Assembly: GCA_904397815.1 (NCBI GenBank)
Contig: CAJFOT010000033.1
Coordinates: 1 to 64,000, forward strand
DNA length: 64,000 nucleotides
DNA from: Candidatus Paralachnospira sangeri
Lineage (GTDB): Bacteria; Bacillota; Clostridia; Lachnospirales; Lachnospiraceae
Reading direction: 5' to 3'
Shown here: piece after piece, positions 1 to 64,000 of the stretch
How the letters are laid out: each line of letters opens with the position of its first letter
How positions within the stretch are numbered: position 1 is the stretch's first letter
Notes under the pieces: generated by a model
Told to the model about the DNA's origin: nothing
Database searches by the model: none
What the model saw: only the letters and a program-made list of their open reading frames with translations
Program-made: the position numbers and the translations under genes

Positions 1-237
1 AAGTCCGGTTCTGAAAAACCGCCTCGGAATCTGCTTTAGTACCTGTTCGGGCCGGGAATCAAGCGGCAGAATGTCCCGCCCATATGGTGCTGTGCCCCAG
101 AGCGTTGTCTCCCCATCCGGCGGTTCTGGATACTGGCTGCCGCTTCCCGCTATGACCTCCGATGCTGTCCGGCGGTTCGTACCTCCCGCCTGCCGATGAA
201 CAAAAACATGGTACTGCTGTCCGGCCAGCTGCCTCAC
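1..237 (-). CDS. Possible partial ORF running off the left edge, uncharacterised
   Basis: Open minus-strand frame from a GTG 2 nt after the desulfoferrodoxin stop: VRQLAGQQYHVFVHRQAGGTNRRTASEVIAGSGSQYPEPPDGETTLWGTAPYGRDILPLDSRPEQVLKQIPRRFFRTGL, no stop before the window edge. Confidence 0.4.
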   Translation of the reverse strand, partial: MRQLAGQQYHVFVHRQAGGTNRRTASEVIAGSGSQYPEPPDGETTLWGTAPYGRDILPLDSRPEQVLKQIPRRFFRTGL

Positions 238-238
238 G

Positions 239-634
239 TCAGCTTTTCAGCTCTTTCGCCCACAGCCCATGAAGGTTGCAGTAAGCTGAGGCCCGCACCA
301 GGGCGGAGGGATCGGGGATCATGAACTCAGCCTCAGGCTTCTCACCTGCCTGGAGAAATTTTCTGCACACACTGTGCTGTGTCTCCAGGCTGATCCAGAC
401 GATACTGTGTTCTGTGTCCATCGGATGGCATACCGCGCCGGCGCACACTGTCACTTTATTTCCGCTGATCTTCACCACCGGCACATGCTTTTCCTCTCCC
501 TGTCCTGATGTGTGGACGGGAAGCTGAATCATCTTCTCCTTGCAGCAGTACAGTTCTTCCGGACAATCCTGCAGCACCTCCACCTGTTTCCTGCATTCCT
601 TACAATATAATATATCTCTCTGTGCCATTTTCAC
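239..634 (-). CDS. dfx: Desulfoferrodoxin / superoxide reductase
   Basis: N-terminal CKEC...CC (desulforedoxin-like centre) plus EKHVPV, HPMDTEHSI and CNLHGLW (superoxide reductase Fe site). Confidence 0.88.
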   Translation of the reverse strand: MKMAQRDILYCKECRKQVEVLQDCPEELYCCKEKMIQLPVHTSGQGEEKHVPVVKISGNKVTVCAGAVCHPMDTEHSIVWISLETQHSVCRKFLQAGEKPEAEFMIPDPSALVRASAYCNLHGLWAKELKS

Positions 635-740
635 ATACCTCCTGAATCCGGGCAGGCTTTCACGCCTCCTTTTTTCATATTTTTTCCGTCAGGAAGGCAT
701 ATTATACACGGCGCCGGCGCATCTGAAGCATACTGTTTTT

Positions 741-1259
741 CTAACGGTCCCGGATGCTGATGGACTCTACTGCCACACTTCCGCTGCGTACAATGGACAC
801 CTGTTTATGAGTTTCTTTCACCAGATTGATCAGACTGGTATTCCGCTCCTCCGTCTGGACACATTCCAGCAGTACGCTTTCCTTCCCGTAGTCTACCACC
901 TTTACGCCAAAAACCTGGGCGATGTTAAACAGATCGTTTTTGTCTTTCAGCGTGCAGCCCTTTACCTTCAGGTACATGATTTCCTTCATATGGAGGGCTG
1001 TGTTGGTGTAGTCTGTCACCTTGATGACTTCCACACAGTGATTCAGCTGTTTCTTGATCTGCTCAAATGTGGCGTCATCGCTGTCCACGCAGATGGTCAT
1101 CCTGGAAACCGTCTCATCCTCTGTCTCACCGACAGTCAGGCTGTGAAGGTTATAGGACTTTCCCGAAATCAGTCCCGCGATCCTGGCCAGAACACCGGGC
1201 CGGTTTTCCACATATAACGCAAGCCACCTTTTCTTCATCTCCATATCCCTCCTCATCAT
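741..1259 (-). CDS. ilvN: Acetolactate synthase small subunit
   Basis: ACT-domain start RWLALYVENRPGVLARIAGLISGKSYNLHSLTVGETED; overlaps the end of ilvB by 4 nt. Confidence 0.93.
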   Translation of the reverse strand: MMRRDMEMKKRWLALYVENRPGVLARIAGLISGKSYNLHSLTVGETEDETVSRMTICVDSDDATFEQIKKQLNHCVEVIKVTDYTNTALHMKEIMYLKVKGCTLKDKNDLFNIAQVFGVKVVDYGKESVLLECVQTEERNTSLINLVKETHKQVSIVRSGSVAVESISIRDR

Positions 1260-3022
1260 TTTTCCTCCTGCTTCTGACTGCCGCTGTTCAGGCCCGGATA
1301 GTCCACGATCATCTGGTCTACCGTTCCGCCGTTCATAATCATGGGCAGCACCAGTTCATTGGGATCTATCACAAATTCAATCAGCGTGGGCCCGGTTTTG
1401 TGAGCCGCCGCCTGATCGAAAGCCGATTCCATCTGTTCCTGGTCGAATACCCGGATGCCCAGGGTTCCGTAGCTTTCCGCCAGCTTTACGAAATCAGGAA
1501 GATAGGGCGGGCATTTTTCACTGATATCCCCGCACCGCTTCTCACAGCTCTTGCGCCAGCACAGACAGGTTTTGGAGAACCGTTTGTCATAAAACAGATG
1601 CTGCATCTGCCGCACCATGCCCAGATAACTGTTGTTCAGGATACAGACTGTGATTGGCAGCTCATAAGCCATGGCTGTAGCCAGCTCCTGCATATTCATC
1701 TGGAAACCGCCGTCTCCGGTGACACATACCACCTGCTTATCCGGGTTGCCCAGCTGGGCGCCGATGGCAGCGGGGAATCCGTATCCCATGGTTCCCAGAC
1801 CGCCGGAGGTCAGGAACTGGTTCCTTCCGGTCATGCCGATATACTGAGCCGCCCACATCTGATGCTGGCCCACATCGGTCACAATAATACCATCCTTAAA
1901 GCGGCGGCCGATCTCCCGCATCACCGCCTCCGGTGACAATTTGTCTGAGCAGCGCTGCTGTACCATGGGATGCTCTGTCTTCCAGGTCTCCAGCTGCTTT
2001 CTCCAGGGGTCAATCTCACAGTACTGGGCCCGCTTCAGCATCTCATGGATGGCGGCGCCGGCGTCTGCCACAATGGGCACATCCACCTTGATATTTCTGG
2101 AAATACTGGAGGATTCGATATCCACATGGATAATTTTCGCGTTTTTCGCGAATTCCTCAATTTTTCCTGTAATCCGGTCGCTGAATCGGGTTCCGATGGA
2201 AAAGAGAAGGTCGCATTCCTTAATCGCCATGTTCGCCACATAAAATCCATGCATACCTGCATTGCCGTAATACAGAGGATGGCCGGAGGGAATCGCCCCT
2301 TTTCCCATAAGTGTCGTCACCGCAGGCACGCCAGTGGAGTCCATCAGGGTGGTCATCAGCCGCCCTGCACAGGAAAGCTTCACGCCGCCTCCAACCAGGA
2401 ACAGAGGGCGCTTCGCCTCTCTCAGCATTTCCATGGCCCTCTTGATCTGTCCTTCATGCACCTTTGTATTCGGTTTATAGCCCCGGATGGAAACCGGCTG
2501 ATCGAAATCATCCTCATCCTCCTCCAGCATCATATCCTTGGGCAGATCTACCACTACAGGCCCCGGTTTTCCGGTTCTGGCGATAAAAAAGGCTTCTTTC
2601 ATGATCCGGACCAGATCTTTTCTCTGTCTGACCATAATGGTAAATTTCGAAATATTTCTTACGACGCCTACAATATCAATTTCCTGAAAAGCGTCATTGC
2701 CGATCAGGCTTCTGGGCGCCTGTCCGGTGAAACATACCAGGGGGATACTGTCATAGTTTGCTGTAGCGATGCCGGTTACCAGATTTGTGGCGCCGGGGCC
2801 GCTGGTCACCAGACAGACGCCCACTTTTCCGGTAGAACGGGCATATCCGTCCGCCGCGTGGATGGCCCCCTGCTCATGGCGGGGCAGAACCACTTCGATA
2901 TCGTCCTGATCATACAGGCGGTCAAAAATATCAATCACATACCCGCCGGGATAGCCAAATACCGTGTCCACACCTTCATTTTTCAGAACCTGGACAAAGC
3001 TCTCTGTTCCTTTCATTTTCAT
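1256..3022 (-). CDS. ilvB: Acetolactate synthase large subunit (ThDP enzyme)
   Basis: VFGYPGGYVIDIFDRL, TSGPGATNLVTGIATA, GDGGFQMNMQELATA; contains a Cys-rich insertion. Confidence 0.95.
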   Translation of the reverse strand: MKMKGTESFVQVLKNEGVDTVFGYPGGYVIDIFDRLYDQDDIEVVLPRHEQGAIHAADGYARSTGKVGVCLVTSGPGATNLVTGIATANYDSIPLVCFTGQAPRSLIGNDAFQEIDIVGVVRNISKFTIMVRQRKDLVRIMKEAFFIARTGKPGPVVVDLPKDMMLEEDEDDFDQPVSIRGYKPNTKVHEGQIKRAMEMLREAKRPLFLVGGGVKLSCAGRLMTTLMDSTGVPAVTTLMGKGAIPSGHPLYYGNAGMHGFYVANMAIKECDLLFSIGTRFSDRITGKIEEFAKNAKIIHVDIESSSISRNIKVDVPIVADAGAAIHEMLKRAQYCEIDPWRKQLETWKTEHPMVQQRCSDKLSPEAVMREIGRRFKDGIIVTDVGQHQMWAAQYIGMTGRNQFLTSGGLGTMGYGFPAAIGAQLGNPDKQVVCVTGDGGFQMNMQELATAMAYELPITVCILNNSYLGMVRQMQHLFYDKRFSKTCLCWRKSCEKRCGDISEKCPPYLPDFVKLAESYGTLGIRVFDQEQMESAFDQAAAHKTGPTLIEFVIDPNELVLPMIMNGGTVDQMIVDYPGLNSGSQKQEEK

Positions 3023-3064
3023 ATGTTACATTCCCTCCTCTGCACTCATAAAACAGAATCCTGT

Positions 3065-3345
3065 TATATAAAAACGCCCTAAGCTGTTTGATAGCTTAGG
3101 GCGAATATTGCATCCGTGTTACCACCTAAATTCAGAGATCTCTCTGCACTCTGCCGGTACAGGCCGCAGCCGGACTGCCGCTGATACCGCTTCCCTGTAA
3201 CGGGGGAATGCCGTTGGAGCTTAATAAAGATTTCTCTCGTTGGGTCCACTGCTCAAGGGCTACTTCCATATGCCTGAAATGAAGATTTTCACCACCCATC
3301 TTCTCTCTGAAAATTCAGAATATATGTACTCCTCCCTGTCACTGC
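3065..3345 (-). promoter_or_regulatory. T-box leader upstream of ilvBN, probable Val (GUA) specifier
   Basis: Minus strand has T-box signature AGGTGGTAACACGG, stem I elements (AGAGAGAAGATGGGTGGTGAAAATC) and GAA-GTA-GCCCTTGAGC specifier context (GTA at 3263..3261), then a terminator. Confidence 0.88.
3071..3103 (-). terminator. Intrinsic terminator of the T-box
   Basis: Minus strand CGCCCTAAGCTatcaaacAGCTTAGGGCG followed by TTTTT. Confidence 0.9.
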
Positions 3346-3451
3346 ATTTTCCTGTAAATTGAAATATATTATAGCGGAATCTCTGCTCTTTGTCAAACAA
3401 AATTTCCACGATCCGGCAGGAAAACCGAAATTATTTTGAGCATTTTCTTTG

Positions 3452-4459
3452 TTACAGCAATTCCACACCGGCGCTTCTGCAGATTTCCATAGTCTCCTGA
3501 TCCCATACAGAGGACTGCACCTCTCCGATATGGGCTTTGCCCAGCATCAGCATACAGAGACGGGACTGACCGATACCGCCGCCGATGGTCAGAGGCAGTT
3601 TTCCCTCCAGCAGCATCTTATGGAAGGGCAGCTTGCGCCGCTCATTGCAGCCGGCCTTATTCAGCTGTTCATCCAGAGATTTCTCGTCTACACGGATCCC
3701 CATGGAAGAAATCTCCAGAGCATGACCCAGCACCTCATCCCAGAACAGCAGGTCGCCGTTCAGCGCCCAGTCATCATAGTCCGGAGCCCGGCCATCATGC
3801 CGCTCACCATTCTCCATCACATCTCCGATCTGCATAATAAAAATAGTCTTATGCTCCTTTGCAAACAGATCCTCCCGTTCTTTCGGCGTCCGGTCAGGAT
3901 ACAAAGCCGCCAGCTCTGAGGATGTGATAAAGGTAACATCCCGGCACAGCTCTGTCCGCAGGCTTTCGAAATGATATTTCACCTCATCCAGGGTATTGCA
4001 GATCACATTGACAATCCGTCTCACGGTCTCCTTGAGATAATCCAGATTCCGGTCCTCTTTCCGGATAATTTTCTCCCAGTCCCACTGATCTACATAGATA
4101 GAATGGGTATTATCCAGTTCTTCATCCCGGCGGATGGCATTCATATCCGCCAGCAGCCCTTTGCCCACATGAAAATCATAGCGGTAAAGAGCCATACGCT
4201 TCCACTTTGCCAGAGAATGCACCACCTGGGCGTCCTTCTGCAGGGCAGGCACATCAAAGGATACCGGCCGCTCCACACCGTTCAGATCATCGTTCAGGCC
4301 AGTCAGCGGATCGATGACCACAGGCGCTGTCACACGTTTCAGTCGGAGCGCCATGCTTAATTTCTTTTCAAAAATACTCTTAATCGTTCCGATGGCCTCC
4401 TGGGTCTCGTACAGACTGAGCATGGAAAAATATTCTTCGGGTATGATAGTTTTACTCAT
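3452..4459 (-). CDS. asnA: Aspartate--ammonia ligase
   Basis: RLKRVTAPVVIDPLTGLNDDLNGVERPVSFD, HSIYVDQWDWEKII, TIGGGIGQSRLCMLML. Confidence 0.95.
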   Translation of the reverse strand: MSKTIIPEEYFSMLSLYETQEAIGTIKSIFEKKLSMALRLKRVTAPVVIDPLTGLNDDLNGVERPVSFDVPALQKDAQVVHSLAKWKRMALYRYDFHVGKGLLADMNAIRRDEELDNTHSIYVDQWDWEKIIRKEDRNLDYLKETVRRIVNVICNTLDEVKYHFESLRTELCRDVTFITSSELAALYPDRTPKEREDLFAKEHKTIFIMQIGDVMENGERHDGRAPDYDDWALNGDLLFWDEVLGHALEISSMGIRVDEKSLDEQLNKAGCNERRKLPFHKMLLEGKLPLTIGGGIGQSRLCMLMLGKAHIGEVQSSVWDQETMEICRSAGVELL

Positions 4460-4558
4460 AAAATCCTCCTGCTGCCGGCATTTCGTCCCGCCTTGCGAGC
4501 CTGCCGGTTTTCTCCCTGTTGATTATAAAAAACATTTGCGGATAAGTCAATGCACCTC

Positions 4559-5896
4559 TCACGCTTTCCCACAGCATTTCCCTCTCAGCTGCTTTACCAG
4601 AATCGGCACCTCGAACACCAGCATCATCAGCCACCCGCCCAGGCAGGCGTAGGCGATGCCGGGAATGCCGTAGCGGGGCGCCAGATACCAGGAAAACAGC
4701 ACACGGAAAATCATCTGGGTGGCCGTAGCGCCCAGGGTCACCTCCATCCGCCCCAGTCCCCGGAAAAATCCCTGGATGCCGTTGGTCACAGCCGGGAGAA
4801 TATAACAGAACGCAATGGTCGTCAGATAATGACTGCCCATGCTGATAATCTGAACTTCCTCTTCCTGGACAAACAAAGTCATCAGGAACCGGGCGCACAG
4901 GAAGATCACCGCACCGATGGCGATGCCGTATGCCACTTCCAGCGCCAGCCCTTCCTTCAGTCCTTTCCGCACCCGCGTTTCATTGCCGGCGCCCCGGTTC
5001 TGGGCGATAAATACCGTGATACCCTGGCCAATACTCTGCTGGGGCGTATAGGCGAAATCGTCCACCCGGTTGACTGCGTTAAATGTAGCCATGGCATCCA
5101 CTCCCAGGGGATTAACCGTCATCTGCACCCCGACCTTTCCCATATACAGCACTGCCTGCTGCATGGCGCTGGCCCAGCTGTAATGGATGGTCCGGGAGAG
5201 AAGTCCCCTGTCCACATGCATTTCCTTCCGGCTGACCCGCAGCAGATCCACCCGCCGGTACACATAGATCATACACATTACCGCCGAGCAGGCCTGAGCC
5301 ATGACGGTGGCCGCGGCCGCTCCCGCCGCCCCTGTGTGGAAAACCGCCACCATAACATAGTCCAGCACGCCGTTCAGTACCGCCGCCACGATCAGACAGC
5401 GGACCGGCGTCACCGAATCCCCTACACTGCGCAGGGCAGAGGCGTATACATTATACAAAAAGGTAAAAATCAGGCCGGCGAAAATAATCCGCAGATATGC
5501 CTGAGCCTCCCCGATCACCTCTGCGGGAGTATTGATCAGCACGAGAATCGGCCTGGCCAGAAAAATAAACAGGATGCTCAGGCCGATGGTAAAGACAATG
5601 CCTGCCACCAGCGTGGTGGAAACCTCCCGTTTCAGTCTCCTCTGGTCCCCTGCCCCGTAAAATTCACTCATCAGCACCGAAGCGCCCATGCACAAGCCTA
5701 TGATGAAAAAGAGCACAATATTCATAATCGGATTGGCTGTACCCACGGCTGCCAGAGAATTTTTTCCTGCAAACCGGCCCACAATAATGGAATCCATCGC
5801 ATTATAGGTCAGCTGAAATAAATTTCCCAGAATCGTGGGAACCGCATAGCTGAGAAGGTGGCGGAAAATCCGTCCCTCTGTCATGTTTCTTACCAT
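4559..5896 (-). CDS. MATE family efflux transporter
   Basis: Twelve-helix hydrophobic pattern with NAMDSIIVGRFAGKNSLAAVGTANPI and QNRGAGNETRVRKGLKEG. Confidence 0.9.
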   Translation of the reverse strand: MVRNMTEGRIFRHLLSYAVPTILGNLFQLTYNAMDSIIVGRFAGKNSLAAVGTANPIMNIVLFFIIGLCMGASVLMSEFYGAGDQRRLKREVSTTLVAGIVFTIGLSILFIFLARPILVLINTPAEVIGEAQAYLRIIFAGLIFTFLYNVYASALRSVGDSVTPVRCLIVAAVLNGVLDYVMVAVFHTGAAGAAAATVMAQACSAVMCMIYVYRRVDLLRVSRKEMHVDRGLLSRTIHYSWASAMQQAVLYMGKVGVQMTVNPLGVDAMATFNAVNRVDDFAYTPQQSIGQGITVFIAQNRGAGNETRVRKGLKEGLALEVAYGIAIGAVIFLCARFLMTLFVQEEEVQIISMGSHYLTTIAFCYILPAVTNGIQGFFRGLGRMEVTLGATATQMIFRVLFSWYLAPRYGIPGIAYACLGGWLMMLVFEVPILVKQLRGKCCGKA

Positions 5897-6015
5897 AACT
5901 TTACCTCTGTATATCGCTTTTCTGTAAAAACCACCGCCGAAAATGTATTATATCAGCAAGTTCCGACACGAATACCGAGCCGCCCTGCGCCGGAACTCTT
6001 CATCTGCCCCTGGAA

Positions 6016-6855
6016 TCAGGTATGTCTCCTGCGGGAAGCAGCGATTTTTCCCGCCAGGCTGAACACAGTCAGGAAGGCCAGATTCACCAGCACCACACTG
6101 GCTCCCGCCGGCGTCCCGTAGCCGTAAGAGAGAATCATGCCGATAAAGAAAGCCGCTACGGACACCGCTGCAGAGCAGATTACCACGCCCCGAAAACTTT
6201 TCATCACCCTCATGGAGATCAGAGATGGGAAAATAATCAGGCTGGAAATCAGCAAGGCTCCCATCATCTGCATGCCCAGCACAATGGTCACCGCCGTCAG
6301 CACCGCGATCAGTGTATTGTAAAAAGAAGTTCTGACCCTGGCTGTTTTCGCAAAAGTCTCATCAAAGGTGATGGCAAAAATCTTATGATAGCAGATCAGA
6401 AACAGCACCAGCACTGTCAGGCAGAGAACTGTGCTGACGGCCACATCGCTTCTGCGCATGGCCAGAATGCTGCCAAACATATAGCTGTATACATCCAGAT
6501 TCATCCCTGTGGTCAGGGAGGTTACTGTCACGCCTACTGCCAGGGCGCCGGAGGATACCACGGCGATCGCCGCATCGCTTTTGATCTTTCCCGTTTCCTC
6601 CAGCCGAAGCAGCGCCACGGCCGCAATCACCACCACCGGAATGGACACCTGGAGAGGCGACCAGCCGCAGGCCACCGCCACTGACAGGGCGCCGAAGGAC
6701 ACATGAGACAGGCCGTCCCCGATCATGGAGTAATTTTTCAGCACCAGGCTGACCCCCAGAAGAGAGGCACACAGAGAAACCATGCATCCCACCAGCAGGG
6801 CCCGCACGATAAAGGAATAAGACACCATTTCCATCAGCAGGCTGATCATATTCAT
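6016..6855 (-). CDS. znuB: Metal ABC transporter permease (zinc/manganese type)
   Basis: ABC-3 family membrane protein; overlaps znuC-like gene, in a three-gene operon. Confidence 0.85.
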   Translation of the reverse strand: MNMISLLMEMVSYSFIVRALLVGCMVSLCASLLGVSLVLKNYSMIGDGLSHVSFGALSVAVACGWSPLQVSIPVVVIAAVALLRLEETGKIKSDAAIAVVSSGALAVGVTVTSLTTGMNLDVYSYMFGSILAMRRSDVAVSTVLCLTVLVLFLICYHKIFAITFDETFAKTARVRTSFYNTLIAVLTAVTIVLGMQMMGALLISSLIIFPSLISMRVMKSFRGVVICSAAVSVAAFFIGMILSYGYGTPAGASVVLVNLAFLTVFSLAGKIAASRRRHT

Positions 6856-7562
6856 GTCCGGTTACCTCCTTCCGTCATCATCCGCCCGGAGGCGCTGTTT
6901 TCATATTCCGATACCGTCCCGTAGAACCGGACGCCGCCGTCCAGAAGCAAAATCTCCCTGGCGTGCTTCAATACATGGTCCAGATCATGGGAAACCATGA
7001 GGATCGCCAGCCCTTCCTTCTGATTCAGCTCATCCAGCATCTGATACAGCTCCTTCACCGCCATCGGATCCAGGCCGGATACCGGCTCATCCAACACCAG
7101 GATACTGTCTGTGGCGCACAGCGCCCGGGCAATCAGTGCCCGCTGCCGCTGTCCGCCGGACAATTCCCGGTAGCACCGGTTTTTCAGATCCCCGATCCCC
7201 ATCCGCTTCATATTCCGATCTGCCAGTTCCTTCTCCTTTTTCGTATAAAAAGGACGCAGGCCGCACCGGCGGAGACAGCCGGACAGAACCACCTCTCCCA
7301 CTGTTGCGGGAAAATTTTTCTGAAGATCTGTCTGCTGGGGCAGATAGCCGATGCCGTCCTGCTCCACGGCAGACCCGTAGGCCACACTTCCCTCCATCGG
7401 CTTCAGCAGGCCCAGAAGCCCTTTAATCAGCGTGGACTTCCCGGCGCCGTTTTCTCCAATGATTCCAATATAATCACCCGGCTCCACCGCCAGTGTCACA
7501 TCCTGCACCACCGCGCGCCCCTCATATCCGAAGCAGGCGCCGTCACAGCGTATCAGCTCCAT
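6852..7562 (-). CDS. znuC: Metal ABC transporter ATP-binding protein
   Basis: Walker A GENGAGKSTLIKG, signature LSGGQRQRALIARAL, Walker B ILVLDEPVSGLD. Confidence 0.9.
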   Translation of the reverse strand: MELIRCDGACFGYEGRAVVQDVTLAVEPGDYIGIIGENGAGKSTLIKGLLGLLKPMEGSVAYGSAVEQDGIGYLPQQTDLQKNFPATVGEVVLSGCLRRCGLRPFYTKKEKELADRNMKRMGIGDLKNRCYRELSGGQRQRALIARALCATDSILVLDEPVSGLDPMAVKELYQMLDELNQKEGLAILMVSHDLDHVLKHAREILLLDGGVRFYGTVSEYENSASGRMMTEGGNRT

Positions 7563-7563
7563 A

Positions 7564-8550
7564 TCACTCCAGCCCTTTCTTCAAATTTTCCAGATTCCGC
7601 TTCATCAGTTCTACATAAGTGACGCCGGACTGAAAATCATCCCGGGTCACATTGTGGCAGGAATGGAGCATCAGCATCTCTGCCCCCGTCTCCTCGCTGA
7701 TGATCTCCGCTGTCCGGGTGCTGCTCAGCTCCACATAATAGATCACCGGGATATTCTCCTCTTTCACTTCATCAATCAGTTTGGCAATAGAAGCCGCGCT
7801 GGGCTCCATCTCCGCGCCGCAGCCCGGAAAAGCCGCGTCATACTCCAGCCCGTATTCATCTGCCAGGTAGCGGAAGGGAAATTTGTCTCCGAATATCACC
7901 ACATTCCGGCTCCCCTCCGCCACTGCCTGACGAAACTGGCTGTCCAGCTCCTCCAGCTGTCCTGTCAGTGTCTCCAGATTGGCCTCATAATAATCCTGAT
8001 TCTCCGGGTCCGCGGCGATCAGCCCATCTGCAACCGCCCGAGCCAGCACCACTGCGTTTTTCGGGGATGTCCAGATATGTTCATCATATTCAATCTCCTC
8101 GATCTCTCCATCCCCGTGGTCATGGTCCTCATGGGCGTGATTCAGCTCCATGCTCTCTGTCAGCACTTCCTCCACCGGGGTCACATAATCCATCATCCGC
8201 ACCGTCAGCCGGCCGGGATTTTCCACCGCCTCCAGAGCCTGATCCACCCACTGCTCCATTTCCCCGCCATTATAGAGGAAAAGGTCGCATTCACCGATTC
8301 GTATCATATCCACAGGGGTCGGCTCAAAGGAATGGCTATCCCTCCCTGCGGGGAGAAGGAGCGTCAGATCAATCCGGTCTCCGCCGATCTGCCTGGCAAA
8401 ATCATAATAGGGGAAAATAGTGGCAATTACATCCGGCTTTCCGCTTTCCGCCGCCCCCTGTTGTGTTTCTCCTGTCTGCGCCCCATGGCAGCCTGTCAGA
8501 CATAATAAAACCAGCGCCGCCGCGGCCAGAAGTCCAGCTACTCTTCTCAT
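7564..8550 (-). CDS. znuA: Metal ABC transporter substrate-binding lipoprotein (probably zinc)
   Basis: Lipobox LTGC, ATIFPYYDFARQIGGDRIDLTLLLPAGRDSHSFEPTP, His/Asp-rich loop HAHEDHDHGDGE; internal Met start chosen (track ORF runs to 8586). Confidence 0.88.
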   Translation of the reverse strand: MRRVAGLLAAAALVLLCLTGCHGAQTGETQQGAAESGKPDVIATIFPYYDFARQIGGDRIDLTLLLPAGRDSHSFEPTPVDMIRIGECDLFLYNGGEMEQWVDQALEAVENPGRLTVRMMDYVTPVEEVLTESMELNHAHEDHDHGDGEIEEIEYDEHIWTSPKNAVVLARAVADGLIAADPENQDYYEANLETLTGQLEELDSQFRQAVAEGSRNVVIFGDKFPFRYLADEYGLEYDAAFPGCGAEMEPSAASIAKLIDEVKEENIPVIYYVELSSTRTAEIISEETGAEMLMLHSCHNVTRDDFQSGVTYVELMKRNLENLKKGLE

Positions 8551-8630
8551 ATCAGCCTCCCAGTATAAAGCTCCGTCATCAGGCACTCTGTGCCCGTCTG
8601 AACCAATATATCCGCAAACAATATTTTATT

Positions 8631-8659
8631 ATTATAGTACGATCCCGCCGGAATCACAA
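8631..8659 (-). promoter_or_regulatory. Promoter of the metal ABC operon
   Basis: Minus strand TTGTGA-N17-TATAAT. Confidence 0.6.
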
Positions 8660-8819
8660 TCATTTTTTCCCCTCGCGCCCAGCTGAACTGCTGCTTCTCC
8701 GGAAGATATGCCCGGGAAAACTCATACTCCCAGTTCCTGACATGTATAACCCCGGAAAGAAAGGGGATGATAAATCTGTAAAACAGCGCATACTGATTTC
8801 ATCACAGGAGGATTGTTCT

Positions 8820-9002
8820 ATGAAAAAAAGAAATGATAAAATTGATTATCACGTAGAGGACACCTTTGACCAGAGCACCAGCTCCGCCACCGATATGACC
8901 GGGCTGATTCCTTCACTGCCAGAGGATGACGCAGAAATCGACGCCTATCGGGATCTTTACCCGTATATGCCAAGAGAAACACCGGAGGACCGGACATTTT
9001 AA
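8820..9002 (+). CDS. Small acidic conserved-looking protein (60 aa)
   Basis: ATG after an AGGAGG-like RBS: MKKRNDKIDYHVEDTFDQSTSSATDMTGLIPSLPEDDAEIDAYRDLYPYMPRETPEDRTF; the track's 8463 start is an over-extension. Confidence 0.65.
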   Translation: MKKRNDKIDYHVEDTFDQSTSSATDMTGLIPSLPEDDAEIDAYRDLYPYMPRETPEDRTF

Positions 9003-9031
9003 GCATAATCATTCTTTTGCTGACAGTGTAA

Positions 9032-9075
9032 GGAGGGTGTCCCCAAGTCATTCGATGACTTTAAGGACACCCTCC
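9032..9075. terminator. Strong hairpin between convergent genes
   Basis: GGAGGGTGTCC-c-CAAGTCAT-tcg-ATGACTT-ta-a-GGACACCCTCC; no clear T-tract on either strand. Confidence 0.6.
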
Positions 9076-9094
9076 AGCTGTTGCAGCAGACACA

Positions 9095-9400
9095 TCATGC
9101 CTCCATCCCCATCCGGATCAGCTCGCTGATTCCCTCTCCGTGGGTGCCCTGCACCTTGTAGGGTTTGATCAGGGCCAGCAGGCTTCTGTCTGTCTCATCT
9201 CCCTGAGACAGTTTCTGCTCCTGAGACATCACATCGTCCTTCAGCTGATCCAGCTCTGTCTCCGGGTCTGCCTGAATCCCCAGGCGTTTCAGCGCCCATG
9301 AACAGGCATAGGCACACTCATAATCAGATATCATAGCCGGCTCTCCCTGAAAGCGGTTCACCTTCAGCTCCACCGCCATTTTTGCGCAATCCGCAACCAT
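9095..9400 (-). CDS. Hypothetical protein (101 aa)
   Basis: ORF with upstream AGGAGG-like RBS; no family recognised. Confidence 0.6.
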   Translation of the reverse strand: MVADCAKMAVELKVNRFQGEPAMISDYECAYACSWALKRLGIQADPETELDQLKDDVMSQEQKLSQGDETDRSLLALIKPYKVQGTHGEGISELIRMGMEA

Positions 9401-9451
9401 ATCAGTCCCTCCTTGATGTCGACCATCAGATATACTCTGTGTTGTCAGCTG

Positions 9452-10114
9452 TTACAGCACCCTCTGTCCGTTGATTTTCAGGCCAAAGTGAAGTCCCAGC
9501 TTTTCCGCCGCTTTTTTGCACAGGATCATCCGGTTCAGAAAAATCTCAAAATAATCCATTACCGAACAAATCGTTGTGTCAATAATCAGCTCCAGTTCGA
9601 TCACTGCCAATTCCGGGTCAACAGTCAGAGCAGATTTCTTCACAGAGTAATTTACCCTGTCATGGATATCAAAAGACGTAATATCTAAATTTCTCACCCT
9701 GGAGCACCGCACATCTGATTTATCCGCTATAATCAGGGCAGCCGCCACCGCGTTTACCGGATATGCGGTTCCCTCATCATGGTTTCCGATGGCAGTGATC
9801 ACCGTAGCGATATCCTCCGGGTCAGCGCCCATATTGTCCAGAATACGGAAAGCCATCACCGCGCCGCTCTGGGCATGATCGATCCGATTGATAACATTTC
9901 CAATATCATGAAGGTATCCTGCAATTCTGGCCAGTTCCGCCTCCCGCTCTGAATATCCCATTACAGTCAGGATATGACTGGCCGTCTGCGCCACCTTGCT
10001 GACATGAGCAAAACTGTGCTCTGTATATCCCAGAGCGATTAAAGACTCGTCCGCTTTTCTGATATATGTTTTTACCACTTCACTGTTTTTTACATCTTCA
10101 TAGGTAATTTTCAT
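9452..10114 (-). CDS. HD-domain phosphohydrolase
   Basis: HSFAHVSKVAQTA...AGYLHDIGNV...GNHDEG...DKSDVRCSRVRN; ATG at 10114 preceded by GGAGG (track ORF starts at 10285). Confidence 0.82.
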   Translation of the reverse strand: MKITYEDVKNSEVVKTYIRKADESLIALGYTEHSFAHVSKVAQTASHILTVMGYSEREAELARIAGYLHDIGNVINRIDHAQSGAVMAFRILDNMGADPEDIATVITAIGNHDEGTAYPVNAVAAALIIADKSDVRCSRVRNLDITSFDIHDRVNYSVKKSALTVDPELAVIELELIIDTTICSVMDYFEIFLNRMILCKKAAEKLGLHFGLKINGQRVL

Positions 10115-10257
10115 ACATTCCTCCAGTTTCCGGCTGTTTTCACCTGATTCCTGCATCTCCTGTATAATGACGCTACCTTCTATCATACATGAAACCTGGA
10201 AAAATGCAAAGCAATCCCGCAAATTTACAATCATTTTACAAACTGACGGTCTTTCAT

Positions 10258-10518
10258 TTACACGTTCTGATACCCGTAAACACAACAGAACTCCACCAGT
10301 TCCTCCAGTGCTTTCCCAGCCGCTTCCCGCACACCTTCATGCTCATCCTCCAGCCCTTTGATCAGACAGTCAACCGACTCTTCCGCCGGTACCCTGCCCA
10401 AAGCCGTATACGCAGCAGCCCGCAGAGCCGGATTCCGGTCTTTTGTATATCCGATCAGCCTCCTCATCAATTTTTTCTGTCCTACAGTTCCGTCTGCTCT
10501 TTCTTTTAAATTTTCCAT
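10258..10518 (-). CDS. HEAT-repeat protein
   Basis: Two HEAT-like helical units: NPALRAAAYTALGRV..ESVDCLIKGLEDEHEGVREAAGKALEEL. Confidence 0.7.
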   Translation of the reverse strand: MENLKERADGTVGQKKLMRRLIGYTKDRNPALRAAAYTALGRVPAEESVDCLIKGLEDEHEGVREAAGKALEELVEFCCVYGYQNV

Positions 10519-10814
10519 ATATTAAATCCTTTCTTATTATGCCGCACCCGCAAATGATTTATTACATTCACTATCTCTGCATTCTAAAGGATAAATTTGA
10601 ATCCCCTGTGTCAAAACCATGATAACTTCCTTAATTTTGTTAAAGAATCCTTAACTGTTTCTGGCAGTGATGTGAATATTTGCCTATATATTACGGAATC
10701 CTGTACTTTCTTATATTTTGCTAAATTTTCTGTGGGATTCATTGACTTTCCAGCCGTTTGTGATAAAATTAAAACTGTTCTATGAGGATACAAAAGCAAA
10801 GGAGAAGCCATATT

Positions 10815-11267
10815 ATGGATGGAATGGACATAAAAATTTTACATTGTCTGAAAAAGAATGCCAGAGAAAAAGCTTCTGAAATCAGCAAGGAAATTCATCT
10901 GGCCGTATCAACTGTGATCGAAAGAATCCGAAAAATGGAATCCTCAGGAATTATACAGTCTTACACCATTATACTGGATGAGAAAAAGCTGGGAAATGAT
11001 GTGACAGCACTGATGGAGGTCAGCCTGGAGCATCCCAAATATTACGATGCTTTCACCGAAATGATTCAGAGCAATCCGAACATCGTATCCTGCTATTATA
11101 TGACTGGTGATTTTGATTTTATTTTGAAAATCATCTGTAAATCATCCGAACATCTGGAGAATATACACCGTACCATCAAAGGACAGAACGGCGTATCTGC
11201 AACCAGAACTCACTATGTTTTAAAGAATGTTAAAAATTCTTATTCTACTATTCCAACAGATGAGTAA
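10815..11267 (+). CDS. Lrp/AsnC family transcriptional regulator
   Basis: MDGMDIKILHCLKKNAREKASEISKEIHLAVSTVIERIRKMESSGIIQSYTIILD wHTH plus RAM-type C-terminus. Confidence 0.9.
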   Translation: MDGMDIKILHCLKKNAREKASEISKEIHLAVSTVIERIRKMESSGIIQSYTIILDEKKLGNDVTALMEVSLEHPKYYDAFTEMIQSNPNIVSCYYMTGDFDFILKIICKSSEHLENIHRTIKGQNGVSATRTHYVLKNVKNSYSTIPTDE

Positions 11268-11299
11268 GGGCGCCGCAAGGCGTCCTTACTCTTTGTCTG
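11262..11299 (+). terminator. Intrinsic terminator
   Basis: GAGTAAGGGCGCC-gcaa-GGCGTCCTTACTC then TTTGTCT. Confidence 0.8.
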
Positions 11300-11300
11300 A

Positions 11301-12125
11301 TCACAGTCTGATTTTCATGCCGCACTGCCCGATCATGCACCTTTCCTGAAATGCCTGTTTCATCGCCATAATCCCCTCCATCCCGGTACAGTGAACCGGG
11401 ATCAGGCAGCCGATCTGAAATGTCTCCAGTCCCTGTATGGTTTTCCAAATCCGTTCTTTTGAGGCATTCATCAGATGCATGCCCGCCAGCAGACACCGGA
11501 TGGGCCTGCCTGGAAAATACTGTCTGACATGGATGAGACAGTTAATGATCCCCATATGGCTGCATCCCATCACCAGGGTCAGGCCTTCCTCCGAATCCAC
11601 TGCCAGAAACTGCTCATCCTCAAAATAATCCGGCGCCATCTCTTCTGTGCCTTCCGGCTGGCAGAAAAATCCCGACGGTTTTTCCTCTCCTGACGGACTG
11701 TAGGGAATATTGCCCAGCAGCCAGAAGCCCGGCCAGATTTCCTGTATATCCTCCGTATAAATAAATTCGGCCCGGCTGTCCTTCCGTTTCCAGGGGATAC
11801 CGATATCCCGAAAATCACCGAGCTGACGGCCGGCGGTATATTTTTTCAGGAAACTGTTTTTCCGCACATATACCGGCGGCAGGTTTTCCAGAGTTTCCAG
11901 CGCCCGCAGGCCGCCGCAGTGGTCATAATGCCCGTGACTTAAAACGATGGCGTCCAGTCCCTCCAGATCCACGCCCAGTCTGGCGGCATTTTTCATAAAG
12001 GCATCTGACTGACCGGTATCAAAAAGAATTCGTTTTCCCCTCTCCTCAATCAGTACAGACAGACCATGTTCTGCCAGCAGACCCGCCCGGTAGACCAGAT
12101 TTTCATTCAGTATTGTAATATTCAA
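11301..12125 (-). CDS. MBL-fold metallohydrolase
   Basis: LSHGHYDHCGGL metal-binding motif, GCSHMGIINCL; resembles the beta-ribofuranosylaminobenzene phosphate synthase-like MBL subgroup. Confidence 0.85.
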   Translation of the reverse strand: MNITILNENLVYRAGLLAEHGLSVLIEERGKRILFDTGQSDAFMKNAARLGVDLEGLDAIVLSHGHYDHCGGLRALETLENLPPVYVRKNSFLKKYTAGRQLGDFRDIGIPWKRKDSRAEFIYTEDIQEIWPGFWLLGNIPYSPSGEEKPSGFFCQPEGTEEMAPDYFEDEQFLAVDSEEGLTLVMGCSHMGIINCLIHVRQYFPGRPIRCLLAGMHLMNASKERIWKTIQGLETFQIGCLIPVHCTGMEGIMAMKQAFQERCMIGQCGMKIRL

Positions 12126-12179
12126 ATTTCCTTCTCCTTCCTTACTTGCAGAACGTACCCGGAAATCTCACCTGATAAA

Positions 12180-12212
12180 AAGGATTCCGCTCCGCAGGCG
12201 GAACTCTTGCGC
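12180..12212 (-). terminator. Terminator downstream of map
   Basis: Minus strand TTCCGC-ctgcgga-GCGGAA then TCCTTTTT. Confidence 0.65.
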
Positions 12213-12239
12213 CGGGGAGCGTTGCCTGTTAAATAAAAG

Positions 12240-13112
12240 CTACCAGGCCAGCACCTCATGTCCCTCTTCTGTCACCAATACCATGATCTCCCACTGAGCA
12301 GAAGGCTTTCCGTCAGCAGTGTAGACAGTCCACTCATTTTCCTCATCTACAAAGATCTCATCTGTTCCCATATTCACCATCGGCTCAATGGTAAAGATCA
12401 TACCTGGCGCCAGCAGCATTTCCGTACCTTTTCTGGACACATAGCTGACAAAAGGCTCTTCGTGGAATTCCAAACCAACGCCATGTCCCCCAATTTCCCG
12501 GACTACCTTATAGCCGTTCTCTCTGGCATGGTTATGGACCGCCTCTCCCATATCGCCCATAAATCCCCATGGTTTCACCTGTTCCAGCCCCAGTTCCACA
12601 CATTCCTTCACCACCTGAACCAGCTTTTTCTTTTCTTCACTGACCTGCCCGATACAGAACATGCGGGAAGAATCGGAGTAATAACCTTTATAAATTGTAG
12701 ACACATCTACATTGATAATATCTCCTTCTTTCAGCACATCTTTTACAGACGGAATTCCATGACATACCTGATCGTTCACGGAAGTGCAGACGCTTTTGGG
12801 AAAGCCCTCAAAGTTCAGGGGCGCAGCGATGCCGCCCAGCTCCTTTGTTTTCTCCGCCACCAGCCGGTCGATCTCCTCCGTGGTCATCCCCGCCTCGATA
12901 TGCTCTGCCACATAATCCAGAACAGCCACATTCACCTTGCCGCTCTCCCGGATTCCCTGAATCTGCTCTGCGTTTTTAATCATAGAGTGATCGGGAACAA
13001 AAAAACCCTTTTCCCGGTAAAACTCTATTTTTTCATCAAAAGCCTGATGGCATGCCTTGTATTTCTTATGGCTGCCGCACCAGCATGGATCATTTCTTCC
13101 AATTTTTTTCAT
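12240..13112 (-). CDS. map: Type I methionyl aminopeptidase with N-terminal SEC-C zinc motif
   Basis: IGRNDPCWCGSHKKYKACH (SEC-C) then NFEGFPKSVCTSVNDQVCHGIPS, GHGVGLEFHEEP, IEPMVN; ATG at 13112 in RBS context. Confidence 0.93.
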   Translation of the reverse strand: MKKIGRNDPCWCGSHKKYKACHQAFDEKIEFYREKGFFVPDHSMIKNAEQIQGIRESGKVNVAVLDYVAEHIEAGMTTEEIDRLVAEKTKELGGIAAPLNFEGFPKSVCTSVNDQVCHGIPSVKDVLKEGDIINVDVSTIYKGYYSDSSRMFCIGQVSEEKKKLVQVVKECVELGLEQVKPWGFMGDMGEAVHNHARENGYKVVREIGGHGVGLEFHEEPFVSYVSRKGTEMLLAPGMIFTIEPMVNMGTDEIFVDEENEWTVYTADGKPSAQWEIMVLVTEEGHEVLAW

Positions 13113-13319
13113 CTTCTTTATCCTTTCCCTTTTCGATTCCCCGCACATACCAGTTCAGGACTGATATCGTGCCGCTGCTTTATTATAGCACGTTCCGGGA
13201 AAAAGAAACCGGGTTTTATTGAGATTTTTTATTTTCCGGCGCAACATTTTCCATTTTCCTCTACACTTATATGATAAAATACCACCATACTGAAAGGCCT
13301 GACAGGAGGTGAGCAGAGT

Positions 13320-13793
13320 ATGAAAAAGAATGGGGAGGTCTCTGACTTCCTGACCTTATACCAGCAGGTTTACGCAGACCTGTATCATTTCGCCCTCTAT
13401 CTGCTGAAAAATCAGCAGGACGCGGAAGATGTGGTCAGTGATACAGTGCTGGCCGCCTATGAGCAGTTCGGCCAGCTGCGCAGCAGAAAGGCTTTTAAAA
13501 GCTGGATTTTTAAAATACTGACCAACAAATGCAACCAGAAAATGCGCGCCTACTATCAGCAGACTACGCCGCTGGAGCAGGCCAATCTCTGGCACAGCCC
13601 GGATCTGGCCGGGGACGCCAGTGTACGGTCCGCCTTCTCCCAGCTGAAGGAAGAAGAACAGCTGATCGTAGCGCTGAATGTATTCGGCGGATACAAGGAA
13701 AAAGAAATCGCCGGGATGCTGAATCAGAATTACAGCACTGTCCGGTCCAAATATTACCGGGCTCTGCAGAAAATGAGAGCATCCCTGGAATGA
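13320..13793 (+). CDS. ECF-type RNA polymerase sigma factor
   Basis: Sigma-70 region 2 (YHFALYLLKNQQDAEDVVSDTVLAAYEQFGQLRSRKAFKSWIFKILTNKC) and region 4 (EEEQLIVALNVFGGYKEKEIAGMLNQNYSTVRSKYYRALQKMR). Confidence 0.92.
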   Translation: MKKNGEVSDFLTLYQQVYADLYHFALYLLKNQQDAEDVVSDTVLAAYEQFGQLRSRKAFKSWIFKILTNKCNQKMRAYYQQTTPLEQANLWHSPDLAGDASVRSAFSQLKEEEQLIVALNVFGGYKEKEIAGMLNQNYSTVRSKYYRALQKMRASLE

Positions 13794-13809
13794 AGTAGGA
13801 GGTATATCC

Positions 13810-15858
13810 ATGCGTCAAACACCATCTGAACATGATCTGATAAAGCGGATTCAGAAAGATGCCGGACAGATTCCTGTCCCTGACACGCTGAAACCGGAAG
13901 CAGTCAAACAAAAACTGGAGGAATCCGATGCCCGGCCCGTGAGAAAAAAGCCGGTGCTTCTGCGCCGCATCCTTCCCCTGGCCGGCGCCGCCGCCTGCTT
14001 CCTCCTGGCAGTGGGAATATGGCAGTTTGGCCCCCTGACCGGCGGGAATCAGGAAAACGAGGCAGCACCCACAGCCGCAGCCGATGAGGCAGCGCCGGAA
14101 TCCGGCGCCGGTTCGTCCATGACCGCTTCTTCCTATGAGGAAATTTATAAAACTGTCTCTGAAATCCAGACCCGCAGGGGAAGCTACACCAAACTGGCCC
14201 GGGAAGAAGAGATGACAATGGCGGAAACATCCGCCGCACCCGCAGACGGGGCAGCCAGTGCAGACAACTCAGAAGCGGCGGCCAGTGAAAATTCTCAGAC
14301 TTCTTTTTCCACCACCAACGTACAGGTGGAAAACATTGAAGAAGAGGACATCGTCAAGACAGACGGCCACTATCTGTACCATGTCGTCTATGACGACCTG
14401 CAGGACGGCCAGAGTATCGCAATCGTAAAAGCAGACGGTGCAGAGCTGGAAGAGGTAGGACGGATCTCCGAACTGACCGGACTGTCCGGCTTTTATCTCC
14501 AGGATAATACTCTCATCTGTGTGGAACAGATCTGGGTGGATAAGCCCGCCTCACTGGTTGAAGAGAATGCCAGAACTTACTACTCACCCAGCCGCCAGGT
14601 CACCCGTGTACGCTTTTTTGATATTTCCGACCGGTCCGCACCGAAGGAAATCTCTTCCCTGACGACAGAAGGATATTATTCCAGTTCCCGGATCTCCGGC
14701 GGTTACTTCTACCTGTTCTGCAATTACATGCCGTCAGAAGAGGCCATAGCCACCGAACCAAAAACCTTCGTCCCTGTCATCAACGATGAGACAATGTCCC
14801 CGGATTCCATCATCCTGCCGGAGGATTCTGACACAGACTGCTACCTGGTAGCCGCTTCCGTGTCCCTGGAAGAACCCTCAGCCTTCGCAGACAGCATGGC
14901 TGTACTGTCCACTGCTTCCCAGTTCTATGTATCTGCCGACCATATTTATGTGGCCGACACCCGGTACATGGATGAAAACAGCAGCTCTGACGTCACTAAC
15001 CTGACCATGCTTTCCTACCGAGACGGCGATATCAGCGGTGAAAAATCAGGCTCCGTCAAGGGGCAGATTCTGGACACCTTCGCCATGAATGAATACAACG
15101 GATATTTCCGTGTGGTCACCACCGTTACCGATTATGATGTGGCAGAAATCACGGATGACCGAACCGGAGAATTCCTGGGATATTCCTATGAAAACCCGGT
15201 TCAGACCAACAGCCTTTATGTGCTGGATGAAAACCTGGAGGTCATTGGCCAGATCGAAGGGCTGGCAGAAGGCGAACGGGTCTATTCCGCCCGTTTTATG
15301 GGAGATACCGGATATTTCGTCACCTACCAGCAGATTGATCCCCTCTACTCTGTAGATCTGTCTGACCCCGCCAATCCCCGGATCCTGGGTGAGCTGAAAA
15401 TCCCCGGTTTCTCTGAGTATCTGCATTTTTACAGCGAAAACCTGCTGCTGGGCATCGGCTACGAAACAGACCCGGACACACAAACCACAGAAGGCATCAA
15501 GCTGTCCATGTTCGACATCTCCGATCCCACCGATGTAAAGGAGATTCACAAACTGGTGCTGGACGGCGCAGATTATTCCGACGCCCTGTACGATTACAAG
15601 GCAGTGCTGATCGACCCGGCGAAAAACCTCTTCGGCTTCCCCTGCCAGGGCATGCTGGACGGAACCTATGTCAACCAGTACCGCACCTATTCCTACGACC
15701 CGGAAAAAGGCTTCACTGAAGGCATTCGCTGGATAAAAGAGGAATATACCAACGCCAGAGGCGCCTATATCGATGACACCTTCTATGTCCTGGACACAGA
15801 CGGAGATATCACCGCCTACAGCCTGGAAACCGGCCAGGAAACCGGCACCCTGCACTGA
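13810..15858 (+). CDS. Membrane-anchored protein with C-terminal beta-propeller domain; candidate regulator of the adjacent sigma factor
   Basis: About 55-aa cytosolic N-terminus, one TM (RRILPLAGAAACFLLAVGIW), large extracellular region with VENIEEEDIVKTDGHYLYHV characteristic of secreted beta-propeller proteins. Confidence 0.8.
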   Translation: MRQTPSEHDLIKRIQKDAGQIPVPDTLKPEAVKQKLEESDARPVRKKPVLLRRILPLAGAAACFLLAVGIWQFGPLTGGNQENEAAPTAAADEAAPESGAGSSMTASSYEEIYKTVSEIQTRRGSYTKLAREEEMTMAETSAAPADGAASADNSEAAASENSQTSFSTTNVQVENIEEEDIVKTDGHYLYHVVYDDLQDGQSIAIVKADGAELEEVGRISELTGLSGFYLQDNTLICVEQIWVDKPASLVEENARTYYSPSRQVTRVRFFDISDRSAPKEISSLTTEGYYSSSRISGGYFYLFCNYMPSEEAIATEPKTFVPVINDETMSPDSIILPEDSDTDCYLVAASVSLEEPSAFADSMAVLSTASQFYVSADHIYVADTRYMDENSSSDVTNLTMLSYRDGDISGEKSGSVKGQILDTFAMNEYNGYFRVVTTVTDYDVAEITDDRTGEFLGYSYENPVQTNSLYVLDENLEVIGQIEGLAEGERVYSARFMGDTGYFVTYQQIDPLYSVDLSDPANPRILGELKIPGFSEYLHFYSENLLLGIGYETDPDTQTTEGIKLSMFDISDPTDVKEIHKLVLDGADYSDALYDYKAVLIDPAKNLFGFPCQGMLDGTYVNQYRTYSYDPEKGFTEGIRWIKEEYTNARGAYIDDTFYVLDTDGDITAYSLETGQETGTLH

Positions 15859-15864
15859 CGCAGG

Positions 15865-15888
15865 GCGCCGGGCACCCCGGCGCTTTTA
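15865..15888 (+). terminator. Intrinsic terminator after the beta-propeller gene
   Basis: GCGCCGGG-ca-CCCCGGCGC then TTTT. Confidence 0.75.
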
Positions 15889-15960
15889 CCGCAGTTCCCT
15901 GCGGCATCCAGTCAGAAAAAGTCAGGCTGTCTCTGGCCTGCTCATTGCCGCTTCCGGGCT

Positions 15961-16941
15961 TTACAGCAGACGCCTGCACTTCTCCCGGTCTGCCTCAGAC
16001 AGCCGCAGCACCTGCATCGCCTCTTCCTCCGTCAGCTTCAGCCGGTCCATCAGGTTTTTGACGGCTCTTGCATTGGCCTGCGCTGCTCCCTGTTCCATTC
16101 CCTGCTCTATTCCTCTTCGCTCCACCAGATCACTTAAATTACACATATGTTCCACCTCCGTTTCCAGTTCTTCCGTCATTCTGATACCAAACTCCCGCTG
16201 GAGGATTTCCAGCTTCTGCCCGGCGCTGATTCTGCCGGTAAACAGCACATCCAGCAGCCTCAGAATTCCGCTGTAATTTTTCTCTTCTTCTGTCCCGATG
16301 TACACCATCACCACCGTCAGCAGGTCGTAATTCTCCTTTTTCTCCCGCATCTCCCCGATCAGATCTTCCTTTCGGATAATATAACGGGTGATACAATTCC
16401 GCTGCCGTTTCGGCGGGTTCATGCACAGCCAGATGGAGTAAACCTTTCTGATATTCTCGTAATGAGAACCGGTGAATTCGGTTCCATACTGGGCGGAGAC
16501 CATCCTCCCGCAGTAATAGAACCCCCGCTTCACCAGCGGATAACCCGGATAAAAGTCCCCCTGGGCCTCCACATTCAGCAGCAGACGGATCTGCTCCCTG
16601 TCCTTCGGCGCCAGCGCGTAAAAGCGGACATCATAGGTCACCTTTCCCTCTGTCAGCGTTGTATCTTCTGTATTCATCCCTGTTATGGTATCACCGGCAG
16701 CCGCCGGTGTTTCTTCATTCGTCTCATCCGGATGCACGCCCACGGTGCCCACCTCAGGAGTCCCTTCAATGTACCGCTCGGCAATATCACGGATGTCACA
16801 GCCGTAAAATTCCTCCACGCAGCCCTTTAAAATCCAGGCCAGAATCGCCTTATTGGATATCAGCTGCCGGCAGGCCGCGTCATAGCGGGCCTTCTGACCG
16901 GCCTGCACAATATTGCCGGCCAGCTTTGTCGCTCTTTTCAT
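15961..16941 (-). CDS. Rpn family recombination-promoting nuclease / PD-(D/E)XK-type protein
   Basis: SNKAILAWILKGCVEEFYG, YDVRFYAL, LLLNVEAQGDF, Glu-rich C-terminus ERRGIEQGMEQGAAQAN. Confidence 0.82.
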   Translation of the reverse strand: MKRATKLAGNIVQAGQKARYDAACRQLISNKAILAWILKGCVEEFYGCDIRDIAERYIEGTPEVGTVGVHPDETNEETPAAAGDTITGMNTEDTTLTEGKVTYDVRFYALAPKDREQIRLLLNVEAQGDFYPGYPLVKRGFYYCGRMVSAQYGTEFTGSHYENIRKVYSIWLCMNPPKRQRNCITRYIIRKEDLIGEMREKKENYDLLTVVMVYIGTEEEKNYSGILRLLDVLFTGRISAGQKLEILQREFGIRMTEELETEVEHMCNLSDLVERRGIEQGMEQGAAQANARAVKNLMDRLKLTEEEAMQVLRLSEADREKCRRLL

Positions 16942-17044
16942 GTTTTCCTTTCCTTTTTCTGTATACAGTTTATCATGAATCAGTTGCTAATACAATTATC
17001 TCACAAACAGGGAAAAATGTCTTGTCCAATCGGCGACAAAGCAG

Positions 17045-17093
17045 TGCCAGTTAACGACTATTCGCTGCCAGTTGCAGAAAAAAGAATGCCAGT
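17045..17093. repeat. Three TGCCAGT copies at exact 21-bp spacing
   Basis: TGCCAGT at 17045, 17066 and 17087. Confidence 0.75.
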
Positions 17094-17162
17094 GGGAGAG
17101 CTGTCTTGTATGAAATGATGAAAAGTTATGAAAAGTTATACAAAATGTGTCCAAAGAAATTG

Positions 17163-17191
17163 TTGACATCTGTCCCGACCTGTGATATAAA
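17163..17191 (+). promoter_or_regulatory. Consensus promoter of tRNA-Trp
   Basis: TTGACA-N17-TATAAA with TGTG just upstream of the -10. Confidence 0.85.
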
Positions 17192-17222
17192 TATAAGGCA
17201 GGTCAAAAAGACCTGTTTTTGT

Positions 17223-17295
17223 AGGGGTGTAGTTCAGTCGGTAGAACGTTGGTCTCCAAAACCAAATGTCGAGGGTTCGAGTCCTTCCGCCCCTG
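17223..17295 (+). tRNA. tRNA-Trp (anticodon CCA)
   Basis: AGGGGTG acceptor arm pairs with CGCCCCT; anticodon loop CTCCAAA; T-loop GGTTCGAGTCC; no encoded CCA. Confidence 0.95.
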
Positions 17296-17306
17296 GTATA
17301 TATGAT

Positions 17307-17337
17307 CCCGGTATGAATTGCCATACCGGGCTTTTTA
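17307..17337 (+). terminator. Terminator of tRNA-Trp
   Basis: CCCGGTATG-aattg-CCATACCGGG then CTTTTTATATT. Confidence 0.9.
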
Positions 17338-17383
17338 TATTCTTTTTGCCACCGCGCATTTCCCTTCTTCTCTTCATTCCGTC

Positions 17384-18571
17384 TTAAAGGCGCGTCTGCT
17401 GATTATCCTCCCAAATCTTCTGCTTCTTTCCCCGCACATAAACCGCCCGCACTTTCAGCTGCCTGTCCAGCAGCACCAGATCAGCCCGTTTCCCGGGGGT
17501 AATGCTGCCGCACTGATCAAAAATCCTGGCGCGGCGGGCCGGATTTTCGGAAGCGCACCGGATCGCTGAGGCCAGATCCAGCCCCACCTCCTCCACCGCA
17601 GTCCGCACACAGTCCATCAAATCAGAAGCCGAACCTGCCAGAGTCTCCGTCCCTTTCAGAAACGCATGCTTTCCCCGCACCTCCACATCCTGGCCGCCCA
17701 GTGTGTAAATGCCGTCCGGCATCCCGGCAGCCCGCATACTGTCGCTGATCAGTACCATCCGCTCCGCCGTCAGCAGACGATAAGCCAGCTTCACCACAGC
17801 CGGGTGAGCATGAATGCCGTCACAGATCATTTCCGCCATACACCGGCTGTCCTCCAACGCCGCTGCCGCCGCTCCCGGCTCCCGGTGATGGAGGCCGTTC
17901 ATGGCATTAAACAGGTGGGTCACTCCGTCCGCGCCCCACCGGAATGCCTGCCGGGCAGTCTCATAATCACAGTCCGTATGCCCGATGGACATCCCGCACA
18001 CCGGCGAAAAAGCCCGGATTACCTCCTCAGCCCCCTCCAGTTCCGGCGCAATGGTCATGATCCGCAGCATACCGCCGGCAGCCTCAAAGAAACGTCCCAT
18101 CTGCTCTGCATCCGGTTTCTGCAGGAACGCTCCGTTCTGCGCTCCCTTTTTCTTACCGGACAGGTAGGGTCCCTCCAGATGGATTCCGGCAAACACCGCC
18201 CCCTCCTCACCGGAAAAAGAAGCCGCCATATCGCAGATCTCCATCAGACGGGGAGCCGGAAGGGTCATCACCGCCGGCACAATCGTCGTAATGCCTCTTC
18301 CCGCCTCATAGCGGGCCATGCGGGCCAGCCCCTCTGCCGACCCGTCTGAAATATCTTCTCCCACGCATCCGTGAAAATGGACATCCACCAATCCCGGAAC
18401 CGCATAGCATCCGGAGGCATCCTCCACCGTTCCCCTTCCGTTTTCCACAAATATCCCATCTTCCATTCCCACATCTTTCTGCCGAAACCGGTAATCCTCG
18501 CACAAAACTTCCGCGCCCCGTATCACCATATCTGTTTCCTCCATCCTGTCAGGTATCTGTCCCTTTTTCAC
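17384..18571 (-). CDS. nagA: N-acetylglucosamine-6-phosphate deacetylase
   Basis: PGLVDVHFHGC, GIHLEGPYLS, GHTDCDYETARQAFRWGADGVTHLFNAM, ISDSMRAAGMPDG. Confidence 0.92.
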   Translation of the reverse strand: MKKGQIPDRMEETDMVIRGAEVLCEDYRFRQKDVGMEDGIFVENGRGTVEDASGCYAVPGLVDVHFHGCVGEDISDGSAEGLARMARYEAGRGITTIVPAVMTLPAPRLMEICDMAASFSGEEGAVFAGIHLEGPYLSGKKKGAQNGAFLQKPDAEQMGRFFEAAGGMLRIMTIAPELEGAEEVIRAFSPVCGMSIGHTDCDYETARQAFRWGADGVTHLFNAMNGLHHREPGAAAAALEDSRCMAEMICDGIHAHPAVVKLAYRLLTAERMVLISDSMRAAGMPDGIYTLGGQDVEVRGKHAFLKGTETLAGSASDLMDCVRTAVEEVGLDLASAIRCASENPARRARIFDQCGSITPGKRADLVLLDRQLKVRAVYVRGKKQKIWEDNQQTRL

Positions 18572-18751
18572 TCATATTATCATTTTTTACCCGTTTCCTC
18601 ATTTTTCATTGTAGGGGCTCCTGTCTCCGGCGTCAAGCGCGTCTTCATGCTTTCTTTATTTTTTTTACATACTTTTTTTATTTTCTCTTGCTTTTTTCCA
18701 GCTTCTGTGATAACTTTATTGCATTGCTGTCGAGTCCCGCGACTTTACAGC

Positions 18752-18840
18752 TACTCTGGAGAGTCTCCGTATCAGGAGCGCCGAAGGTGTAACACAGCCC
18801 GTGAGGCTGTCTATCTCTCAGGCAAAAGGACAGAGCACAC
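18752..18840 (+). promoter_or_regulatory. Glycine riboswitch aptamer (single)
   Basis: CTCTGGAGAGTCTCCGTATCAGGAGCGCCGAAGGTGTAACACAGCCCGTGAGGCTGTCTATCTCTCAGGCAAAAGGACAGAG matches the glycine aptamer core; upstream of an alanine/glycine symporter. Confidence 0.92.
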
Positions 18841-18874
18841 AAAAGTTCAATTGTATGCGGTGTTCTACTCTCTG

Positions 18875-18904
18875 GAGAGCTGATTTTTTCAGCTCTCTGT
18901 TTTA
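18875..18904 (+). terminator. Expression-platform terminator of the glycine riboswitch
   Basis: GAGAGCTGA-ttttt-TCAGCTCTC then TGTTTTATTT. Confidence 0.85.
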
Positions 18905-18939
18905 TTTCATTTTTATGATAAAAGGGAGGAATCAACATC

Positions 18940-20292
18940 ATGTTGGAACTTGTAAAACAGGCAAACAGCCTGCTGTGGGATGTTGTACTGATTCTGGTAT
19001 TATGCGGAACAGGCATCTACTTCACCATCAGGCTCAGATTCATTCAGGTCAGGAAATTCGGCGAAGGTTTTAAGCTGGTGTTCGGCCATTTTACTTTGAA
19101 AGGTGAGAAAAAAACAAATGGGGAAATGACCCCTTTCCAGTCCATCGCCACCGCCATCGCTGCTCAGGTAGGTACCGGCAACATGACCGGCGCGGCCACC
19201 GCCCTGGTTTCCGGCGGACCGGGCGCCATTTTCTGGATGTGGGTCAGCGCCTTCTTCGGCATGGCCACCATTTATGCAGAAGCCACCCTGGCCCAGAAAT
19301 ATAAAACAACAGCAGACGGAGAGGTAACCGGCGGACCGGTTTACTATATCCGTCAGGCTTTTAAGGGAACCTTCGGAAAGGTTCTGGCCACACTGTTCGC
19401 AGTCTTTATTATTCTGGCATTAGGTTTTATGGGAAATATGGTTCAGTCCAATTCCATCGGCACAGCCTTCGCAGAAGTATTTGCCGCCAGAAATATCAAT
19501 ATCCCGCCCATCGCCATCGGCATTCCCCTGGCTGTGCTGTCCGCCTTTATTTTCATCGGCGGCACCTCCCGGCTGGCTTCCGTTGTGGAGAAGATGGTAC
19601 CTTTTATGGCAGCTGTCTATATCGCAGGCGGCGTTATCCTGCTGCTGTTCCATATCACCGCCCTGCCCGGCGTGCTTTACCAGATCGTAGTCGGAGCTTT
19701 TAACCCGCAGGCCGTGACAGGAGCCGCCCTGGGCATTACTGTCAGGGAATCCATCCGCTATGGTGTCGCGAGAGGCCTGTTCTCCAATGAAGCCGGTATG
19801 GGTTCCACGCCCCATGCCCACGCCAGAGCCGCGGCAAAAAATCCCCACGAACAGGGACTGTCCGCTATGATCAGTGTCTTTATCGACACCTTTATTATTT
19901 TAAACCTGACCGCCTTCTCGATTTTAGCCACCGGCGTCATCGACAGCGGGGAAACCGGAATCGCCCTGACCCAGTCCGCATTTATGGATATGTACGGCAG
20001 TTTCGGCGATATCTACGTCTCAATCTGTCTGTTTTTCTTCGCCTTTTCCACAGTGCTGGGCTGGCATTTCTTCGGTTCCATCAATGCCAGATACCTGTTC
20101 GGGAAAAAAGGCGTAAAGGTTTACTCTGCAATTGTAGTTGTCTTTATCGTGATCGGCACCACTCTGAAGGTAGACCTGGTATGGGAACTGGCCGATTTCT
20201 TCAACGGCCTGATGGTGCTGCCGAACGCTCTCGCGCTTCTGGCGCTGAGCGGCGTCGTGGCGGCGAGTTACAAAAAATACCGGAACGGCTGA
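18940..20292 (+). CDS. agcS: Sodium:alanine/glycine symporter
   Basis: TPFQSIATAIAAQVGTGNMTGAATALVSGGPGAIFWMWVSAFFGMATIYAEATLAQ; GLFSNEAGMGSTPHAHA. Confidence 0.94.
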   Translation: MLELVKQANSLLWDVVLILVLCGTGIYFTIRLRFIQVRKFGEGFKLVFGHFTLKGEKKTNGEMTPFQSIATAIAAQVGTGNMTGAATALVSGGPGAIFWMWVSAFFGMATIYAEATLAQKYKTTADGEVTGGPVYYIRQAFKGTFGKVLATLFAVFIILALGFMGNMVQSNSIGTAFAEVFAARNINIPPIAIGIPLAVLSAFIFIGGTSRLASVVEKMVPFMAAVYIAGGVILLLFHITALPGVLYQIVVGAFNPQAVTGAALGITVRESIRYGVARGLFSNEAGMGSTPHAHARAAAKNPHEQGLSAMISVFIDTFIILNLTAFSILATGVIDSGETGIALTQSAFMDMYGSFGDIYVSICLFFFAFSTVLGWHFFGSINARYLFGKKGVKVYSAIVVVFIVIGTTLKVDLVWELADFFNGLMVLPNALALLALSGVVAASYKKYRNG

Positions 20293-20382
20293 TTTTCCGG
20301 ACAGTCTGTTTTTTCCGGCAGAATCCTGCTATAATAAATATGCCGGTAATTACAAAATCCAGAATCCGGATGGTTAGGAGGC

Positions 20383-20826
20383 ATGATGATGCAGTTTGAA
20401 ACATTACAGAAAGATATGATTGCTGCTATGAAGGCAAAGGACAAAGTTCGGAAGGAGGCCATTTCTTCTCTGATTTCCGCGGTGAAAAAAACGGCGATCG
20501 ATGAAGGAACCCGGGACAATATCACAGAAGAACTGGTGAACCGGGTCATCCTGAAGGAAATGAAAACTGTCCAGGAACAGCTGGACAGCTGCCCGGCCGA
20601 CAGGATCGAGCTGCGGGACAGCTACCAGGCTACAATGGATGTCATTAAGGAATATGCTCCCAGGCTCCTCACCCCTGACGAGGTGCGGGCTGTCCTCAGC
20701 GAGAAATTCGCCGATGTCATCGCCACAAAGAACAAAGGCCAGATCATGAAAGCCGTTATGGGTGAGCTGAAAGGAAAGGCAGACGGGAAGGTAATTAACC
20801 AGATCGTCAGCGAAATGTGCAAATAA
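20383..20826 (+). CDS. yqeY: GatB/YqeY domain-containing protein
   Basis: DMIAAMKAKDKVRKEAISSLISAVK; NKGQIMKAVMGELKGKADGKVINQIVSE. Confidence 0.92.
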   Translation: MMMQFETLQKDMIAAMKAKDKVRKEAISSLISAVKKTAIDEGTRDNITEELVNRVILKEMKTVQEQLDSCPADRIELRDSYQATMDVIKEYAPRLLTPDEVRAVLSEKFADVIATKNKGQIMKAVMGELKGKADGKVINQIVSEMCK

Positions 20827-20836
20827 CCAGAAACCA

Positions 20837-20892
20837 GAAGGGAGCGGCCGTAAAGGCAGAATGATCTGCCGGAACGGCAGCTCCCTTCTGTT
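20837..20892. terminator. Branched bidirectional hairpin between convergent genes
   Basis: AGAAGGGAGC...GCTCCCTTCT outer stem with inner GCCGT/ACGGC and GGCAG/CTGCC stems. Confidence 0.7.
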
Positions 20893-20897
20893 CATCC

Positions 20898-23800
20898 TCA
20901 GGCCGTTTCATCATTTCTTTTCTTCCGTTTCGACACAATCATAAAGATCACGCCAGCGCTGGCTGCCAGCCCTGCCAGGCTGCCCCAGAACAGCGGCCTG
21001 TTCTGGTACCACTGAACCAGCACGTTTCGGGTGATCAGAAATACTCTGGTATCGGAATATCCCTCATTGCCGGCTGCGTCGATGGCCTTGACCGTCAGTG
21101 TCTGCCAGTCATTGGAGCTGCCGATCTCCAGCGTCACCACGCCGTTGGCAGCCGTCAGTTCCTCCTCGCTGAAGGTTTTCACCGGCACATTATCCACATA
21201 GGCCACGACTTCCGACAGGTAAATATTGTCCTTGGCATCGATGGTAACGGAACGTCTGTCGCTGCTATACTGTTCCTGATCCTCCACGCCTGTGACCACG
21301 ATTGTAGGCAATGTCGTATCCATGACAAACTGGATTTCCTTTTCCTTCACCGTATTGCTGGATCTGTTAGTTGCCCGATCCTCTGAATAGATGGTCACCG
21401 CGTAGATCCCTTCCTCTGTGAAATTATCTTCATAGATATCATAGGTATAGGATTTCCACGTGGCCTCTGTGCCGGATTCTGTCACAGCATAGTCCTCTCC
21501 CTGCTCCATCGTCACAATATCGCCGTCCCGGCTGTAGGTGATCTCCCGGAACTCCAGCGTATCCACATTGATCTCTGTCACATGGAGACGGGCTGGCTCA
21601 TTCACGTAATACTGGGACAGCAGCTGTTCCGTCGCCTCATCAAAAATGTACACAGAGCCGAAGCGGTTGACGGAAAAAGTCACTGTCTGTTCTGACGTAT
21701 TTCCTGCCAGATCAGTCACTGTCGCATGAAGGGTATACAGATCATCCAGCTCCTGTACTCTGGGAAAGTCTGTATACTGCACCATCATGCCGCCGTCAAT
21801 GGCCGTCGATGTGGTTTCCACCTCTGTCGGGCCGCGGTTTACTCCTGTCAGCTCCAGCAGGATTCCATCTGTATCCAGATTGATATCCGACCAGGTGACA
21901 GCCGGGGCTACTGTATCATTATTGGCGGACATATCCTCGATATCCGTAATCTCCAGAACCGGTGCGGTCAGATCCACCACGAACTGATCTCCCTCATAGT
22001 CCGCCGCCTCATTGCCTGCCAGATCCGTATAAGATACATCAAAGGTAAATTCCCCGTCATATGTATAGTATACAGAAGCTGTATGGGTATCCCCGCTGCT
22101 GCTCCATCCGCCGACCGCCGAAAGTTCTGCCGGAGCGCCGCCGCTGGCAGCTGTAGTGGTGATCCTCACATCAGCCGGATTGAAGTTATGCTCAGATATG
22201 GTGATAGTCCCGACACGGGCCTCTCTGTAATAAAATCCATTTCTGGCATCATTATTGTCATAGGTAACTGTCATCTCCGGCAGAGTCAGATCCACTGTAA
22301 AGGGATCTGTGGTCACCAGTTCAGACTGGTTCCCTGCCCGGTCTGTACACTGGAAAGCCAGAGAATAATCTCCGTCCTCTCCAAATATCACATTTGCCTC
22401 GTAAACACAGCCGTCCACATGATAAGTCAGTTCATTCTCACAGCCTCCGCCGCCGATATGGCTCCACTCTCCGATCACCGGCTGCGGGCCTGTCGTCTCG
22501 ATCATAAACTCCACTTCCTCCGGGTCGAAGGAACGGTCTGTCACACGGACAGCAGCTGTGCGAACCTGGTTATAATATCTCTCATTCTCCGGATCATTCA
22601 GGTCATAGATGATCTCCACCTCCGGCACTGTCGTATCCACTACAAAATGAGACCTCGCCGGCACTTCCGCCTCATGTCCCACAACGTCCCGGGCAGTGCA
22701 GGTAAACTGATAGGTTCCCTGGGCTTCGAAGGTGACATGATTTACATGTACATCTTCTCCTTCCGCTGTCCATTCACCGTCCCAGTTGATCGCCATTCCT
22801 TCATTATTGCCAGAGGCTCTTCCGACTGCGTCAATTTCTACCATGGAAGGGTCAAAGTTCGCCTCAGTAATCCTGACAGTCGCCACTACTGTTCCGTCGT
22901 AGAAATTGCCTTCTGTAATTTCTCCTGTGATATCCTGTCCATCATGGGTATATGTAATCTCAATCACCGGAGCTGTCGTATCCATCACCAGATAATAACT
23001 GGTGAATATACCGCCGGCCACCTCTGTCCCCTCTGCTCCTGTCATCACATTGCCGGAACGGTCTGAAAACTCTCCGATAGAGAACCGGTACCGCCCGTCG
23101 CCAGGCGCGTGGACACTGCTGGTATATGTGGTGCCGCTTCCGCTCCACTGGCTGTGGTTCAGCGCCCCGGGCGCTTCCGGTGCCTGCAGATTGATGGTGG
23201 CATCCACATCAGCTTCATAGAAATACCGTTCACGGAAACTGATGGTTACCGCCGGATCCTCACGATAAAAATAGGTATTCGGGTACAGACTGTTTTCCAC
23301 ATAGCTGCCGGGATGATAATCAACCGTCAGCTCCGGCGCCATATTATCCAGAACATACTGCACCTCATCCCGCAGCACCTCTCCTTCCGCCGGCGTCTGA
23401 TTGCCCGCATTGTCGTAGATCACGATTTCTTCGATGGCATTCTGGAACTCTGACAGGTCGCCGTTGGTCCATCTGATCTGGAAGGTAAACTCCAGATATT
23501 CCTGGCCGTTGATCTCTGCTACCTGTACCTCCTGATTGTTCCACTGCTCCATCACCGGTTCCCGGTTTCCGTCATGATTCACCGTCACATCCACCTTGCG
23601 GATGCCGGAAGCACAGCTGCGCTCAGCATTCTGATACAGGCCCTGTCCCAGCGTATCCTGTACATAGACTGACAGCGTTACCCACTGATTATTATATACG
23701 TAGCCTTCCTGAGCCGCTTCGTACCTTGTGCCGCTGTCTACCGCGTTGCCGTCGTAGACAGAGTCGCCTTCCCAGCTGAGCCATACCCGGTTCACCGGCA

Positions 23801-26800
23801 TGTCATTGTCGATCCGTACTCTGCTGCCTGCGTCGCCTGACTCATTCCGGTAAAACAAAGCCTGGTTTCCCGCCCAGTCGGTGGCAATCACCGCATACAG
23901 CTGATCCTGATTATCAGTAAAAGATTCTGTTCTGGAAATCTCCCGGATGACCTGCCCGCTGTTCAGCGTCTGTCCGATCTGTGTATACGCTCCCTCCTGT
24001 CCCAGCACAGGCGTGTCTGTATTGGCCCGATACCATGTAATGCCGTAAATACAGTAATCATCCTGTACCGTAGCCTGGATATCCTTCGGACCATTCTGAG
24101 CGGAATACCAGGCAGTCAGGTTTCCATTCCCATCCGTCACGCTGTTTCTTCCGCTGACTGTAGCAAATACCCCTTCTGCGGGGACTTCTTTGTCAATCAC
24201 TGCGGTCAGGCTGCCCAGGCCGCCGGCTGTGTAAGAATATACCATACTGTTTCCCGCATAATCGGTAATGGTAATTGCCTCCAGCACATAAGTTTCTGTC
24301 TGGTTTTCTCCTGCAGTCAGAATCGTAGTGTAAATGCCATTTCCATCAGAAGTCAGGCTGACAGCCTCCCTGCCGTCCGCAAAAGTGAGTACCACATCCT
24401 GCACACCGGAGGCAATCCCATTCTCCCGGTATAATACCGGCAGATCCTCAGCATTTACCGTCAGCAGGATATCCTCGGCGCTGATCAGGCTGCGGTCAGC
24501 CAGATAGCTTCCTATGTCGTCATGGAGAATTGTCTGCTTCCCACTGCTGGTCTTTACATTGCGGATGTCATATGTCAGCAGCAGCTTTTCATCACTGTTT
24601 TCAGCAATCTGAGGCTTCTGGTTATCAATCTTCACGATGCTGGCCCGGTCTGACAGGATGGCTTCTGATGAATCATCCATGATATAAACAGTCACATTTC
24701 CTGCCCAGTCAGTGACCTGTACCGCGTATCGCTGCACCTGGTCTGCCTGGTATGTCAGGCAGCTGGATGCCGTCTGGCTGCTCTCATTTCCGGTCAGCCG
24801 CCCGGGCACGCTGTCTGCCCCTCCCGGCTGCTCCGCCGTTACAGGCGTATAGATCAGGCTGCCGCTGCCGTCATCATCTGCCATAAACCAGTCGATGGCG
24901 TAAATGCCGTAATCATCCTCGGCGGAGGCTGTGACCGCAAAGGGTGTATCCCCGTTTACCGCTACAGAGTACCATTCCCGCCAGGTTCCGCCGGCATTGT
25001 AGCTTCTGTCGGCAAAGGATGCCTCCGGTACTGTCCGGTCGATCACCACAGTCAGTTCACCCTGATACAGGGAGCTGTCTGCTGCCTCGCCGGCTTCCTG
25101 ATATTGATATACAGTCACATTTCCCGCATAATCTGTCACAGCGATCTGCTTCAGCTCATATCTTCCTTCATCAGATAAAACATAGGTATAGCTGCCGTCT
25201 GTCTGCTGTGTCAGTGTATATACCTTCGTCTCAGCAGCGCCTCCCTGACCTGCCCCATAATCCAGAGAAAGAGCCACCTCCCGGATGCCGGAAGCTGTCT
25301 GTCTCTGAACGGCACCGGCGGCAGGGTCTTCCAGATCAATAGAAACCGTCACATCTGTTTTGCTGAGCAATACGCCGTTGACCATGGTCTCCTGATCCAG
25401 ATCCCCATGGAAGACTGTCTCCGTCTTTCCCTCTGTTTTGATGTTTGTAAAATCATAGCGCAGAGAAGGTTTTCCTTCCCGGTCTGCCATCACCGGATCC
25501 GTCTCATCAATCCGTATTTCCACACTGTCAGACCAGGTGGCGTTCCCGGCCGCGTCTGTAATCTTCACAATATAGTACAGCTTCTGGTCCGGCGCTTTCG
25601 TGCTGTCTTCCCTGTTATACACCCAGGACTGGAAGGAAACACCGTAGTCAGGGCTTACCTCCAGAGCTGTGCCGTAGGTTTCTGTGCTGCTGTTAACCTC
25701 ATCAGCGCTGGCGGCCTGATAGATTTCCGCTGTCAGAGGGGTATCATCCTTTGCTGTAACCGTAAACCGGAATCCCGCCTGACCGCCGCTGTACCAGTAC
25801 TCCTCCGTACCGGTCTGGCCGCTGCCGTTCCACTGAATCACAATATCCTCTTTCGCCGGCGCTTTTTTATCGATTCTGATTACCGGATTGCTTGTGGCTC
25901 CTTCTGTGGTATAGAGATAAGCTGTATTGTTCAGCGCATCTGACAGAGCCACTGTGATGCCGGCATACCCATGATAAGTGCCATCCTGCGCGCTCAGATC
26001 AAAGATCAGCGTCTTCTGACCCTCATCCCAGGTAAATCCTTCTCCTGATGAAGTCTGAAAATTCCATGTATAAGTTTTTGCAGTCTGACCGGCTCCCTCA
26101 TCCTCCTGGCAGCTGACTGTCACTGTGCCCAGACCGGCGCCGCCGTCAGACATGCCGCTGATCACCAGACGGAAATCCTGTGGAGAAATATATTCCGTTT
26201 TCCCATCTGTCACTTCCGTATAGGTGCCTGTATCCGGATCATACCGCTCCAGCCTCATGGAAGCTGTAGGAAGCTCATTGTCCAGCCGGGCATTGTAAGT
26301 AAAAGGAGCAGAAACGTTCCCATAGCTGTCTGCGGCTGTAATGACATAATCCCGGTTCAGCACCTTCGCGTCTCCCGTGGACAGCTCCCACTTGCACCAG
26401 GAAGAGCCTTCGGACACCGTTATATCTGTTCCGCTTATCACAGAATCGTCTGTCAGCGTTCCGTCAGCGTTCTGATATTTGATGGTGATGGAAGAGACAT
26501 CCACGGATGATGTGACAATCCTGTATGTTTTCGTCCCATTTTCCGGCTTTGTCCATGCGCCATTATCCTCTGCAGATTCTACCCGCAGAGACTGGGGCGC
26601 CACAGTGTCCACCATCAGCGTCCGGTTTCCCAGCATATAATTGGTGGAATTTCCCGCCGAATCCCAGGCAGTCAGCTGCATCAGGGTCAGCTGTACGCCG
26701 TCTTTCCCGTCTGTGGAAAAATCACGGAAAACCCATTGTCCTTGTCCTGTCCCGCTCTCATTCTCATAAACGCCGTCAACTGTCTGCTCCTGCCCGCCTT

Positions 26801-28298
26801 CATACTGTATGGCCAGCGTTACTGAAGTCACTGATCCTATGCCATCAGCAACATCGGATATTTTTACAGCCAGTCCATGATTTGTGGTAATGGAAGCGTC
26901 TGTGAGATCTGTCAGTTCCTTCTCGCTGCTGTCAAAGGCCACCTGCCAGAACGTAACGGTTCCTGCTTCCAGAGCGGGCCCCTTTCGGTCAATCGGATGA
27001 TTCAGCGTCACAGTGGCACTGTAGGGCTGGCCATTGTCCATTCCGGACAGTGTCAGTTTCGCGCCAGACTGATATTCCTTTCCATCCAGATCCAGGATTG
27101 TTTCTCCGCTGATATTTCCTGTCAGTTCCTGCGGCGCGTTATCCGGCGTCTCAGCTTCCAGGGTATAGGAAGTAAAATTGTTTCCCTCTGCGTCAGAATA
27201 CAGCGTTATTCCCGTAATGTACTGGCCGGATGTGTCATAGGTCAGCGCATAGTCCTTTTCTGTAGCCGTAAGGTTTCCTACAGACAGGGAAGTAAAATCT
27301 GCCGATGTCTGTATCGTCTTTTCTCCCTTTGTCAGCACAGCAGCGGCAGTCAGGGAGAAGGTTTTTCCAGCCGCGCTCAATGGGATATGAATCTGTCCGC
27401 TCTGATCCACAGTAACACCTGCGTCGTTCTGAGAAATCGACCAGCTGATTCCATATCCCCGGTTATCCTCCGGAGAAACCAGGGTCACTGTTGACCCGGG
27501 AGCCAGACCGGTTCCTGAGCCGGTATCCAGAAAGCTGTTCTGCGCCTCCAGGTCCGCCTTCAGCTCATCGGCTGTCCACATCTTCCGGAAAGATACATGA
27601 ACAGATACCCCATCCTCCATCTCGGGATAAGTGGACTGCCTGATTTCCACAGGATTCCCATTCGTGAAAATGTCAATATCAGCAAACTCCTTTTCTTCCG
27701 ATCCGCCCGCCGGCGTCAGTTTGCAGGAATCCACATAATAACCTGCCCCAGGCGTTATGGTGACCCCACTGATCTTCTGTGTATTGTTCGCACTGCCGAC
27801 AGTCAGCGTCTCCATTCCTGCCATCACACTGACAGAACCGCCTTCCCCCGCAATAATGGTGACGGGCCTGAGCTTTTTCAGAGAAATACCGCGTTCCCAT
27901 CTGCCTCCCTGAACCTCGCTGAAAGCAAATTGGACTGTTTCTGTTTGATATCCATCCAGTGACACCGTCAATTCGCCCATACTTTCTTCCGTTACCGATA
28001 CTGTAGCTTCATACATCCCGTCACTGGTGTGAGACAGCTTTACCGGTTCATTACTTTCAGATAAAAAACTTACATCCGCATTTGCAACCGCGGCGCCATC
28101 TTCATCTGTGACACGAACCGATATTTCCACAGACGCCTCCGCTGCAGTCAGCAAATTGTTGCCGCTCAGGGATTCTGTCTCCCCATCACCCATCGCAATC
28201 GCCGCAAAGGGCGAGAAGTCCACTGCGGTTACAAGAAGCGCCAGCACCAGTAAAATGCCAAAAATCCGCCGGTATTTTCCGGCCCATACATGCTTCAC
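20898..28298 (-). CDS. Giant (2466 aa) secreted, membrane-anchored protein with many Ig-like/bacterial surface repeats
   Basis: Signal peptide (RRIFGILLVLALLVTAVDFSPFAAIAM), repeated VDTTxPxxEI...D.AGN modules, C-terminal TM plus KRKKR. Confidence 0.88.
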   Translation of the reverse strand: MKHVWAGKYRRIFGILLVLALLVTAVDFSPFAAIAMGDGETESLSGNNLLTAAEASVEISVRVTDEDGAAVANADVSFLSESNEPVKLSHTSDGMYEATVSVTEESMGELTVSLDGYQTETVQFAFSEVQGGRWERGISLKKLRPVTIIAGEGGSVSVMAGMETLTVGSANNTQKISGVTITPGAGYYVDSCKLTPAGGSEEKEFADIDIFTNGNPVEIRQSTYPEMEDGVSVHVSFRKMWTADELKADLEAQNSFLDTGSGTGLAPGSTVTLVSPEDNRGYGISWSISQNDAGVTVDQSGQIHIPLSAAGKTFSLTAAAVLTKGEKTIQTSADFTSLSVGNLTATEKDYALTYDTSGQYITGITLYSDAEGNNFTSYTLEAETPDNAPQELTGNISGETILDLDGKEYQSGAKLTLSGMDNGQPYSATVTLNHPIDRKGPALEAGTVTFWQVAFDSSEKELTDLTDASITTNHGLAVKISDVADGIGSVTSVTLAIQYEGGQEQTVDGVYENESGTGQGQWVFRDFSTDGKDGVQLTLMQLTAWDSAGNSTNYMLGNRTLMVDTVAPQSLRVESAEDNGAWTKPENGTKTYRIVTSSVDVSSITIKYQNADGTLTDDSVISGTDITVSEGSSWCKWELSTGDAKVLNRDYVITAADSYGNVSAPFTYNARLDNELPTASMRLERYDPDTGTYTEVTDGKTEYISPQDFRLVISGMSDGGAGLGTVTVSCQEDEGAGQTAKTYTWNFQTSSGEGFTWDEGQKTLIFDLSAQDGTYHGYAGITVALSDALNNTAYLYTTEGATSNPVIRIDKKAPAKEDIVIQWNGSGQTGTEEYWYSGGQAGFRFTVTAKDDTPLTAEIYQAASADEVNSSTETYGTALEVSPDYGVSFQSWVYNREDSTKAPDQKLYYIVKITDAAGNATWSDSVEIRIDETDPVMADREGKPSLRYDFTNIKTEGKTETVFHGDLDQETMVNGVLLSKTDVTVSIDLEDPAAGAVQRQTASGIREVALSLDYGAGQGGAAETKVYTLTQQTDGSYTYVLSDEGRYELKQIAVTDYAGNVTVYQYQEAGEAADSSLYQGELTVVIDRTVPEASFADRSYNAGGTWREWYSVAVNGDTPFAVTASAEDDYGIYAIDWFMADDDGSGSLIYTPVTAEQPGGADSVPGRLTGNESSQTASSCLTYQADQVQRYAVQVTDWAGNVTVYIMDDSSEAILSDRASIVKIDNQKPQIAENSDEKLLLTYDIRNVKTSSGKQTILHDDIGSYLADRSLISAEDILLTVNAEDLPVLYRENGIASGVQDVVLTFADGREAVSLTSDGNGIYTTILTAGENQTETYVLEAITITDYAGNSMVYSYTAGGLGSLTAVIDKEVPAEGVFATVSGRNSVTDGNGNLTAWYSAQNGPKDIQATVQDDYCIYGITWYRANTDTPVLGQEGAYTQIGQTLNSGQVIREISRTESFTDNQDQLYAVIATDWAGNQALFYRNESGDAGSRVRIDNDMPVNRVWLSWEGDSVYDGNAVDSGTRYEAAQEGYVYNNQWVTLSVYVQDTLGQGLYQNAERSCASGIRKVDVTVNHDGNREPVMEQWNNQEVQVAEINGQEYLEFTFQIRWTNGDLSEFQNAIEEIVIYDNAGNQTPAEGEVLRDEVQYVLDNMAPELTVDYHPGSYVENSLYPNTYFYREDPAVTISFRERYFYEADVDATINLQAPEAPGALNHSQWSGSGTTYTSSVHAPGDGRYRFSIGEFSDRSGNVMTGAEGTEVAGGIFTSYYLVMDTTAPVIEITYTHDGQDITGEITEGNFYDGTVVATVRITEANFDPSMVEIDAVGRASGNNEGMAINWDGEWTAEGEDVHVNHVTFEAQGTYQFTCTARDVVGHEAEVPARSHFVVDTTVPEVEIIYDLNDPENERYYNQVRTAAVRVTDRSFDPEEVEFMIETTGPQPVIGEWSHIGGGGCENELTYHVDGCVYEANVIFGEDGDYSLAFQCTDRAGNQSELVTTDPFTVDLTLPEMTVTYDNNDARNGFYYREARVGTITISEHNFNPADVRITTTAASGGAPAELSAVGGWSSSGDTHTASVYYTYDGEFTFDVSYTDLAGNEAADYEGDQFVVDLTAPVLEITDIEDMSANNDTVAPAVTWSDINLDTDGILLELTGVNRGPTEVETTSTAIDGGMMVQYTDFPRVQELDDLYTLHATVTDLAGNTSEQTVTFSVNRFGSVYIFDEATEQLLSQYYVNEPARLHVTEINVDTLEFREITYSRDGDIVTMEQGEDYAVTESGTEATWKSYTYDIYEDNFTEEGIYAVTIYSEDRATNRSSNTVKEKEIQFVMDTTLPTIVVTGVEDQEQYSSDRRSVTIDAKDNIYLSEVVAYVDNVPVKTFSEEELTAANGVVTLEIGSSNDWQTLTVKAIDAAGNEGYSDTRVFLITRNVLVQWYQNRPLFWGSLAGLAASAGVIFMIVSKRKKRNDETA

Positions 28299-28313
28299 CT
28301 GTATCTCCTCCTT

Positions 28314-28688
28314 TTATATACTCTCATCCGTATGGATCATCATAATATCTGTTTCTATGACAAACTGCCCAATCTGAATCTTTTCATCTTCCTCCAGAGG
28401 CATCGTAATATTCCCGTCAGAATAATCATGGACATGTACAGCCCGGCGATACCTGCCCATTCTCTGCATGCGTTCCCTGGCTGCGTTTTCGGCCTCCAGA
28501 CGGCGTATCCCTTTTTTAGCGGCACTGCCGGACCAGATTCTGAGAATCTGCATCATATCCAGCAAAAAGAATTCTGCCACAGCGGCAATCAGCAGTATCA
28601 CCGCAAAGATCAGAAAAACCAGGCTGATACTGTGAAACATCTCTATCCTGCCCTGAATCTCCTCCATGGAGCTCAACAGCATTGCCAT
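28314..28688 (-). CDS. Small single-TM membrane protein of the kinase operon
   Basis: MAMLLSSMEEIQGRIEMFHSISLVFLIFAVILLIAAVAEFFLL...; ATG at 28688, 1 nt after the kinase stop (28690..28692). Confidence 0.75.
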   Translation of the reverse strand: MAMLLSSMEEIQGRIEMFHSISLVFLIFAVILLIAAVAEFFLLDMMQILRIWSGSAAKKGIRRLEAENAARERMQRMGRYRRAVHVHDYSDGNITMPLEEDEKIQIGQFVIETDIMMIHTDESI

Positions 28689-28689
28689 A

Positions 28690-30399
28690 TTAACTCTCAC
28701 CGCCTTCCGTTCTGGCCTCAAATACTGCCAGAACCTGACGTCTGGCCTGTTCCAGATTTTCATATAATCGTTCTTTCAGTTCCGTGTTCCGGTCACGGTT
28801 CACATCATCAGCGATCACAATGTCCGAATCCAGGTGCTGGCGTACATATTCCAGCTCATCCAACATTTCCTTCTGGCTTACGCCATCTGCCCTGAAATCT
28901 GCCGCATGGTTGTATACCTGATAAATCAGTTCCTTATAGACCATCATGGCAGTTGTGACATTATCAGCTTCCGCAATATTGCCCATGGCCAGACTCACCA
29001 GGTCATTCCAGTAGTCCTGATAGCCGGTGTTGGCGTCTCCATACTTATTGGCTACGCCGATCCTGGAATAATATTCTGATATCTGAGACAGCTTTTCAGC
29101 CCGCTCGACCATATTCGCCTCCAGACTGCCAGATTCTGAGGCGATCCGCAGCCACTTGGCAGACATGGATTTATTGCCGCTGCTCTCATAGGAATAGAAA
29201 TAGGCCAGTCCCATCCGATAGGCAAACTCCTCATAGGCCGCCGTATTTTCCGCAAATATCTCTTCATTCTTCCTGTTTCCCGAACTGCTCTCATTCAGCA
29301 GCTGGCGCATCAGCTGGTCTTCTTCTGAAGTTAAATTGTCATCCGCCAGAAATACATTTTCCAACAGTTCCATCCAGGCGTCTGGCTGCCCGGGCTCCAG
29401 ACTGACCGCCTGGGCATAGGCCTGGGCCGCTTCCTCTTCTGTGGCGCTGCCCTCTCCCTCCAGCATATAAGAATCGTAACTGTTGGCTGTGATACTTTTC
29501 TGAGCCAGGCTGGTTCCCAGAGAAATGCCCGCGCATACCAGACAGAGAGCCGATGTGGCGAAAAAAAGGGTCAGTTTTTTCTTCCGCTGTCTGGTATTTT
29601 CAATGTCCAGATCCTGGTAATGCTCCAGGTCGTACATCAGCTGGGCACATGTCTGATACCGGTCTTCCGGTGAGGGGCTCGTGCATTTCAGTATAATCCG
29701 TTCCAGACCCGTAGACAGGGCAGGGTTGCGGCGGCGGATCCGGTAGTCCTGCCCCACCGCCGGACGTTCTCCTGTCAGAAGATGGTACATGGTAGCGCCC
29801 AGACAGTATATATCTGTTCTGGCGTCTGTCTGCCGGGCTGCGTCATACTGCTCGGGAGCCGCATATCCTCTGGTACCCAGACAGGTAGTATCTGCCGCAT
29901 TTCCCGATTTGTACTCCCGGGCTGTTCCAAAATCAAAGAGTACCACCGTTCCGTCAGGACGGAGCATCACATTGGACGGCTTCATATCCCGGTAGATAAT
30001 CGGAGGCACTCTGGAGTGAAGATATCCCAGCACATCGCAGAGCTGAATCGCCCACTCGATCACCATATCCTGGGGCTGGGTCCCCTCCTCTTCCAGTGTC
30101 CACTCCAGCGTATTTCCCTCTATATAATCCATGACGATCAGGAACCGACCTTCCTCGTCTATGACATCGATAATGCTGGGCAGATTAGGATGATTCAGCT
30201 TTTTCAGAATATTGGTTTCCGCGATCAGCCCCTGCTGTACTACCTCAAAATCCTGCACGCCGTCCTTGCGCACCTCTTTGATCGCCCACTGCTTGTTCGC
30301 CCGTTCATTCATCGCCAGGTAGACGATGCTCATGCCGCCCTGACCGATTTTATTCAGGATTTTATATTTTCCGTCTATTATGGTACCAATTTCCAGCAT
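28690..30399 (-). CDS. Membrane Ser/Thr protein kinase with TPR-like extracellular C-terminus
   Basis: KIGQGGMSIVYLA, AIKEV, IIYRDMKPSNVML, LFDFGTARE, GTRGYAAPEQ; TM LTLFFATSALCLVCAGISLG; no PASTA repeats. Confidence 0.92.
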   Translation of the reverse strand: MLEIGTIIDGKYKILNKIGQGGMSIVYLAMNERANKQWAIKEVRKDGVQDFEVVQQGLIAETNILKKLNHPNLPSIIDVIDEEGRFLIVMDYIEGNTLEWTLEEEGTQPQDMVIEWAIQLCDVLGYLHSRVPPIIYRDMKPSNVMLRPDGTVVLFDFGTAREYKSGNAADTTCLGTRGYAAPEQYDAARQTDARTDIYCLGATMYHLLTGERPAVGQDYRIRRRNPALSTGLERIILKCTSPSPEDRYQTCAQLMYDLEHYQDLDIENTRQRKKKLTLFFATSALCLVCAGISLGTSLAQKSITANSYDSYMLEGEGSATEEEAAQAYAQAVSLEPGQPDAWMELLENVFLADDNLTSEEDQLMRQLLNESSSGNRKNEEIFAENTAAYEEFAYRMGLAYFYSYESSGNKSMSAKWLRIASESGSLEANMVERAEKLSQISEYYSRIGVANKYGDANTGYQDYWNDLVSLAMGNIAEADNVTTAMMVYKELIYQVYNHAADFRADGVSQKEMLDELEYVRQHLDSDIVIADDVNRDRNTELKERLYENLEQARRQVLAVFEARTEGGES

Positions 30400-30412
30400 A
30401 TCCCTGCTCCCC

Positions 30413-31180
30413 CTAATATACATGAATCAGTGCCGCTGAAATATTGTCTTCCTCACGGCGGCTTTTGTTTAATTCAATCATCGAACGCAGGTTGTCACTC
30501 ATAGACTGCTCAGACCCCACCACCATCGGACCCAGCTTTTCCAGCATCTCCTGCCGGCTGATCTGATGCCGGAAGCCGTCGCTGCAAAGCAGGAAGCTGC
30601 AAGGCGTTTCAATATTCCCCATGTAAAAATCCGGATCGATTACTGTCGAAGCACCGACGCACTGGAGCAGCACATTCCTTCGTGGATCACGCCGGGCCTT
30701 CTCCGGGGTCAGCCTGCCTAGATCCATCTCCTGCTGGATGACCGTCTGGTCCTTCGTCAACTGCCGTATGGAAGTATTCAGCAGATAAGCCCTTGAATCG
30801 CCAACGTTAATCACATAATACATATTTCCCACTACCAGCAATGCCACAACGGTGGTTCCCAGCTTTACACGGTGCTCTCTGCTGTAGGCGCCCAGCCGGC
30901 AGTTGGCCTCATAGATCAGCTGTTCCCAGTTTTTCTTCAAAATCTCCGGCACAATTCCCCTGTATAATATATCGGGGAATTCCTTTTCAAACCACCCTGA
31001 AAGTATCCGGATCAGAGAGGCACTGGCCAGCTCTCCTTTCGCCAGCCCTCCCATTCCGTCACATACAGCCGCGAAGCAGACCTTTCCGCAATCCGTCCGG
31101 GCTGTTTTGATCATCAGGGCATCCTGATTGATTTGTTTTTTAATGCCGGCATCACTGCAGGCAGCTGTCATAAAATTCAT
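30413..31180 (-). CDS. PP2C-family Ser/Thr protein phosphatase
   Basis: AAVCDGMGGLAKGELAS, INVGDSRAYLL, LLCSDGFRHQIS, DNISAALIHVY; ATG at 31180 in RBS context (track ORF starts at 31207). Confidence 0.92.
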   Translation of the reverse strand: MNFMTAACSDAGIKKQINQDALMIKTARTDCGKVCFAAVCDGMGGLAKGELASASLIRILSGWFEKEFPDILYRGIVPEILKKNWEQLIYEANCRLGAYSREHRVKLGTTVVALLVVGNMYYVINVGDSRAYLLNTSIRQLTKDQTVIQQEMDLGRLTPEKARRDPRRNVLLQCVGASTVIDPDFYMGNIETPCSFLLCSDGFRHQISRQEMLEKLGPMVVGSEQSMSDNLRSMIELNKSRREEDNISAALIHVY

Positions 31181-31643
31181 CTTCTCATCTCCATCCTGGC
31201 ATGACATCCTCCCACGCCTGAAAAAGCGGGAGGTATTCTCACGCTCAGACAGGCAATCGGTTCCCGTTCGATCGTATCAATGTACGAAGACTAATTCCGT
31301 GGGCCCGTTCATATACTGAAATTTTTCGTTCCGCAGTTTAGGCAAATCTGTCTGCCCGCAAAAATCTGTCTTTACAAGTTTTTTGCCATGTTCTTCAGAC
31401 ATCATATTGTAATTAGGCATTACACTTCTTAATTCAGCTGCTTGGCTGATTATATTTTGACTTGTATTCTTGCTGGAAGAGGATAAAAATGCAGGAATCC
31501 TGCCATGAGTTGGTTAAAGATATAAACGAATAGTGTTTCCATTATTATACATATTTTTACTTTATCTGGCAATATAATATTTCGGCAGATTTCTAAAATT
31601 TATATAAATATTTTAATAGACTTAAGAAATGTCTTCAATGTTA

Positions 31644-31671
31644 TTGCATAATTGAAAAAAAGCGCTATAAT
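31644..31671 (+). promoter_or_regulatory. Promoter of the HMA-domain gene
   Basis: TTGCAT-N16-TATAAT. Confidence 0.65.
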
Positions 31672-31684
31672 AAGAATCAGATAG

Positions 31685-31698
31685 TTAGTTTTAGCTAA
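31685..31698. promoter_or_regulatory. Candidate DtxR/IdeR-like operator
   Basis: TTAG-TTTTAG-CTAA, the same 4-6-4 geometry as TTAGGTTAGCCTAA; just downstream of the predicted start of transcription. Confidence 0.45.
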
Positions 31699-31735
31699 TT
31701 TTGTGTTGGATTTCTGCAAAAAGGAGGCCCGTAAC

Positions 31736-32089
31736 ATGGCTACATTCATTATTTGTCTGATTTTACTCTGCATCTGTATTTTTTCCGTCAAAAGCTATAT
31801 GAAGAAGCTTTCCAGAGGCTGCTGCGGCGCGGACAGCGGCAGGGGGCCGAAGAAAATCCGCATCACAGATAAGGATGTTTCCCATTATCCCTATCAGACC
31901 CGGCTGACTGTGGAGGGCATGACATGCCAGAACTGTACCACCAGAGTGGAGAATGCTCTGAACAGCCTGGGCGGGGTCTGGGCCAGTGCGGATCTGTCGA
32001 AAAATCAGGTACAGATCCGGATGAAGGAAGAGATTCCGGAAGATAAGCTGAAAGAAGTGATCCGTCAGACTGGCTATATCGCCTATTAG
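31736..32089 (+). CDS. Membrane-anchored heavy-metal-associated (HMA) domain protein
   Basis: N-terminal TM then RGCCGADSG, HMA motif GMTCQNCTTRVENAL; RBS AAGGAGG. Confidence 0.85.
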   Translation: MATFIICLILLCICIFSVKSYMKKLSRGCCGADSGRGPKKIRITDKDVSHYPYQTRLTVEGMTCQNCTTRVENALNSLGGVWASADLSKNQVQIRMKEEIPEDKLKEVIRQTGYIAY

Positions 32090-32133
32090 CCATAAAGGCA
32101 CCGCTGCAGCGGTGCCTTTATGGCTTTTCTTTT
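32088..32133. terminator. Perfect palindromic bidirectional terminator
   Basis: AGCCATAAAGGCACCGCTGCAGCGGTGCCTTTATGGCT (38-nt perfect palindrome, 32088..32125) then TTTTCTTTT. Confidence 0.88.
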
Positions 32134-32155
32134 CCCTGTCTGTTACGGTGCCTGT

Positions 32156-32908
32156 TTATTTCTTCCGCACATTTGCCGCAGAAGCGCCGGCGCCGCTTTT
32201 GTTTTCATTCTGCCGGATAGTCACCTGAATGCGCCGCTGTACCTCCGCCGCGATCTCCAGGGATTTCATCCCTTTATATTCCTCGTAGTACAGAGGAGGC
32301 AGGAAATGAACCTGGACCGTCACCTTCTCGATGGAGCGGGTGTCAAAGGGCTTATAGCTGTCGATCAGGGCCACCGGCACAATGGGGCATTTGGCGTTGA
32401 TTGCGCTTTTAAATGTGCCGCCCTTAAATTCCTGCACCTGATTCTGCTGCCTGGAACGGGTACCTTCGGCGAATATCACATAGTTTCTCCCCTCCAGCAC
32501 TTCTTTGGTCATCTGGCGGATCACAGCCACGGAGGCCCGGATGTCCTCCCGGTCAATGGCCTGGGCTTTCATCAGAATCCTGATCTGCTTCACAAAAAAT
32601 ATATTGGACACTTCCTTCTTCATCACCACTGTAAAGGGATGGGGACAGCATTCCAGAAGGGAAAGAACATCGAACATCCCCTGATGATTCGGGAACATGA
32701 CATATCCCATTTTTTCAGGCAGATTTTCTATGCCGTGGGCATCTATGGTTACCCGGCCGGCCCGGTTTGCGTTTTTCGTAATTTTTTTCAGCAGCGCAAA
32801 CTTTTCAGCCTCCGTGTGCCGGTCATTTTTCCCCCAGCTCCAGATCTGAAAAAACCAGTAAGGGGCAATCCAGATCAGTTTGATCACCATCAGCGCGATC
32901 CGTTTCAT
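32156..32908 (-). CDS. plsC: 1-acyl-sn-glycerol-3-phosphate acyltransferase
   Basis: MFPNHQGMFDVLSL (NHxxxxD), FAEGTRSR. Confidence 0.9.
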   Translation of the reverse strand: MKRIALMVIKLIWIAPYWFFQIWSWGKNDRHTEAEKFALLKKITKNANRAGRVTIDAHGIENLPEKMGYVMFPNHQGMFDVLSLLECCPHPFTVVMKKEVSNIFFVKQIRILMKAQAIDREDIRASVAVIRQMTKEVLEGRNYVIFAEGTRSRQQNQVQEFKGGTFKSAINAKCPIVPVALIDSYKPFDTRSIEKVTVQVHFLPPLYYEEYKGMKSLEIAAEVQRRIQVTIRQNENKSGAGASAANVRKK

Positions 32909-32930
32909 GACTTTTTGTCTCCTTTGTCTC

Positions 32931-33842
32931 TTATTCTATTGTATCCGTCCAGGCGGAATCCATTCTTCTGTATGCCAGCAGCAGGTCTACCATTCTCCCG
33001 TAGCTTCTCACCCCGTCCTCCTGGCTGTTGATCTTCAGATAGACGTCATTCAGATCCTGGGATACCTCTGCGACTGCTCCGTCATAGGACTCCCAGAAGG
33101 CATCGTCAGCCAGCAGATCCTCTCTGGCACGCCGGCAGAGCTGGCTGTAAATCTCCCGGTAGGCATCCGTCTCTCCCGCGTTCCACAGGGCAGCCATAGC
33201 ATAAGTATATGCCAGCATATGTCCGCTGTACTGAAACTGGGGCTGGCCGGAGCAGACGCAGGCCAGCCATGCGATAAAGTTCGCCTCATCCTCCCGCATA
33301 TAGCCTTTCAGATGAGACAGCTCATGGCAGAGGGTGGACGGAATATTAAACATCGGCATATCCTGATTATAGTTGGCCTCTATTGTAAAGGGGCTGTATA
33401 CCCCCATAATCATGCCGCGGGACAGCGCCTCCAGCTCTTCCGTCGATCCGCTGACAGTCGGAAATCCCTCCGTCTCAGAAAAAGGCGTACGGTAATAATT
33501 AATTCCGCAGAACAGGGTAAAAAGCAGAAGCAGAATGCCCGCCGCCATGGAAACTGATGCGCAGTAACGGCGCAGAAGCGCAGCCCCTCCCCCTTTTCTG
33601 AACATTTTCACAACAGTGTATGCCACATAAACAATCAGCCAGGCCACCAGCAGATAAACACCAATTTCCGCCGCGCTGAATGGAAACAGGGAAAAGAAGC
33701 CGCCCACTGCCGCTGCCATTTTCCTGTAAATCACATCTGTATACCAGTCAGCAAATCCCGGTATGCATCTGGCCATAACCTGCAGAACCAGCGCTGCTCC
33801 CACCGTCAGTCCGGCTGCCTTCCATCTTGTCCTCTCCTTCAT
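32931..33842 (-). CDS. DUF3810-like membrane metalloprotease-like protein
   Basis: N-terminal TMs; HELSHLKGYMREDEANFIAWLAC. Confidence 0.8.
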   Translation of the reverse strand: MKERTRWKAAGLTVGAALVLQVMARCIPGFADWYTDVIYRKMAAAVGGFFSLFPFSAAEIGVYLLVAWLIVYVAYTVVKMFRKGGGAALLRRYCASVSMAAGILLLLFTLFCGINYYRTPFSETEGFPTVSGSTEELEALSRGMIMGVYSPFTIEANYNQDMPMFNIPSTLCHELSHLKGYMREDEANFIAWLACVCSGQPQFQYSGHMLAYTYAMAALWNAGETDAYREIYSQLCRRAREDLLADDAFWESYDGAVAEVSQDLNDVYLKINSQEDGVRSYGRMVDLLLAYRRMDSAWTDTIE

Positions 33843-33959
33843 TTGTGCCCCTGCTCTCTGCTGTGCAATTTTTGATCAATATGATCTGTCTCCTGTGATT
33901 ATAGTAACACAAATATTTCTTTTTTGACATACACTAATAAAAAACAGGATTGTAAAATT

Positions 33960-34208
33960 ATGCGTATTTGGTCACAATTTCCTTTTCGGGATAACCGGGG
34001 ATGCCCTTCCTGCGGTTCCGGCCGCCCCAGGCCGCCCCACCCGGGCCCTCAGCCGCCCAGGCCGCCTCATCCCACTCCCGGACCCAGACCGCCTTTCCCA
34101 GGGCCTCGTCCGCCTCATCCGGGGCACAGACCACCTCATCCGGGACACAGGCCGCCTCGCCCGGGGCATGGAACATCCGGTAATCCCTGGCCCTTTGACT
34201 GGGATTAA
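33960..34208 (+). CDS. Short Pro/His/Gly-rich repetitive protein
   Basis: MRIWSQFPFRDNRGCPSCGSGRPRPPHPGPQPPRPP...HPGHRPPHPGHRPPRPGHGTSGNPWPFDWD; low complexity leaves several frames open. Confidence 0.5.
   Translation: MRIWSQFPFRDNRGCPSCGSGRPRPPHPGPQPPRPPHPTPGPRPPFPGPRPPHPGHRPPHPGHRPPRPGHGTSGNPWPFDWD
34110..34172 (+). repeat. Three 21-bp tandem repeats encoding PPHPGHR-type units
   Basis: CCGCCTCATCCGGGGCACAGA / CCACCTCATCCGGGACACAGG / CCGCCTCGCCCGGGGCATGGA. Confidence 0.85.
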
Positions 34209-34227
34209 AAATATATGATATGATAAC

Positions 34228-34256
34228 TGCCGGGATCGGAACAATGGTCCCGGCAG
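34228..34256. terminator. Hairpin between convergent genes
   Basis: CTGCCGGGA-tcggaacaatgg(t)-TCCCGGCAG; no strong T-tract. Confidence 0.5.
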
Positions 34257-34278
34257 TCTGATACATACATTTCAGATA

Positions 34279-35217
34279 TCACCTGTTCTCCTTGCTTTTC
34301 TCAGTTTCTCTAAAACGCTTTTCTCCCCACCAGCCGGGAATCAATGTTCCCAGCAGCACTGTTGTTCTGCTGTCCAGTTCCTCCAGAATCTCAATCTCTT
34401 TGCTGTTCTGATCCAGCTGCATCATATATTCCCGGCAGGCACCGCAGGGCAGTCCCACACTGCCGTCAGGCATCACAGCCACCAGCTTCCTGATCCTGCT
34501 TTCGCCGTTTGTAATCATATTGGCTATAGCATTTCTCTCGGCGCACATGCCCAGTGAAGATGCCGTGTCGATACAGACGCCCACATATATATGGCCTGCC
34601 TCTGTCATCAACGCCGCTGCTACCCCTCCCGCACTGATAAAAGGAGAGATTTCCCGGCTTCTCTGCACCTTTCTGGCCGCAATATACAGTCGGTCCCATA
34701 TCCCGTCATACCGGGACAGCGCTATTTTCTCCATCCGCTTTACAAAATCATCTTTTCCATCACAATATCCTTCGATATCACAGGGAAACCTTTCTGCCAG
34801 CTGCTTTTTCAGCCGTCCGTATTCCTCCTGCACCTGCCGGCTGTCTCTTAAATAATCACGGAAAGCCAGATGGCGTCTGATATTTTCTTCATCTTCCCAG
34901 GAAAAAATATGCACCTGATGCGTTCTCTCATCCCCTCCTTTTCGAAGATAACGTCTGCCCGCGATTCCAAATTCTCCCAGATATTCATATCCTGCTCTTT
35001 CAAAAACGGCCGCCTTCTCATCTGCTTTCTCCAGACTTTTTACTACCGGCATTATATCAATAATCGGTTTTGCTGCCAGCCCCGGAACAGAAGTGCTCCC
35101 GATATGGTAAATGGTGATACAATTATCTCCCAGAATCATCTGGATGCGCTTTGCTTCTTCCTGATAGCGCCGGGGCCATTCCGGCTGATAGTCGGTTACA
35201 ATTACATGCTGTGCCAT
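34279..35217 (-). CDS. GrpB-family (UPF0157) nucleotidyltransferase-like domain fused to a cytidine deaminase-like domain
   Basis: N-term VTDYQPEWPRRYQEEAKRI...IYHIGSTSVPGLAAKPIIDIMPVV; C-term GMCAERNAIANMI...PCGACREYMMQL. Confidence 0.88.
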   Translation of the reverse strand: MAQHVIVTDYQPEWPRRYQEEAKRIQMILGDNCITIYHIGSTSVPGLAAKPIIDIMPVVKSLEKADEKAAVFERAGYEYLGEFGIAGRRYLRKGGDERTHQVHIFSWEDEENIRRHLAFRDYLRDSRQVQEEYGRLKKQLAERFPCDIEGYCDGKDDFVKRMEKIALSRYDGIWDRLYIAARKVQRSREISPFISAGGVAAALMTEAGHIYVGVCIDTASSLGMCAERNAIANMITNGESRIRKLVAVMPDGSVGLPCGACREYMMQLDQNSKEIEILEELDSRTTVLLGTLIPGWWGEKRFRETEKSKENR

Positions 35218-35335
35218 TCATTTATCCTCTCTTATATTCACAAATCTTTTATTTCAATCCCGGCATAAAAATTTTCCATCCACATAGGAATAATATAACA
35301 AATCACACTGCCTTCAGGCAGGGAAAGGCAGAATT

Positions 35336-36739
35336 ATGGCGCATATGGCAGAATGGATCAGTTGGCTGAACAGTCAGATCAGCCGTTTCGTATGGGGGCC
35401 GGTGATGCTGGCCTGCTTTCTGTCTGTGGGGCTGATGTTTACAGTCCGCACCGGATTTTTTCAGGTGACCCGCATCCGCCTGTGGTTTCGCAAAACCATC
35501 ATCGCCTGTTTCTGTGACCGGTCTGTCCGGAAATCCGGGGATATTCATTCTCTCTCTCAGTTCCAGTCTCTCTGTACGGTCCTGGCTGCCGCTGCCGGCA
35601 CCGGCAATATCATCGGGGTCGCCGCCGCCATCACTGTCGGCGGACCCGGAGCCATTTTCTGGATGTGGCTTTCTTCCTTTCTGGGCATGATGACCAGCTA
35701 CGGAGAAAATGTCCTGGGCATTTGCTACCGGAGCCGTGACAGCCGCGGCACATGGAGGGGCGGCCCCATGGCCTACATGGAACAGGGACTGGGATGCCGG
35801 TGGATAGCTGTTCTTTTCGCTGTTTTCTGCACTCTGGCCTCTTTCGGCATCGGCAACATGGCGCAGGCCAATTCCATTGCCGGGGCCCTCTCCTCCAGCT
35901 TCCGGATTCCTGCGCCGGCCACGGCGCTGGCAGTATCCCTTCTTCTGTGCGGCGTCATGATGGGCGGCCTGCGCCGGATCGGCTCTGTCACAGAAAAGCT
36001 GGTTCCCTTTATGTCCTGTCTCTACATCGCCGGCGCCGGGCTGGTCATTTTCACTCACATCCATGCCCTCCCGGCAGCGCTGGCATCCATTTTCCGGGAA
36101 GCTTTCAATCTGCAGGCAGGTGCCGGCGGCATCGGAGGATACGGCATCATGACCGCTATGCGGGTCGGCATTTCCCGGGGCGTATTTACCAATGAAGCCG
36201 GTATGGGCAGTTCTGTCATCGTCCATGCCGCCTCTGACATCAGGGAACCTGCGGAACAGGGAATGTGGGGCATATTCGAAGTATTTGCCGACACGATAGT
36301 CGTATGTTCCCTGACAGCCCTGGCAATTCTGACCTCCGGTGTTTACGACCAGCAGACTTATGCCCAGGCGCTGGGCAGTCCGGCGCTCCAGCTGCTGCCC
36401 TCCGCGGCAGAACTGACTGGCAGCGCCTTTTCCACTGTATTCGGCCGGGGCGGCGGCGTATTCATCAGTATTTCCGTCACTCTGTTCGCCTTCTCTACCC
36501 TGATCGGCTGGTCTTACTACGGACAGCAGTCGGTGGTATATCTTCTGGGAGACCGTTTTGCCCCGGTCTACCAGGTTCTCTTTTCCGCAGCGGCAGCCGT
36601 GGGATGCCTGGCCGGCCTCCAGCTGGTATGGGACATCTCAGATACCTTTAACGGCCTGATGGCCATCCCCAACCTGGCAGCAGTCACCCTTCTCAGCGGT
36701 AAGGTAATCCAGGTCACCAAAGATTATCTGAAAAAGTAA
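35336..36739 (+). CDS. Sodium:alanine/glycine symporter, second copy
   Basis: FQSLCTVLAAAAGTGNIIGVAAAITVGGPGAIFWMWLSSFLGMMTSYGENVLG; GVFTNEAGMGSSVIVHA. Confidence 0.93.
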   Translation: MAHMAEWISWLNSQISRFVWGPVMLACFLSVGLMFTVRTGFFQVTRIRLWFRKTIIACFCDRSVRKSGDIHSLSQFQSLCTVLAAAAGTGNIIGVAAAITVGGPGAIFWMWLSSFLGMMTSYGENVLGICYRSRDSRGTWRGGPMAYMEQGLGCRWIAVLFAVFCTLASFGIGNMAQANSIAGALSSSFRIPAPATALAVSLLLCGVMMGGLRRIGSVTEKLVPFMSCLYIAGAGLVIFTHIHALPAALASIFREAFNLQAGAGGIGGYGIMTAMRVGISRGVFTNEAGMGSSVIVHAASDIREPAEQGMWGIFEVFADTIVVCSLTALAILTSGVYDQQTYAQALGSPALQLLPSAAELTGSAFSTVFGRGGGVFISISVTLFAFSTLIGWSYYGQQSVVYLLGDRFAPVYQVLFSAAAAVGCLAGLQLVWDISDTFNGLMAIPNLAAVTLLSGKVIQVTKDYLKK

Positions 36740-36749
36740 CAGCACCCGG

Positions 36750-38144
36750 TCAGAAGCCTGCCCGGATCGCTTCCTGCACATTGGAGACACCGACCAGCCG
36801 GATGCCGCTGACAGTTTTCATTTTTCCCAGGCACACCCTGGGCAGGATGCAGTTCCGGAATCCCATCCGCACTGCCTCTGCCACCCGTTGCTCTGCCATC
36901 GTAACCGCCCGTACCTCGCCCGACAGACCCACCTCTCCAAACACAATCGTCTGATCCGGCAAAGCCCGGTCCTGATAACTGGAAACCAGAGCCATCACAA
37001 TGCCCAGATCCAGGGCCGGCTCTGTGATCCGCAGGCCGCCGGCAATATTGACATAGGCGTCACACTCTGACAGCCGCAGACCCAGCCGCTTCTCCAGCAC
37101 TGCCATCAGCAGATTCACACGGTTGTAATCCGTCCCGGCCGCCGTACGCCTGGCCATGCCGAAATTGGTACGGCAGACCAGCGCCTGGATCTCCAGCAGA
37201 ATCGGACGAGTTCCCTCCATAGAACAGGTCACCGCAGAACCGGAAGCCCCCTCGGGCTTGCCCTCCAGCATATACTCCGAGGCATTCAGCACCTCCCGCA
37301 GTCCCTCTGCCTCCATCTCAAACACACCGATTTCATTGGTTGAACCAAATCGGTTCTTCACGCCCCGCAGAATTCTGTAGGATGCGTTCCTCTCCCCCTC
37401 GAAATAAAGGACAGTATCCACCATATGTTCCAGCACTCTGGGGCCTGCCACTACTCCTTCCTTCGTCACATGGCCTACGATAAAAATAGATATGCCGTCT
37501 CCTTTTGCCAAATTCATCAGAATTCCGGTAGACTCCCGCACCTGTCCCACGCTGCCGGGTGCGGAGGTGACTTCCTCCCGGTACATTGTCTGAATCGAAT
37601 CAATCACCATCACATCTGGCCGCTCCAGCTGTGCTGTCCTGACAATCTGATCCAGATTTGTCTCACACAGAAAGCGGATATCGCCGGTAAACGTTCCCAT
37701 CCGGTCGGCACGCAGTTTGATCTGTTTCAGAGATTCCTCACCAGAAATATACAGAACACGCTTTCCAGCTGCCGCCAGATTTCTGCACACCTGGAGAAGC
37801 AGAGTAGATTTACCGATACCCGGATCGCCGCCTACCAAAACCAGAGATCCCGGCACAATCCCGCCTCCCAGAACTCTGTCCAGCTCTTTAAACCCGGCAG
37901 AAATCCGTTCCTCCTGCCCGGCGTCTATTTCCGAAAGAAGCGAAGGCCGCCGCAGCTGTCCTCCGGCACCCGCAGGCCCTCCTGCGCCAAGAGAAGAGAG
38001 CCGCAGACCGCCCGCCTCCTTTTTTGCCGCCGGCGCTTCTACAAATGTATTCCATTCCCTGCATGCAGGACACTGCCCCATCCATTTGGCTGACTCATAC
38101 CCGCATTCCTTACAGAAAAAAATTGTCGATTTCCCTTTTGCCAT
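36750..38144 (-). CDS. radA: DNA repair protein RadA
   Basis: FFCKECGYESAKWMGQCPACREWNT zinc finger, GGDPGIGKSTLLLQ, KNRFGSTNEIGVFEM; MAKGKS start. Confidence 0.95.
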   Translation of the reverse strand: MAKGKSTIFFCKECGYESAKWMGQCPACREWNTFVEAPAAKKEAGGLRLSSLGAGGPAGAGGQLRRPSLLSEIDAGQEERISAGFKELDRVLGGGIVPGSLVLVGGDPGIGKSTLLLQVCRNLAAAGKRVLYISGEESLKQIKLRADRMGTFTGDIRFLCETNLDQIVRTAQLERPDVMVIDSIQTMYREEVTSAPGSVGQVRESTGILMNLAKGDGISIFIVGHVTKEGVVAGPRVLEHMVDTVLYFEGERNASYRILRGVKNRFGSTNEIGVFEMEAEGLREVLNASEYMLEGKPEGASGSAVTCSMEGTRPILLEIQALVCRTNFGMARRTAAGTDYNRVNLLMAVLEKRLGLRLSECDAYVNIAGGLRITEPALDLGIVMALVSSYQDRALPDQTIVFGEVGLSGEVRAVTMAEQRVAEAVRMGFRNCILPRVCLGKMKTVSGIRLVGVSNVQEAIRAGF

Positions 38145-38262
38145 ACATCCTCCCTGTCTGTTTCCGGACAGAAAAAATCCGCGGACACTTTTCATGCAGA
38201 AACCGATTACAAATCAATTTCGGCAAAGCCGCGGATTTTTACTGTCCGTCTGATTCAGACAC

Positions 38263-38670
38263 TTATTTCTGAATTCGGATGCTCACCGGCGCACCGCCCA
38301 GCTCTACGCTGAAAGACAGCTTCCCGCTTCTGTTGGTAGTCATCTTTCCGGTCGCCTTTTCATCCACATAGATCATATACTCTGTTTCTTCTGCTAATTC
38401 CAGGGTGATCTGCGCGTCCTGGGAACCCTCAACCTGAAAAGTCACACAATCCTCTCTGGCTGAAAATTCTGTTACAGAAGTACCTGGCACTGACTCATAG
38501 ACAAACATGCCGTTCTTCTCCAGCCGGGTACTCTCCCCATAGGTCTTTACATAGTAAATATCCCCCTTGTGCTCGAAATCCGGCAGTTTCGCCTTCTGAC
38601 TCAGCGTGTAATCACCAAAGCTGATTGTTCCGTCTGCTTCTGCACGCAGCAGCTCTTTTACCACTGACAT
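38263..38670 (-). CDS. Conserved hypothetical protein (135 aa)
   Basis: Clear ORF with RBS; KELLRAEADGTISFGDYTL start; function unknown. Confidence 0.65.
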   Translation of the reverse strand: MSVVKELLRAEADGTISFGDYTLSQKAKLPDFEHKGDIYYVKTYGESTRLEKNGMFVYESVPGTSVTEFSAREDCVTFQVEGSQDAQITLELAEETEYMIYVDEKATGKMTTNRSGKLSFSVELGGAPVSIRIQK

Positions 38671-38778
38671 ATTTTTATCCTCCTAAATTTGTGCCTTGAT
38701 GCTGATGCCCTTATTATAATATAGATCATCCCTTTTTTCCAGCAGAATCGTGATATATGAGATGGCTCAAAAATACCT

Positions 38779-41265
38779 TTATTTCCCTGAGAACACTGCT
38801 TCTTCCGTTTTGCGGGAAGCTGCCGCAAAGACCAGTTCTTCACTTCCCAGATCCACGTATACATGATCGCCCTCTTTGATCTTTCCGTCCAGGATTTCCT
38901 CTGCCAGCCGGTCCTCTACCTTATTCTGCAGTGTCCGGCGCAGCGGACGGGCACCGTATTTGCTGTCATATCCCTGGTCGATGATCCATGCCTTGGCCGC
39001 AGGCGACAGTTCGATGGTAATATTCATCTGCTCCTGGATTCTTCTGGAGATAGATGCCATCATAATATCCACGATCTGTCCGATATGATCCTTGGTGAGA
39101 GAGTGGAATACGATAATCTCATCGATACGATTGAGGAATTCCGGACGGAACATCCTGCGGACTTCCTCCATCACGCCGCCCTTCATCCGCTCATAATCCG
39201 CATTCTCATCTTTGGCGGTGGTAAAGCCCAGCGTTTTGGGCTCCACGATCCGCTCCGCCCCCGCATTGGATGTCATAATTATCACCGTATTTTTAAAATC
39301 AATTTTCCTGCCCTGGGAATCTGTAATATGACCGTCATCCAGCACCTGCAGGAAAGTATTAAACACATCCGGATGGGCCTTCTCAATTTCATCGAAAAGG
39401 ATCACGGAGTAGGGATTTCTCCTTACTTTCTCGCTGAGCTGGCCGCCTTCATCATAGCCCACATATCCGGGCGGTGAACCCACCAGCTTGGATACGCTGT
39501 GTTTCTCCATATATTCTGACATATCAACTCGGATCAGGGCATTTTCAGTGCCGAACATCGCCTCCGCCAGCGCTTTGGACAGCTCGGTTTTTCCCACGCC
39601 GGTCGGTCCCAGGAAAAGGAAGGAACCGATAGGACGCTTAGGATCCTTCAGACCGACACGGCCCCTGCGGATCGCCTTAGCCACAGCGGTTACAGCATCC
39701 TCCTGTCCTACCACCCTCTGGTGAAGAATAGATTCCAAATTTTTAAGACGTTCGGACTCTTCCTCTTCCAGTTTCCGCACAGGAATCTTCGTCCACTGAG
39801 ACACCACATCGGCAATCTCACCTTCCGTCACATTCAGTTCTTTCTCCTGCTTTTCCTTCTCCCACTGATCAATCATATTCTGACGGCGGGTACGCATATT
39901 TTCCTGCTGCCGTTTGATTTCTCCGGCCCGCTCATAGGCCTCGTTCTTGATGGCTTCTTCCTTCTCACTGTCCAGAGCCCGGATCTTTTCCTCCAGCTCT
40001 TTAATCTCGTCAGGCGCGATGTAAGCCGCCAGCCGTACTTTTGAGGACGCTTCATCGATCAGGTCAATAGCCTTGTCCGGCAGAAACCGGTCGTTGATAT
40101 ACCGGGCAGACAGCTTAACCGCCGCTTTCAGGGCGTCATCTGTAATATGCACCTTGTGGTGAGCCTCATACCGTCCCCGCAGTCCTTTCAGAATCTCCAG
40201 CGTCTCTTCCTCAGAAGGCTCATTCACATTCACCGGCTGGAACCGCCGTTCCAGCGCCGCATCCTTTTCGATGTATTTCCGATATTCATCCAGAGTGGTA
40301 GCGCCGATCAGCTGAATCTCCCCTCTGGCCAGAGATGGCTTCAAAATGTTGGAAGCATCGATAGCCCCCTCGGCACCTCCTGCGCCGATAATAGTGTGAA
40401 GTTCATCAATAAACAGCAGCACCTCACCGTCATTGCGGACCTCCTCCAACACCTTTTTTATCCGTTCTTCGAATTCTCCGCGGTACTTGGAACCTGCCAC
40501 CATACCGGACAGATCCAGGGTCAGCACCCGTTTATTCTTCACCGTATCCGGCACATTGCCGGCGATAATTTTTTCCGCCAGCCCCTCAGCAATCGCAGTT
40601 TTCCCCACACCGGGCTCACCGATCAGGCAGGGATTGTTCTTTGTCCTCCTGCTGAGAATCTGAATCACCCGCTGGATTTCTTCCTCACGGCCGATCACCG
40701 GGTCCAGCTTTCCATCACGGGCCAGAGCTGTCAGATCACGACTGTAAGCATCCAGTGTGGGAGTGCCGCTTCTCTGGCTCTTTCCCCGTCTGCCTTCCAG
40801 TTCCTCTTTATAAGAAGCGCCCTCCACACCCATTGTCATCATCAGGTCAGCATAAAGCCTGGGTATATTCACCTGCATGGTATTCAGCAGTCTGGCTCCC
40901 ACACAATCACTTTCCTTAATCATAGCCAAAAGGATATGTTCTGTTCCGATCAGATCAGCCTTATACCGTTTCGCCTCCCGGTAACTGTTTTCCAGTACTC
41001 GGGCCGCCCTTGGGGTATAGCCCCCCGGCTCAGCTATCTGTACCGGTGAAGCAGGTGCAATCAGCTGACTCACCAGCTGAATCACCCGTTCTTCCTCCAC
41101 ACCGCTGTTTTTAAGAACCGCCGCCGCCACACCGGTTCCCTCCCGAAGGAGTCCGATCAGAATGTGTTCGGTTCCCACATATCCATGCTCGAACTCTCTG
41201 GCGGCCTGAATCGCCAGATTCAGACTTTCTCTGGCTTTATTTGTAAATCTGTCGTATCTGTACAT
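38779..41265 (-). CDS. clpC: ATP-dependent Clp protease ATP-binding subunit ClpC
   Basis: Clp_N repeats, GEPGVGKTAIAEGLA, UVR-like linker, GPTGVGKTELSKALAE, Clp C-terminal domain. Confidence 0.96.
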   Translation of the reverse strand: MYRYDRFTNKARESLNLAIQAAREFEHGYVGTEHILIGLLREGTGVAAAVLKNSGVEEERVIQLVSQLIAPASPVQIAEPGGYTPRAARVLENSYREAKRYKADLIGTEHILLAMIKESDCVGARLLNTMQVNIPRLYADLMMTMGVEGASYKEELEGRRGKSQRSGTPTLDAYSRDLTALARDGKLDPVIGREEEIQRVIQILSRRTKNNPCLIGEPGVGKTAIAEGLAEKIIAGNVPDTVKNKRVLTLDLSGMVAGSKYRGEFEERIKKVLEEVRNDGEVLLFIDELHTIIGAGGAEGAIDASNILKPSLARGEIQLIGATTLDEYRKYIEKDAALERRFQPVNVNEPSEEETLEILKGLRGRYEAHHKVHITDDALKAAVKLSARYINDRFLPDKAIDLIDEASSKVRLAAYIAPDEIKELEEKIRALDSEKEEAIKNEAYERAGEIKRQQENMRTRRQNMIDQWEKEKQEKELNVTEGEIADVVSQWTKIPVRKLEEEESERLKNLESILHQRVVGQEDAVTAVAKAIRRGRVGLKDPKRPIGSFLFLGPTGVGKTELSKALAEAMFGTENALIRVDMSEYMEKHSVSKLVGSPPGYVGYDEGGQLSEKVRRNPYSVILFDEIEKAHPDVFNTFLQVLDDGHITDSQGRKIDFKNTVIIMTSNAGAERIVEPKTLGFTTAKDENADYERMKGGVMEEVRRMFRPEFLNRIDEIIVFHSLTKDHIGQIVDIMMASISRRIQEQMNITIELSPAAKAWIIDQGYDSKYGARPLRRTLQNKVEDRLAEEILDGKIKEGDHVYVDLGSEELVFAAASRKTEEAVFSGK

Positions 41266-41335
41266 GTGATTTCATTCCTCCTGTCTGCCTCATTACGACA
41301 TATGCTATATTTCAGACTGTCAGACGTTATCTGCT

Positions 41336-42352
41336 CTATGACGCCAGTTCCGGCAGATTGTTTCTGATATAATCCGCCCGGATATAATCCGTCTGCTCTT
41401 CCTCAAAGGGGCCCATGGCCAGCTGCAGATTACCCGGCTGGATGCCCAGCATAAGGCTGTATATGCTGACCGGCTTCTCCATACGGATGACGCCGTCATA
41501 GATGCCGCCCCGGATCTGAGACAGATAAACCAGACCTTCCTTCATCGTCAGTTTGCGGGCATATTTTAACACGCCATACGATTTGTACACTTCATCCTCC
41601 CGCTCATTTCTGTGTCCCTTCATCAGATCGATTCTGGTTTTCCGTTCCTGGCCTGCCAGCTGGGCAGCTACCCGCTGCACTGAAACGATCAGCTCATCCT
41701 CTGTCTGACCCAGCGTTTTCTGATTGGACACATAATATAAAGCGCCGTAATTCTCCGCCGGTTCACCGAATACTCCTTTGATCGAAATGCCGATCCGCTT
41801 TGCCTCGTCCATCAGGGATCGGAACTGTTTGCTGTTGGAAATCACCGGCAGGTGCAGCAGCACACAGGCACGAAGCCCGGTTCCCACATTGGTGGGAAAA
41901 GCTGTCAGATAACCGTACTTCTGATCAAAAGCGTACGGAAAGCGCTTGCTGATCCAGTCATCTGTCAGATTGGCCTGGTCCCAGGTACTCCGAAAAGCCA
42001 GTCCTCCCTGAATACACTGAATCCGAATATGATCATCACCGCACAGCAGGATACTTTCTGACTCGTTTTCTGATAAGAACAGTCCCATCGGCGATGTTTT
42101 CTTCGCCAGCCCGGAATTCAGCACCCGCCGTTCTGCCAGCCCTCTGCGGTAGGCATCGGTGCTGCGGGACAGATCTCTGTAAGACAAACCAAGTCCTGAC
42201 AGACCCTCCCGCAGCTCTGCCACCATCTGTCCGGCCTCCGCCTCTTCCATTTTACCGGGGAATACATGTCCCTTAATATTTCTGGCCAGACGCACCCTGG
42301 TAAATATATACACATCCTGCTGTTTCTGTACATCCTCATACCATTTAGACAT
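41336..42352 (-). CDS. mcsB: Protein-arginine kinase McsB
   Basis: TRVRLARNIKGHVFP, GLRACVLLHLP, position next to mcsA/clpC. Confidence 0.92.
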   Translation of the reverse strand: MSKWYEDVQKQQDVYIFTRVRLARNIKGHVFPGKMEEAEAGQMVAELREGLSGLGLSYRDLSRSTDAYRRGLAERRVLNSGLAKKTSPMGLFLSENESESILLCGDDHIRIQCIQGGLAFRSTWDQANLTDDWISKRFPYAFDQKYGYLTAFPTNVGTGLRACVLLHLPVISNSKQFRSLMDEAKRIGISIKGVFGEPAENYGALYYVSNQKTLGQTEDELIVSVQRVAAQLAGQERKTRIDLMKGHRNEREDEVYKSYGVLKYARKLTMKEGLVYLSQIRGGIYDGVIRMEKPVSIYSLMLGIQPGNLQLAMGPFEEEQTDYIRADYIRNNLPELAS

Positions 42353-42905
42353 CAGCCATCCTCCCTTTCAGTTCCCTGATGGCGTCTCTGTATTTTGCCG
42401 CCTCTTCATATTCCTCTTCCTGTATAGCTTCCTTTAACTTGGAATTGAGCAGAGCCAACTCCTCTTCCGGCGTTTTCACCGCACCGTCTGCTCCGTCTCC
42501 TTCTTCCGTCTGGGCATAAAAAAACGGAACCTTTCCTGTGTGATGGTCGTTGCCCTGAAGGGCTTTAATCTTCTCACCCATCAGCAGATCAAAGGTGCTG
42601 TAGCAATCCGGACACCCGAACCGGGATTCTCGGATAAAATCACTGTAAGTTGTATGGCAGGTGGGACAGGAAATCTGTCTGATCTTCTGATCGTCCTCCA
42701 GTTCCTCTGCATCGGGCTGAAACCCCAGCAGACTGGACAGCAGCTTCCCCACCGAATAATCTCCATCAAACAGCGCCGCATAATAGCCGCCGAAATCCAT
42801 TTCCTTTGCACACTGAGCGCAGAGATTATGCTCCGTTCTCACACCGTTAATTACTTCTGTATATTTAATATTTGCTTCTCGCTGTCCGCATCTTTCACAT
42901 AACAT
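42345..42905 (-). CDS. mcsA: McsA-type zinc/UVR-motif protein
   Basis: CERCGQREANIKYTEVINGVRTEHNLCAQCAKE, CPTCHTTYSDFIRESRFGCPDCYSTF, C-terminal UVR motif; ATG at 42905 with GGAGG. Confidence 0.9.
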   Translation of the reverse strand: MLCERCGQREANIKYTEVINGVRTEHNLCAQCAKEMDFGGYYAALFDGDYSVGKLLSSLLGFQPDAEELEDDQKIRQISCPTCHTTYSDFIRESRFGCPDCYSTFDLLMGEKIKALQGNDHHTGKVPFFYAQTEEGDGADGAVKTPEEELALLNSKLKEAIQEEEYEEAAKYRDAIRELKGRMADV

Positions 42906-42954
42906 AATATAACCTCCTGCCTGCCTCCACCGCAGGCTGTTCCTGTTGATAAAT

Positions 42955-43356
42955 CTATTTTCCCCCGGACTTGCCGTCACATCCGCAGGTTCCATAGGAA
43001 TCATATAAGCCGTCGATCAGCTGATGCACTTCCTCGCGGGTAATATTTTTGCAGATCGCCTTTGCCATAACCACAGTCAGTTCCTGCTCCAGTTCTTTCA
43101 GCGCCTCCATTTTATCCACATCTACGGAAATCACAGCCCCCTTGCGCCGGTCCAGCTTTACAAAACCCTCCTGACGCAGAACGGAATATGCCTTATTTAC
43201 CGTATGCATATTGATGCCGATGAGTTCAGCCAGCTGGCGCACCGAAGGCAGTGTATCACCCTCCTTGATCTCTGCTGTGGCAATCCCGATAATAATCTGG
43301 TTGCATAGCTGAACGTAGATCGCCTCATCACTGTTAAAATCAATTTCCACATACAT
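42955..43356 (-). CDS. GntR-family transcriptional regulator (YtrA-like, short)
   Basis: AIYVQLCNQIIIGIATAEIKEGDTLPSVRQLAELIGINMHTVNKAYSVLRQEGFVKLDRRKGAVIS. Confidence 0.9.
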   Translation of the reverse strand: MYVEIDFNSDEAIYVQLCNQIIIGIATAEIKEGDTLPSVRQLAELIGINMHTVNKAYSVLRQEGFVKLDRRKGAVISVDVDKMEALKELEQELTVVMAKAICKNITREEVHQLIDGLYDSYGTCGCDGKSGGK

Positions 43357-43428
43357 ACCTGTCACCTGCACTCTTCTCCGACAGAACGATTCTCTGTCCT
43401 TTCTCTATATGTTCTTCAAGTTATATCT

Positions 43429-43447
43429 GTTATACAAATATTATAAC
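43429..43447. promoter_or_regulatory. Inverted repeat overlapping the probable gntR-mcsAB-clpC promoter
   Basis: GTTATA-caaatat-TATAAC; minus-strand TTGACA at 43466..43461 with a -10-like TAATAT/TATAAT inside the repeat. Confidence 0.55.
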
Positions 43448-43524
43448 AAAATAAAGGATCTGTCAACACCAATTTTAACCTGCCGGTCCGCCCTGCCCGA
43501 GCCTGCCGCAGATACCAGTTACAG

Positions 43525-43598
43525 GATAAAATAAGGGCCTGTTTCTGCTTCATCCATAAACGGTTAAACGCTTATCTCTGTCTGCAGAAACAGACCCT
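43525..43598 (-). terminator. Long-armed terminator after the cohesin-like gene
   Basis: Minus strand AGGGTCTGTTTCTGC ... GCAGAAACAGGCCCT (15-nt arms, one mismatch) then TATTTTATCC. Confidence 0.7.
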
Positions 43599-43609
43599 AA
43601 TTTACTTAT

Positions 43610-45367
43610 TTACAGATCAAAAAATTCAAAATCATCGTCGCCCGCTTCCTTTTCGGTCCCGCCGCCGGCTTCATGCTCGGGTTCACTCTCCATATCCGTC
43701 AGAACACTGCTCAATTCACTGGTTTTCATCTTTTCAGCTTCCCGGGCAGATACAGAAGATTCTTTCTCTTCTTCTCCGAAAGCTTCCTCAAACGTATCGT
43801 CATGGTCATAATAGCGCTCCAGATCTCTGCGGCGCTGTCTGCCGCCGCGCTCGCCTCCTGAGCCGGAAGAGCCGCCGCCCTTTCTGTTTTTCAGAATCAT
43901 CAGCACTGCAGCCGCAATCACAATCAGCACCAGCACGCCAATCACTGCATACCATACCCAGCCGGGAATCCCTTCATCAGCTCCGGTATTCCGCTGGCTC
44001 TCTGCCTCATCCAGCTTAGCCTGCAGATCCTCATCCATTTCTGTCTCGTTTTCATTGGACTGCATCACCAGCAGCGCTTCATCCGCCCGCTGCATGGTTC
44101 CTTCTTCTGAATCATATCGGTACAGATTCCGGTCGCCGTTCCAGTTCATGGCGTAAATCAGATAATAAATGCCTTCCATATCATCATTTGACTGCCATGC
44201 CCGGATATCCATCCCGTCAATTTCCACTGTCGTCTCATGATAACTGTCGGGAATAATCACACCATCATCCAGCTCCATCACTGTATACATACGGGTTCCG
44301 GTCTGAATATTCATCATCCGCGTAAAAGACTGATTTTCCTCATTATAGAGATAAAACTGCGGATTATCTCCATCCTGGTCCGTCATATAAAAGGCAATCA
44401 ATCCGCCTGCCAGACTCCGGGCTGCCTGGATCTGCTGCCCGTCATATTCATAATCTGACACCTCATAGCCCTCCGGCAGGACAACCCCGTCCAGAGATGT
44501 CACAATCAACAGGTTCTGGCCATTTACTGTAACCGAAATACTGCCTTCCTGTACTGTCTCTGACTCTGATTCTGAAGTCTCCTCTGTGGACTCTGCCGCT
44601 GTGGAACTTTCCTCTGTCTCCTCCTCCGTAGAAGCGGCCTCCATGCGCCGCACATTAATCGTATAGGTCTGGGTTGTGCTGCCGTCCTCCGCCGTCACCC
44701 GCACTGTGATGGAGTTGTCCCCCACCTCAAGATCAGTGCTGGATACGACGAACTGAGCGTTTTCGTCATTGGTTCTGGCAGTAACTGCCAGCTTTGTCAC
44801 ATCATTATTGACCTGAATATTATACTCTGTCCGGCTGGGAGAAAAGGCAGGACTCAATGTTCCCGGCGCAATCTGCAGTGCAGCAAGCGTAGCGTCACTG
44901 GAAGCGGTTTTCTCGGCATTAATGGTAATCGCTGAACTGGCGGCGCTGGAGGAAATAATATTGCCGTCCGCGTCTGCAATCTCCTGGTTTTCCACCGTTA
45001 CAGCCGTTGCGCCGGCTTTCAGCGCCCGAAACTGAAGGCTGCAGTTTAACCGTCCGGAACCTGTGGTATCATACCAGCTGATGCGGATTGTGCCGCCGGA
45101 GGCATTATAATCTCCAGGCGAAGGCACGCTGCAGGACACAAATTCCAGATAATCAGCAGGATAAAGCAGGACTGCGTCCATTGCCGCCAGTGTCGTATCT
45201 GTGGCATTAACTGTCATATTTACAGTGAAAGTTTCTCCTACCTGGCAGCTGATATCAGAAAACGAAATTCTGGCACTGCCTGCCGCCCTGGAGAGAAGTG
45301 AAAAACTGCCCGTCAGCAGGCAGACCGCCGCTGCCATCCATAATACATGTTTTAAAAATTTTTTCAT
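43610..45367 (-). CDS. Surface protein: cohesin-like domain, cadherin-like beta-sandwich, TM, long acidic cytosolic tail
   Basis: Signal peptide; ARISFSDISCQVGETFTVNMTVNATDTTLAAMDAVLLYPADYLEFVSC (cohesin-like); LAALQIAPGTLSPAFSPSRTEYNIQV; TM VWYAVIGVLVLIVIAAAVLMIL; ends DDDFEFFDL. Confidence 0.85.
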   Translation of the reverse strand: MKKFLKHVLWMAAAVCLLTGSFSLLSRAAGSARISFSDISCQVGETFTVNMTVNATDTTLAAMDAVLLYPADYLEFVSCSVPSPGDYNASGGTIRISWYDTTGSGRLNCSLQFRALKAGATAVTVENQEIADADGNIISSSAASSAITINAEKTASSDATLAALQIAPGTLSPAFSPSRTEYNIQVNNDVTKLAVTARTNDENAQFVVSSTDLEVGDNSITVRVTAEDGSTTQTYTINVRRMEAASTEEETEESSTAAESTEETSESESETVQEGSISVTVNGQNLLIVTSLDGVVLPEGYEVSDYEYDGQQIQAARSLAGGLIAFYMTDQDGDNPQFYLYNEENQSFTRMMNIQTGTRMYTVMELDDGVIIPDSYHETTVEIDGMDIRAWQSNDDMEGIYYLIYAMNWNGDRNLYRYDSEEGTMQRADEALLVMQSNENETEMDEDLQAKLDEAESQRNTGADEGIPGWVWYAVIGVLVLIVIAAAVLMILKNRKGGGSSGSGGERGGRQRRRDLERYYDHDDTFEEAFGEEEKESSVSAREAEKMKTSELSSVLTDMESEPEHEAGGGTEKEAGDDDFEFFDL

Positions 45368-45381
45368 AACGTCTCCTTACA

Positions 45382-47460
45382 TCATTGCTGAACAATATCT
45401 CCCCGCCCCAGAACGTATTTCTGAACCACCAGAAGGTCTGTGGAAGCTACCTTCCCATCGTGGTTCGCGTCGCAGGCTGTCAGATATACACTCCCCAGCT
45501 CCTGAACCTTAAGAATATGTTTCTGTATCTGCAGCAAGTCTACCGAAGATACCTTGCCGTCTCCATTGACATCACCGTAAATCAGCAGCTGATACCGGCT
45601 GACCTCCTGTCCGTTTCCGTCATAAATCACTGCCACATCTCCTGTACCTGCCATATTGGTCTCCTCTGAGCCATCGCTGTTCAGCAGACGGACACTTCCG
45701 TTCTCTACAGAAATATTATCTATGAACGCCTGAGCCGATGTAGACGGACTGATATTGGTAATCACCATGGCGCTGTCGTCAAAACGATAATTGGAACTGG
45801 TGGAAGTATCTCCTCCGCCGACAGTTTCAGAAGGCGGCGTCTCTGTGCCTTCTCCCTGTCTGGCAATATTCAGATTGTAGGTCTTTTCTGTGCCGTTCTG
45901 GGCTCTGACCGTAATCTCAAAAGAATTCATTCCCACATTCAGGCTGACTGTGCCCGTTCCTGATATGGTTGCAGTACTGTCATAAGCAGCTGCCCCGATG
46001 GTCACACTATCCACGTTTTCTTCCACAATCACACTGTACTCTGTGGTATACCGGTCAAAAACAGGAGTCAGGTCATAGTTCTCCACATACAGATCAGACA
46101 GCAGATAATTGGGACTGCCGTTGCCGGTAGGACGCTGACACTGAGTATCTGGCATATTTTCATACACTGGTATAGAAAATTCCAGAGCCGTCTGACGGGA
46201 ATCTCCGTTGTAAGCCTTTGACAGTTTCACTGCCTCCTCATAGGCTGCACCCACATTGGACATATACTGATGCTGATAGGGATTTGATCCCTGCACATTA
46301 AATTTCTTCAGATAAATAGTATTCTGCCCCACACTGACATACTGTTCTCCGTACCAGATAGCGCCGCCTACGATCGCCTTCAGGTGGCTGTTCCAGGGCC
46401 GCTGGTAAGAAGTGGCGCCGGAACCGCTGCCGCCGGCGTACCACAATCCCCGCTCCACTGCGCTCTGGGTCGTAGTTCGATAAGCCCCGATATTAAAATA
46501 ATTGAACAGACCCTCATATCCTGACACAGTGCCTGACACGGCGCTGCCGCCGGAATTTCCCACTTCCTGCAGGATTGCCGCAGCCAGCACATAAGGGCTG
46601 ACACCGGAATCCTCAGCAGCCCGGATCAGTAAGTCACTGTAGCTGTACGCAGCGCCGTCCGTATCTGTGATGGAATTGGCCAGAAACGTACCGGCCACAA
46701 TATTTGCCAGCCCCTCCTGGTTTTGCGTATTGCTGTCATAGGACTGAATCAGAAACTCAAAGATGGCTGTATCTGTCAGAAAATTTCTGGGATCCATATA
46801 ATATTCGATAATCTCCTCAGAGGCCATCACCCATCCGCCGCTGTCGAAGGTGACCCAGGTGCTGTTCTCCCAGTCATAGGCGCCGTTCTGCACAGATTTC
46901 CATGAGGAAGGACTGGTATAATTATTTACCAGATTTCTGCCCAGCACAGATTCTGCCTCAACGGATGCTGTCCAGTCCAGATTCGTGTGATAGGCTTTAA
47001 ATACCCAGTTAGGGTAAGAGGCATGAAGGGTGCGCAGCGCCGGCTTATAACTCTCGGGAAAGCCCTGCTCATTCAGATATGCCTCAAAAGCATCATCCGT
47101 CTGCGTAATCGACACATAATCGCTGCGCACAAAACCAGTGTACTCTGCGCCGTCAGAATATGTAAAGCGAATTTCATACCATAAGCTGCCGTCAGAAGCG
47201 GAAGCTTCATTGATAATCGTTACCTCTTTTCCATTAGTCAGCTGGATTCCCCCGCCGGAAGCAGCAGTCAGGACCCCATTCCCCGTCCCGGCTCCTGTGC
47301 GAACATTCACCGATGAATTTACTTTAATCACTGCTGCTTTTTCATCATAGGCCAGCCCCCGGATCACAGCCTGACTCAGACCTGCGCAGGCAGCGATCAG
47401 CAGCAGCGCTGCCAGGAAGCCTGTCATTATCCTCTTGTGTATCTCCATATCTTTATCCAT
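45382..47460 (-). CDS. SH3b / glucosaminidase / cadherin-like domain protein with C-terminal dockerin type I domain
   Basis: SVNVRTGAGTGNGVL (SH3b); ILQEVGNSGGSAVSG..GLFNYFNIGAY (glucosaminidase); GDVNGDGKVSSVDLLQIQKHILK...CDANHDGKVASTDLLVVQKYVLG (two dockerin Ca-binding repeats). ATG at 47460 chosen because the longer ORF overlaps the promoter. Confidence 0.9.
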   Translation of the reverse strand: MDKDMEIHKRIMTGFLAALLLIAACAGLSQAVIRGLAYDEKAAVIKVNSSVNVRTGAGTGNGVLTAASGGGIQLTNGKEVTIINEASASDGSLWYEIRFTYSDGAEYTGFVRSDYVSITQTDDAFEAYLNEQGFPESYKPALRTLHASYPNWVFKAYHTNLDWTASVEAESVLGRNLVNNYTSPSSWKSVQNGAYDWENSTWVTFDSGGWVMASEEIIEYYMDPRNFLTDTAIFEFLIQSYDSNTQNQEGLANIVAGTFLANSITDTDGAAYSYSDLLIRAAEDSGVSPYVLAAAILQEVGNSGGSAVSGTVSGYEGLFNYFNIGAYRTTTQSAVERGLWYAGGSGSGATSYQRPWNSHLKAIVGGAIWYGEQYVSVGQNTIYLKKFNVQGSNPYQHQYMSNVGAAYEEAVKLSKAYNGDSRQTALEFSIPVYENMPDTQCQRPTGNGSPNYLLSDLYVENYDLTPVFDRYTTEYSVIVEENVDSVTIGAAAYDSTATISGTGTVSLNVGMNSFEITVRAQNGTEKTYNLNIARQGEGTETPPSETVGGGDTSTSSNYRFDDSAMVITNISPSTSAQAFIDNISVENGSVRLLNSDGSEETNMAGTGDVAVIYDGNGQEVSRYQLLIYGDVNGDGKVSSVDLLQIQKHILKVQELGSVYLTACDANHDGKVASTDLLVVQKYVLGRGDIVQQ

Positions 47461-47488
47461 ACCCATACCTTTCCAGTTTAACATTTCT

Positions 47489-47517
47489 ATTATAAAATTA
47501 AGGATTTCTTCTGTCAA
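47489..47517 (-). promoter_or_regulatory. Consensus promoter of the dockerin-glucosaminidase gene
   Basis: Minus strand TTGACA-N17-TATAAT. Confidence 0.85.
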
Positions 47518-47558
47518 TTGAAAATCCTGGCTATCTGTGAACTATTTGCGGTTATATT

Positions 47559-47589
47559 GGAAGTTTTAACCCTATCTGGTTATACTTCC
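47559..47589. promoter_or_regulatory. Candidate operator between divergent genes
   Basis: Inverted repeat GGAAGT-ttt-AACC ctatct GGTT-at-ACTTCC. Confidence 0.45.
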
Positions 47590-47658
47590 CTGTCAATTGC
47601 GCAGATTCTGTGTTAAAATAATATCATAAATTTATATTCAATCAAAGGAGGTGCCGCC

Positions 47659-48600
47659 ATGACAGAACTCCATGTACATCTGGATGGCTCCATGCGCCCG
47701 GTCAGCGTCTGGGAAATGGCTGCAGCACAGGGGACTGCGCTGCCGGTGCAAAATGCGGAACAGCTGGCGGAAATTTTGCAGGCTCCGGCAGACTGCGCCG
47801 ATCTGAATGAGTATCTGAAATGTTTTGATCTTCCTCTGACGGTTCTTCAGGAACCGGAAAGTCTGATTCAGGCAATGAAAGAATTAGTGCAGGATATGTC
47901 TGCTGACGGAGTGACAGTCGGTGAAATCCGGTTTGCGCCTCAGCTCCACACAGAAGAGGGATATACACAGCCTGAAATCGTACAGGCTGCCCTGGAGGGG
48001 CTGCGCCAGGGAAAGGTGCTCTGCCCGAATTTCCATGGAAGCCTGATCCTGTGCTGTATGCGGGGACAGGATAACCGCAAAGCCAACGAGGAAACTCTCC
48101 AGACTGCTTCCGCCTTTCTGGGCAGCGGGGTATGTGCCGCCGACCTGGCAGGTGCTGAAGCCCTCTTCCCCACATGCGCCTTCGAAGATCTCTTCGCCAT
48201 GGCCCGGCGGATGGACATTCCCTTTACCATCCATGCCGGCGAGGCTGCCGGACCGGAAAGTATCCGGGACGCCCTGCGATTGGGAGCCCGCCGTATCGGC
48301 CACGGCGTCCGGGCCATTGAAGATCCGGCGCTCTGCGCAGAGCTGGCGCGGCAGAAAATTCCTCTGGAGGTCTGTGTCACCAGCAATCTCCAGACCAGAG
48401 CCTTCCCCGAGGGCACCGTACACCCGGTGAAGAAGCTCTTCGACATGGGCATCCATGTCACCGTCAATACGGACAACCGCACCGTATCTCACACCACCAT
48501 GACCCAGGAGCGCCGGCTTCTGGCAGACAGCTTCGGCTTCACAGACGAAGAACTGAATATCATGGAAGAATATGCCCGGGAAGGAAGGTTTTTATCATGA
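47659..48600 (+). CDS. add: Adenosine deaminase
   Basis: MTELHVHLDGSMRP, IRFAPQLH, FTIHAGEAAGPESIRDALRLGARRIGHGVRA, TVNTDNRTVS. Confidence 0.92.
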   Translation: MTELHVHLDGSMRPVSVWEMAAAQGTALPVQNAEQLAEILQAPADCADLNEYLKCFDLPLTVLQEPESLIQAMKELVQDMSADGVTVGEIRFAPQLHTEEGYTQPEIVQAALEGLRQGKVLCPNFHGSLILCCMRGQDNRKANEETLQTASAFLGSGVCAADLAGAEALFPTCAFEDLFAMARRMDIPFTIHAGEAAGPESIRDALRLGARRIGHGVRAIEDPALCAELARQKIPLEVCVTSNLQTRAFPEGTVHPVKKLFDMGIHVTVNTDNRTVSHTTMTQERRLLADSFGFTDEELNIMEEYAREGRFLS

Positions 48601-48863
48601 CATTATGGAACAGACTGCCGCTGATCTGGCTGCTGCTGGTGAATCTGGCCGGCCTGGCTGCCATGGGTGCCGACAAATACAAAGCCCGCCATCATCAGTG
48701 GCGGATTCCCGAAAAAACCCTGTTTCTCATCGCCATCATCGGCGGCAGCGCCGGTTCTCTGGCCGGCATGTTTTTATTTCACCATAAAACACGCCACCTC
48801 AGCTTTCTTATCGGCATGCCGCTGATTCTGGTTCTCCAGATCTTCATCGCTGTCATCATCTGA
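48597..48863 (+). CDS. DUF1294-like small membrane protein
   Basis: MGADKYKARHHQWRIPEKTLFLIAIIGGSAGSLAGMFLFHHKTRHLSF; ATGA overlap with add. Confidence 0.85.
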   Translation: MTLWNRLPLIWLLLVNLAGLAAMGADKYKARHHQWRIPEKTLFLIAIIGGSAGSLAGMFLFHHKTRHLSFLIGMPLILVLQIFIAVII

Positions 48864-48943
48864 AAGATTTTTGTAAGAAACGGGTCCGTTTTTTTGTAAG
48901 AGCCATGCTTTAAGATAAGATCAGCTTCAAGGAGGAGTTCGAT

Positions 48944-49639
48944 ATGAGTCAATGTATACTGGTAGCCGACGACGATCGGGAGATTGTAAAGGCAATCGCC
49001 ATACTGCTGGAAAAGGAAGGATACCGGGTGCTGAAAGCCTATGACGGCCTGCAGGCCCTGGAGCTGCTGGCGTCCCAGCCTGTTCATCTGATTATCATCG
49101 ACGTAATGATGCCGAAAATGGACGGCCTGTCTGCCATCATGCATATCCGCCGTCAGAAAAATCTGCCCATCATCGTGCTGAGCGCCAAAAGCGAAGAGAC
49201 TGACAAGGTGCTGGGCCTGTCCATCGGCGCTGATGATTACGTCACCAAGCCTTATAACTCCCAGGAACTGGCCGCCAGAGTGCGCAGCCATCTGCGCCGC
49301 TACACCAGCCTGGGGGATATCCACACCGTCGCCGCTCAGGAGATCCGGAACGGCCGGCTGTGCTGGCACAGTGACGAGCGGACGCTGTATGCCGACGGGG
49401 AGCCTGTCCGTCTGACCGCCACAGAGACCAAAATCATCGACCTGCTGATGCGCAATCCGGGCCGGATTTTTCCCGCGGAGGAAATCTACCGGCGGGTCTG
49501 GGGCGAGGAACCCTACGCCCCGGAAAACACCGTTATGGTTCATATCCGGCGCATCCGGGAAAAAATCGAGCTCAATCCGAAGGAGCCAGAATATTTAAAG
49601 GTGGTATGGGGAATTGGCTACAAAATGGAAAAAATGTAA
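48944..49639 (+). CDS. OmpR-family response regulator
   Basis: ILVADDDREIVKAIAILLEKEGYRV receiver, IIDVMMPKMDG; winged-helix DNA-binding C-terminus. Confidence 0.94.
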   Translation: MSQCILVADDDREIVKAIAILLEKEGYRVLKAYDGLQALELLASQPVHLIIIDVMMPKMDGLSAIMHIRRQKNLPIIVLSAKSEETDKVLGLSIGADDYVTKPYNSQELAARVRSHLRRYTSLGDIHTVAAQEIRNGRLCWHSDERTLYADGEPVRLTATETKIIDLLMRNPGRIFPAEEIYRRVWGEEPYAPENTVMVHIRRIREKIELNPKEPEYLKVVWGIGYKMEKM

Positions 49640-51899
49640 AATAATCATCAGCATCGCGGCCTTCTGCCTGGGCTGGTGCATGCTGCTCTCCGGCCTTCTG
49701 TCAGTGATATATATCTGGGATCAGTCCAGTCTGGGCACAGAAGGATTCTCCCTGCTGACAGAGGACGACTATCAGGAAACGGACAGCTTCCGCTCCTTCA
49801 TCAGCGGACGGCTGGAAAATTATCTGAGCATGGCTGTCGGCGGCCCGGTCAGCCGGAGCGTCTGGTACAGCGACAGCACCGTCACTTACACCGACAGCAT
49901 GTACAGTCACGGCTATGCCGCAGAAGAAACCACATATGTCTACGACGAGACAGAATCCTATCTCGAAGAACAGACCGCAGCGGCGGCAGAAGAAGGCACC
50001 TCATCAGAGGGGGAGACCTACGCCCCCGGAGATGTCTACCGATACGGAGGACAACCGGCTGATACGCCGGATCAGGCCGCCTATTACCGGCAGCAGGCAG
50101 AACAGTTCCATCAGGACAGCCGGGAGGACAAAAATCTGCTGTATATCATCCGGTATGAAGGAGAGACCGTCTACACCAACGCAGAAGGCACCGGCCTGGA
50201 GGGCGGCGATACACCGTCTCTGCCGGAGGGCTATAACTTTCTTCTGACTTTTGACGGAGAAAAAGTCCGCATCGTAAAGGACGGACAGGACGTGGATGTC
50301 TACGGGGACGGCTATTACCGGGAGGACAGCCAGTGGTATGTCCCCGGCTATCAGAACTTTACCACGGACGAAAACAGCACAAAGGCCAGCGTGGTCATCG
50401 CTGCGGCTCAGTCGCCCATCCTTTATATGAAAGGAGACTACGCCTCCAATGGATATGCAGAATCCTACAGCCCGCTGTACTGGATGGCCCAGGACATCTC
50501 CGCCCTCCGCCAGACTTTGCTTGGCTGGCTCGGATGCGCCGGGGCGGGGCTGGCACTCATCCTCCTTTCCCTGGCCATGAAAGAGGCCAGGGCAGAGGGC
50601 TGGCGCCGCCTCAGCGCCGTCACCGGCAGAGTCTGGTTTGAGGTCAAGCTGCTCCTTCTCTGTCTGGCATTTGTCCTTCTGGCTGTTTTCCGGGCAGGAA
50701 CATGGTACTACTATCCGACGATCTATCTGGCCGCCCTCTCCCTGGTTTTCTTCCTGGCAGCTCTGGCGGCGTCCGATCTGAAATATAATCAAAGGCCCTG
50801 GCGCCGCAGTCTGACGGCCCGGCTGTACCGGCTGTTCCAGACCAGCCAGCTGCGCCTTTCCGCCCAGAAACAGTCCCTGCGGCGCCATGCCCTCCTGCTG
50901 ATTCTGGAGCTGCTGATGGCCATCGTCATGATCATCTCCCTTTTCATGCTGACTGATCCATACTATGCCGATGATCCGATGCCCCTATATTCGGCAGCCC
51001 TCCTGCTGCTGGCGCTGATCGCCGCCATCACTGTACGCTCCGCGGTCCGGAGCAAAACCACCGCTGTCAGTCTGGATCAGCTGACCGGCCAGATCGCCGC
51101 CATCCGGGCCGGAGACCTGGAGCATCCGATCCATCTGCCTGAGGACTCTCCCCTGGCAGCGGCCTCCAGCGACCTGAACGACATCCAGCAGGGCCTCCAC
51201 ACTGCCCTGGAGGAACAGATGAAAAGCGAGCGGATGAAGGTGGAACTAGTGTCCAATGTCTCCCATGACATCAAGACACCTCTGACCTCCATCATCAGCT
51301 ATGTGGATCTGCTGGCCCGGGAGAAGGATCTGCCGGATTACATCCAGGATTACATCCGGATCCTGGACAGCAAATCTCAGCGGCTGAAAGCCATGGTGCA
51401 GGACGTATTTGAGATCAGCAAGGCCGCCTCCGGCCAGCTGCCGGTGGAGATGGAGGATATCGACCTGGGCAAGCTGCTGCGCCAGACACTGGCTGACATG
51501 GCAGAGGCCATCGACAGCAGCAGCGTCACTGTCAAAACCACCATCCCCGAAACGCCGGTTATGATCCGGGCCGACGGCCAGCGGCTGTACCGGGTATTCC
51601 AGAACCTGATCCAGAATGCTCTCCAGTACTCCCTGGAAGGCTCCCGGGTATACCTGAGCCTGACGGCAAAAGACCAGACCGCCGCTGCTGTCGTCAAAAA
51701 CACATCCCGGTTCGAGTTGCCGGCGGACATCGACTTCGCCGAGCGGTTCACCCGGGGCGACAACAGCCGGACCGACGGCGGCAGCGGCCTGGGGCTCTCC
51801 ATCGCGAAGAGCTTTACAGAAGCCTGCGGAGGGACATTCCAGATCCAGACGGACGCAGATCTCTTTACGGTGACGGTAATGTTCCGGATGAAGGAGTGA
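49614..51899 (+). CDS. Membrane sensor histidine kinase (HAMP, HisKA, HATPase)
   Basis: VSNVSHDIKTPLTSIISYVDLL, RVFQNLIQNALQYS, DGGSGLGLSIAKSFTEACGG; overlaps the regulator with a probable TTG start. Confidence 0.92.
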   Translation: MATKWKKCKIIISIAAFCLGWCMLLSGLLSVIYIWDQSSLGTEGFSLLTEDDYQETDSFRSFISGRLENYLSMAVGGPVSRSVWYSDSTVTYTDSMYSHGYAAEETTYVYDETESYLEEQTAAAAEEGTSSEGETYAPGDVYRYGGQPADTPDQAAYYRQQAEQFHQDSREDKNLLYIIRYEGETVYTNAEGTGLEGGDTPSLPEGYNFLLTFDGEKVRIVKDGQDVDVYGDGYYREDSQWYVPGYQNFTTDENSTKASVVIAAAQSPILYMKGDYASNGYAESYSPLYWMAQDISALRQTLLGWLGCAGAGLALILLSLAMKEARAEGWRRLSAVTGRVWFEVKLLLLCLAFVLLAVFRAGTWYYYPTIYLAALSLVFFLAALAASDLKYNQRPWRRSLTARLYRLFQTSQLRLSAQKQSLRRHALLLILELLMAIVMIISLFMLTDPYYADDPMPLYSAALLLLALIAAITVRSAVRSKTTAVSLDQLTGQIAAIRAGDLEHPIHLPEDSPLAAASSDLNDIQQGLHTALEEQMKSERMKVELVSNVSHDIKTPLTSIISYVDLLAREKDLPDYIQDYIRILDSKSQRLKAMVQDVFEISKAASGQLPVEMEDIDLGKLLRQTLADMAEAIDSSSVTVKTTIPETPVMIRADGQRLYRVFQNLIQNALQYSLEGSRVYLSLTAKDQTAAAVVKNTSRFELPADIDFAERFTRGDNSRTDGGSGLGLSIAKSFTEACGGTFQIQTDADLFTVTVMFRMKE

Positions 51900-52668
51900 T
51901 GCCGGCCCGGTGAGGCAGAGTGATCTCCCCTACGTAATCGGTGGCAAACATTTCCGCGATCTCCTCCGGGGAGCTGGTTCGGCCCAGAGCCCACATCAGT
52001 TTGGTGACAGCGGCTTCTGTGGTCATATCTTCCCCGGAGATGACACCGCACTCCAGGGTTTTCTGGCCCACCTCATAGATGGACAGATCACTCCGCTCAT
52101 ACAGACACTGGCTGCACACAACTACCACAATGCCGGATTCTGTCAGCATCTTCAGCTTGTCCAGGATATTCCGCTGAATGTAGTGCACCCCGCCGGCCCC
52201 GAAAGCTTCCACCACGACGCCCCGGTAGCCCAGACCGGCCAGCATGTCAAAAATCTCCGGTTTTGTGCCGGGAATCAGTTTCAGGAGAAATACATCCGGG
52301 CAGATGTTTTCCGCCAGCTCCGTATCCTGGTCCGGATCAATCTCATGGGTGGAGGAAAACCGCAGCCGCATACCGTCCGCAAAAATCTCACCCATGCAGG
52401 GGACATTGACACTGTCAAAAGCATCAAATCCCATCGTACTCACCTTCACCGCCCTGGTGCCCCGGATAATTTTGCGGTTAAAGGCCACCGTCACGCCTTT
52501 GATATCCTGCTCCACAGCCGTGATGGCCGTATAGAGATTTGTCCTGGCATCCGTCAGACTGCCGTCCCGAATGGTTAGAACCTGTTCAGACCGGGAATCA
52601 AGCTCCAGCTTCCCCGTCCCTCTGCCGGACTGTCCCTCCAGGGCTGCCCATACCTGCTGCTGCGGCAA
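51865..52668 (-). pseudogene. ansA: L-asparaginase, N-terminally truncated
   Basis: TDARTNLYTAITAVEQDIKGVTVAFNRKIIRGTRAVKVSTMGFDAFDSVN... matches the middle and C-terminus of type I asparaginase; N-terminal TGGTI and GTDTM segments absent, only about 60 bp to hemZ. Confidence 0.75.
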
Positions 52669-52726
52669 ATACGTCTGTCAGTGTTACTCAGCCCAACACG
52701 CTTTCAAAGCCAGTTCGTCCCCTGCC

Positions 52727-54184
52727 TCAGCAGCCGAACAATTTTTTCTTCCTCTGGATCATCTCATCCACTCTGGCAATATACTGTTCCACATCCTTCA
52801 CATTATCTGCCCGCTCGATCCTGACCATTCCCTGTCCGCTGCCCTCTGCGGGCTTCCACACCCGCTTCGTGGTGGCGCCGGCGCCCAGGGCCAGGATGCT
52901 CTGTTTTTCTTCCATGATGAGGATATTGTAGATGCCTGCCTTGCCCGGACGGGCATAGCCTACATTTTCCAGATTTCCGGCCATATTTTTCTGCCGGTAC
53001 AGATAGTAGGGGGACATCCCCATTTTCTCCGCATATCTGGCAGTCTGCTCCATCATCTCTTCTGTATTTTCCATTTTCATGCCGGCATACTGGTCCCACT
53101 GGAGGTTCAGCCGGGAGGCCCGCTTCAGGGCCAGGGAATGGACGGTCAGATTATCCGGCCCCAGGGGGAGAATGGCCTTCATCGTATTCTCCACATCCTC
53201 AGCCGTCTCCTGGGGCAATCCCAGGATCAGATCCATGTTAATATTGTCAAAGCCCATCTTTCTGGCCAGACGGAAGGCTTCCACCGTCTGCTCCACCGTA
53301 TGGCGCCTGCCAATCAGATCCAGGGTCTCCTGTTTCATCGTCTGGGGATTAATAGAAATCCGGTCTGCCGGGAACCGGCGGATGGCATCCAGTTTTTCCT
53401 CTGTGATGCTGTCCGGCCGTCCCGCCTCCACAGTCCACTCTTTCAGATCCTCCAGGGAAAAACTGTCCCGCAGCTTTCCCAGCAGCCGTTCCAGCTGGGA
53501 CGGCGTCAGGGTGGTGGGTGTTCCGCCGCCGATATAAATGGCATTCAGCTTTTTATCACGGAATGCCTCTGCTGTGTAGTCAATCTCCCGAAAAAGGCTG
53601 TCCAGATATTCATCCACCCGGGCCTCCCACCTGGACAGGGGATAGGAGGTAAAGGAACAGTACAGGCAGGTGGTAGGGCAAAAGGGGATGCCCACATACA
53701 GACTGTATCCCTGCTCATAGTCGATATCCTTCAGAATCTCCCGCTCTCTGTGGGCGATCTGGATGCTCAGCCGGGTTTTCTCCTCACTGGCATAATATTC
53801 ATCTTCCATATAAGCCCTGATCTCTTCATCAGAGCTGCCCGCCTCCAGCATGGCCATCGGAATCTTGGTGGGCCGGATGCCGGTCAGAGTCCCCCAGGGC
53901 AGCTGCCTGCCGGTATCCTCCCGGAACAGCTGATACAGCAGCCGCTTCAGAGCTGACTTCGTCCGGCTCCGGTCCATGCCGCCGGTCTGCACCTGCCGTT
54001 CCTCCTGCCTGCTCCCGGTGCGGAAGGTAACTGTGATACAGTCCGTCTCATAAAGAATCCGCAGGATTCTTTTACACCCTTCCTCCGTTCCCACCGTAAT
54101 CGGTTCTCCCGGATAGAAGGACATCAGCAGCCCGCGGATATCATATTCATAATTCTCATCATTAATAAAAATCAGGCCTGTCAT
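52727..54184 (-). CDS. hemZ: Coproporphyrinogen dehydrogenase HemZ (radical SAM)
   Basis: YVGIPFCPTTCLYCSFTSYPL (CxxxCxxC), AIYIGGGTPTTL, NMDLILGLPQET. Confidence 0.9.
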   Translation of the reverse strand: MTGLIFINDENYEYDIRGLLMSFYPGEPITVGTEEGCKRILRILYETDCITVTFRTGSRQEERQVQTGGMDRSRTKSALKRLLYQLFREDTGRQLPWGTLTGIRPTKIPMAMLEAGSSDEEIRAYMEDEYYASEEKTRLSIQIAHREREILKDIDYEQGYSLYVGIPFCPTTCLYCSFTSYPLSRWEARVDEYLDSLFREIDYTAEAFRDKKLNAIYIGGGTPTTLTPSQLERLLGKLRDSFSLEDLKEWTVEAGRPDSITEEKLDAIRRFPADRISINPQTMKQETLDLIGRRHTVEQTVEAFRLARKMGFDNINMDLILGLPQETAEDVENTMKAILPLGPDNLTVHSLALKRASRLNLQWDQYAGMKMENTEEMMEQTARYAEKMGMSPYYLYRQKNMAGNLENVGYARPGKAGIYNILIMEEKQSILALGAGATTKRVWKPAEGSGQGMVRIERADNVKDVEQYIARVDEMIQRKKKLFGC

Positions 54185-54185
54185 C

Positions 54186-54830
54186 TTAAAAGGCTCCTTT
54201 GCTCAGAGGGTTGTACACCCGCTCATGGCCGATGGTGGTCTCCTCCTGATGGCCGGGATAAACCATTACGTCCTCCGGCAGCACCAGCAGCTTTTCATTG
54301 ATCGACCGGGCGATCTCTCTGCCGCTGCCTGTAGGGAGGTCGATCCGCCCGTAGGATTCGCAGAAAAGGGTATCGCCGCAGAATAAGGCTCCTTCTTTTT
54401 CTATATAGTAAGATACGCCACCTACAGTATGGCCGGGAGTATAGATTGCCTGAACGGAAAATCCCGCTATCTGGAATACCTCCCCGTCCTTCAGCCACAC
54501 ATCCGCCTGAATGCTGGTGGGACGGCCGATCCACGCGCCGGACAGGTTCATCTGGCTGTCGGCCAGCAGCTCCCGCTCCTTCTCATGGGCATAAATCGGA
54601 ACGGCGAATTCCGTTTTCAGCTCCGGCACTGCCAGCATATGGTCAAAATGTCCGTGGGTCAGCAGAATCCCTTTCAGATCCAGCTTCTCCTCCCGGATCA
54701 CCCTGGAAATCTTTCTCGCCTCATCCCCAGGATCCACGACAAAGGCCTCCCGGCTGTCATCATCATAAGCCAGATAGCAGTTGGTCATCACCATGCCCAC
54801 TACCAGCTTCCGCACTCTCAGTTCTCCCAT
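54186..54830 (-). CDS. MBL-fold metallohydrolase (glyoxalase II-like)
   Basis: TNCYLAYDDDSREAFVVDPGDEA, LTHGHFDHMLAV, TPGHTVGGVSYYIE; ATG at 54830 with AGGAG. Confidence 0.9.
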   Translation of the reverse strand: MGELRVRKLVVGMVMTNCYLAYDDDSREAFVVDPGDEARKISRVIREEKLDLKGILLTHGHFDHMLAVPELKTEFAVPIYAHEKERELLADSQMNLSGAWIGRPTSIQADVWLKDGEVFQIAGFSVQAIYTPGHTVGGVSYYIEKEGALFCGDTLFCESYGRIDLPTGSGREIARSINEKLLVLPEDVMVYPGHQEETTIGHERVYNPLSKGAF

Positions 54831-54920
54831 TTTTTCTCCTTCCTGGCGCACCTGCCGCTCCACGCCTGCTGCCCGCCGCCTTCCGCAGTCCGGAAATTCC
54901 AAACCTGTCCGCAGGCAGCG

Positions 54921-57254
54921 TCAGTTGCCGGCACGCTCAATATCTATTACGCTCTCTACCTTCATCAGTTTAGCGATCAGCTGATTCAGCTCCTCCACAC
55001 CTTTCGTATCGAAAGTCATAGTAATGGTAGCCATCCCCTGCTTGCTGGTGCGCACATTCATCGACGTAATATCAATCTTTCTTTCTGTGAAGATTTTGGA
55101 TACATCGACAAAAATACCAATACGATTGTGAGCATAAATCACGATTTCAGCTGTAAACAGTTCTGTATCCGTTCCGGACTCCGGCTGCTCCCACTCGGCA
55201 TCAATCAGTCTGGCCCGCTCCATCTCGGGCAGATTCAGGATATTGATGCAGTCCGTACGGTGAATGGAAATGCCGCGCCCTCTGGTCACAAAACCGATAA
55301 TTTCATCTCCCGGCACCGGATTGCAGCATCTGGAACAACGGACAGAAAGATCATGAAGCCCCTTCACCACAATGCCGGTATGCGCTTTTCCTTTTGCTGC
55401 TTTTGCCGCAGCGGCTGACACAGAAGCCACAGAAGAAGGGGATGCGCTGGCAGATTCCAGACTTTCCAGCACAGCCGCGTCTGTCAGCTTGGCATTCTTC
55501 TTGTCATACTCTTCCTGCAGCTTGTTGACCACCTGGCCTTCCTTCAGGCCGCCGTGGCCGATGGCCGCCAGAACTGCGTCCCAGTCCCGGAAGCCGTATT
55601 TTCTTAACACTTTTTCAATCAGCTCCGGCTTGGAAATCTCCGGAAAATTTATACTTTTTGACTTGCAGTATTTGTCGACCAGTTCCTTGCCCTTCAGAAT
55701 ATTTTCCTCTTTGAACTGGGATTTGAACCACTGATTGATTTTATTTCTGGCCTGGGAGCTTTTCACGATCTTTAGCCAGTCTCTGCTGGGCCCCTTGGAG
55801 TTCTGGGAGGTGATAATCTCCACTCTGTCTCCGGTCTGGAGAACATACTCAATGGGAACCAGCTTTCCGTTCACCCTGGCTCCTACCATTTTGTTGCCCA
55901 CGGCGCTGTGGATGCTGTAGGCGAAATCAATGGTGCTGGAACCTACCGGCAGAGTTTTCACATCGCCGGTGGGAGTAAAGCAGTAGACACTGTCAGAAAA
56001 GAGATCCAGGTCATTTTTAATGGAACTCATAAACTCCTTGTTGTCCGACATATCCCGCTGCCACTCCAGGATCTGCCGCAGCCAGCTCAGCTTCTCCGCC
56101 TCGCTCTCGGAGATATTCTTTCCCGATACGCCCTCCTTGTACTTCCAGTGAGCGGCGATACCATATTCCGCTGTCCTATGCATCTCCCAGGTACGGATCT
56201 GGATCTCAAAAGGCTGCCCCGTACTGCCGATCAGCGTGGTGTGAAGAGACTGGTACATATTAGGCTTCGGCATGGCGATGTAATCCTTAAATCTTCCCGG
56301 AATCGGCTTATACATCTCGTGGATTACGCCCAGAGCCGCATAACAGTCTTTCACAGTATCTACGATAATGCGGACCGCAAACAGATCATAGATCTGATCC
56401 AGTGTTTTGTCCTGGTTCACCATTTTCCGGTAAATGCTGAAAAAATGCTTTACCCGGCCGGATACCTCCGCTTTAATAGAGGCGGTTTTCATATGTTCGC
56501 TGACCTCGTCCACGATCTGCTGTACAAACTGCTCTCTGGCTTCCTTCTTCTGGTTGACACTTTCCACCAGATTCCGATAAACCTCAGGCTCCAGATATTT
56601 CAGAGACAGATCATCCAGCTCGATCTTGATTTTGGAGATACCCAGCCGCTGGGCGATGGGTGCATAAATGTCCATCGTCTCCCTGGCTTTCTCCTTCTGT
56701 TTTTCCGGCCTCATATACTGGAGTGTGCGCATATTATGGAGGCGGTCTGCCAGCTTAATCAGAATTACCCGGATATCCTTTGCCATAGCCAGAAACATTT
56801 TCCGCAGGTTCTCCGCCTGGATCTCCACCTTGTCGGCGGACCAGGACAGCTGCGTCAGCTTGGTGACGCCGTCTACCAGCAAGGCCACCTCCTCGCCGAA
56901 CATCCGCTTTACATCTTCCGAGGTAACGTCAGTATCCTCAACCACATCATGGAGAATTCCGGCAATGATACTTTCTTTATCCAGTTCCAGTTCTGCCAGG
57001 ATAATAGCCACACACAGGGGATGGATAATATAAGGTTCCCCTGATTTGCGCAGCTGTCCGTTATGCGCTTTCACCGCCAGCTGATACGCCTTCTCCACCA
57101 TCGTTGTATCATCAGAAGGATGATATTTGTGAATCCGGTCAATCAGTTCAGAAAACAGCTTCTCCGGACTGGAACAATCCTTCGGAAGCTCTACCGGTTC
57201 TACTGTTCCTTTCAAATGACTGCTATTTTTTTCAGAAAAATCTCGTTCCGGCAT
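54921..57254 (-). CDS. relA: Bifunctional (p)ppGpp synthetase/hydrolase
   Basis: HD domain (GILHDVVEDTDVT), synthetase RIIVDTVKDCYAALGVIHEMYKPIPGRFKDYIAMPKPNMYQSLHT, TGS, ACT. Confidence 0.96.
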   Translation of the reverse strand: MPERDFSEKNSSHLKGTVEPVELPKDCSSPEKLFSELIDRIHKYHPSDDTTMVEKAYQLAVKAHNGQLRKSGEPYIIHPLCVAIILAELELDKESIIAGILHDVVEDTDVTSEDVKRMFGEEVALLVDGVTKLTQLSWSADKVEIQAENLRKMFLAMAKDIRVILIKLADRLHNMRTLQYMRPEKQKEKARETMDIYAPIAQRLGISKIKIELDDLSLKYLEPEVYRNLVESVNQKKEAREQFVQQIVDEVSEHMKTASIKAEVSGRVKHFFSIYRKMVNQDKTLDQIYDLFAVRIIVDTVKDCYAALGVIHEMYKPIPGRFKDYIAMPKPNMYQSLHTTLIGSTGQPFEIQIRTWEMHRTAEYGIAAHWKYKEGVSGKNISESEAEKLSWLRQILEWQRDMSDNKEFMSSIKNDLDLFSDSVYCFTPTGDVKTLPVGSSTIDFAYSIHSAVGNKMVGARVNGKLVPIEYVLQTGDRVEIITSQNSKGPSRDWLKIVKSSQARNKINQWFKSQFKEENILKGKELVDKYCKSKSINFPEISKPELIEKVLRKYGFRDWDAVLAAIGHGGLKEGQVVNKLQEEYDKKNAKLTDAAVLESLESASASPSSVASVSAAAAKAAKGKAHTGIVVKGLHDLSVRCSRCCNPVPGDEIIGFVTRGRGISIHRTDCINILNLPEMERARLIDAEWEQPESGTDTELFTAEIVIYAHNRIGIFVDVSKIFTERKIDITSMNVRTSKQGMATITMTFDTKGVEELNQLIAKLMKVESVIDIERAGN

Positions 57255-57462
57255 TCTCTCACCCTCCTGTCAGAAAATATGTATGGTAAACATTATAATG
57301 ACAATTATATAAAAAATCAAATCATTTCTTGTAAAATCCTTCCGACCGCGTATATTTGCGGCATTCAGGAGCGATATATGAGGTAATAAAAGAAGTACCG
57401 CACATGTCAATACTGTGCAGTACTCCTGTAACTTCTTACGTATCCGCCGCGCCTGCTGTATG

Positions 57463-58452
<990 letters not shown>

Positions 58453-58494
58453 TCAACGCCAGTTTTCTCTCAATCTTTATTATCAATCCTTATT

Positions 58495-61400
58495 CTAATG
58501 CATTTTCCAAAGATTTTCAATTGACTTTTCCACTACTTTGACATTGCTTTGCCCGTACTTTTTTTGTAATTCTGCTAAAATATCTTCCTGAATCAGAATG
58601 TTCCTGGAAGGGGGCAGACGCTTCATTCCCCGCTCTTTCGCCAGATAAATCACCACGGAGCTGTCCCCGTCTGATGAGGACAGAAACTGAAACAGACCCG
58701 CTTCCTCCCGGATATAAGCTTCCTTATCCGGGAACTGAATCCATACTTCTCTCGGAACCTCGTCAAAGGGAATGATCTTCACACAGATCAGCTTCGCCTG
58801 GTTTTCCCCGTCAGCAGATACCCTTCCTCTGATGAATACTTTCCGGTCTGTCTCCAGCATAGGGCGATAAGTTTCATAATCCTTAGGAAAGATGATCACC
58901 TCCACGCTGCCGGCCAGATCTTCAATCGTAACAAAGGCCATCATCTGGTTATTCTTCGTTGCCTTCACAGTCTTTCCTGTAATCATGCCGCCGATGGTCA
59001 CATAAGTTCCATCCCTGACTTCCGTCTGGCCGGTCTCTTCATCCAGATAAAAATCTGTCGTAACCGCCGTAACATTTTTGCGCCACAGACCCTCACAGGC
59101 TTCCATGGGATGACCGCTGATATAGATGCCCAGCACTTCTTTCTCGAAGGCCAGAATCACATCCTTATCATACTCTCCCACATCAGGCATAGGCATCTCA
59201 TACTGCTCTGCCTCCTCCGGGGCTACCAGGTCGAACAGACTCATCTGCCCGGAAATTTCTGTTTTCTGCTCCCGGTTCTTCCGCTCCAGCAGTTCTGCGT
59301 ACATCATCAGTTTCTGCTTCCTGGTCCCGGGCAGACTGTCCAGCGCGCCGGCTTTAATGAGGTTTTCCAGAATCCGCTTGTTCATCTCCTTGTGGTTCAC
59401 CCGGTAGATAAAATCCTTCAGGCTGGCAAAAGGGCCGTTTGCCGTCCGCTCCTCCACGATTCCGTCCACCACGCTTCTGCCCACGCTTTTGATGGCAGAC
59501 AGGCCGTATCGGATCTGGCCGTTGGATACGGAGAAATCCCACTCGCCTTCGTTGATGTCCGGCGGCAGGATGCCGATGCCCATCTGGCGGCAGGTCAGGA
59601 TGTATTCTGATACCTTGGCGGAAAAGTCAATAACGGAGGTCATCAGGGCCGCCATAAATTCCACCGGGTAATAATATTTCAGATACGCCGTCTGGTATGC
59701 CACCACCGCGTAAGCCGCCGCATGAGATTTATTGAAGGCATACTTGGCGAAATCAATCATCTCTTCATAGATCGTATTAGCAGTTTTCTCAGGAATCCCG
59801 CGGTTTATGCAGCCTTCCACCCCTTCCTCGGGATTTCCGTAAACGAAATTGTGCCGCTCCTTCTCCATGACACTGGCTTTCTTTTTCGACATAGCCCGCC
59901 GCACCAGATCGCTCCGTCCCAGAGAGTAACCGCCCAGGTCACGGACAATCTGCATCACCTGCTCCTGATAAACGATGCAGCCGTAGGTAGGCTCCAAAAT
60001 GGGCCGCAGGGCATCACAGTCATAAGTAATGCTGTCCGGATTATTTTTCCCTTTCAGATACTTGGGGATAAAATCCATCGGGCCGGGACGGTACAGAGAG
60101 ATTCCGGCGATAATATCCTCCAGAGTCTGGGGCTTCAGCTCCTTCATGAAACTTTTCATGCCGCTGCTTTCCAGCTGGAACACACCTTCCGTCTTTCCGG
60201 TGCCGATGGAATCCATCACTCTTTTATCATCATAATCAATATCGTCAATAGACAGGATATGGCCGTCTCGGTTTACCAGATGCTCCGCGTTCTGGATCAC
60301 CGTCAGAGTCCGCAGGCCCAGGAAATCCATCTTCAGCAGCCCCAGTTCTTCCAGAGTGGTCATGGTAAACTGGGTGGTGATGGAGCCGTCCGCCGCCCTG
60401 GACAGAGGCACATACTCATCAATGGGCGCCTTGCTGATCACTACGCCGGCGGCATGCATGGAAGTATGACGGGGCAGCCCTTCCAGACGCTTGGACATAT
60501 CGATGAGGTAATGTACCTTCTCATCGTTCTCATACATTTTCCGCAGCTCCGGATTCACCTTCAGAGCCCGGTCAATGGTGATATTCAGTTCCTGAGGAAT
60601 CATTTTCGCAATGGTGTCACAGAAAGAATAGGGGTAATCCAGCACCCGTCCCACATCCCGGACCACCGCCTTGGCCGCCATGGTACCGAAGGTGACGATC
60701 TGCACCACCCGGTCCTTCCCGTATTTTTCCACCACATAGTCAATCACTTCCTGACGCCGCTCGAAGCAGAAATCCACATCGATATCCGGCATGGATACCC
60801 GCTCCGGGTTCAGGAACCGCTCAAACAGCAGCTGGTATTTAATGGGATCAATGCTGGTGATTTCCAGGCAATAAGCCACTACGCTTCCGGCGGCAGACCC
60901 TCTGCCCGGCCCTACCATAATATCATGAGAACGGGCATAGTGAATGAAATCCCAGACAATCAGAAAATAATCCACATATCCCATAGAGCGGATCACATCC
61001 AATTCATACCGAAGCCGGTCCGCCACCTCTTCCGGACCATCGGGATACCGTTTCTGAAAGCCTTCCCAGCAGAGCTGGTTCAGGTATTCCCAGGCAGACA
61101 GTCCGCCGGGAACATCATATTCCGGCAGCTTGGTGACACCGAACTCAATCTCCACATTGCACCGCTCGGCAATCTTATGGGTATTCTCAAGCGCTTCCGG
61201 CGCATAGGGAAAAAGAGAGGCCATCTCCGCCTCAGATTTGCAGTAATACTGCCCTCCTTCATACCGCAGCCGGTCCTCGTCCGCCACCTTCTTTCCGGTC
61301 TGAATGCAGAGGAGAATGTCATGGGCAGGGGCATCCTCCGCGTAAGTATAATGAATATCATTGGTCGCCACCAGGCCGATGCCCAGTTCCTCATGCATCC

Positions 61401-61974
61401 GCAGCAGGCCGGCATTCACCGTTTTCTGCTGGGGGATGCCATGATCCTGAAGTTCCAGAAAAAAATTGCCCTTCCCGAAAATTTTCTCATATTTCTGTGC
61501 CGACTGTTTCGCTTTCTCATACATCCCACGTATCAGAAAGCCTGGAATCTCCCCCGCCAGGCAGGCACTTAGCGCAATAATTCCCTCGTGGTACTCCTCC
61601 AGTACCTCATCGTCTACCCTGGGCTTATAATAAAATCCTTCGGTAAATCCTTTGGACACAATCTTCATCAAATTGTGGTAGCCGATATCATTCTCCGCCA
61701 GCAGCACCATATGGTGATAGCGCTCATCTCCGGAACTTTTCTCTCGTTCGAACCGGGAGCCAGGCGCTACGTAAATCTCACAGCCGATGATCGGCTTAAT
61801 CTCCGCCTCTTTGCAGGCGCGGTAAAAATCAATGACACCATACATAACGCCATGATCTGTAATCGCCAGGCTGTCCATGCCCAGCTTCTTCGCCTGGAAG
61901 GGAAGCTCCTGAATCTTGCTGGAGCCGTCCAGCAGGCTGTATTCCGTATGAACATGCAGATGTGTAAACGCCAT
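58495..61974 (-). CDS. dnaE: DNA polymerase III alpha subunit
   Basis: FTHLHVHTEYSLLDGSSKI PHP domain, PDIDVDFCFERRQEVIDYV, clamp-binding-like QMSLFDL; ATG at 61974 with GGGAGG. Confidence 0.96.
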   Translation of the reverse strand: MAFTHLHVHTEYSLLDGSSKIQELPFQAKKLGMDSLAITDHGVMYGVIDFYRACKEAEIKPIIGCEIYVAPGSRFEREKSSGDERYHHMVLLAENDIGYHNLMKIVSKGFTEGFYYKPRVDDEVLEEYHEGIIALSACLAGEIPGFLIRGMYEKAKQSAQKYEKIFGKGNFFLELQDHGIPQQKTVNAGLLRMHEELGIGLVATNDIHYTYAEDAPAHDILLCIQTGKKVADEDRLRYEGGQYYCKSEAEMASLFPYAPEALENTHKIAERCNVEIEFGVTKLPEYDVPGGLSAWEYLNQLCWEGFQKRYPDGPEEVADRLRYELDVIRSMGYVDYFLIVWDFIHYARSHDIMVGPGRGSAAGSVVAYCLEITSIDPIKYQLLFERFLNPERVSMPDIDVDFCFERRQEVIDYVVEKYGKDRVVQIVTFGTMAAKAVVRDVGRVLDYPYSFCDTIAKMIPQELNITIDRALKVNPELRKMYENDEKVHYLIDMSKRLEGLPRHTSMHAAGVVISKAPIDEYVPLSRAADGSITTQFTMTTLEELGLLKMDFLGLRTLTVIQNAEHLVNRDGHILSIDDIDYDDKRVMDSIGTGKTEGVFQLESSGMKSFMKELKPQTLEDIIAGISLYRPGPMDFIPKYLKGKNNPDSITYDCDALRPILEPTYGCIVYQEQVMQIVRDLGGYSLGRSDLVRRAMSKKKASVMEKERHNFVYGNPEEGVEGCINRGIPEKTANTIYEEMIDFAKYAFNKSHAAAYAVVAYQTAYLKYYYPVEFMAALMTSVIDFSAKVSEYILTCRQMGIGILPPDINEGEWDFSVSNGQIRYGLSAIKSVGRSVVDGIVEERTANGPFASLKDFIYRVNHKEMNKRILENLIKAGALDSLPGTRKQKLMMYAELLERKNREQKTEISGQMSLFDLVAPEEAEQYEMPMPDVGEYDKDVILAFEKEVLGIYISGHPMEACEGLWRKNVTAVTTDFYLDEETGQTEVRDGTYVTIGGMITGKTVKATKNNQMMAFVTIEDLAGSVEVIIFPKDYETYRPMLETDRKVFIRGRVSADGENQAKLICVKIIPFDEVPREVWIQFPDKEAYIREEAGLFQFLSSSDGDSSVVIYLAKERGMKRLPPSRNILIQEDILAELQKKYGQSNVKVVEKSIENLWKMH

Positions 61975-62064
61975 GGAAATCCTCCCTTTTATATTATATA
62001 AAAATAAAAAAGGTATTGTCTTTGGCGCAGCCATCGACAATACCTGTGTGAGCCTTTTGTGTAT

Positions 62065-62319
62065 TTAATCAGCACTTAAATACTCTTCGATTTTCTCAAT
62101 GGCAGCTGTCTCGTCCTCGCCATCCACGGATACCTGAACCTGTGCTCCCGGACCCAGATCCAGCGTCATCATTCCCATGATGCTCTTAGCATTGACTTTC
62201 TTATTGCCAGTACCTACGTAGATTGAGCTCTCAAATTGGCTGGCAATCTGTACAAATAATGCTACCGGCCGCGCGTCAAGGCCTGCCGGCTTGCCAATTT
62301 TGATCGTCTTTGTTACCAT
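62065..62319 (-). CDS. HPr/Crh-like phosphocarrier-family protein with Asp at the His15 position
   Basis: KPAGLDARPVALFVQIASQF (D replaces H of GLHARP); NAKSIMGMMTL Ser46 site retained. Confidence 0.92.
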   Translation of the reverse strand: MVTKTIKIGKPAGLDARPVALFVQIASQFESSIYVGTGNKKVNAKSIMGMMTLDLGPGAQVQVSVDGEDETAAIEKIEEYLSAD

Positions 62320-63274
62320 ATTGATCCTCCTCGTTTTCTCTAATGCTGTCGGCTATCATTCTCAATTTTCTCAGCCTGTGGTTCACTCCGGACTTTCCTA
62401 CCGGGGGACTTAACGCGCTGCCCAGCTCCTTCAGCGTGGCATCGGGATATTCCAGGCGGGCCAGGGCAGTCTGTTCCAGTTCTTCCGGCAGTTTTTCAAG
62501 TCCAATTTTGTTTCTGATTAGTTTTATATCATTAATCTGCCCTACGGCAGCTGATACCGTTTTGTTGATGTTTGCGGTTTCACAGTTCACCTGTCTGTTC
62601 ACCGCCCCGCTGATCTCCTTCAGAATCCGCACATTTTCCAGATCCATCAGGGACAGATGGGCCTCCATCACATTCAGAATGTCCACAATCTGACGGCCTT
62701 CTTTAATATACAGTACAAAATATTTCTTTCTGGCCACAATCTTCGCGTCAATATCAAAGGAAGCAATCATCTCCTGAAGCGCTCCGGCTTTTTTTTCGCT
62801 GGTGAAAACAATCTCCAGGTGATAAGACTTCCGGGGATCAGTCACAGATCCCGATGAAAGAAAAGCCCCCCGGATAAACGCTCTCTTACAGCAGGAACTC
62901 TGCACCAGCAGACCGTTGACCAGAAAGTCCCTGTCTCCCATGTTTCCTGTCTGTCCTTCCAGCTTCAGCGCCTCTGTCACCCGCAGGACATCCTCCTGTT
63001 CCTGCACAGCAACAGTATAAACCCTGCTCTTTTTCAAATATGCGTTCCTGCGAACAGCCGTATCAGATATTATACTAAATGTTTTTTTCATTAAAGTAAA
63101 GTACTTTTTTGCAACAGAAAAATTTTCTGTATGAACCACCAGTATTTTTCTTCCATGAAATTCTGTCAGTCTGCCGCACAGGCTGACAATCGCGGCGATC
63201 TCTGCAATCTGGCAGTGGCGGGCGCTCCCAATATGCTGAACCAGTTCTTCCTTTACCTGGCTGGAAAATGACAT
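62276..63274 (-). CDS. whiA: DNA-binding protein WhiA
   Basis: MSFSSQVKEELVQH, NCETANINKTVSAAVGQINDIKLI, SALSPPVGKSGVNHRLRKL. Confidence 0.94.
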   Translation of the reverse strand: MSFSSQVKEELVQHIGSARHCQIAEIAAIVSLCGRLTEFHGRKILVVHTENFSVAKKYFTLMKKTFSIISDTAVRRNAYLKKSRVYTVAVQEQEDVLRVTEALKLEGQTGNMGDRDFLVNGLLVQSSCCKRAFIRGAFLSSGSVTDPRKSYHLEIVFTSEKKAGALQEMIASFDIDAKIVARKKYFVLYIKEGRQIVDILNVMEAHLSLMDLENVRILKEISGAVNRQVNCETANINKTVSAAVGQINDIKLIRNKIGLEKLPEELEQTALARLEYPDATLKELGSALSPPVGKSGVNHRLRKLRMIADSIRENEEDQYGNKDDQNWQAGRP

Positions 63275-63284
63275 TTCCATCACC

Positions 63285-64000
63285 TCAAAATTTTCCTAAT
63301 AATCTGACTTCCATCTGAAGTTCTACATGAAATAATCCATAAACCCGTTCCTGAACGATTCGGCACAGATCCCAGATCTGTCCGGCAGTCGCTTCTCCCC
63401 GGTTTATAATGAACCCGCAGTGCTTCTCTGAAACCTGGGCGTCTCCTACAGTAAATCCTTTCAATCCGGCGTCTTCAATGAGACGGCCGGCGAAATATCC
63501 CTCTGGCCGCTTGAAGGTGCTGCCCGCGCTGGCATACTCCAGCGGCTGCTTTTCTTTTCGCTTCCGGTTCAGTTCGTCCATTTCGGCCAGAATTTTTTCC
63601 TGATCACCCGGCTTCAGACGCAGATCAGCTGCAAGGGCAATCAGGCTCTCTTTTCCCAATATACTGGTCCGATAACCAAAACCCATCTGCTCTCCTGTCA
63701 ATTCCCGGATCCGTCCTTCCTGATCCAGAACCTGAACCCGTTCCACAATCTGGCTCAGCTCGCCTCCATAGGCACCGGCATTCATCATCAGTCCGCCTCC
63801 CAGCGTTCCGGGAATGCCTGCAGCAAATGCCAGACCGGCCAGGCCCTTTTCAGCTGCCAGACGGGCCATACGGGTCAGCATCGCGCCGGACTGCGCATGC
63901 AGCCTGTCTTCTTCTGCGCAAACCGTTCCATATTGACGGCCCAGTTTCAGAATCACACCGTCATAGCCATGATCACTGACCAGCAGATTGCTTCCGTTTC
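63285..64000 (-). CDS. murB: UDP-N-acetylenolpyruvoylglucosamine reductase (partial at right edge)
   Basis: GNGSNLLVSD at window edge, GIPGTLGGGLMMNAGAYGGEL, YASAGSTFKRPEGYFAGRLIEDAGLKG. Confidence 0.94.
   Translation of the reverse strand, partial: NGSNLLVSDHGYDGVILKLGRQYGTVCAEEDRLHAQSGAMLTRMARLAAEKGLAGLAFAAGIPGTLGGGLMMNAGAYGGELSQIVERVQVLDQEGRIRELTGEQMGFGYRTSILGKESLIALAADLRLKPGDQEKILAEMDELNRKRKEKQPLEYASAGSTFKRPEGYFAGRLIEDAGLKGFTVGDAQVSEKHCGFIINRGEATAGQIWDLCRIVQERVYGLFHVELQMEVRLLGKF

Follow-up and report, generated by a model that had tools for sequence, protein, structure and literature searches.

A phosphatase–kinase–small membrane protein–giant Ig protein module of Lachnospiraceae occurs with and without a T7SS and carries T-x-[VI]-L arrays

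We analysed a window of 64,000 nucleotides from Candidatus Paralachnospira sangeri (contig CAJFOT010000033.1, positions 1 to 64,000). On its minus strand, a tight run of four genes (20898–31207) encodes a PP2C phosphatase, a kinase, a small one-TM protein and a giant Ig-domain protein, with intergenic gaps of 13 nt (PP2C/kinase), 1 nt (kinase/small TM) and 15 nt (small TM/giant). The ORFs, their order and the short gaps bear out the compact same-strand operon of four genes proposed in an earlier sequence-only reading. The best sigma-70-like match within 20300–31900 (11/12) lies upstream of the PP2C gene, and operon-internal sites score 10 or less. We considered whether the intergenic stretch 31208–31720 holds what is left of an FHA gene and rejected this, as none of the module proteins matched it meaningfully. 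The genes are labelled here after T7SSe components, the TseD and TseH assignments resting on architecture and relatives and not on published TseD/TseH sequences.

31544–31572, minus strand: candidate operon promoter by consensus match only, TTGCCA-17-TATAAT, upstream of PP2C
30413–31207, minus strand: PP2C/PPM phosphatase (TseF-like), 264 aa; Pfam PP2C_2, 6.9e-10
28690–30399, minus strand: membrane Ser/Thr kinase (TseD-like), 569 aa from ATG 30399; Pfam Pkinase, 8.6e-46
28314–28688, minus strand: small one-TM protein (TseH-like), 124 aa; family alignment of 28 proteins (A2)
20898–28298, minus strand: giant Ig-like protein (TseI-like), 2466 aa, GTG start at 28298; Big_3_3, Big_13

The phosphatase carries the motifs QDAL, DGMGG, GDSRAY, SDGF and EEDN. 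The full kinase ORF (28690–30423) spans 577 aa, and the start is likely the ATG at 30399, because a Shine-Dalgarno-like sequence is found there and none at 30423, and because most relatives begin with MLEIG. K49, R145, D146, N151 and the DFG at 164–166 are invariant in a 27-sequence alignment.

29629–30366, minus strand: kinase catalytic domain, aa 20–265 of the 577-aa ORF; Pfam match
29515–29577, minus strand: kinase transmembrane helix, about aa 283–303; hydropathy
28693–29511, minus strand: all-helical ectodomain of the kinase, with TPR likeness confined to its start

A PP2C gene next to a Hanks kinase gene, and a kinase with a single TM, are features shared with PrkC/Stk1 PASTA kinases and Stp. 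Unlike PrkC/Stk1, and as had been read from the sequence, the window kinase lacks PASTA repeats: the PASTA-kinase model reached 201 bits against a cutoff of 450 and matched only the kinase domain (aa 12–280). The ectodomain had been described as helical and TPR-like. The AlphaFold model is confident and all-helical (pLDDT 93.9), whereas the TPR likeness holds for the first, N-terminal hairpins, to which good TPR sequence matches are mainly confined, and not for the rest. A canonical TPR superhelix was rejected, as the whole fold had no PDB match at E<0.001. A second, larger kinase elsewhere in the genome (783-aa open frame) is probably PrkC.

The giant protein, whose GTG start is preceded by AAAGGAGG, comprises a signal peptide, Ig domains (Pfam Big_3_3, 3e-10; Big_13, 7e-9), a C-terminal TM and a short basic tail. 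Homologues were found in 51 of the 200 genera of the same family that formed our comparison sample.

20901–22100, minus strand: conserved C-terminal 400 aa of the giant protein, with Ig domains, TM and tail; alignment A5
21648–21677, minus strand: FSVNRFGSVY signature, S, N, R, G and S invariant in the 29-sequence alignment A5
20931–20993, minus strand: giant-protein transmembrane helix by hydropathy, followed by KRKKRNDETA

For the C-terminal 400 aa, AlphaFold gave a pLDDT of 90.7, and the best Foldseek match was to the Ig domains of SiiE (1.1e-9). SiiE-type giant adhesins are alike in their tandem bacterial Ig domains; unlike them, the window protein is anchored by a C-terminal TM, bears a family-specific SVNRFGS signature and is linked to kinase genes. 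Its C-terminus, TM plus KRKKRNDETA, has no LPXTG-type sortase signal before it, and the cytoplasmic tail consists of about 10 mostly basic residues without T-x-x-L.

An ORF of 149 aa from 28763 contains the small protein, its first part overlapping the kinase. The ATG at 28688, one base past the kinase stop, yields 124 aa, compared with the 125 aa noted earlier, and agrees with relatives. It has no Pfam match, and a single-sequence search found homologues in 15/200 genera.

28560–28628, minus strand: small-protein transmembrane helix, from sequence and alignment
28395–28406, minus strand: T-M-P-L, the sole T-x-x-L copy in the window small protein, degenerate; aligned T96 and L99
28317–28337, minus strand: conserved C-terminal IHTDESI motif; alignment A2

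Across the 28 proteins of alignment A2, T96 and L99 alone among the tail columns reach 90% conservation or more.

Strong matches to the giant protein and kinase co-occurred across the 200 genera (Fisher p 5e-21), and the kinase lay within 15 kb of the giant gene on one contig in 31 of the 39 genera with a strong giant homologue. Giant–kinase linkage is therefore far above chance, and the gene-neighbourhood check suggested by the sequence-only reading showed the set to be conserved across Lachnospiraceae and beyond. Kinase, phosphatase, small TM and giant genes are linked also in Bacillus, Ornithinibacillus and Thomasclavelia, and kinase, small TM and giant genes in a Coriobacteriales MAG. The conserved order is FHA–PP2C–kinase–small TM–giant, an FHA protein usually being encoded with the module in relatives; among named loci, PP2C was present at 60/70, the small TM protein at 53/60 and the giant at 52/60.

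Such a set of kinase, phosphatase, small TM and giant proteins has already been described within T7SSe as TseD, TseF, TseH and TseI (Garrett, Higginson and Palmer 2024, PMC11217815). According to that paper, T7SSe (and T7SSd) has the same TM kinase with a helical ectodomain (TseD) and a PPM phosphatase (TseF); TseH has one TM and an unstructured cytoplasmic tail, an architecture matched by the window small protein and its relatives, and TseI is large, with a signal peptide, Ig-like domains and a C-terminal TM, as is the window giant. The partner TseJ, a DUF6382-FHA protein, has no counterpart in the window operon. Unlike T7SSe as described there, the window genome has no detected EssC (TseC), WXG100 (TseA, TseA2) or linked FHA gene. 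EssC had no own-genome match at E≤1e-60, and the FtsK/SpoIIIE matches (open frames of 1022, 1130 and 935 aa) include none EssC-like in length. The best WXG100 match, in a 259-aa frame, scored 19.4 bits against a cutoff of 27.3. As the assembly is 84% complete, it could have failed to capture an FHA or T7SS locus.

Across the family, EssC was absent from 20 of the 40 genera with the kinase. WXG100 exceeded the cutoff in none of 19 EssC-less module genera, nor in the window genome, versus 20/20 genera with EssC. These 19 other genera are 95–100% complete, indicating that a module without a T7SS is a real state. A single T7SS-free clade was rejected: on the kinase tree, T7SS state must have changed 8 times or more, which leaves modules with and without a T7SS interleaved. 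The module is not tied to T7SS, which is new as far as we found; in the passages of PMC11217815 that we consulted, neither its T7SS-free occurrence nor T-x-V-L motifs are described.

These motifs were found in the tails of the small TM proteins, where T-x-[VI]-L occurs at 213 sites versus 9.7 expected (n=84 proteins); it is carried by 63 of the 84, with up to 17 copies in relatives. The linkers before the FHA domain hold 100 sites versus 5.7 expected (n=67). A Ser version and a +4 spacing are rarer than expected, and phosphatases, kinases and giant proteins show a mild excess at most. The enrichment is Thr-specific, as for FHA pThr ligands. Judged by sequence, the small-TM tails, "unstructured" in the T7SSe description, are T-x-[VI]-L arrays family-wide, to our knowledge a new observation. 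For the family, the conserved T-x-x-L motifs make the small TM protein a likely kinase substrate or adaptor, as had been surmised. Module FHA proteins retain the pThr-contact positions (S in 67/75; R, H and N each in 75/75). In the actinobacterial FHA regulators GarA and OdhI, a Thr motif just before the FHA domain is phosphorylated by a Hanks kinase; these proteins regulate metabolism and are not known to involve a membrane scaffold or a giant protein. The window copy of the module is stripped down, with one degenerate motif, no adjoining FHA gene and no T7SS core found.

At many loci the module directly follows co-directional Tad-pilus genes (DUF5702, TadE and prepilin peptidase, sometimes also TadZ, CpaF, TadB and TadC), and among the isolates that show this without any match to EssC are Thomasclavelia cocleata and Lactobacillus rogosae ATCC 27753; this arrangement, too, is new as far as we found. 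The only FHA protein detected in the window genome is G000:C120 of the Tad locus, a DUF6382-FHA protein for which two TMs are predicted; it carries T-C-V-L and T-R-L-L, and Q replaces the usual H of SRxHA. A second DUF6382 match is commoner in module genera (29/40 vs 24/160, p 5e-12). Among open-licence papers, a search on the motif or a Tad–FHA–kinase link returned nothing relevant beyond PMC11217815.

Overall, we consider it probable that the TseF–TseD–TseH–TseI module couples reversible Thr phosphorylation of the small-protein tail to FHA docking, beside a giant envelope-spanning Ig protein. The phosphatase and transmembrane kinase would reversibly phosphorylate T-x-x-L threonines in the cytoplasmic tail, the phosphorylated motifs would dock FHA-domain proteins, and docking may gate how an envelope machine assembles or acts, with the giant protein as its extracellular arm. 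The kinase may sense or control the giant protein, as had been suggested; as the giant tail lacks T-x-x-L, regulation would more likely run via FHA docking on the small protein. If the window module is FHA-dependent, the Tad-locus DUF6382-FHA protein would be the only detected candidate. Counting against this mechanism are the single degenerate motif of the window small protein and the lack of an adjoining FHA gene, the Q within SRxHA of the genome's own FHA protein, the similar motif counts of Tad-locus FHA proteins in genera with and without the module, the position of the kinase's nearest relatives in T7SS-positive genera and the 84% completeness of the genome. Precedent comes from the T6SS, where PpkA and Fha exert control and Fha binds pThr14 of the membrane protein TssL (PMC3953482). 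The PpkA–PppA–Fha pathway likewise has a TM kinase, a PP2C phosphatase and an FHA protein, and FHA binding to phosphothreonine on a membrane component triggers secretion (PMC3953482). The module differs in envelope type and machine, in repeating its motif many times on a small protein of its own, and in having a giant Ig protein in the operon. A tentative extension, which may well not hold, is a portable phospho-switch serving two or more envelope machines of unrelated kinds, among them T7SS and Tad-type pili, via T-x-V-L-reading FHA adaptors, here via the Tad-locus FHA protein.

It is possible, though we rather doubt it, that the module works for the Tad pilus and that FHA docking ties the giant and small TM proteins to Tad assembly or tip display. 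The Tad genes upstream of the module, also in EssC-less isolates, and the motif-bearing FHA protein of the Tad locus speak for this. However, Tad is nearly universal (192/200 genera), so its presence alone is uninformative; in the window genome no Tad genes adjoin the module and the Tad locus is on another contig. An excess of motifs in Tad-locus FHA proteins where the module is present was rejected (20 vs 21 motifs, 20 proteins each): whether or not a genus has the module, these proteins carry about one T-x-x-L motif, and motif counts give no specific module–Tad link.

An ordinary T7SSe, with the EssC, WXG100 and FHA genes in the 16% of the genome that the assembly lacks, is unlikely. The incomplete genome would allow it, the closest kinase relatives (54–55% identity) belong to the T7SS-positive genera G147, G148 and G090, and EssC is commoner among module genera (p 5e-5). 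Nonetheless, neither EssC nor a WXG100 over cutoff was found, neither flank of the operon holds neighbouring T7SS genes, and the 19 near-complete genera lack both markers. Less likely still, the module may be a degenerating remnant that has outlived its machine, its tail shrunken and little of its function left, as one degenerate motif, compared with up to 17 in relatives, and the lack of a linked FHA gene might suggest; but all four genes, including the 7.4-kb ORF, and the catalytic motifs are intact, and the small protein has kept both T and L in its sole T-x-x-L copy as well as its C-terminal motif. A sensing kinase–phosphatase pair functionally uncoupled from a neighbouring adhesin is very improbable: a giant homologue lies apparently away from the kinase in four genera (G025, G054, G082, G196), but the two are linked in 31/39, and the same order recurs in other Bacillota orders and the Coriobacteriales MAG.

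Genes filed as T7SSe components thus often occur without any T7SS core, many of their loci lying beside Tad pilus genes, and an explanation other than T7SS is therefore needed. Uncharacterised envelope machines are common in gut Lachnospiraceae. For their control by kinase, phosphatase and FHA proteins, the T-x-V-L arrays offer a concrete and cheap handle.

The four minus-strand genes proposed in the sequence-only reading are real and form a compact operon:

30413-31207, minus strand, PP2C phosphatase
28690-30399, minus strand, kinase
28314-28688, minus strand, small one-TM protein
20898-28298, minus strand, giant Ig protein

Because the preferred starts of the kinase and the small protein lie at 30399 and 28688, successive genes are separated by 13, 1 and 15 nt. 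The top promoter-like site of the region is upstream of the PP2C gene. Pfam supported PP2C, Hanks-type kinase and bacterial Ig domains in the operon proteins and matched no family to the small TM protein. Catalytic residues are present in the kinase, which, as had been claimed, lacks PASTA repeats. Its ectodomain, described as TPR-like, was confidently predicted to be all-helical (pLDDT 93.9); the TPR likeness held mainly in the first hairpins and not for the whole, which matched no solved fold at E<0.001. The conserved C-terminal 400 aa of the giant protein, with an SVNRFGS signature, were predicted to comprise Ig domains and one TM (pLDDT 90.7), the closest structural match being SiiE Ig domains. 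A separate gene pair in the window encodes cadherin-like proteins:

43610-47517 (pair), minus strand, member 1: 711 aa, dockerin, cadherin-like, weakly SagB-like glucosaminidase
43610-47517 (pair), minus strand, member 2: 585 aa, cadherin-like

A neighbourhood search, which the sequence-only reading had called for, was performed in 200 same-family genera with the small protein, giant and kinase each searched on its own. The kinase lay ≤15 kb from the giant on the same contig in 31 of the 39 genera with a giant match >90 bits (co-occurrence across the 200 genera, p 5e-21). In four sampled genomes lacking such a pair (G051, G090, G105, G147), one gene is close to a contig end, which we read as the explanation; in G025, G054, G082 and G196 the two genes appear unlinked. 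We inspected 40 relatives' loci and 80 named loci obtained with the kinase alignment. PP2C was upstream at 60/70 named loci, and the small TM protein (53/60) and the giant (52/60) followed. This order is also kept in Bacillus, Ornithinibacillus and Thomasclavelia, and in a Coriobacteriales MAG, but there without PP2C. An FHA protein recurs immediately upstream of PP2C, as either DUF6382-FHA or trypsin-TM-FHA. The latter, which spans the membrane by a TM and has its trypsin-like domain outside the cytoplasm and its T-x-x-L and FHA part inside, is a possible phospho-regulated protease. Several relatives also carry a second, distinct kinase (~630 aa when complete) directly after the giant gene, and a ~160-aa protein with 3 or 4 predicted TMs, absent from the window and without a Pfam match (L084 copy searched), is encoded repeatedly between the small-TM and giant genes. 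In the extracted loci (L, own coordinates) these are:

L077:1718-3388, trypsin-TM-FHA, Pfam confirmed
L078:9483-10970, L079:13780-15327, L081:1798-3435, L110:6123-7847, same cluster
L077:15796-17691, L111:1375-3267, L120, L122, L150, L151, second kinase
L077:6532-6969, L084:6945-7433, L109:8243-8749, L110:10919-11425, L107:10736-11215, ~160-aa protein

Garrett, Higginson and Palmer 2024 (PMC11217815) describe the module parts as T7SSd and T7SSe components (kinase D; phosphatase F; H, one TM and a short unstructured cytoplasmic region; I, large and Ig-like; J, DUF6382-FHA) and propose phosphorylation control. We liken the module to T7SSe by architecture, gene order and relatives adjoining EssC (for example, L078, L081, L111, L135 and L137). 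The sequence-only reading, right about the operon and about the small protein as a likely substrate or adaptor, had overlooked this kinship and the FHA side.

What appears to be new here is that the module also occurs without T7SS. EssC was detected in 48/200 genera. The module kinase (E<=1e-105) is present in 40 genera, of which 20 are EssC-positive and 20 EssC-negative. WXG100 was found in 20/20 module genera with EssC vs 0/19 without, the latter with genomes 95-100% complete; the 20th EssC-negative genus, the window genome, is outside this count. Isolates with the module and no EssC match include Thomasclavelia cocleata and Candidatus Soleaferrea massiliensis; Lactobacillus rogosae ATCC 27753 and Konateibacter massiliensis show the same combination. 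As the kinase tree requires at least 8 switches between T7SS states, module-T7SS coupling has changed repeatedly. In the window genome neither EssC nor a WXG100 match over cutoff was found; as this assembly is 84% complete, a T7SS locus may exist outside it, and the closest kinase relatives of the window copy are T7SS-positive.

Also apparently new is a T-x-[VI]-L pattern in small-protein tails and FHA linkers. Within the tail, an alignment of 28 small-TM proteins (A2) reaches >=90% conservation only at a T and at the L three residues on, and the majority of relatives have T-x-V-L, in up to 17 copies each. Relatedness and local duplication push the site counts up, so per-protein counts accompany them: 84 non-redundant small proteins hold 213 T.[VI]L sites vs 9.7 expected from shuffles, carried by 63 proteins vs 9.1 expected. 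Neither the Ser form (4 vs 7.5 expected) nor Leu at +4 (52 vs 76.7) is enriched; Leu at +2 is raised too, by a smaller margin in tails and more in FHA linkers, a rise that adjacent threonines (T-T-V-L) would produce. The linker ahead of the partner's FHA domain holds 100 sites vs 5.7 expected, and phosphatases, kinases and giant proteins show a mild excess at most. FHA domains are described as highly specific for pThr over pSer (PMC3146460), and they recognise the residue at pT+3 (PMC5549992). FHA ligands would therefore be expected to show this pattern, the threonines being candidate phosphorylation sites. The pThr-contact residues are conserved in the FHA domains of the module. On these statistics, the small protein is, as had been suggested, a likely kinase substrate or adaptor.

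At many loci, Tad genes lie directly upstream of and co-directional with the module, in T7SS-positive and T7SS-negative genomes, an association likewise apparently new. As Tad is near-universal in the family (192/200 genera), it is only adjacency that is informative. At least 2 DUF6382 matches occur in 29/40 module genera vs 24/160 others. Tad-locus DUF6382-FHA proteins (loci L200-L239) mostly have a single T-x-x-L, ~50 aa N-terminal to the SRxH motif of the FHA domain. Locus L153 (FONU01000004.1), titled Lactobacillus rogosae ATCC 27753, holds a Lachnospiraceae-type module and Tad genes, in keeping with the known misnaming of that record. The window module is a minimal copy, with no adjoining FHA gene and one degenerate motif, T-M-P-L, in its small protein. 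The sole FHA protein detected in its genome, of DUF6382-FHA type and encoded where the Tad locus ends, contains T-C-V-L and T-R-L-L; because Tad-locus FHA proteins mostly carry the motif with or without the module, we offer its pairing with the window module as a hypothesis.

The analysis shows what the genes are, that they are linked, how strongly the motif is enriched and that the module occurs without T7SS. The most likely mechanism goes further, and every biochemical step in it is an analogy drawn from the T6SS proteins PpkA and Fha (PMC3953482). An envelope signal at the helical ectodomain would set kinase activity, the kinase would phosphorylate T-x-x-L threonines in the small protein, and the phosphorylated protein would dock the FHA protein until reset by the phosphatase. 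Docking would gate how a secretion or pilus machine assembles or works, and the giant Ig protein would be the extracellular arm of that machine.
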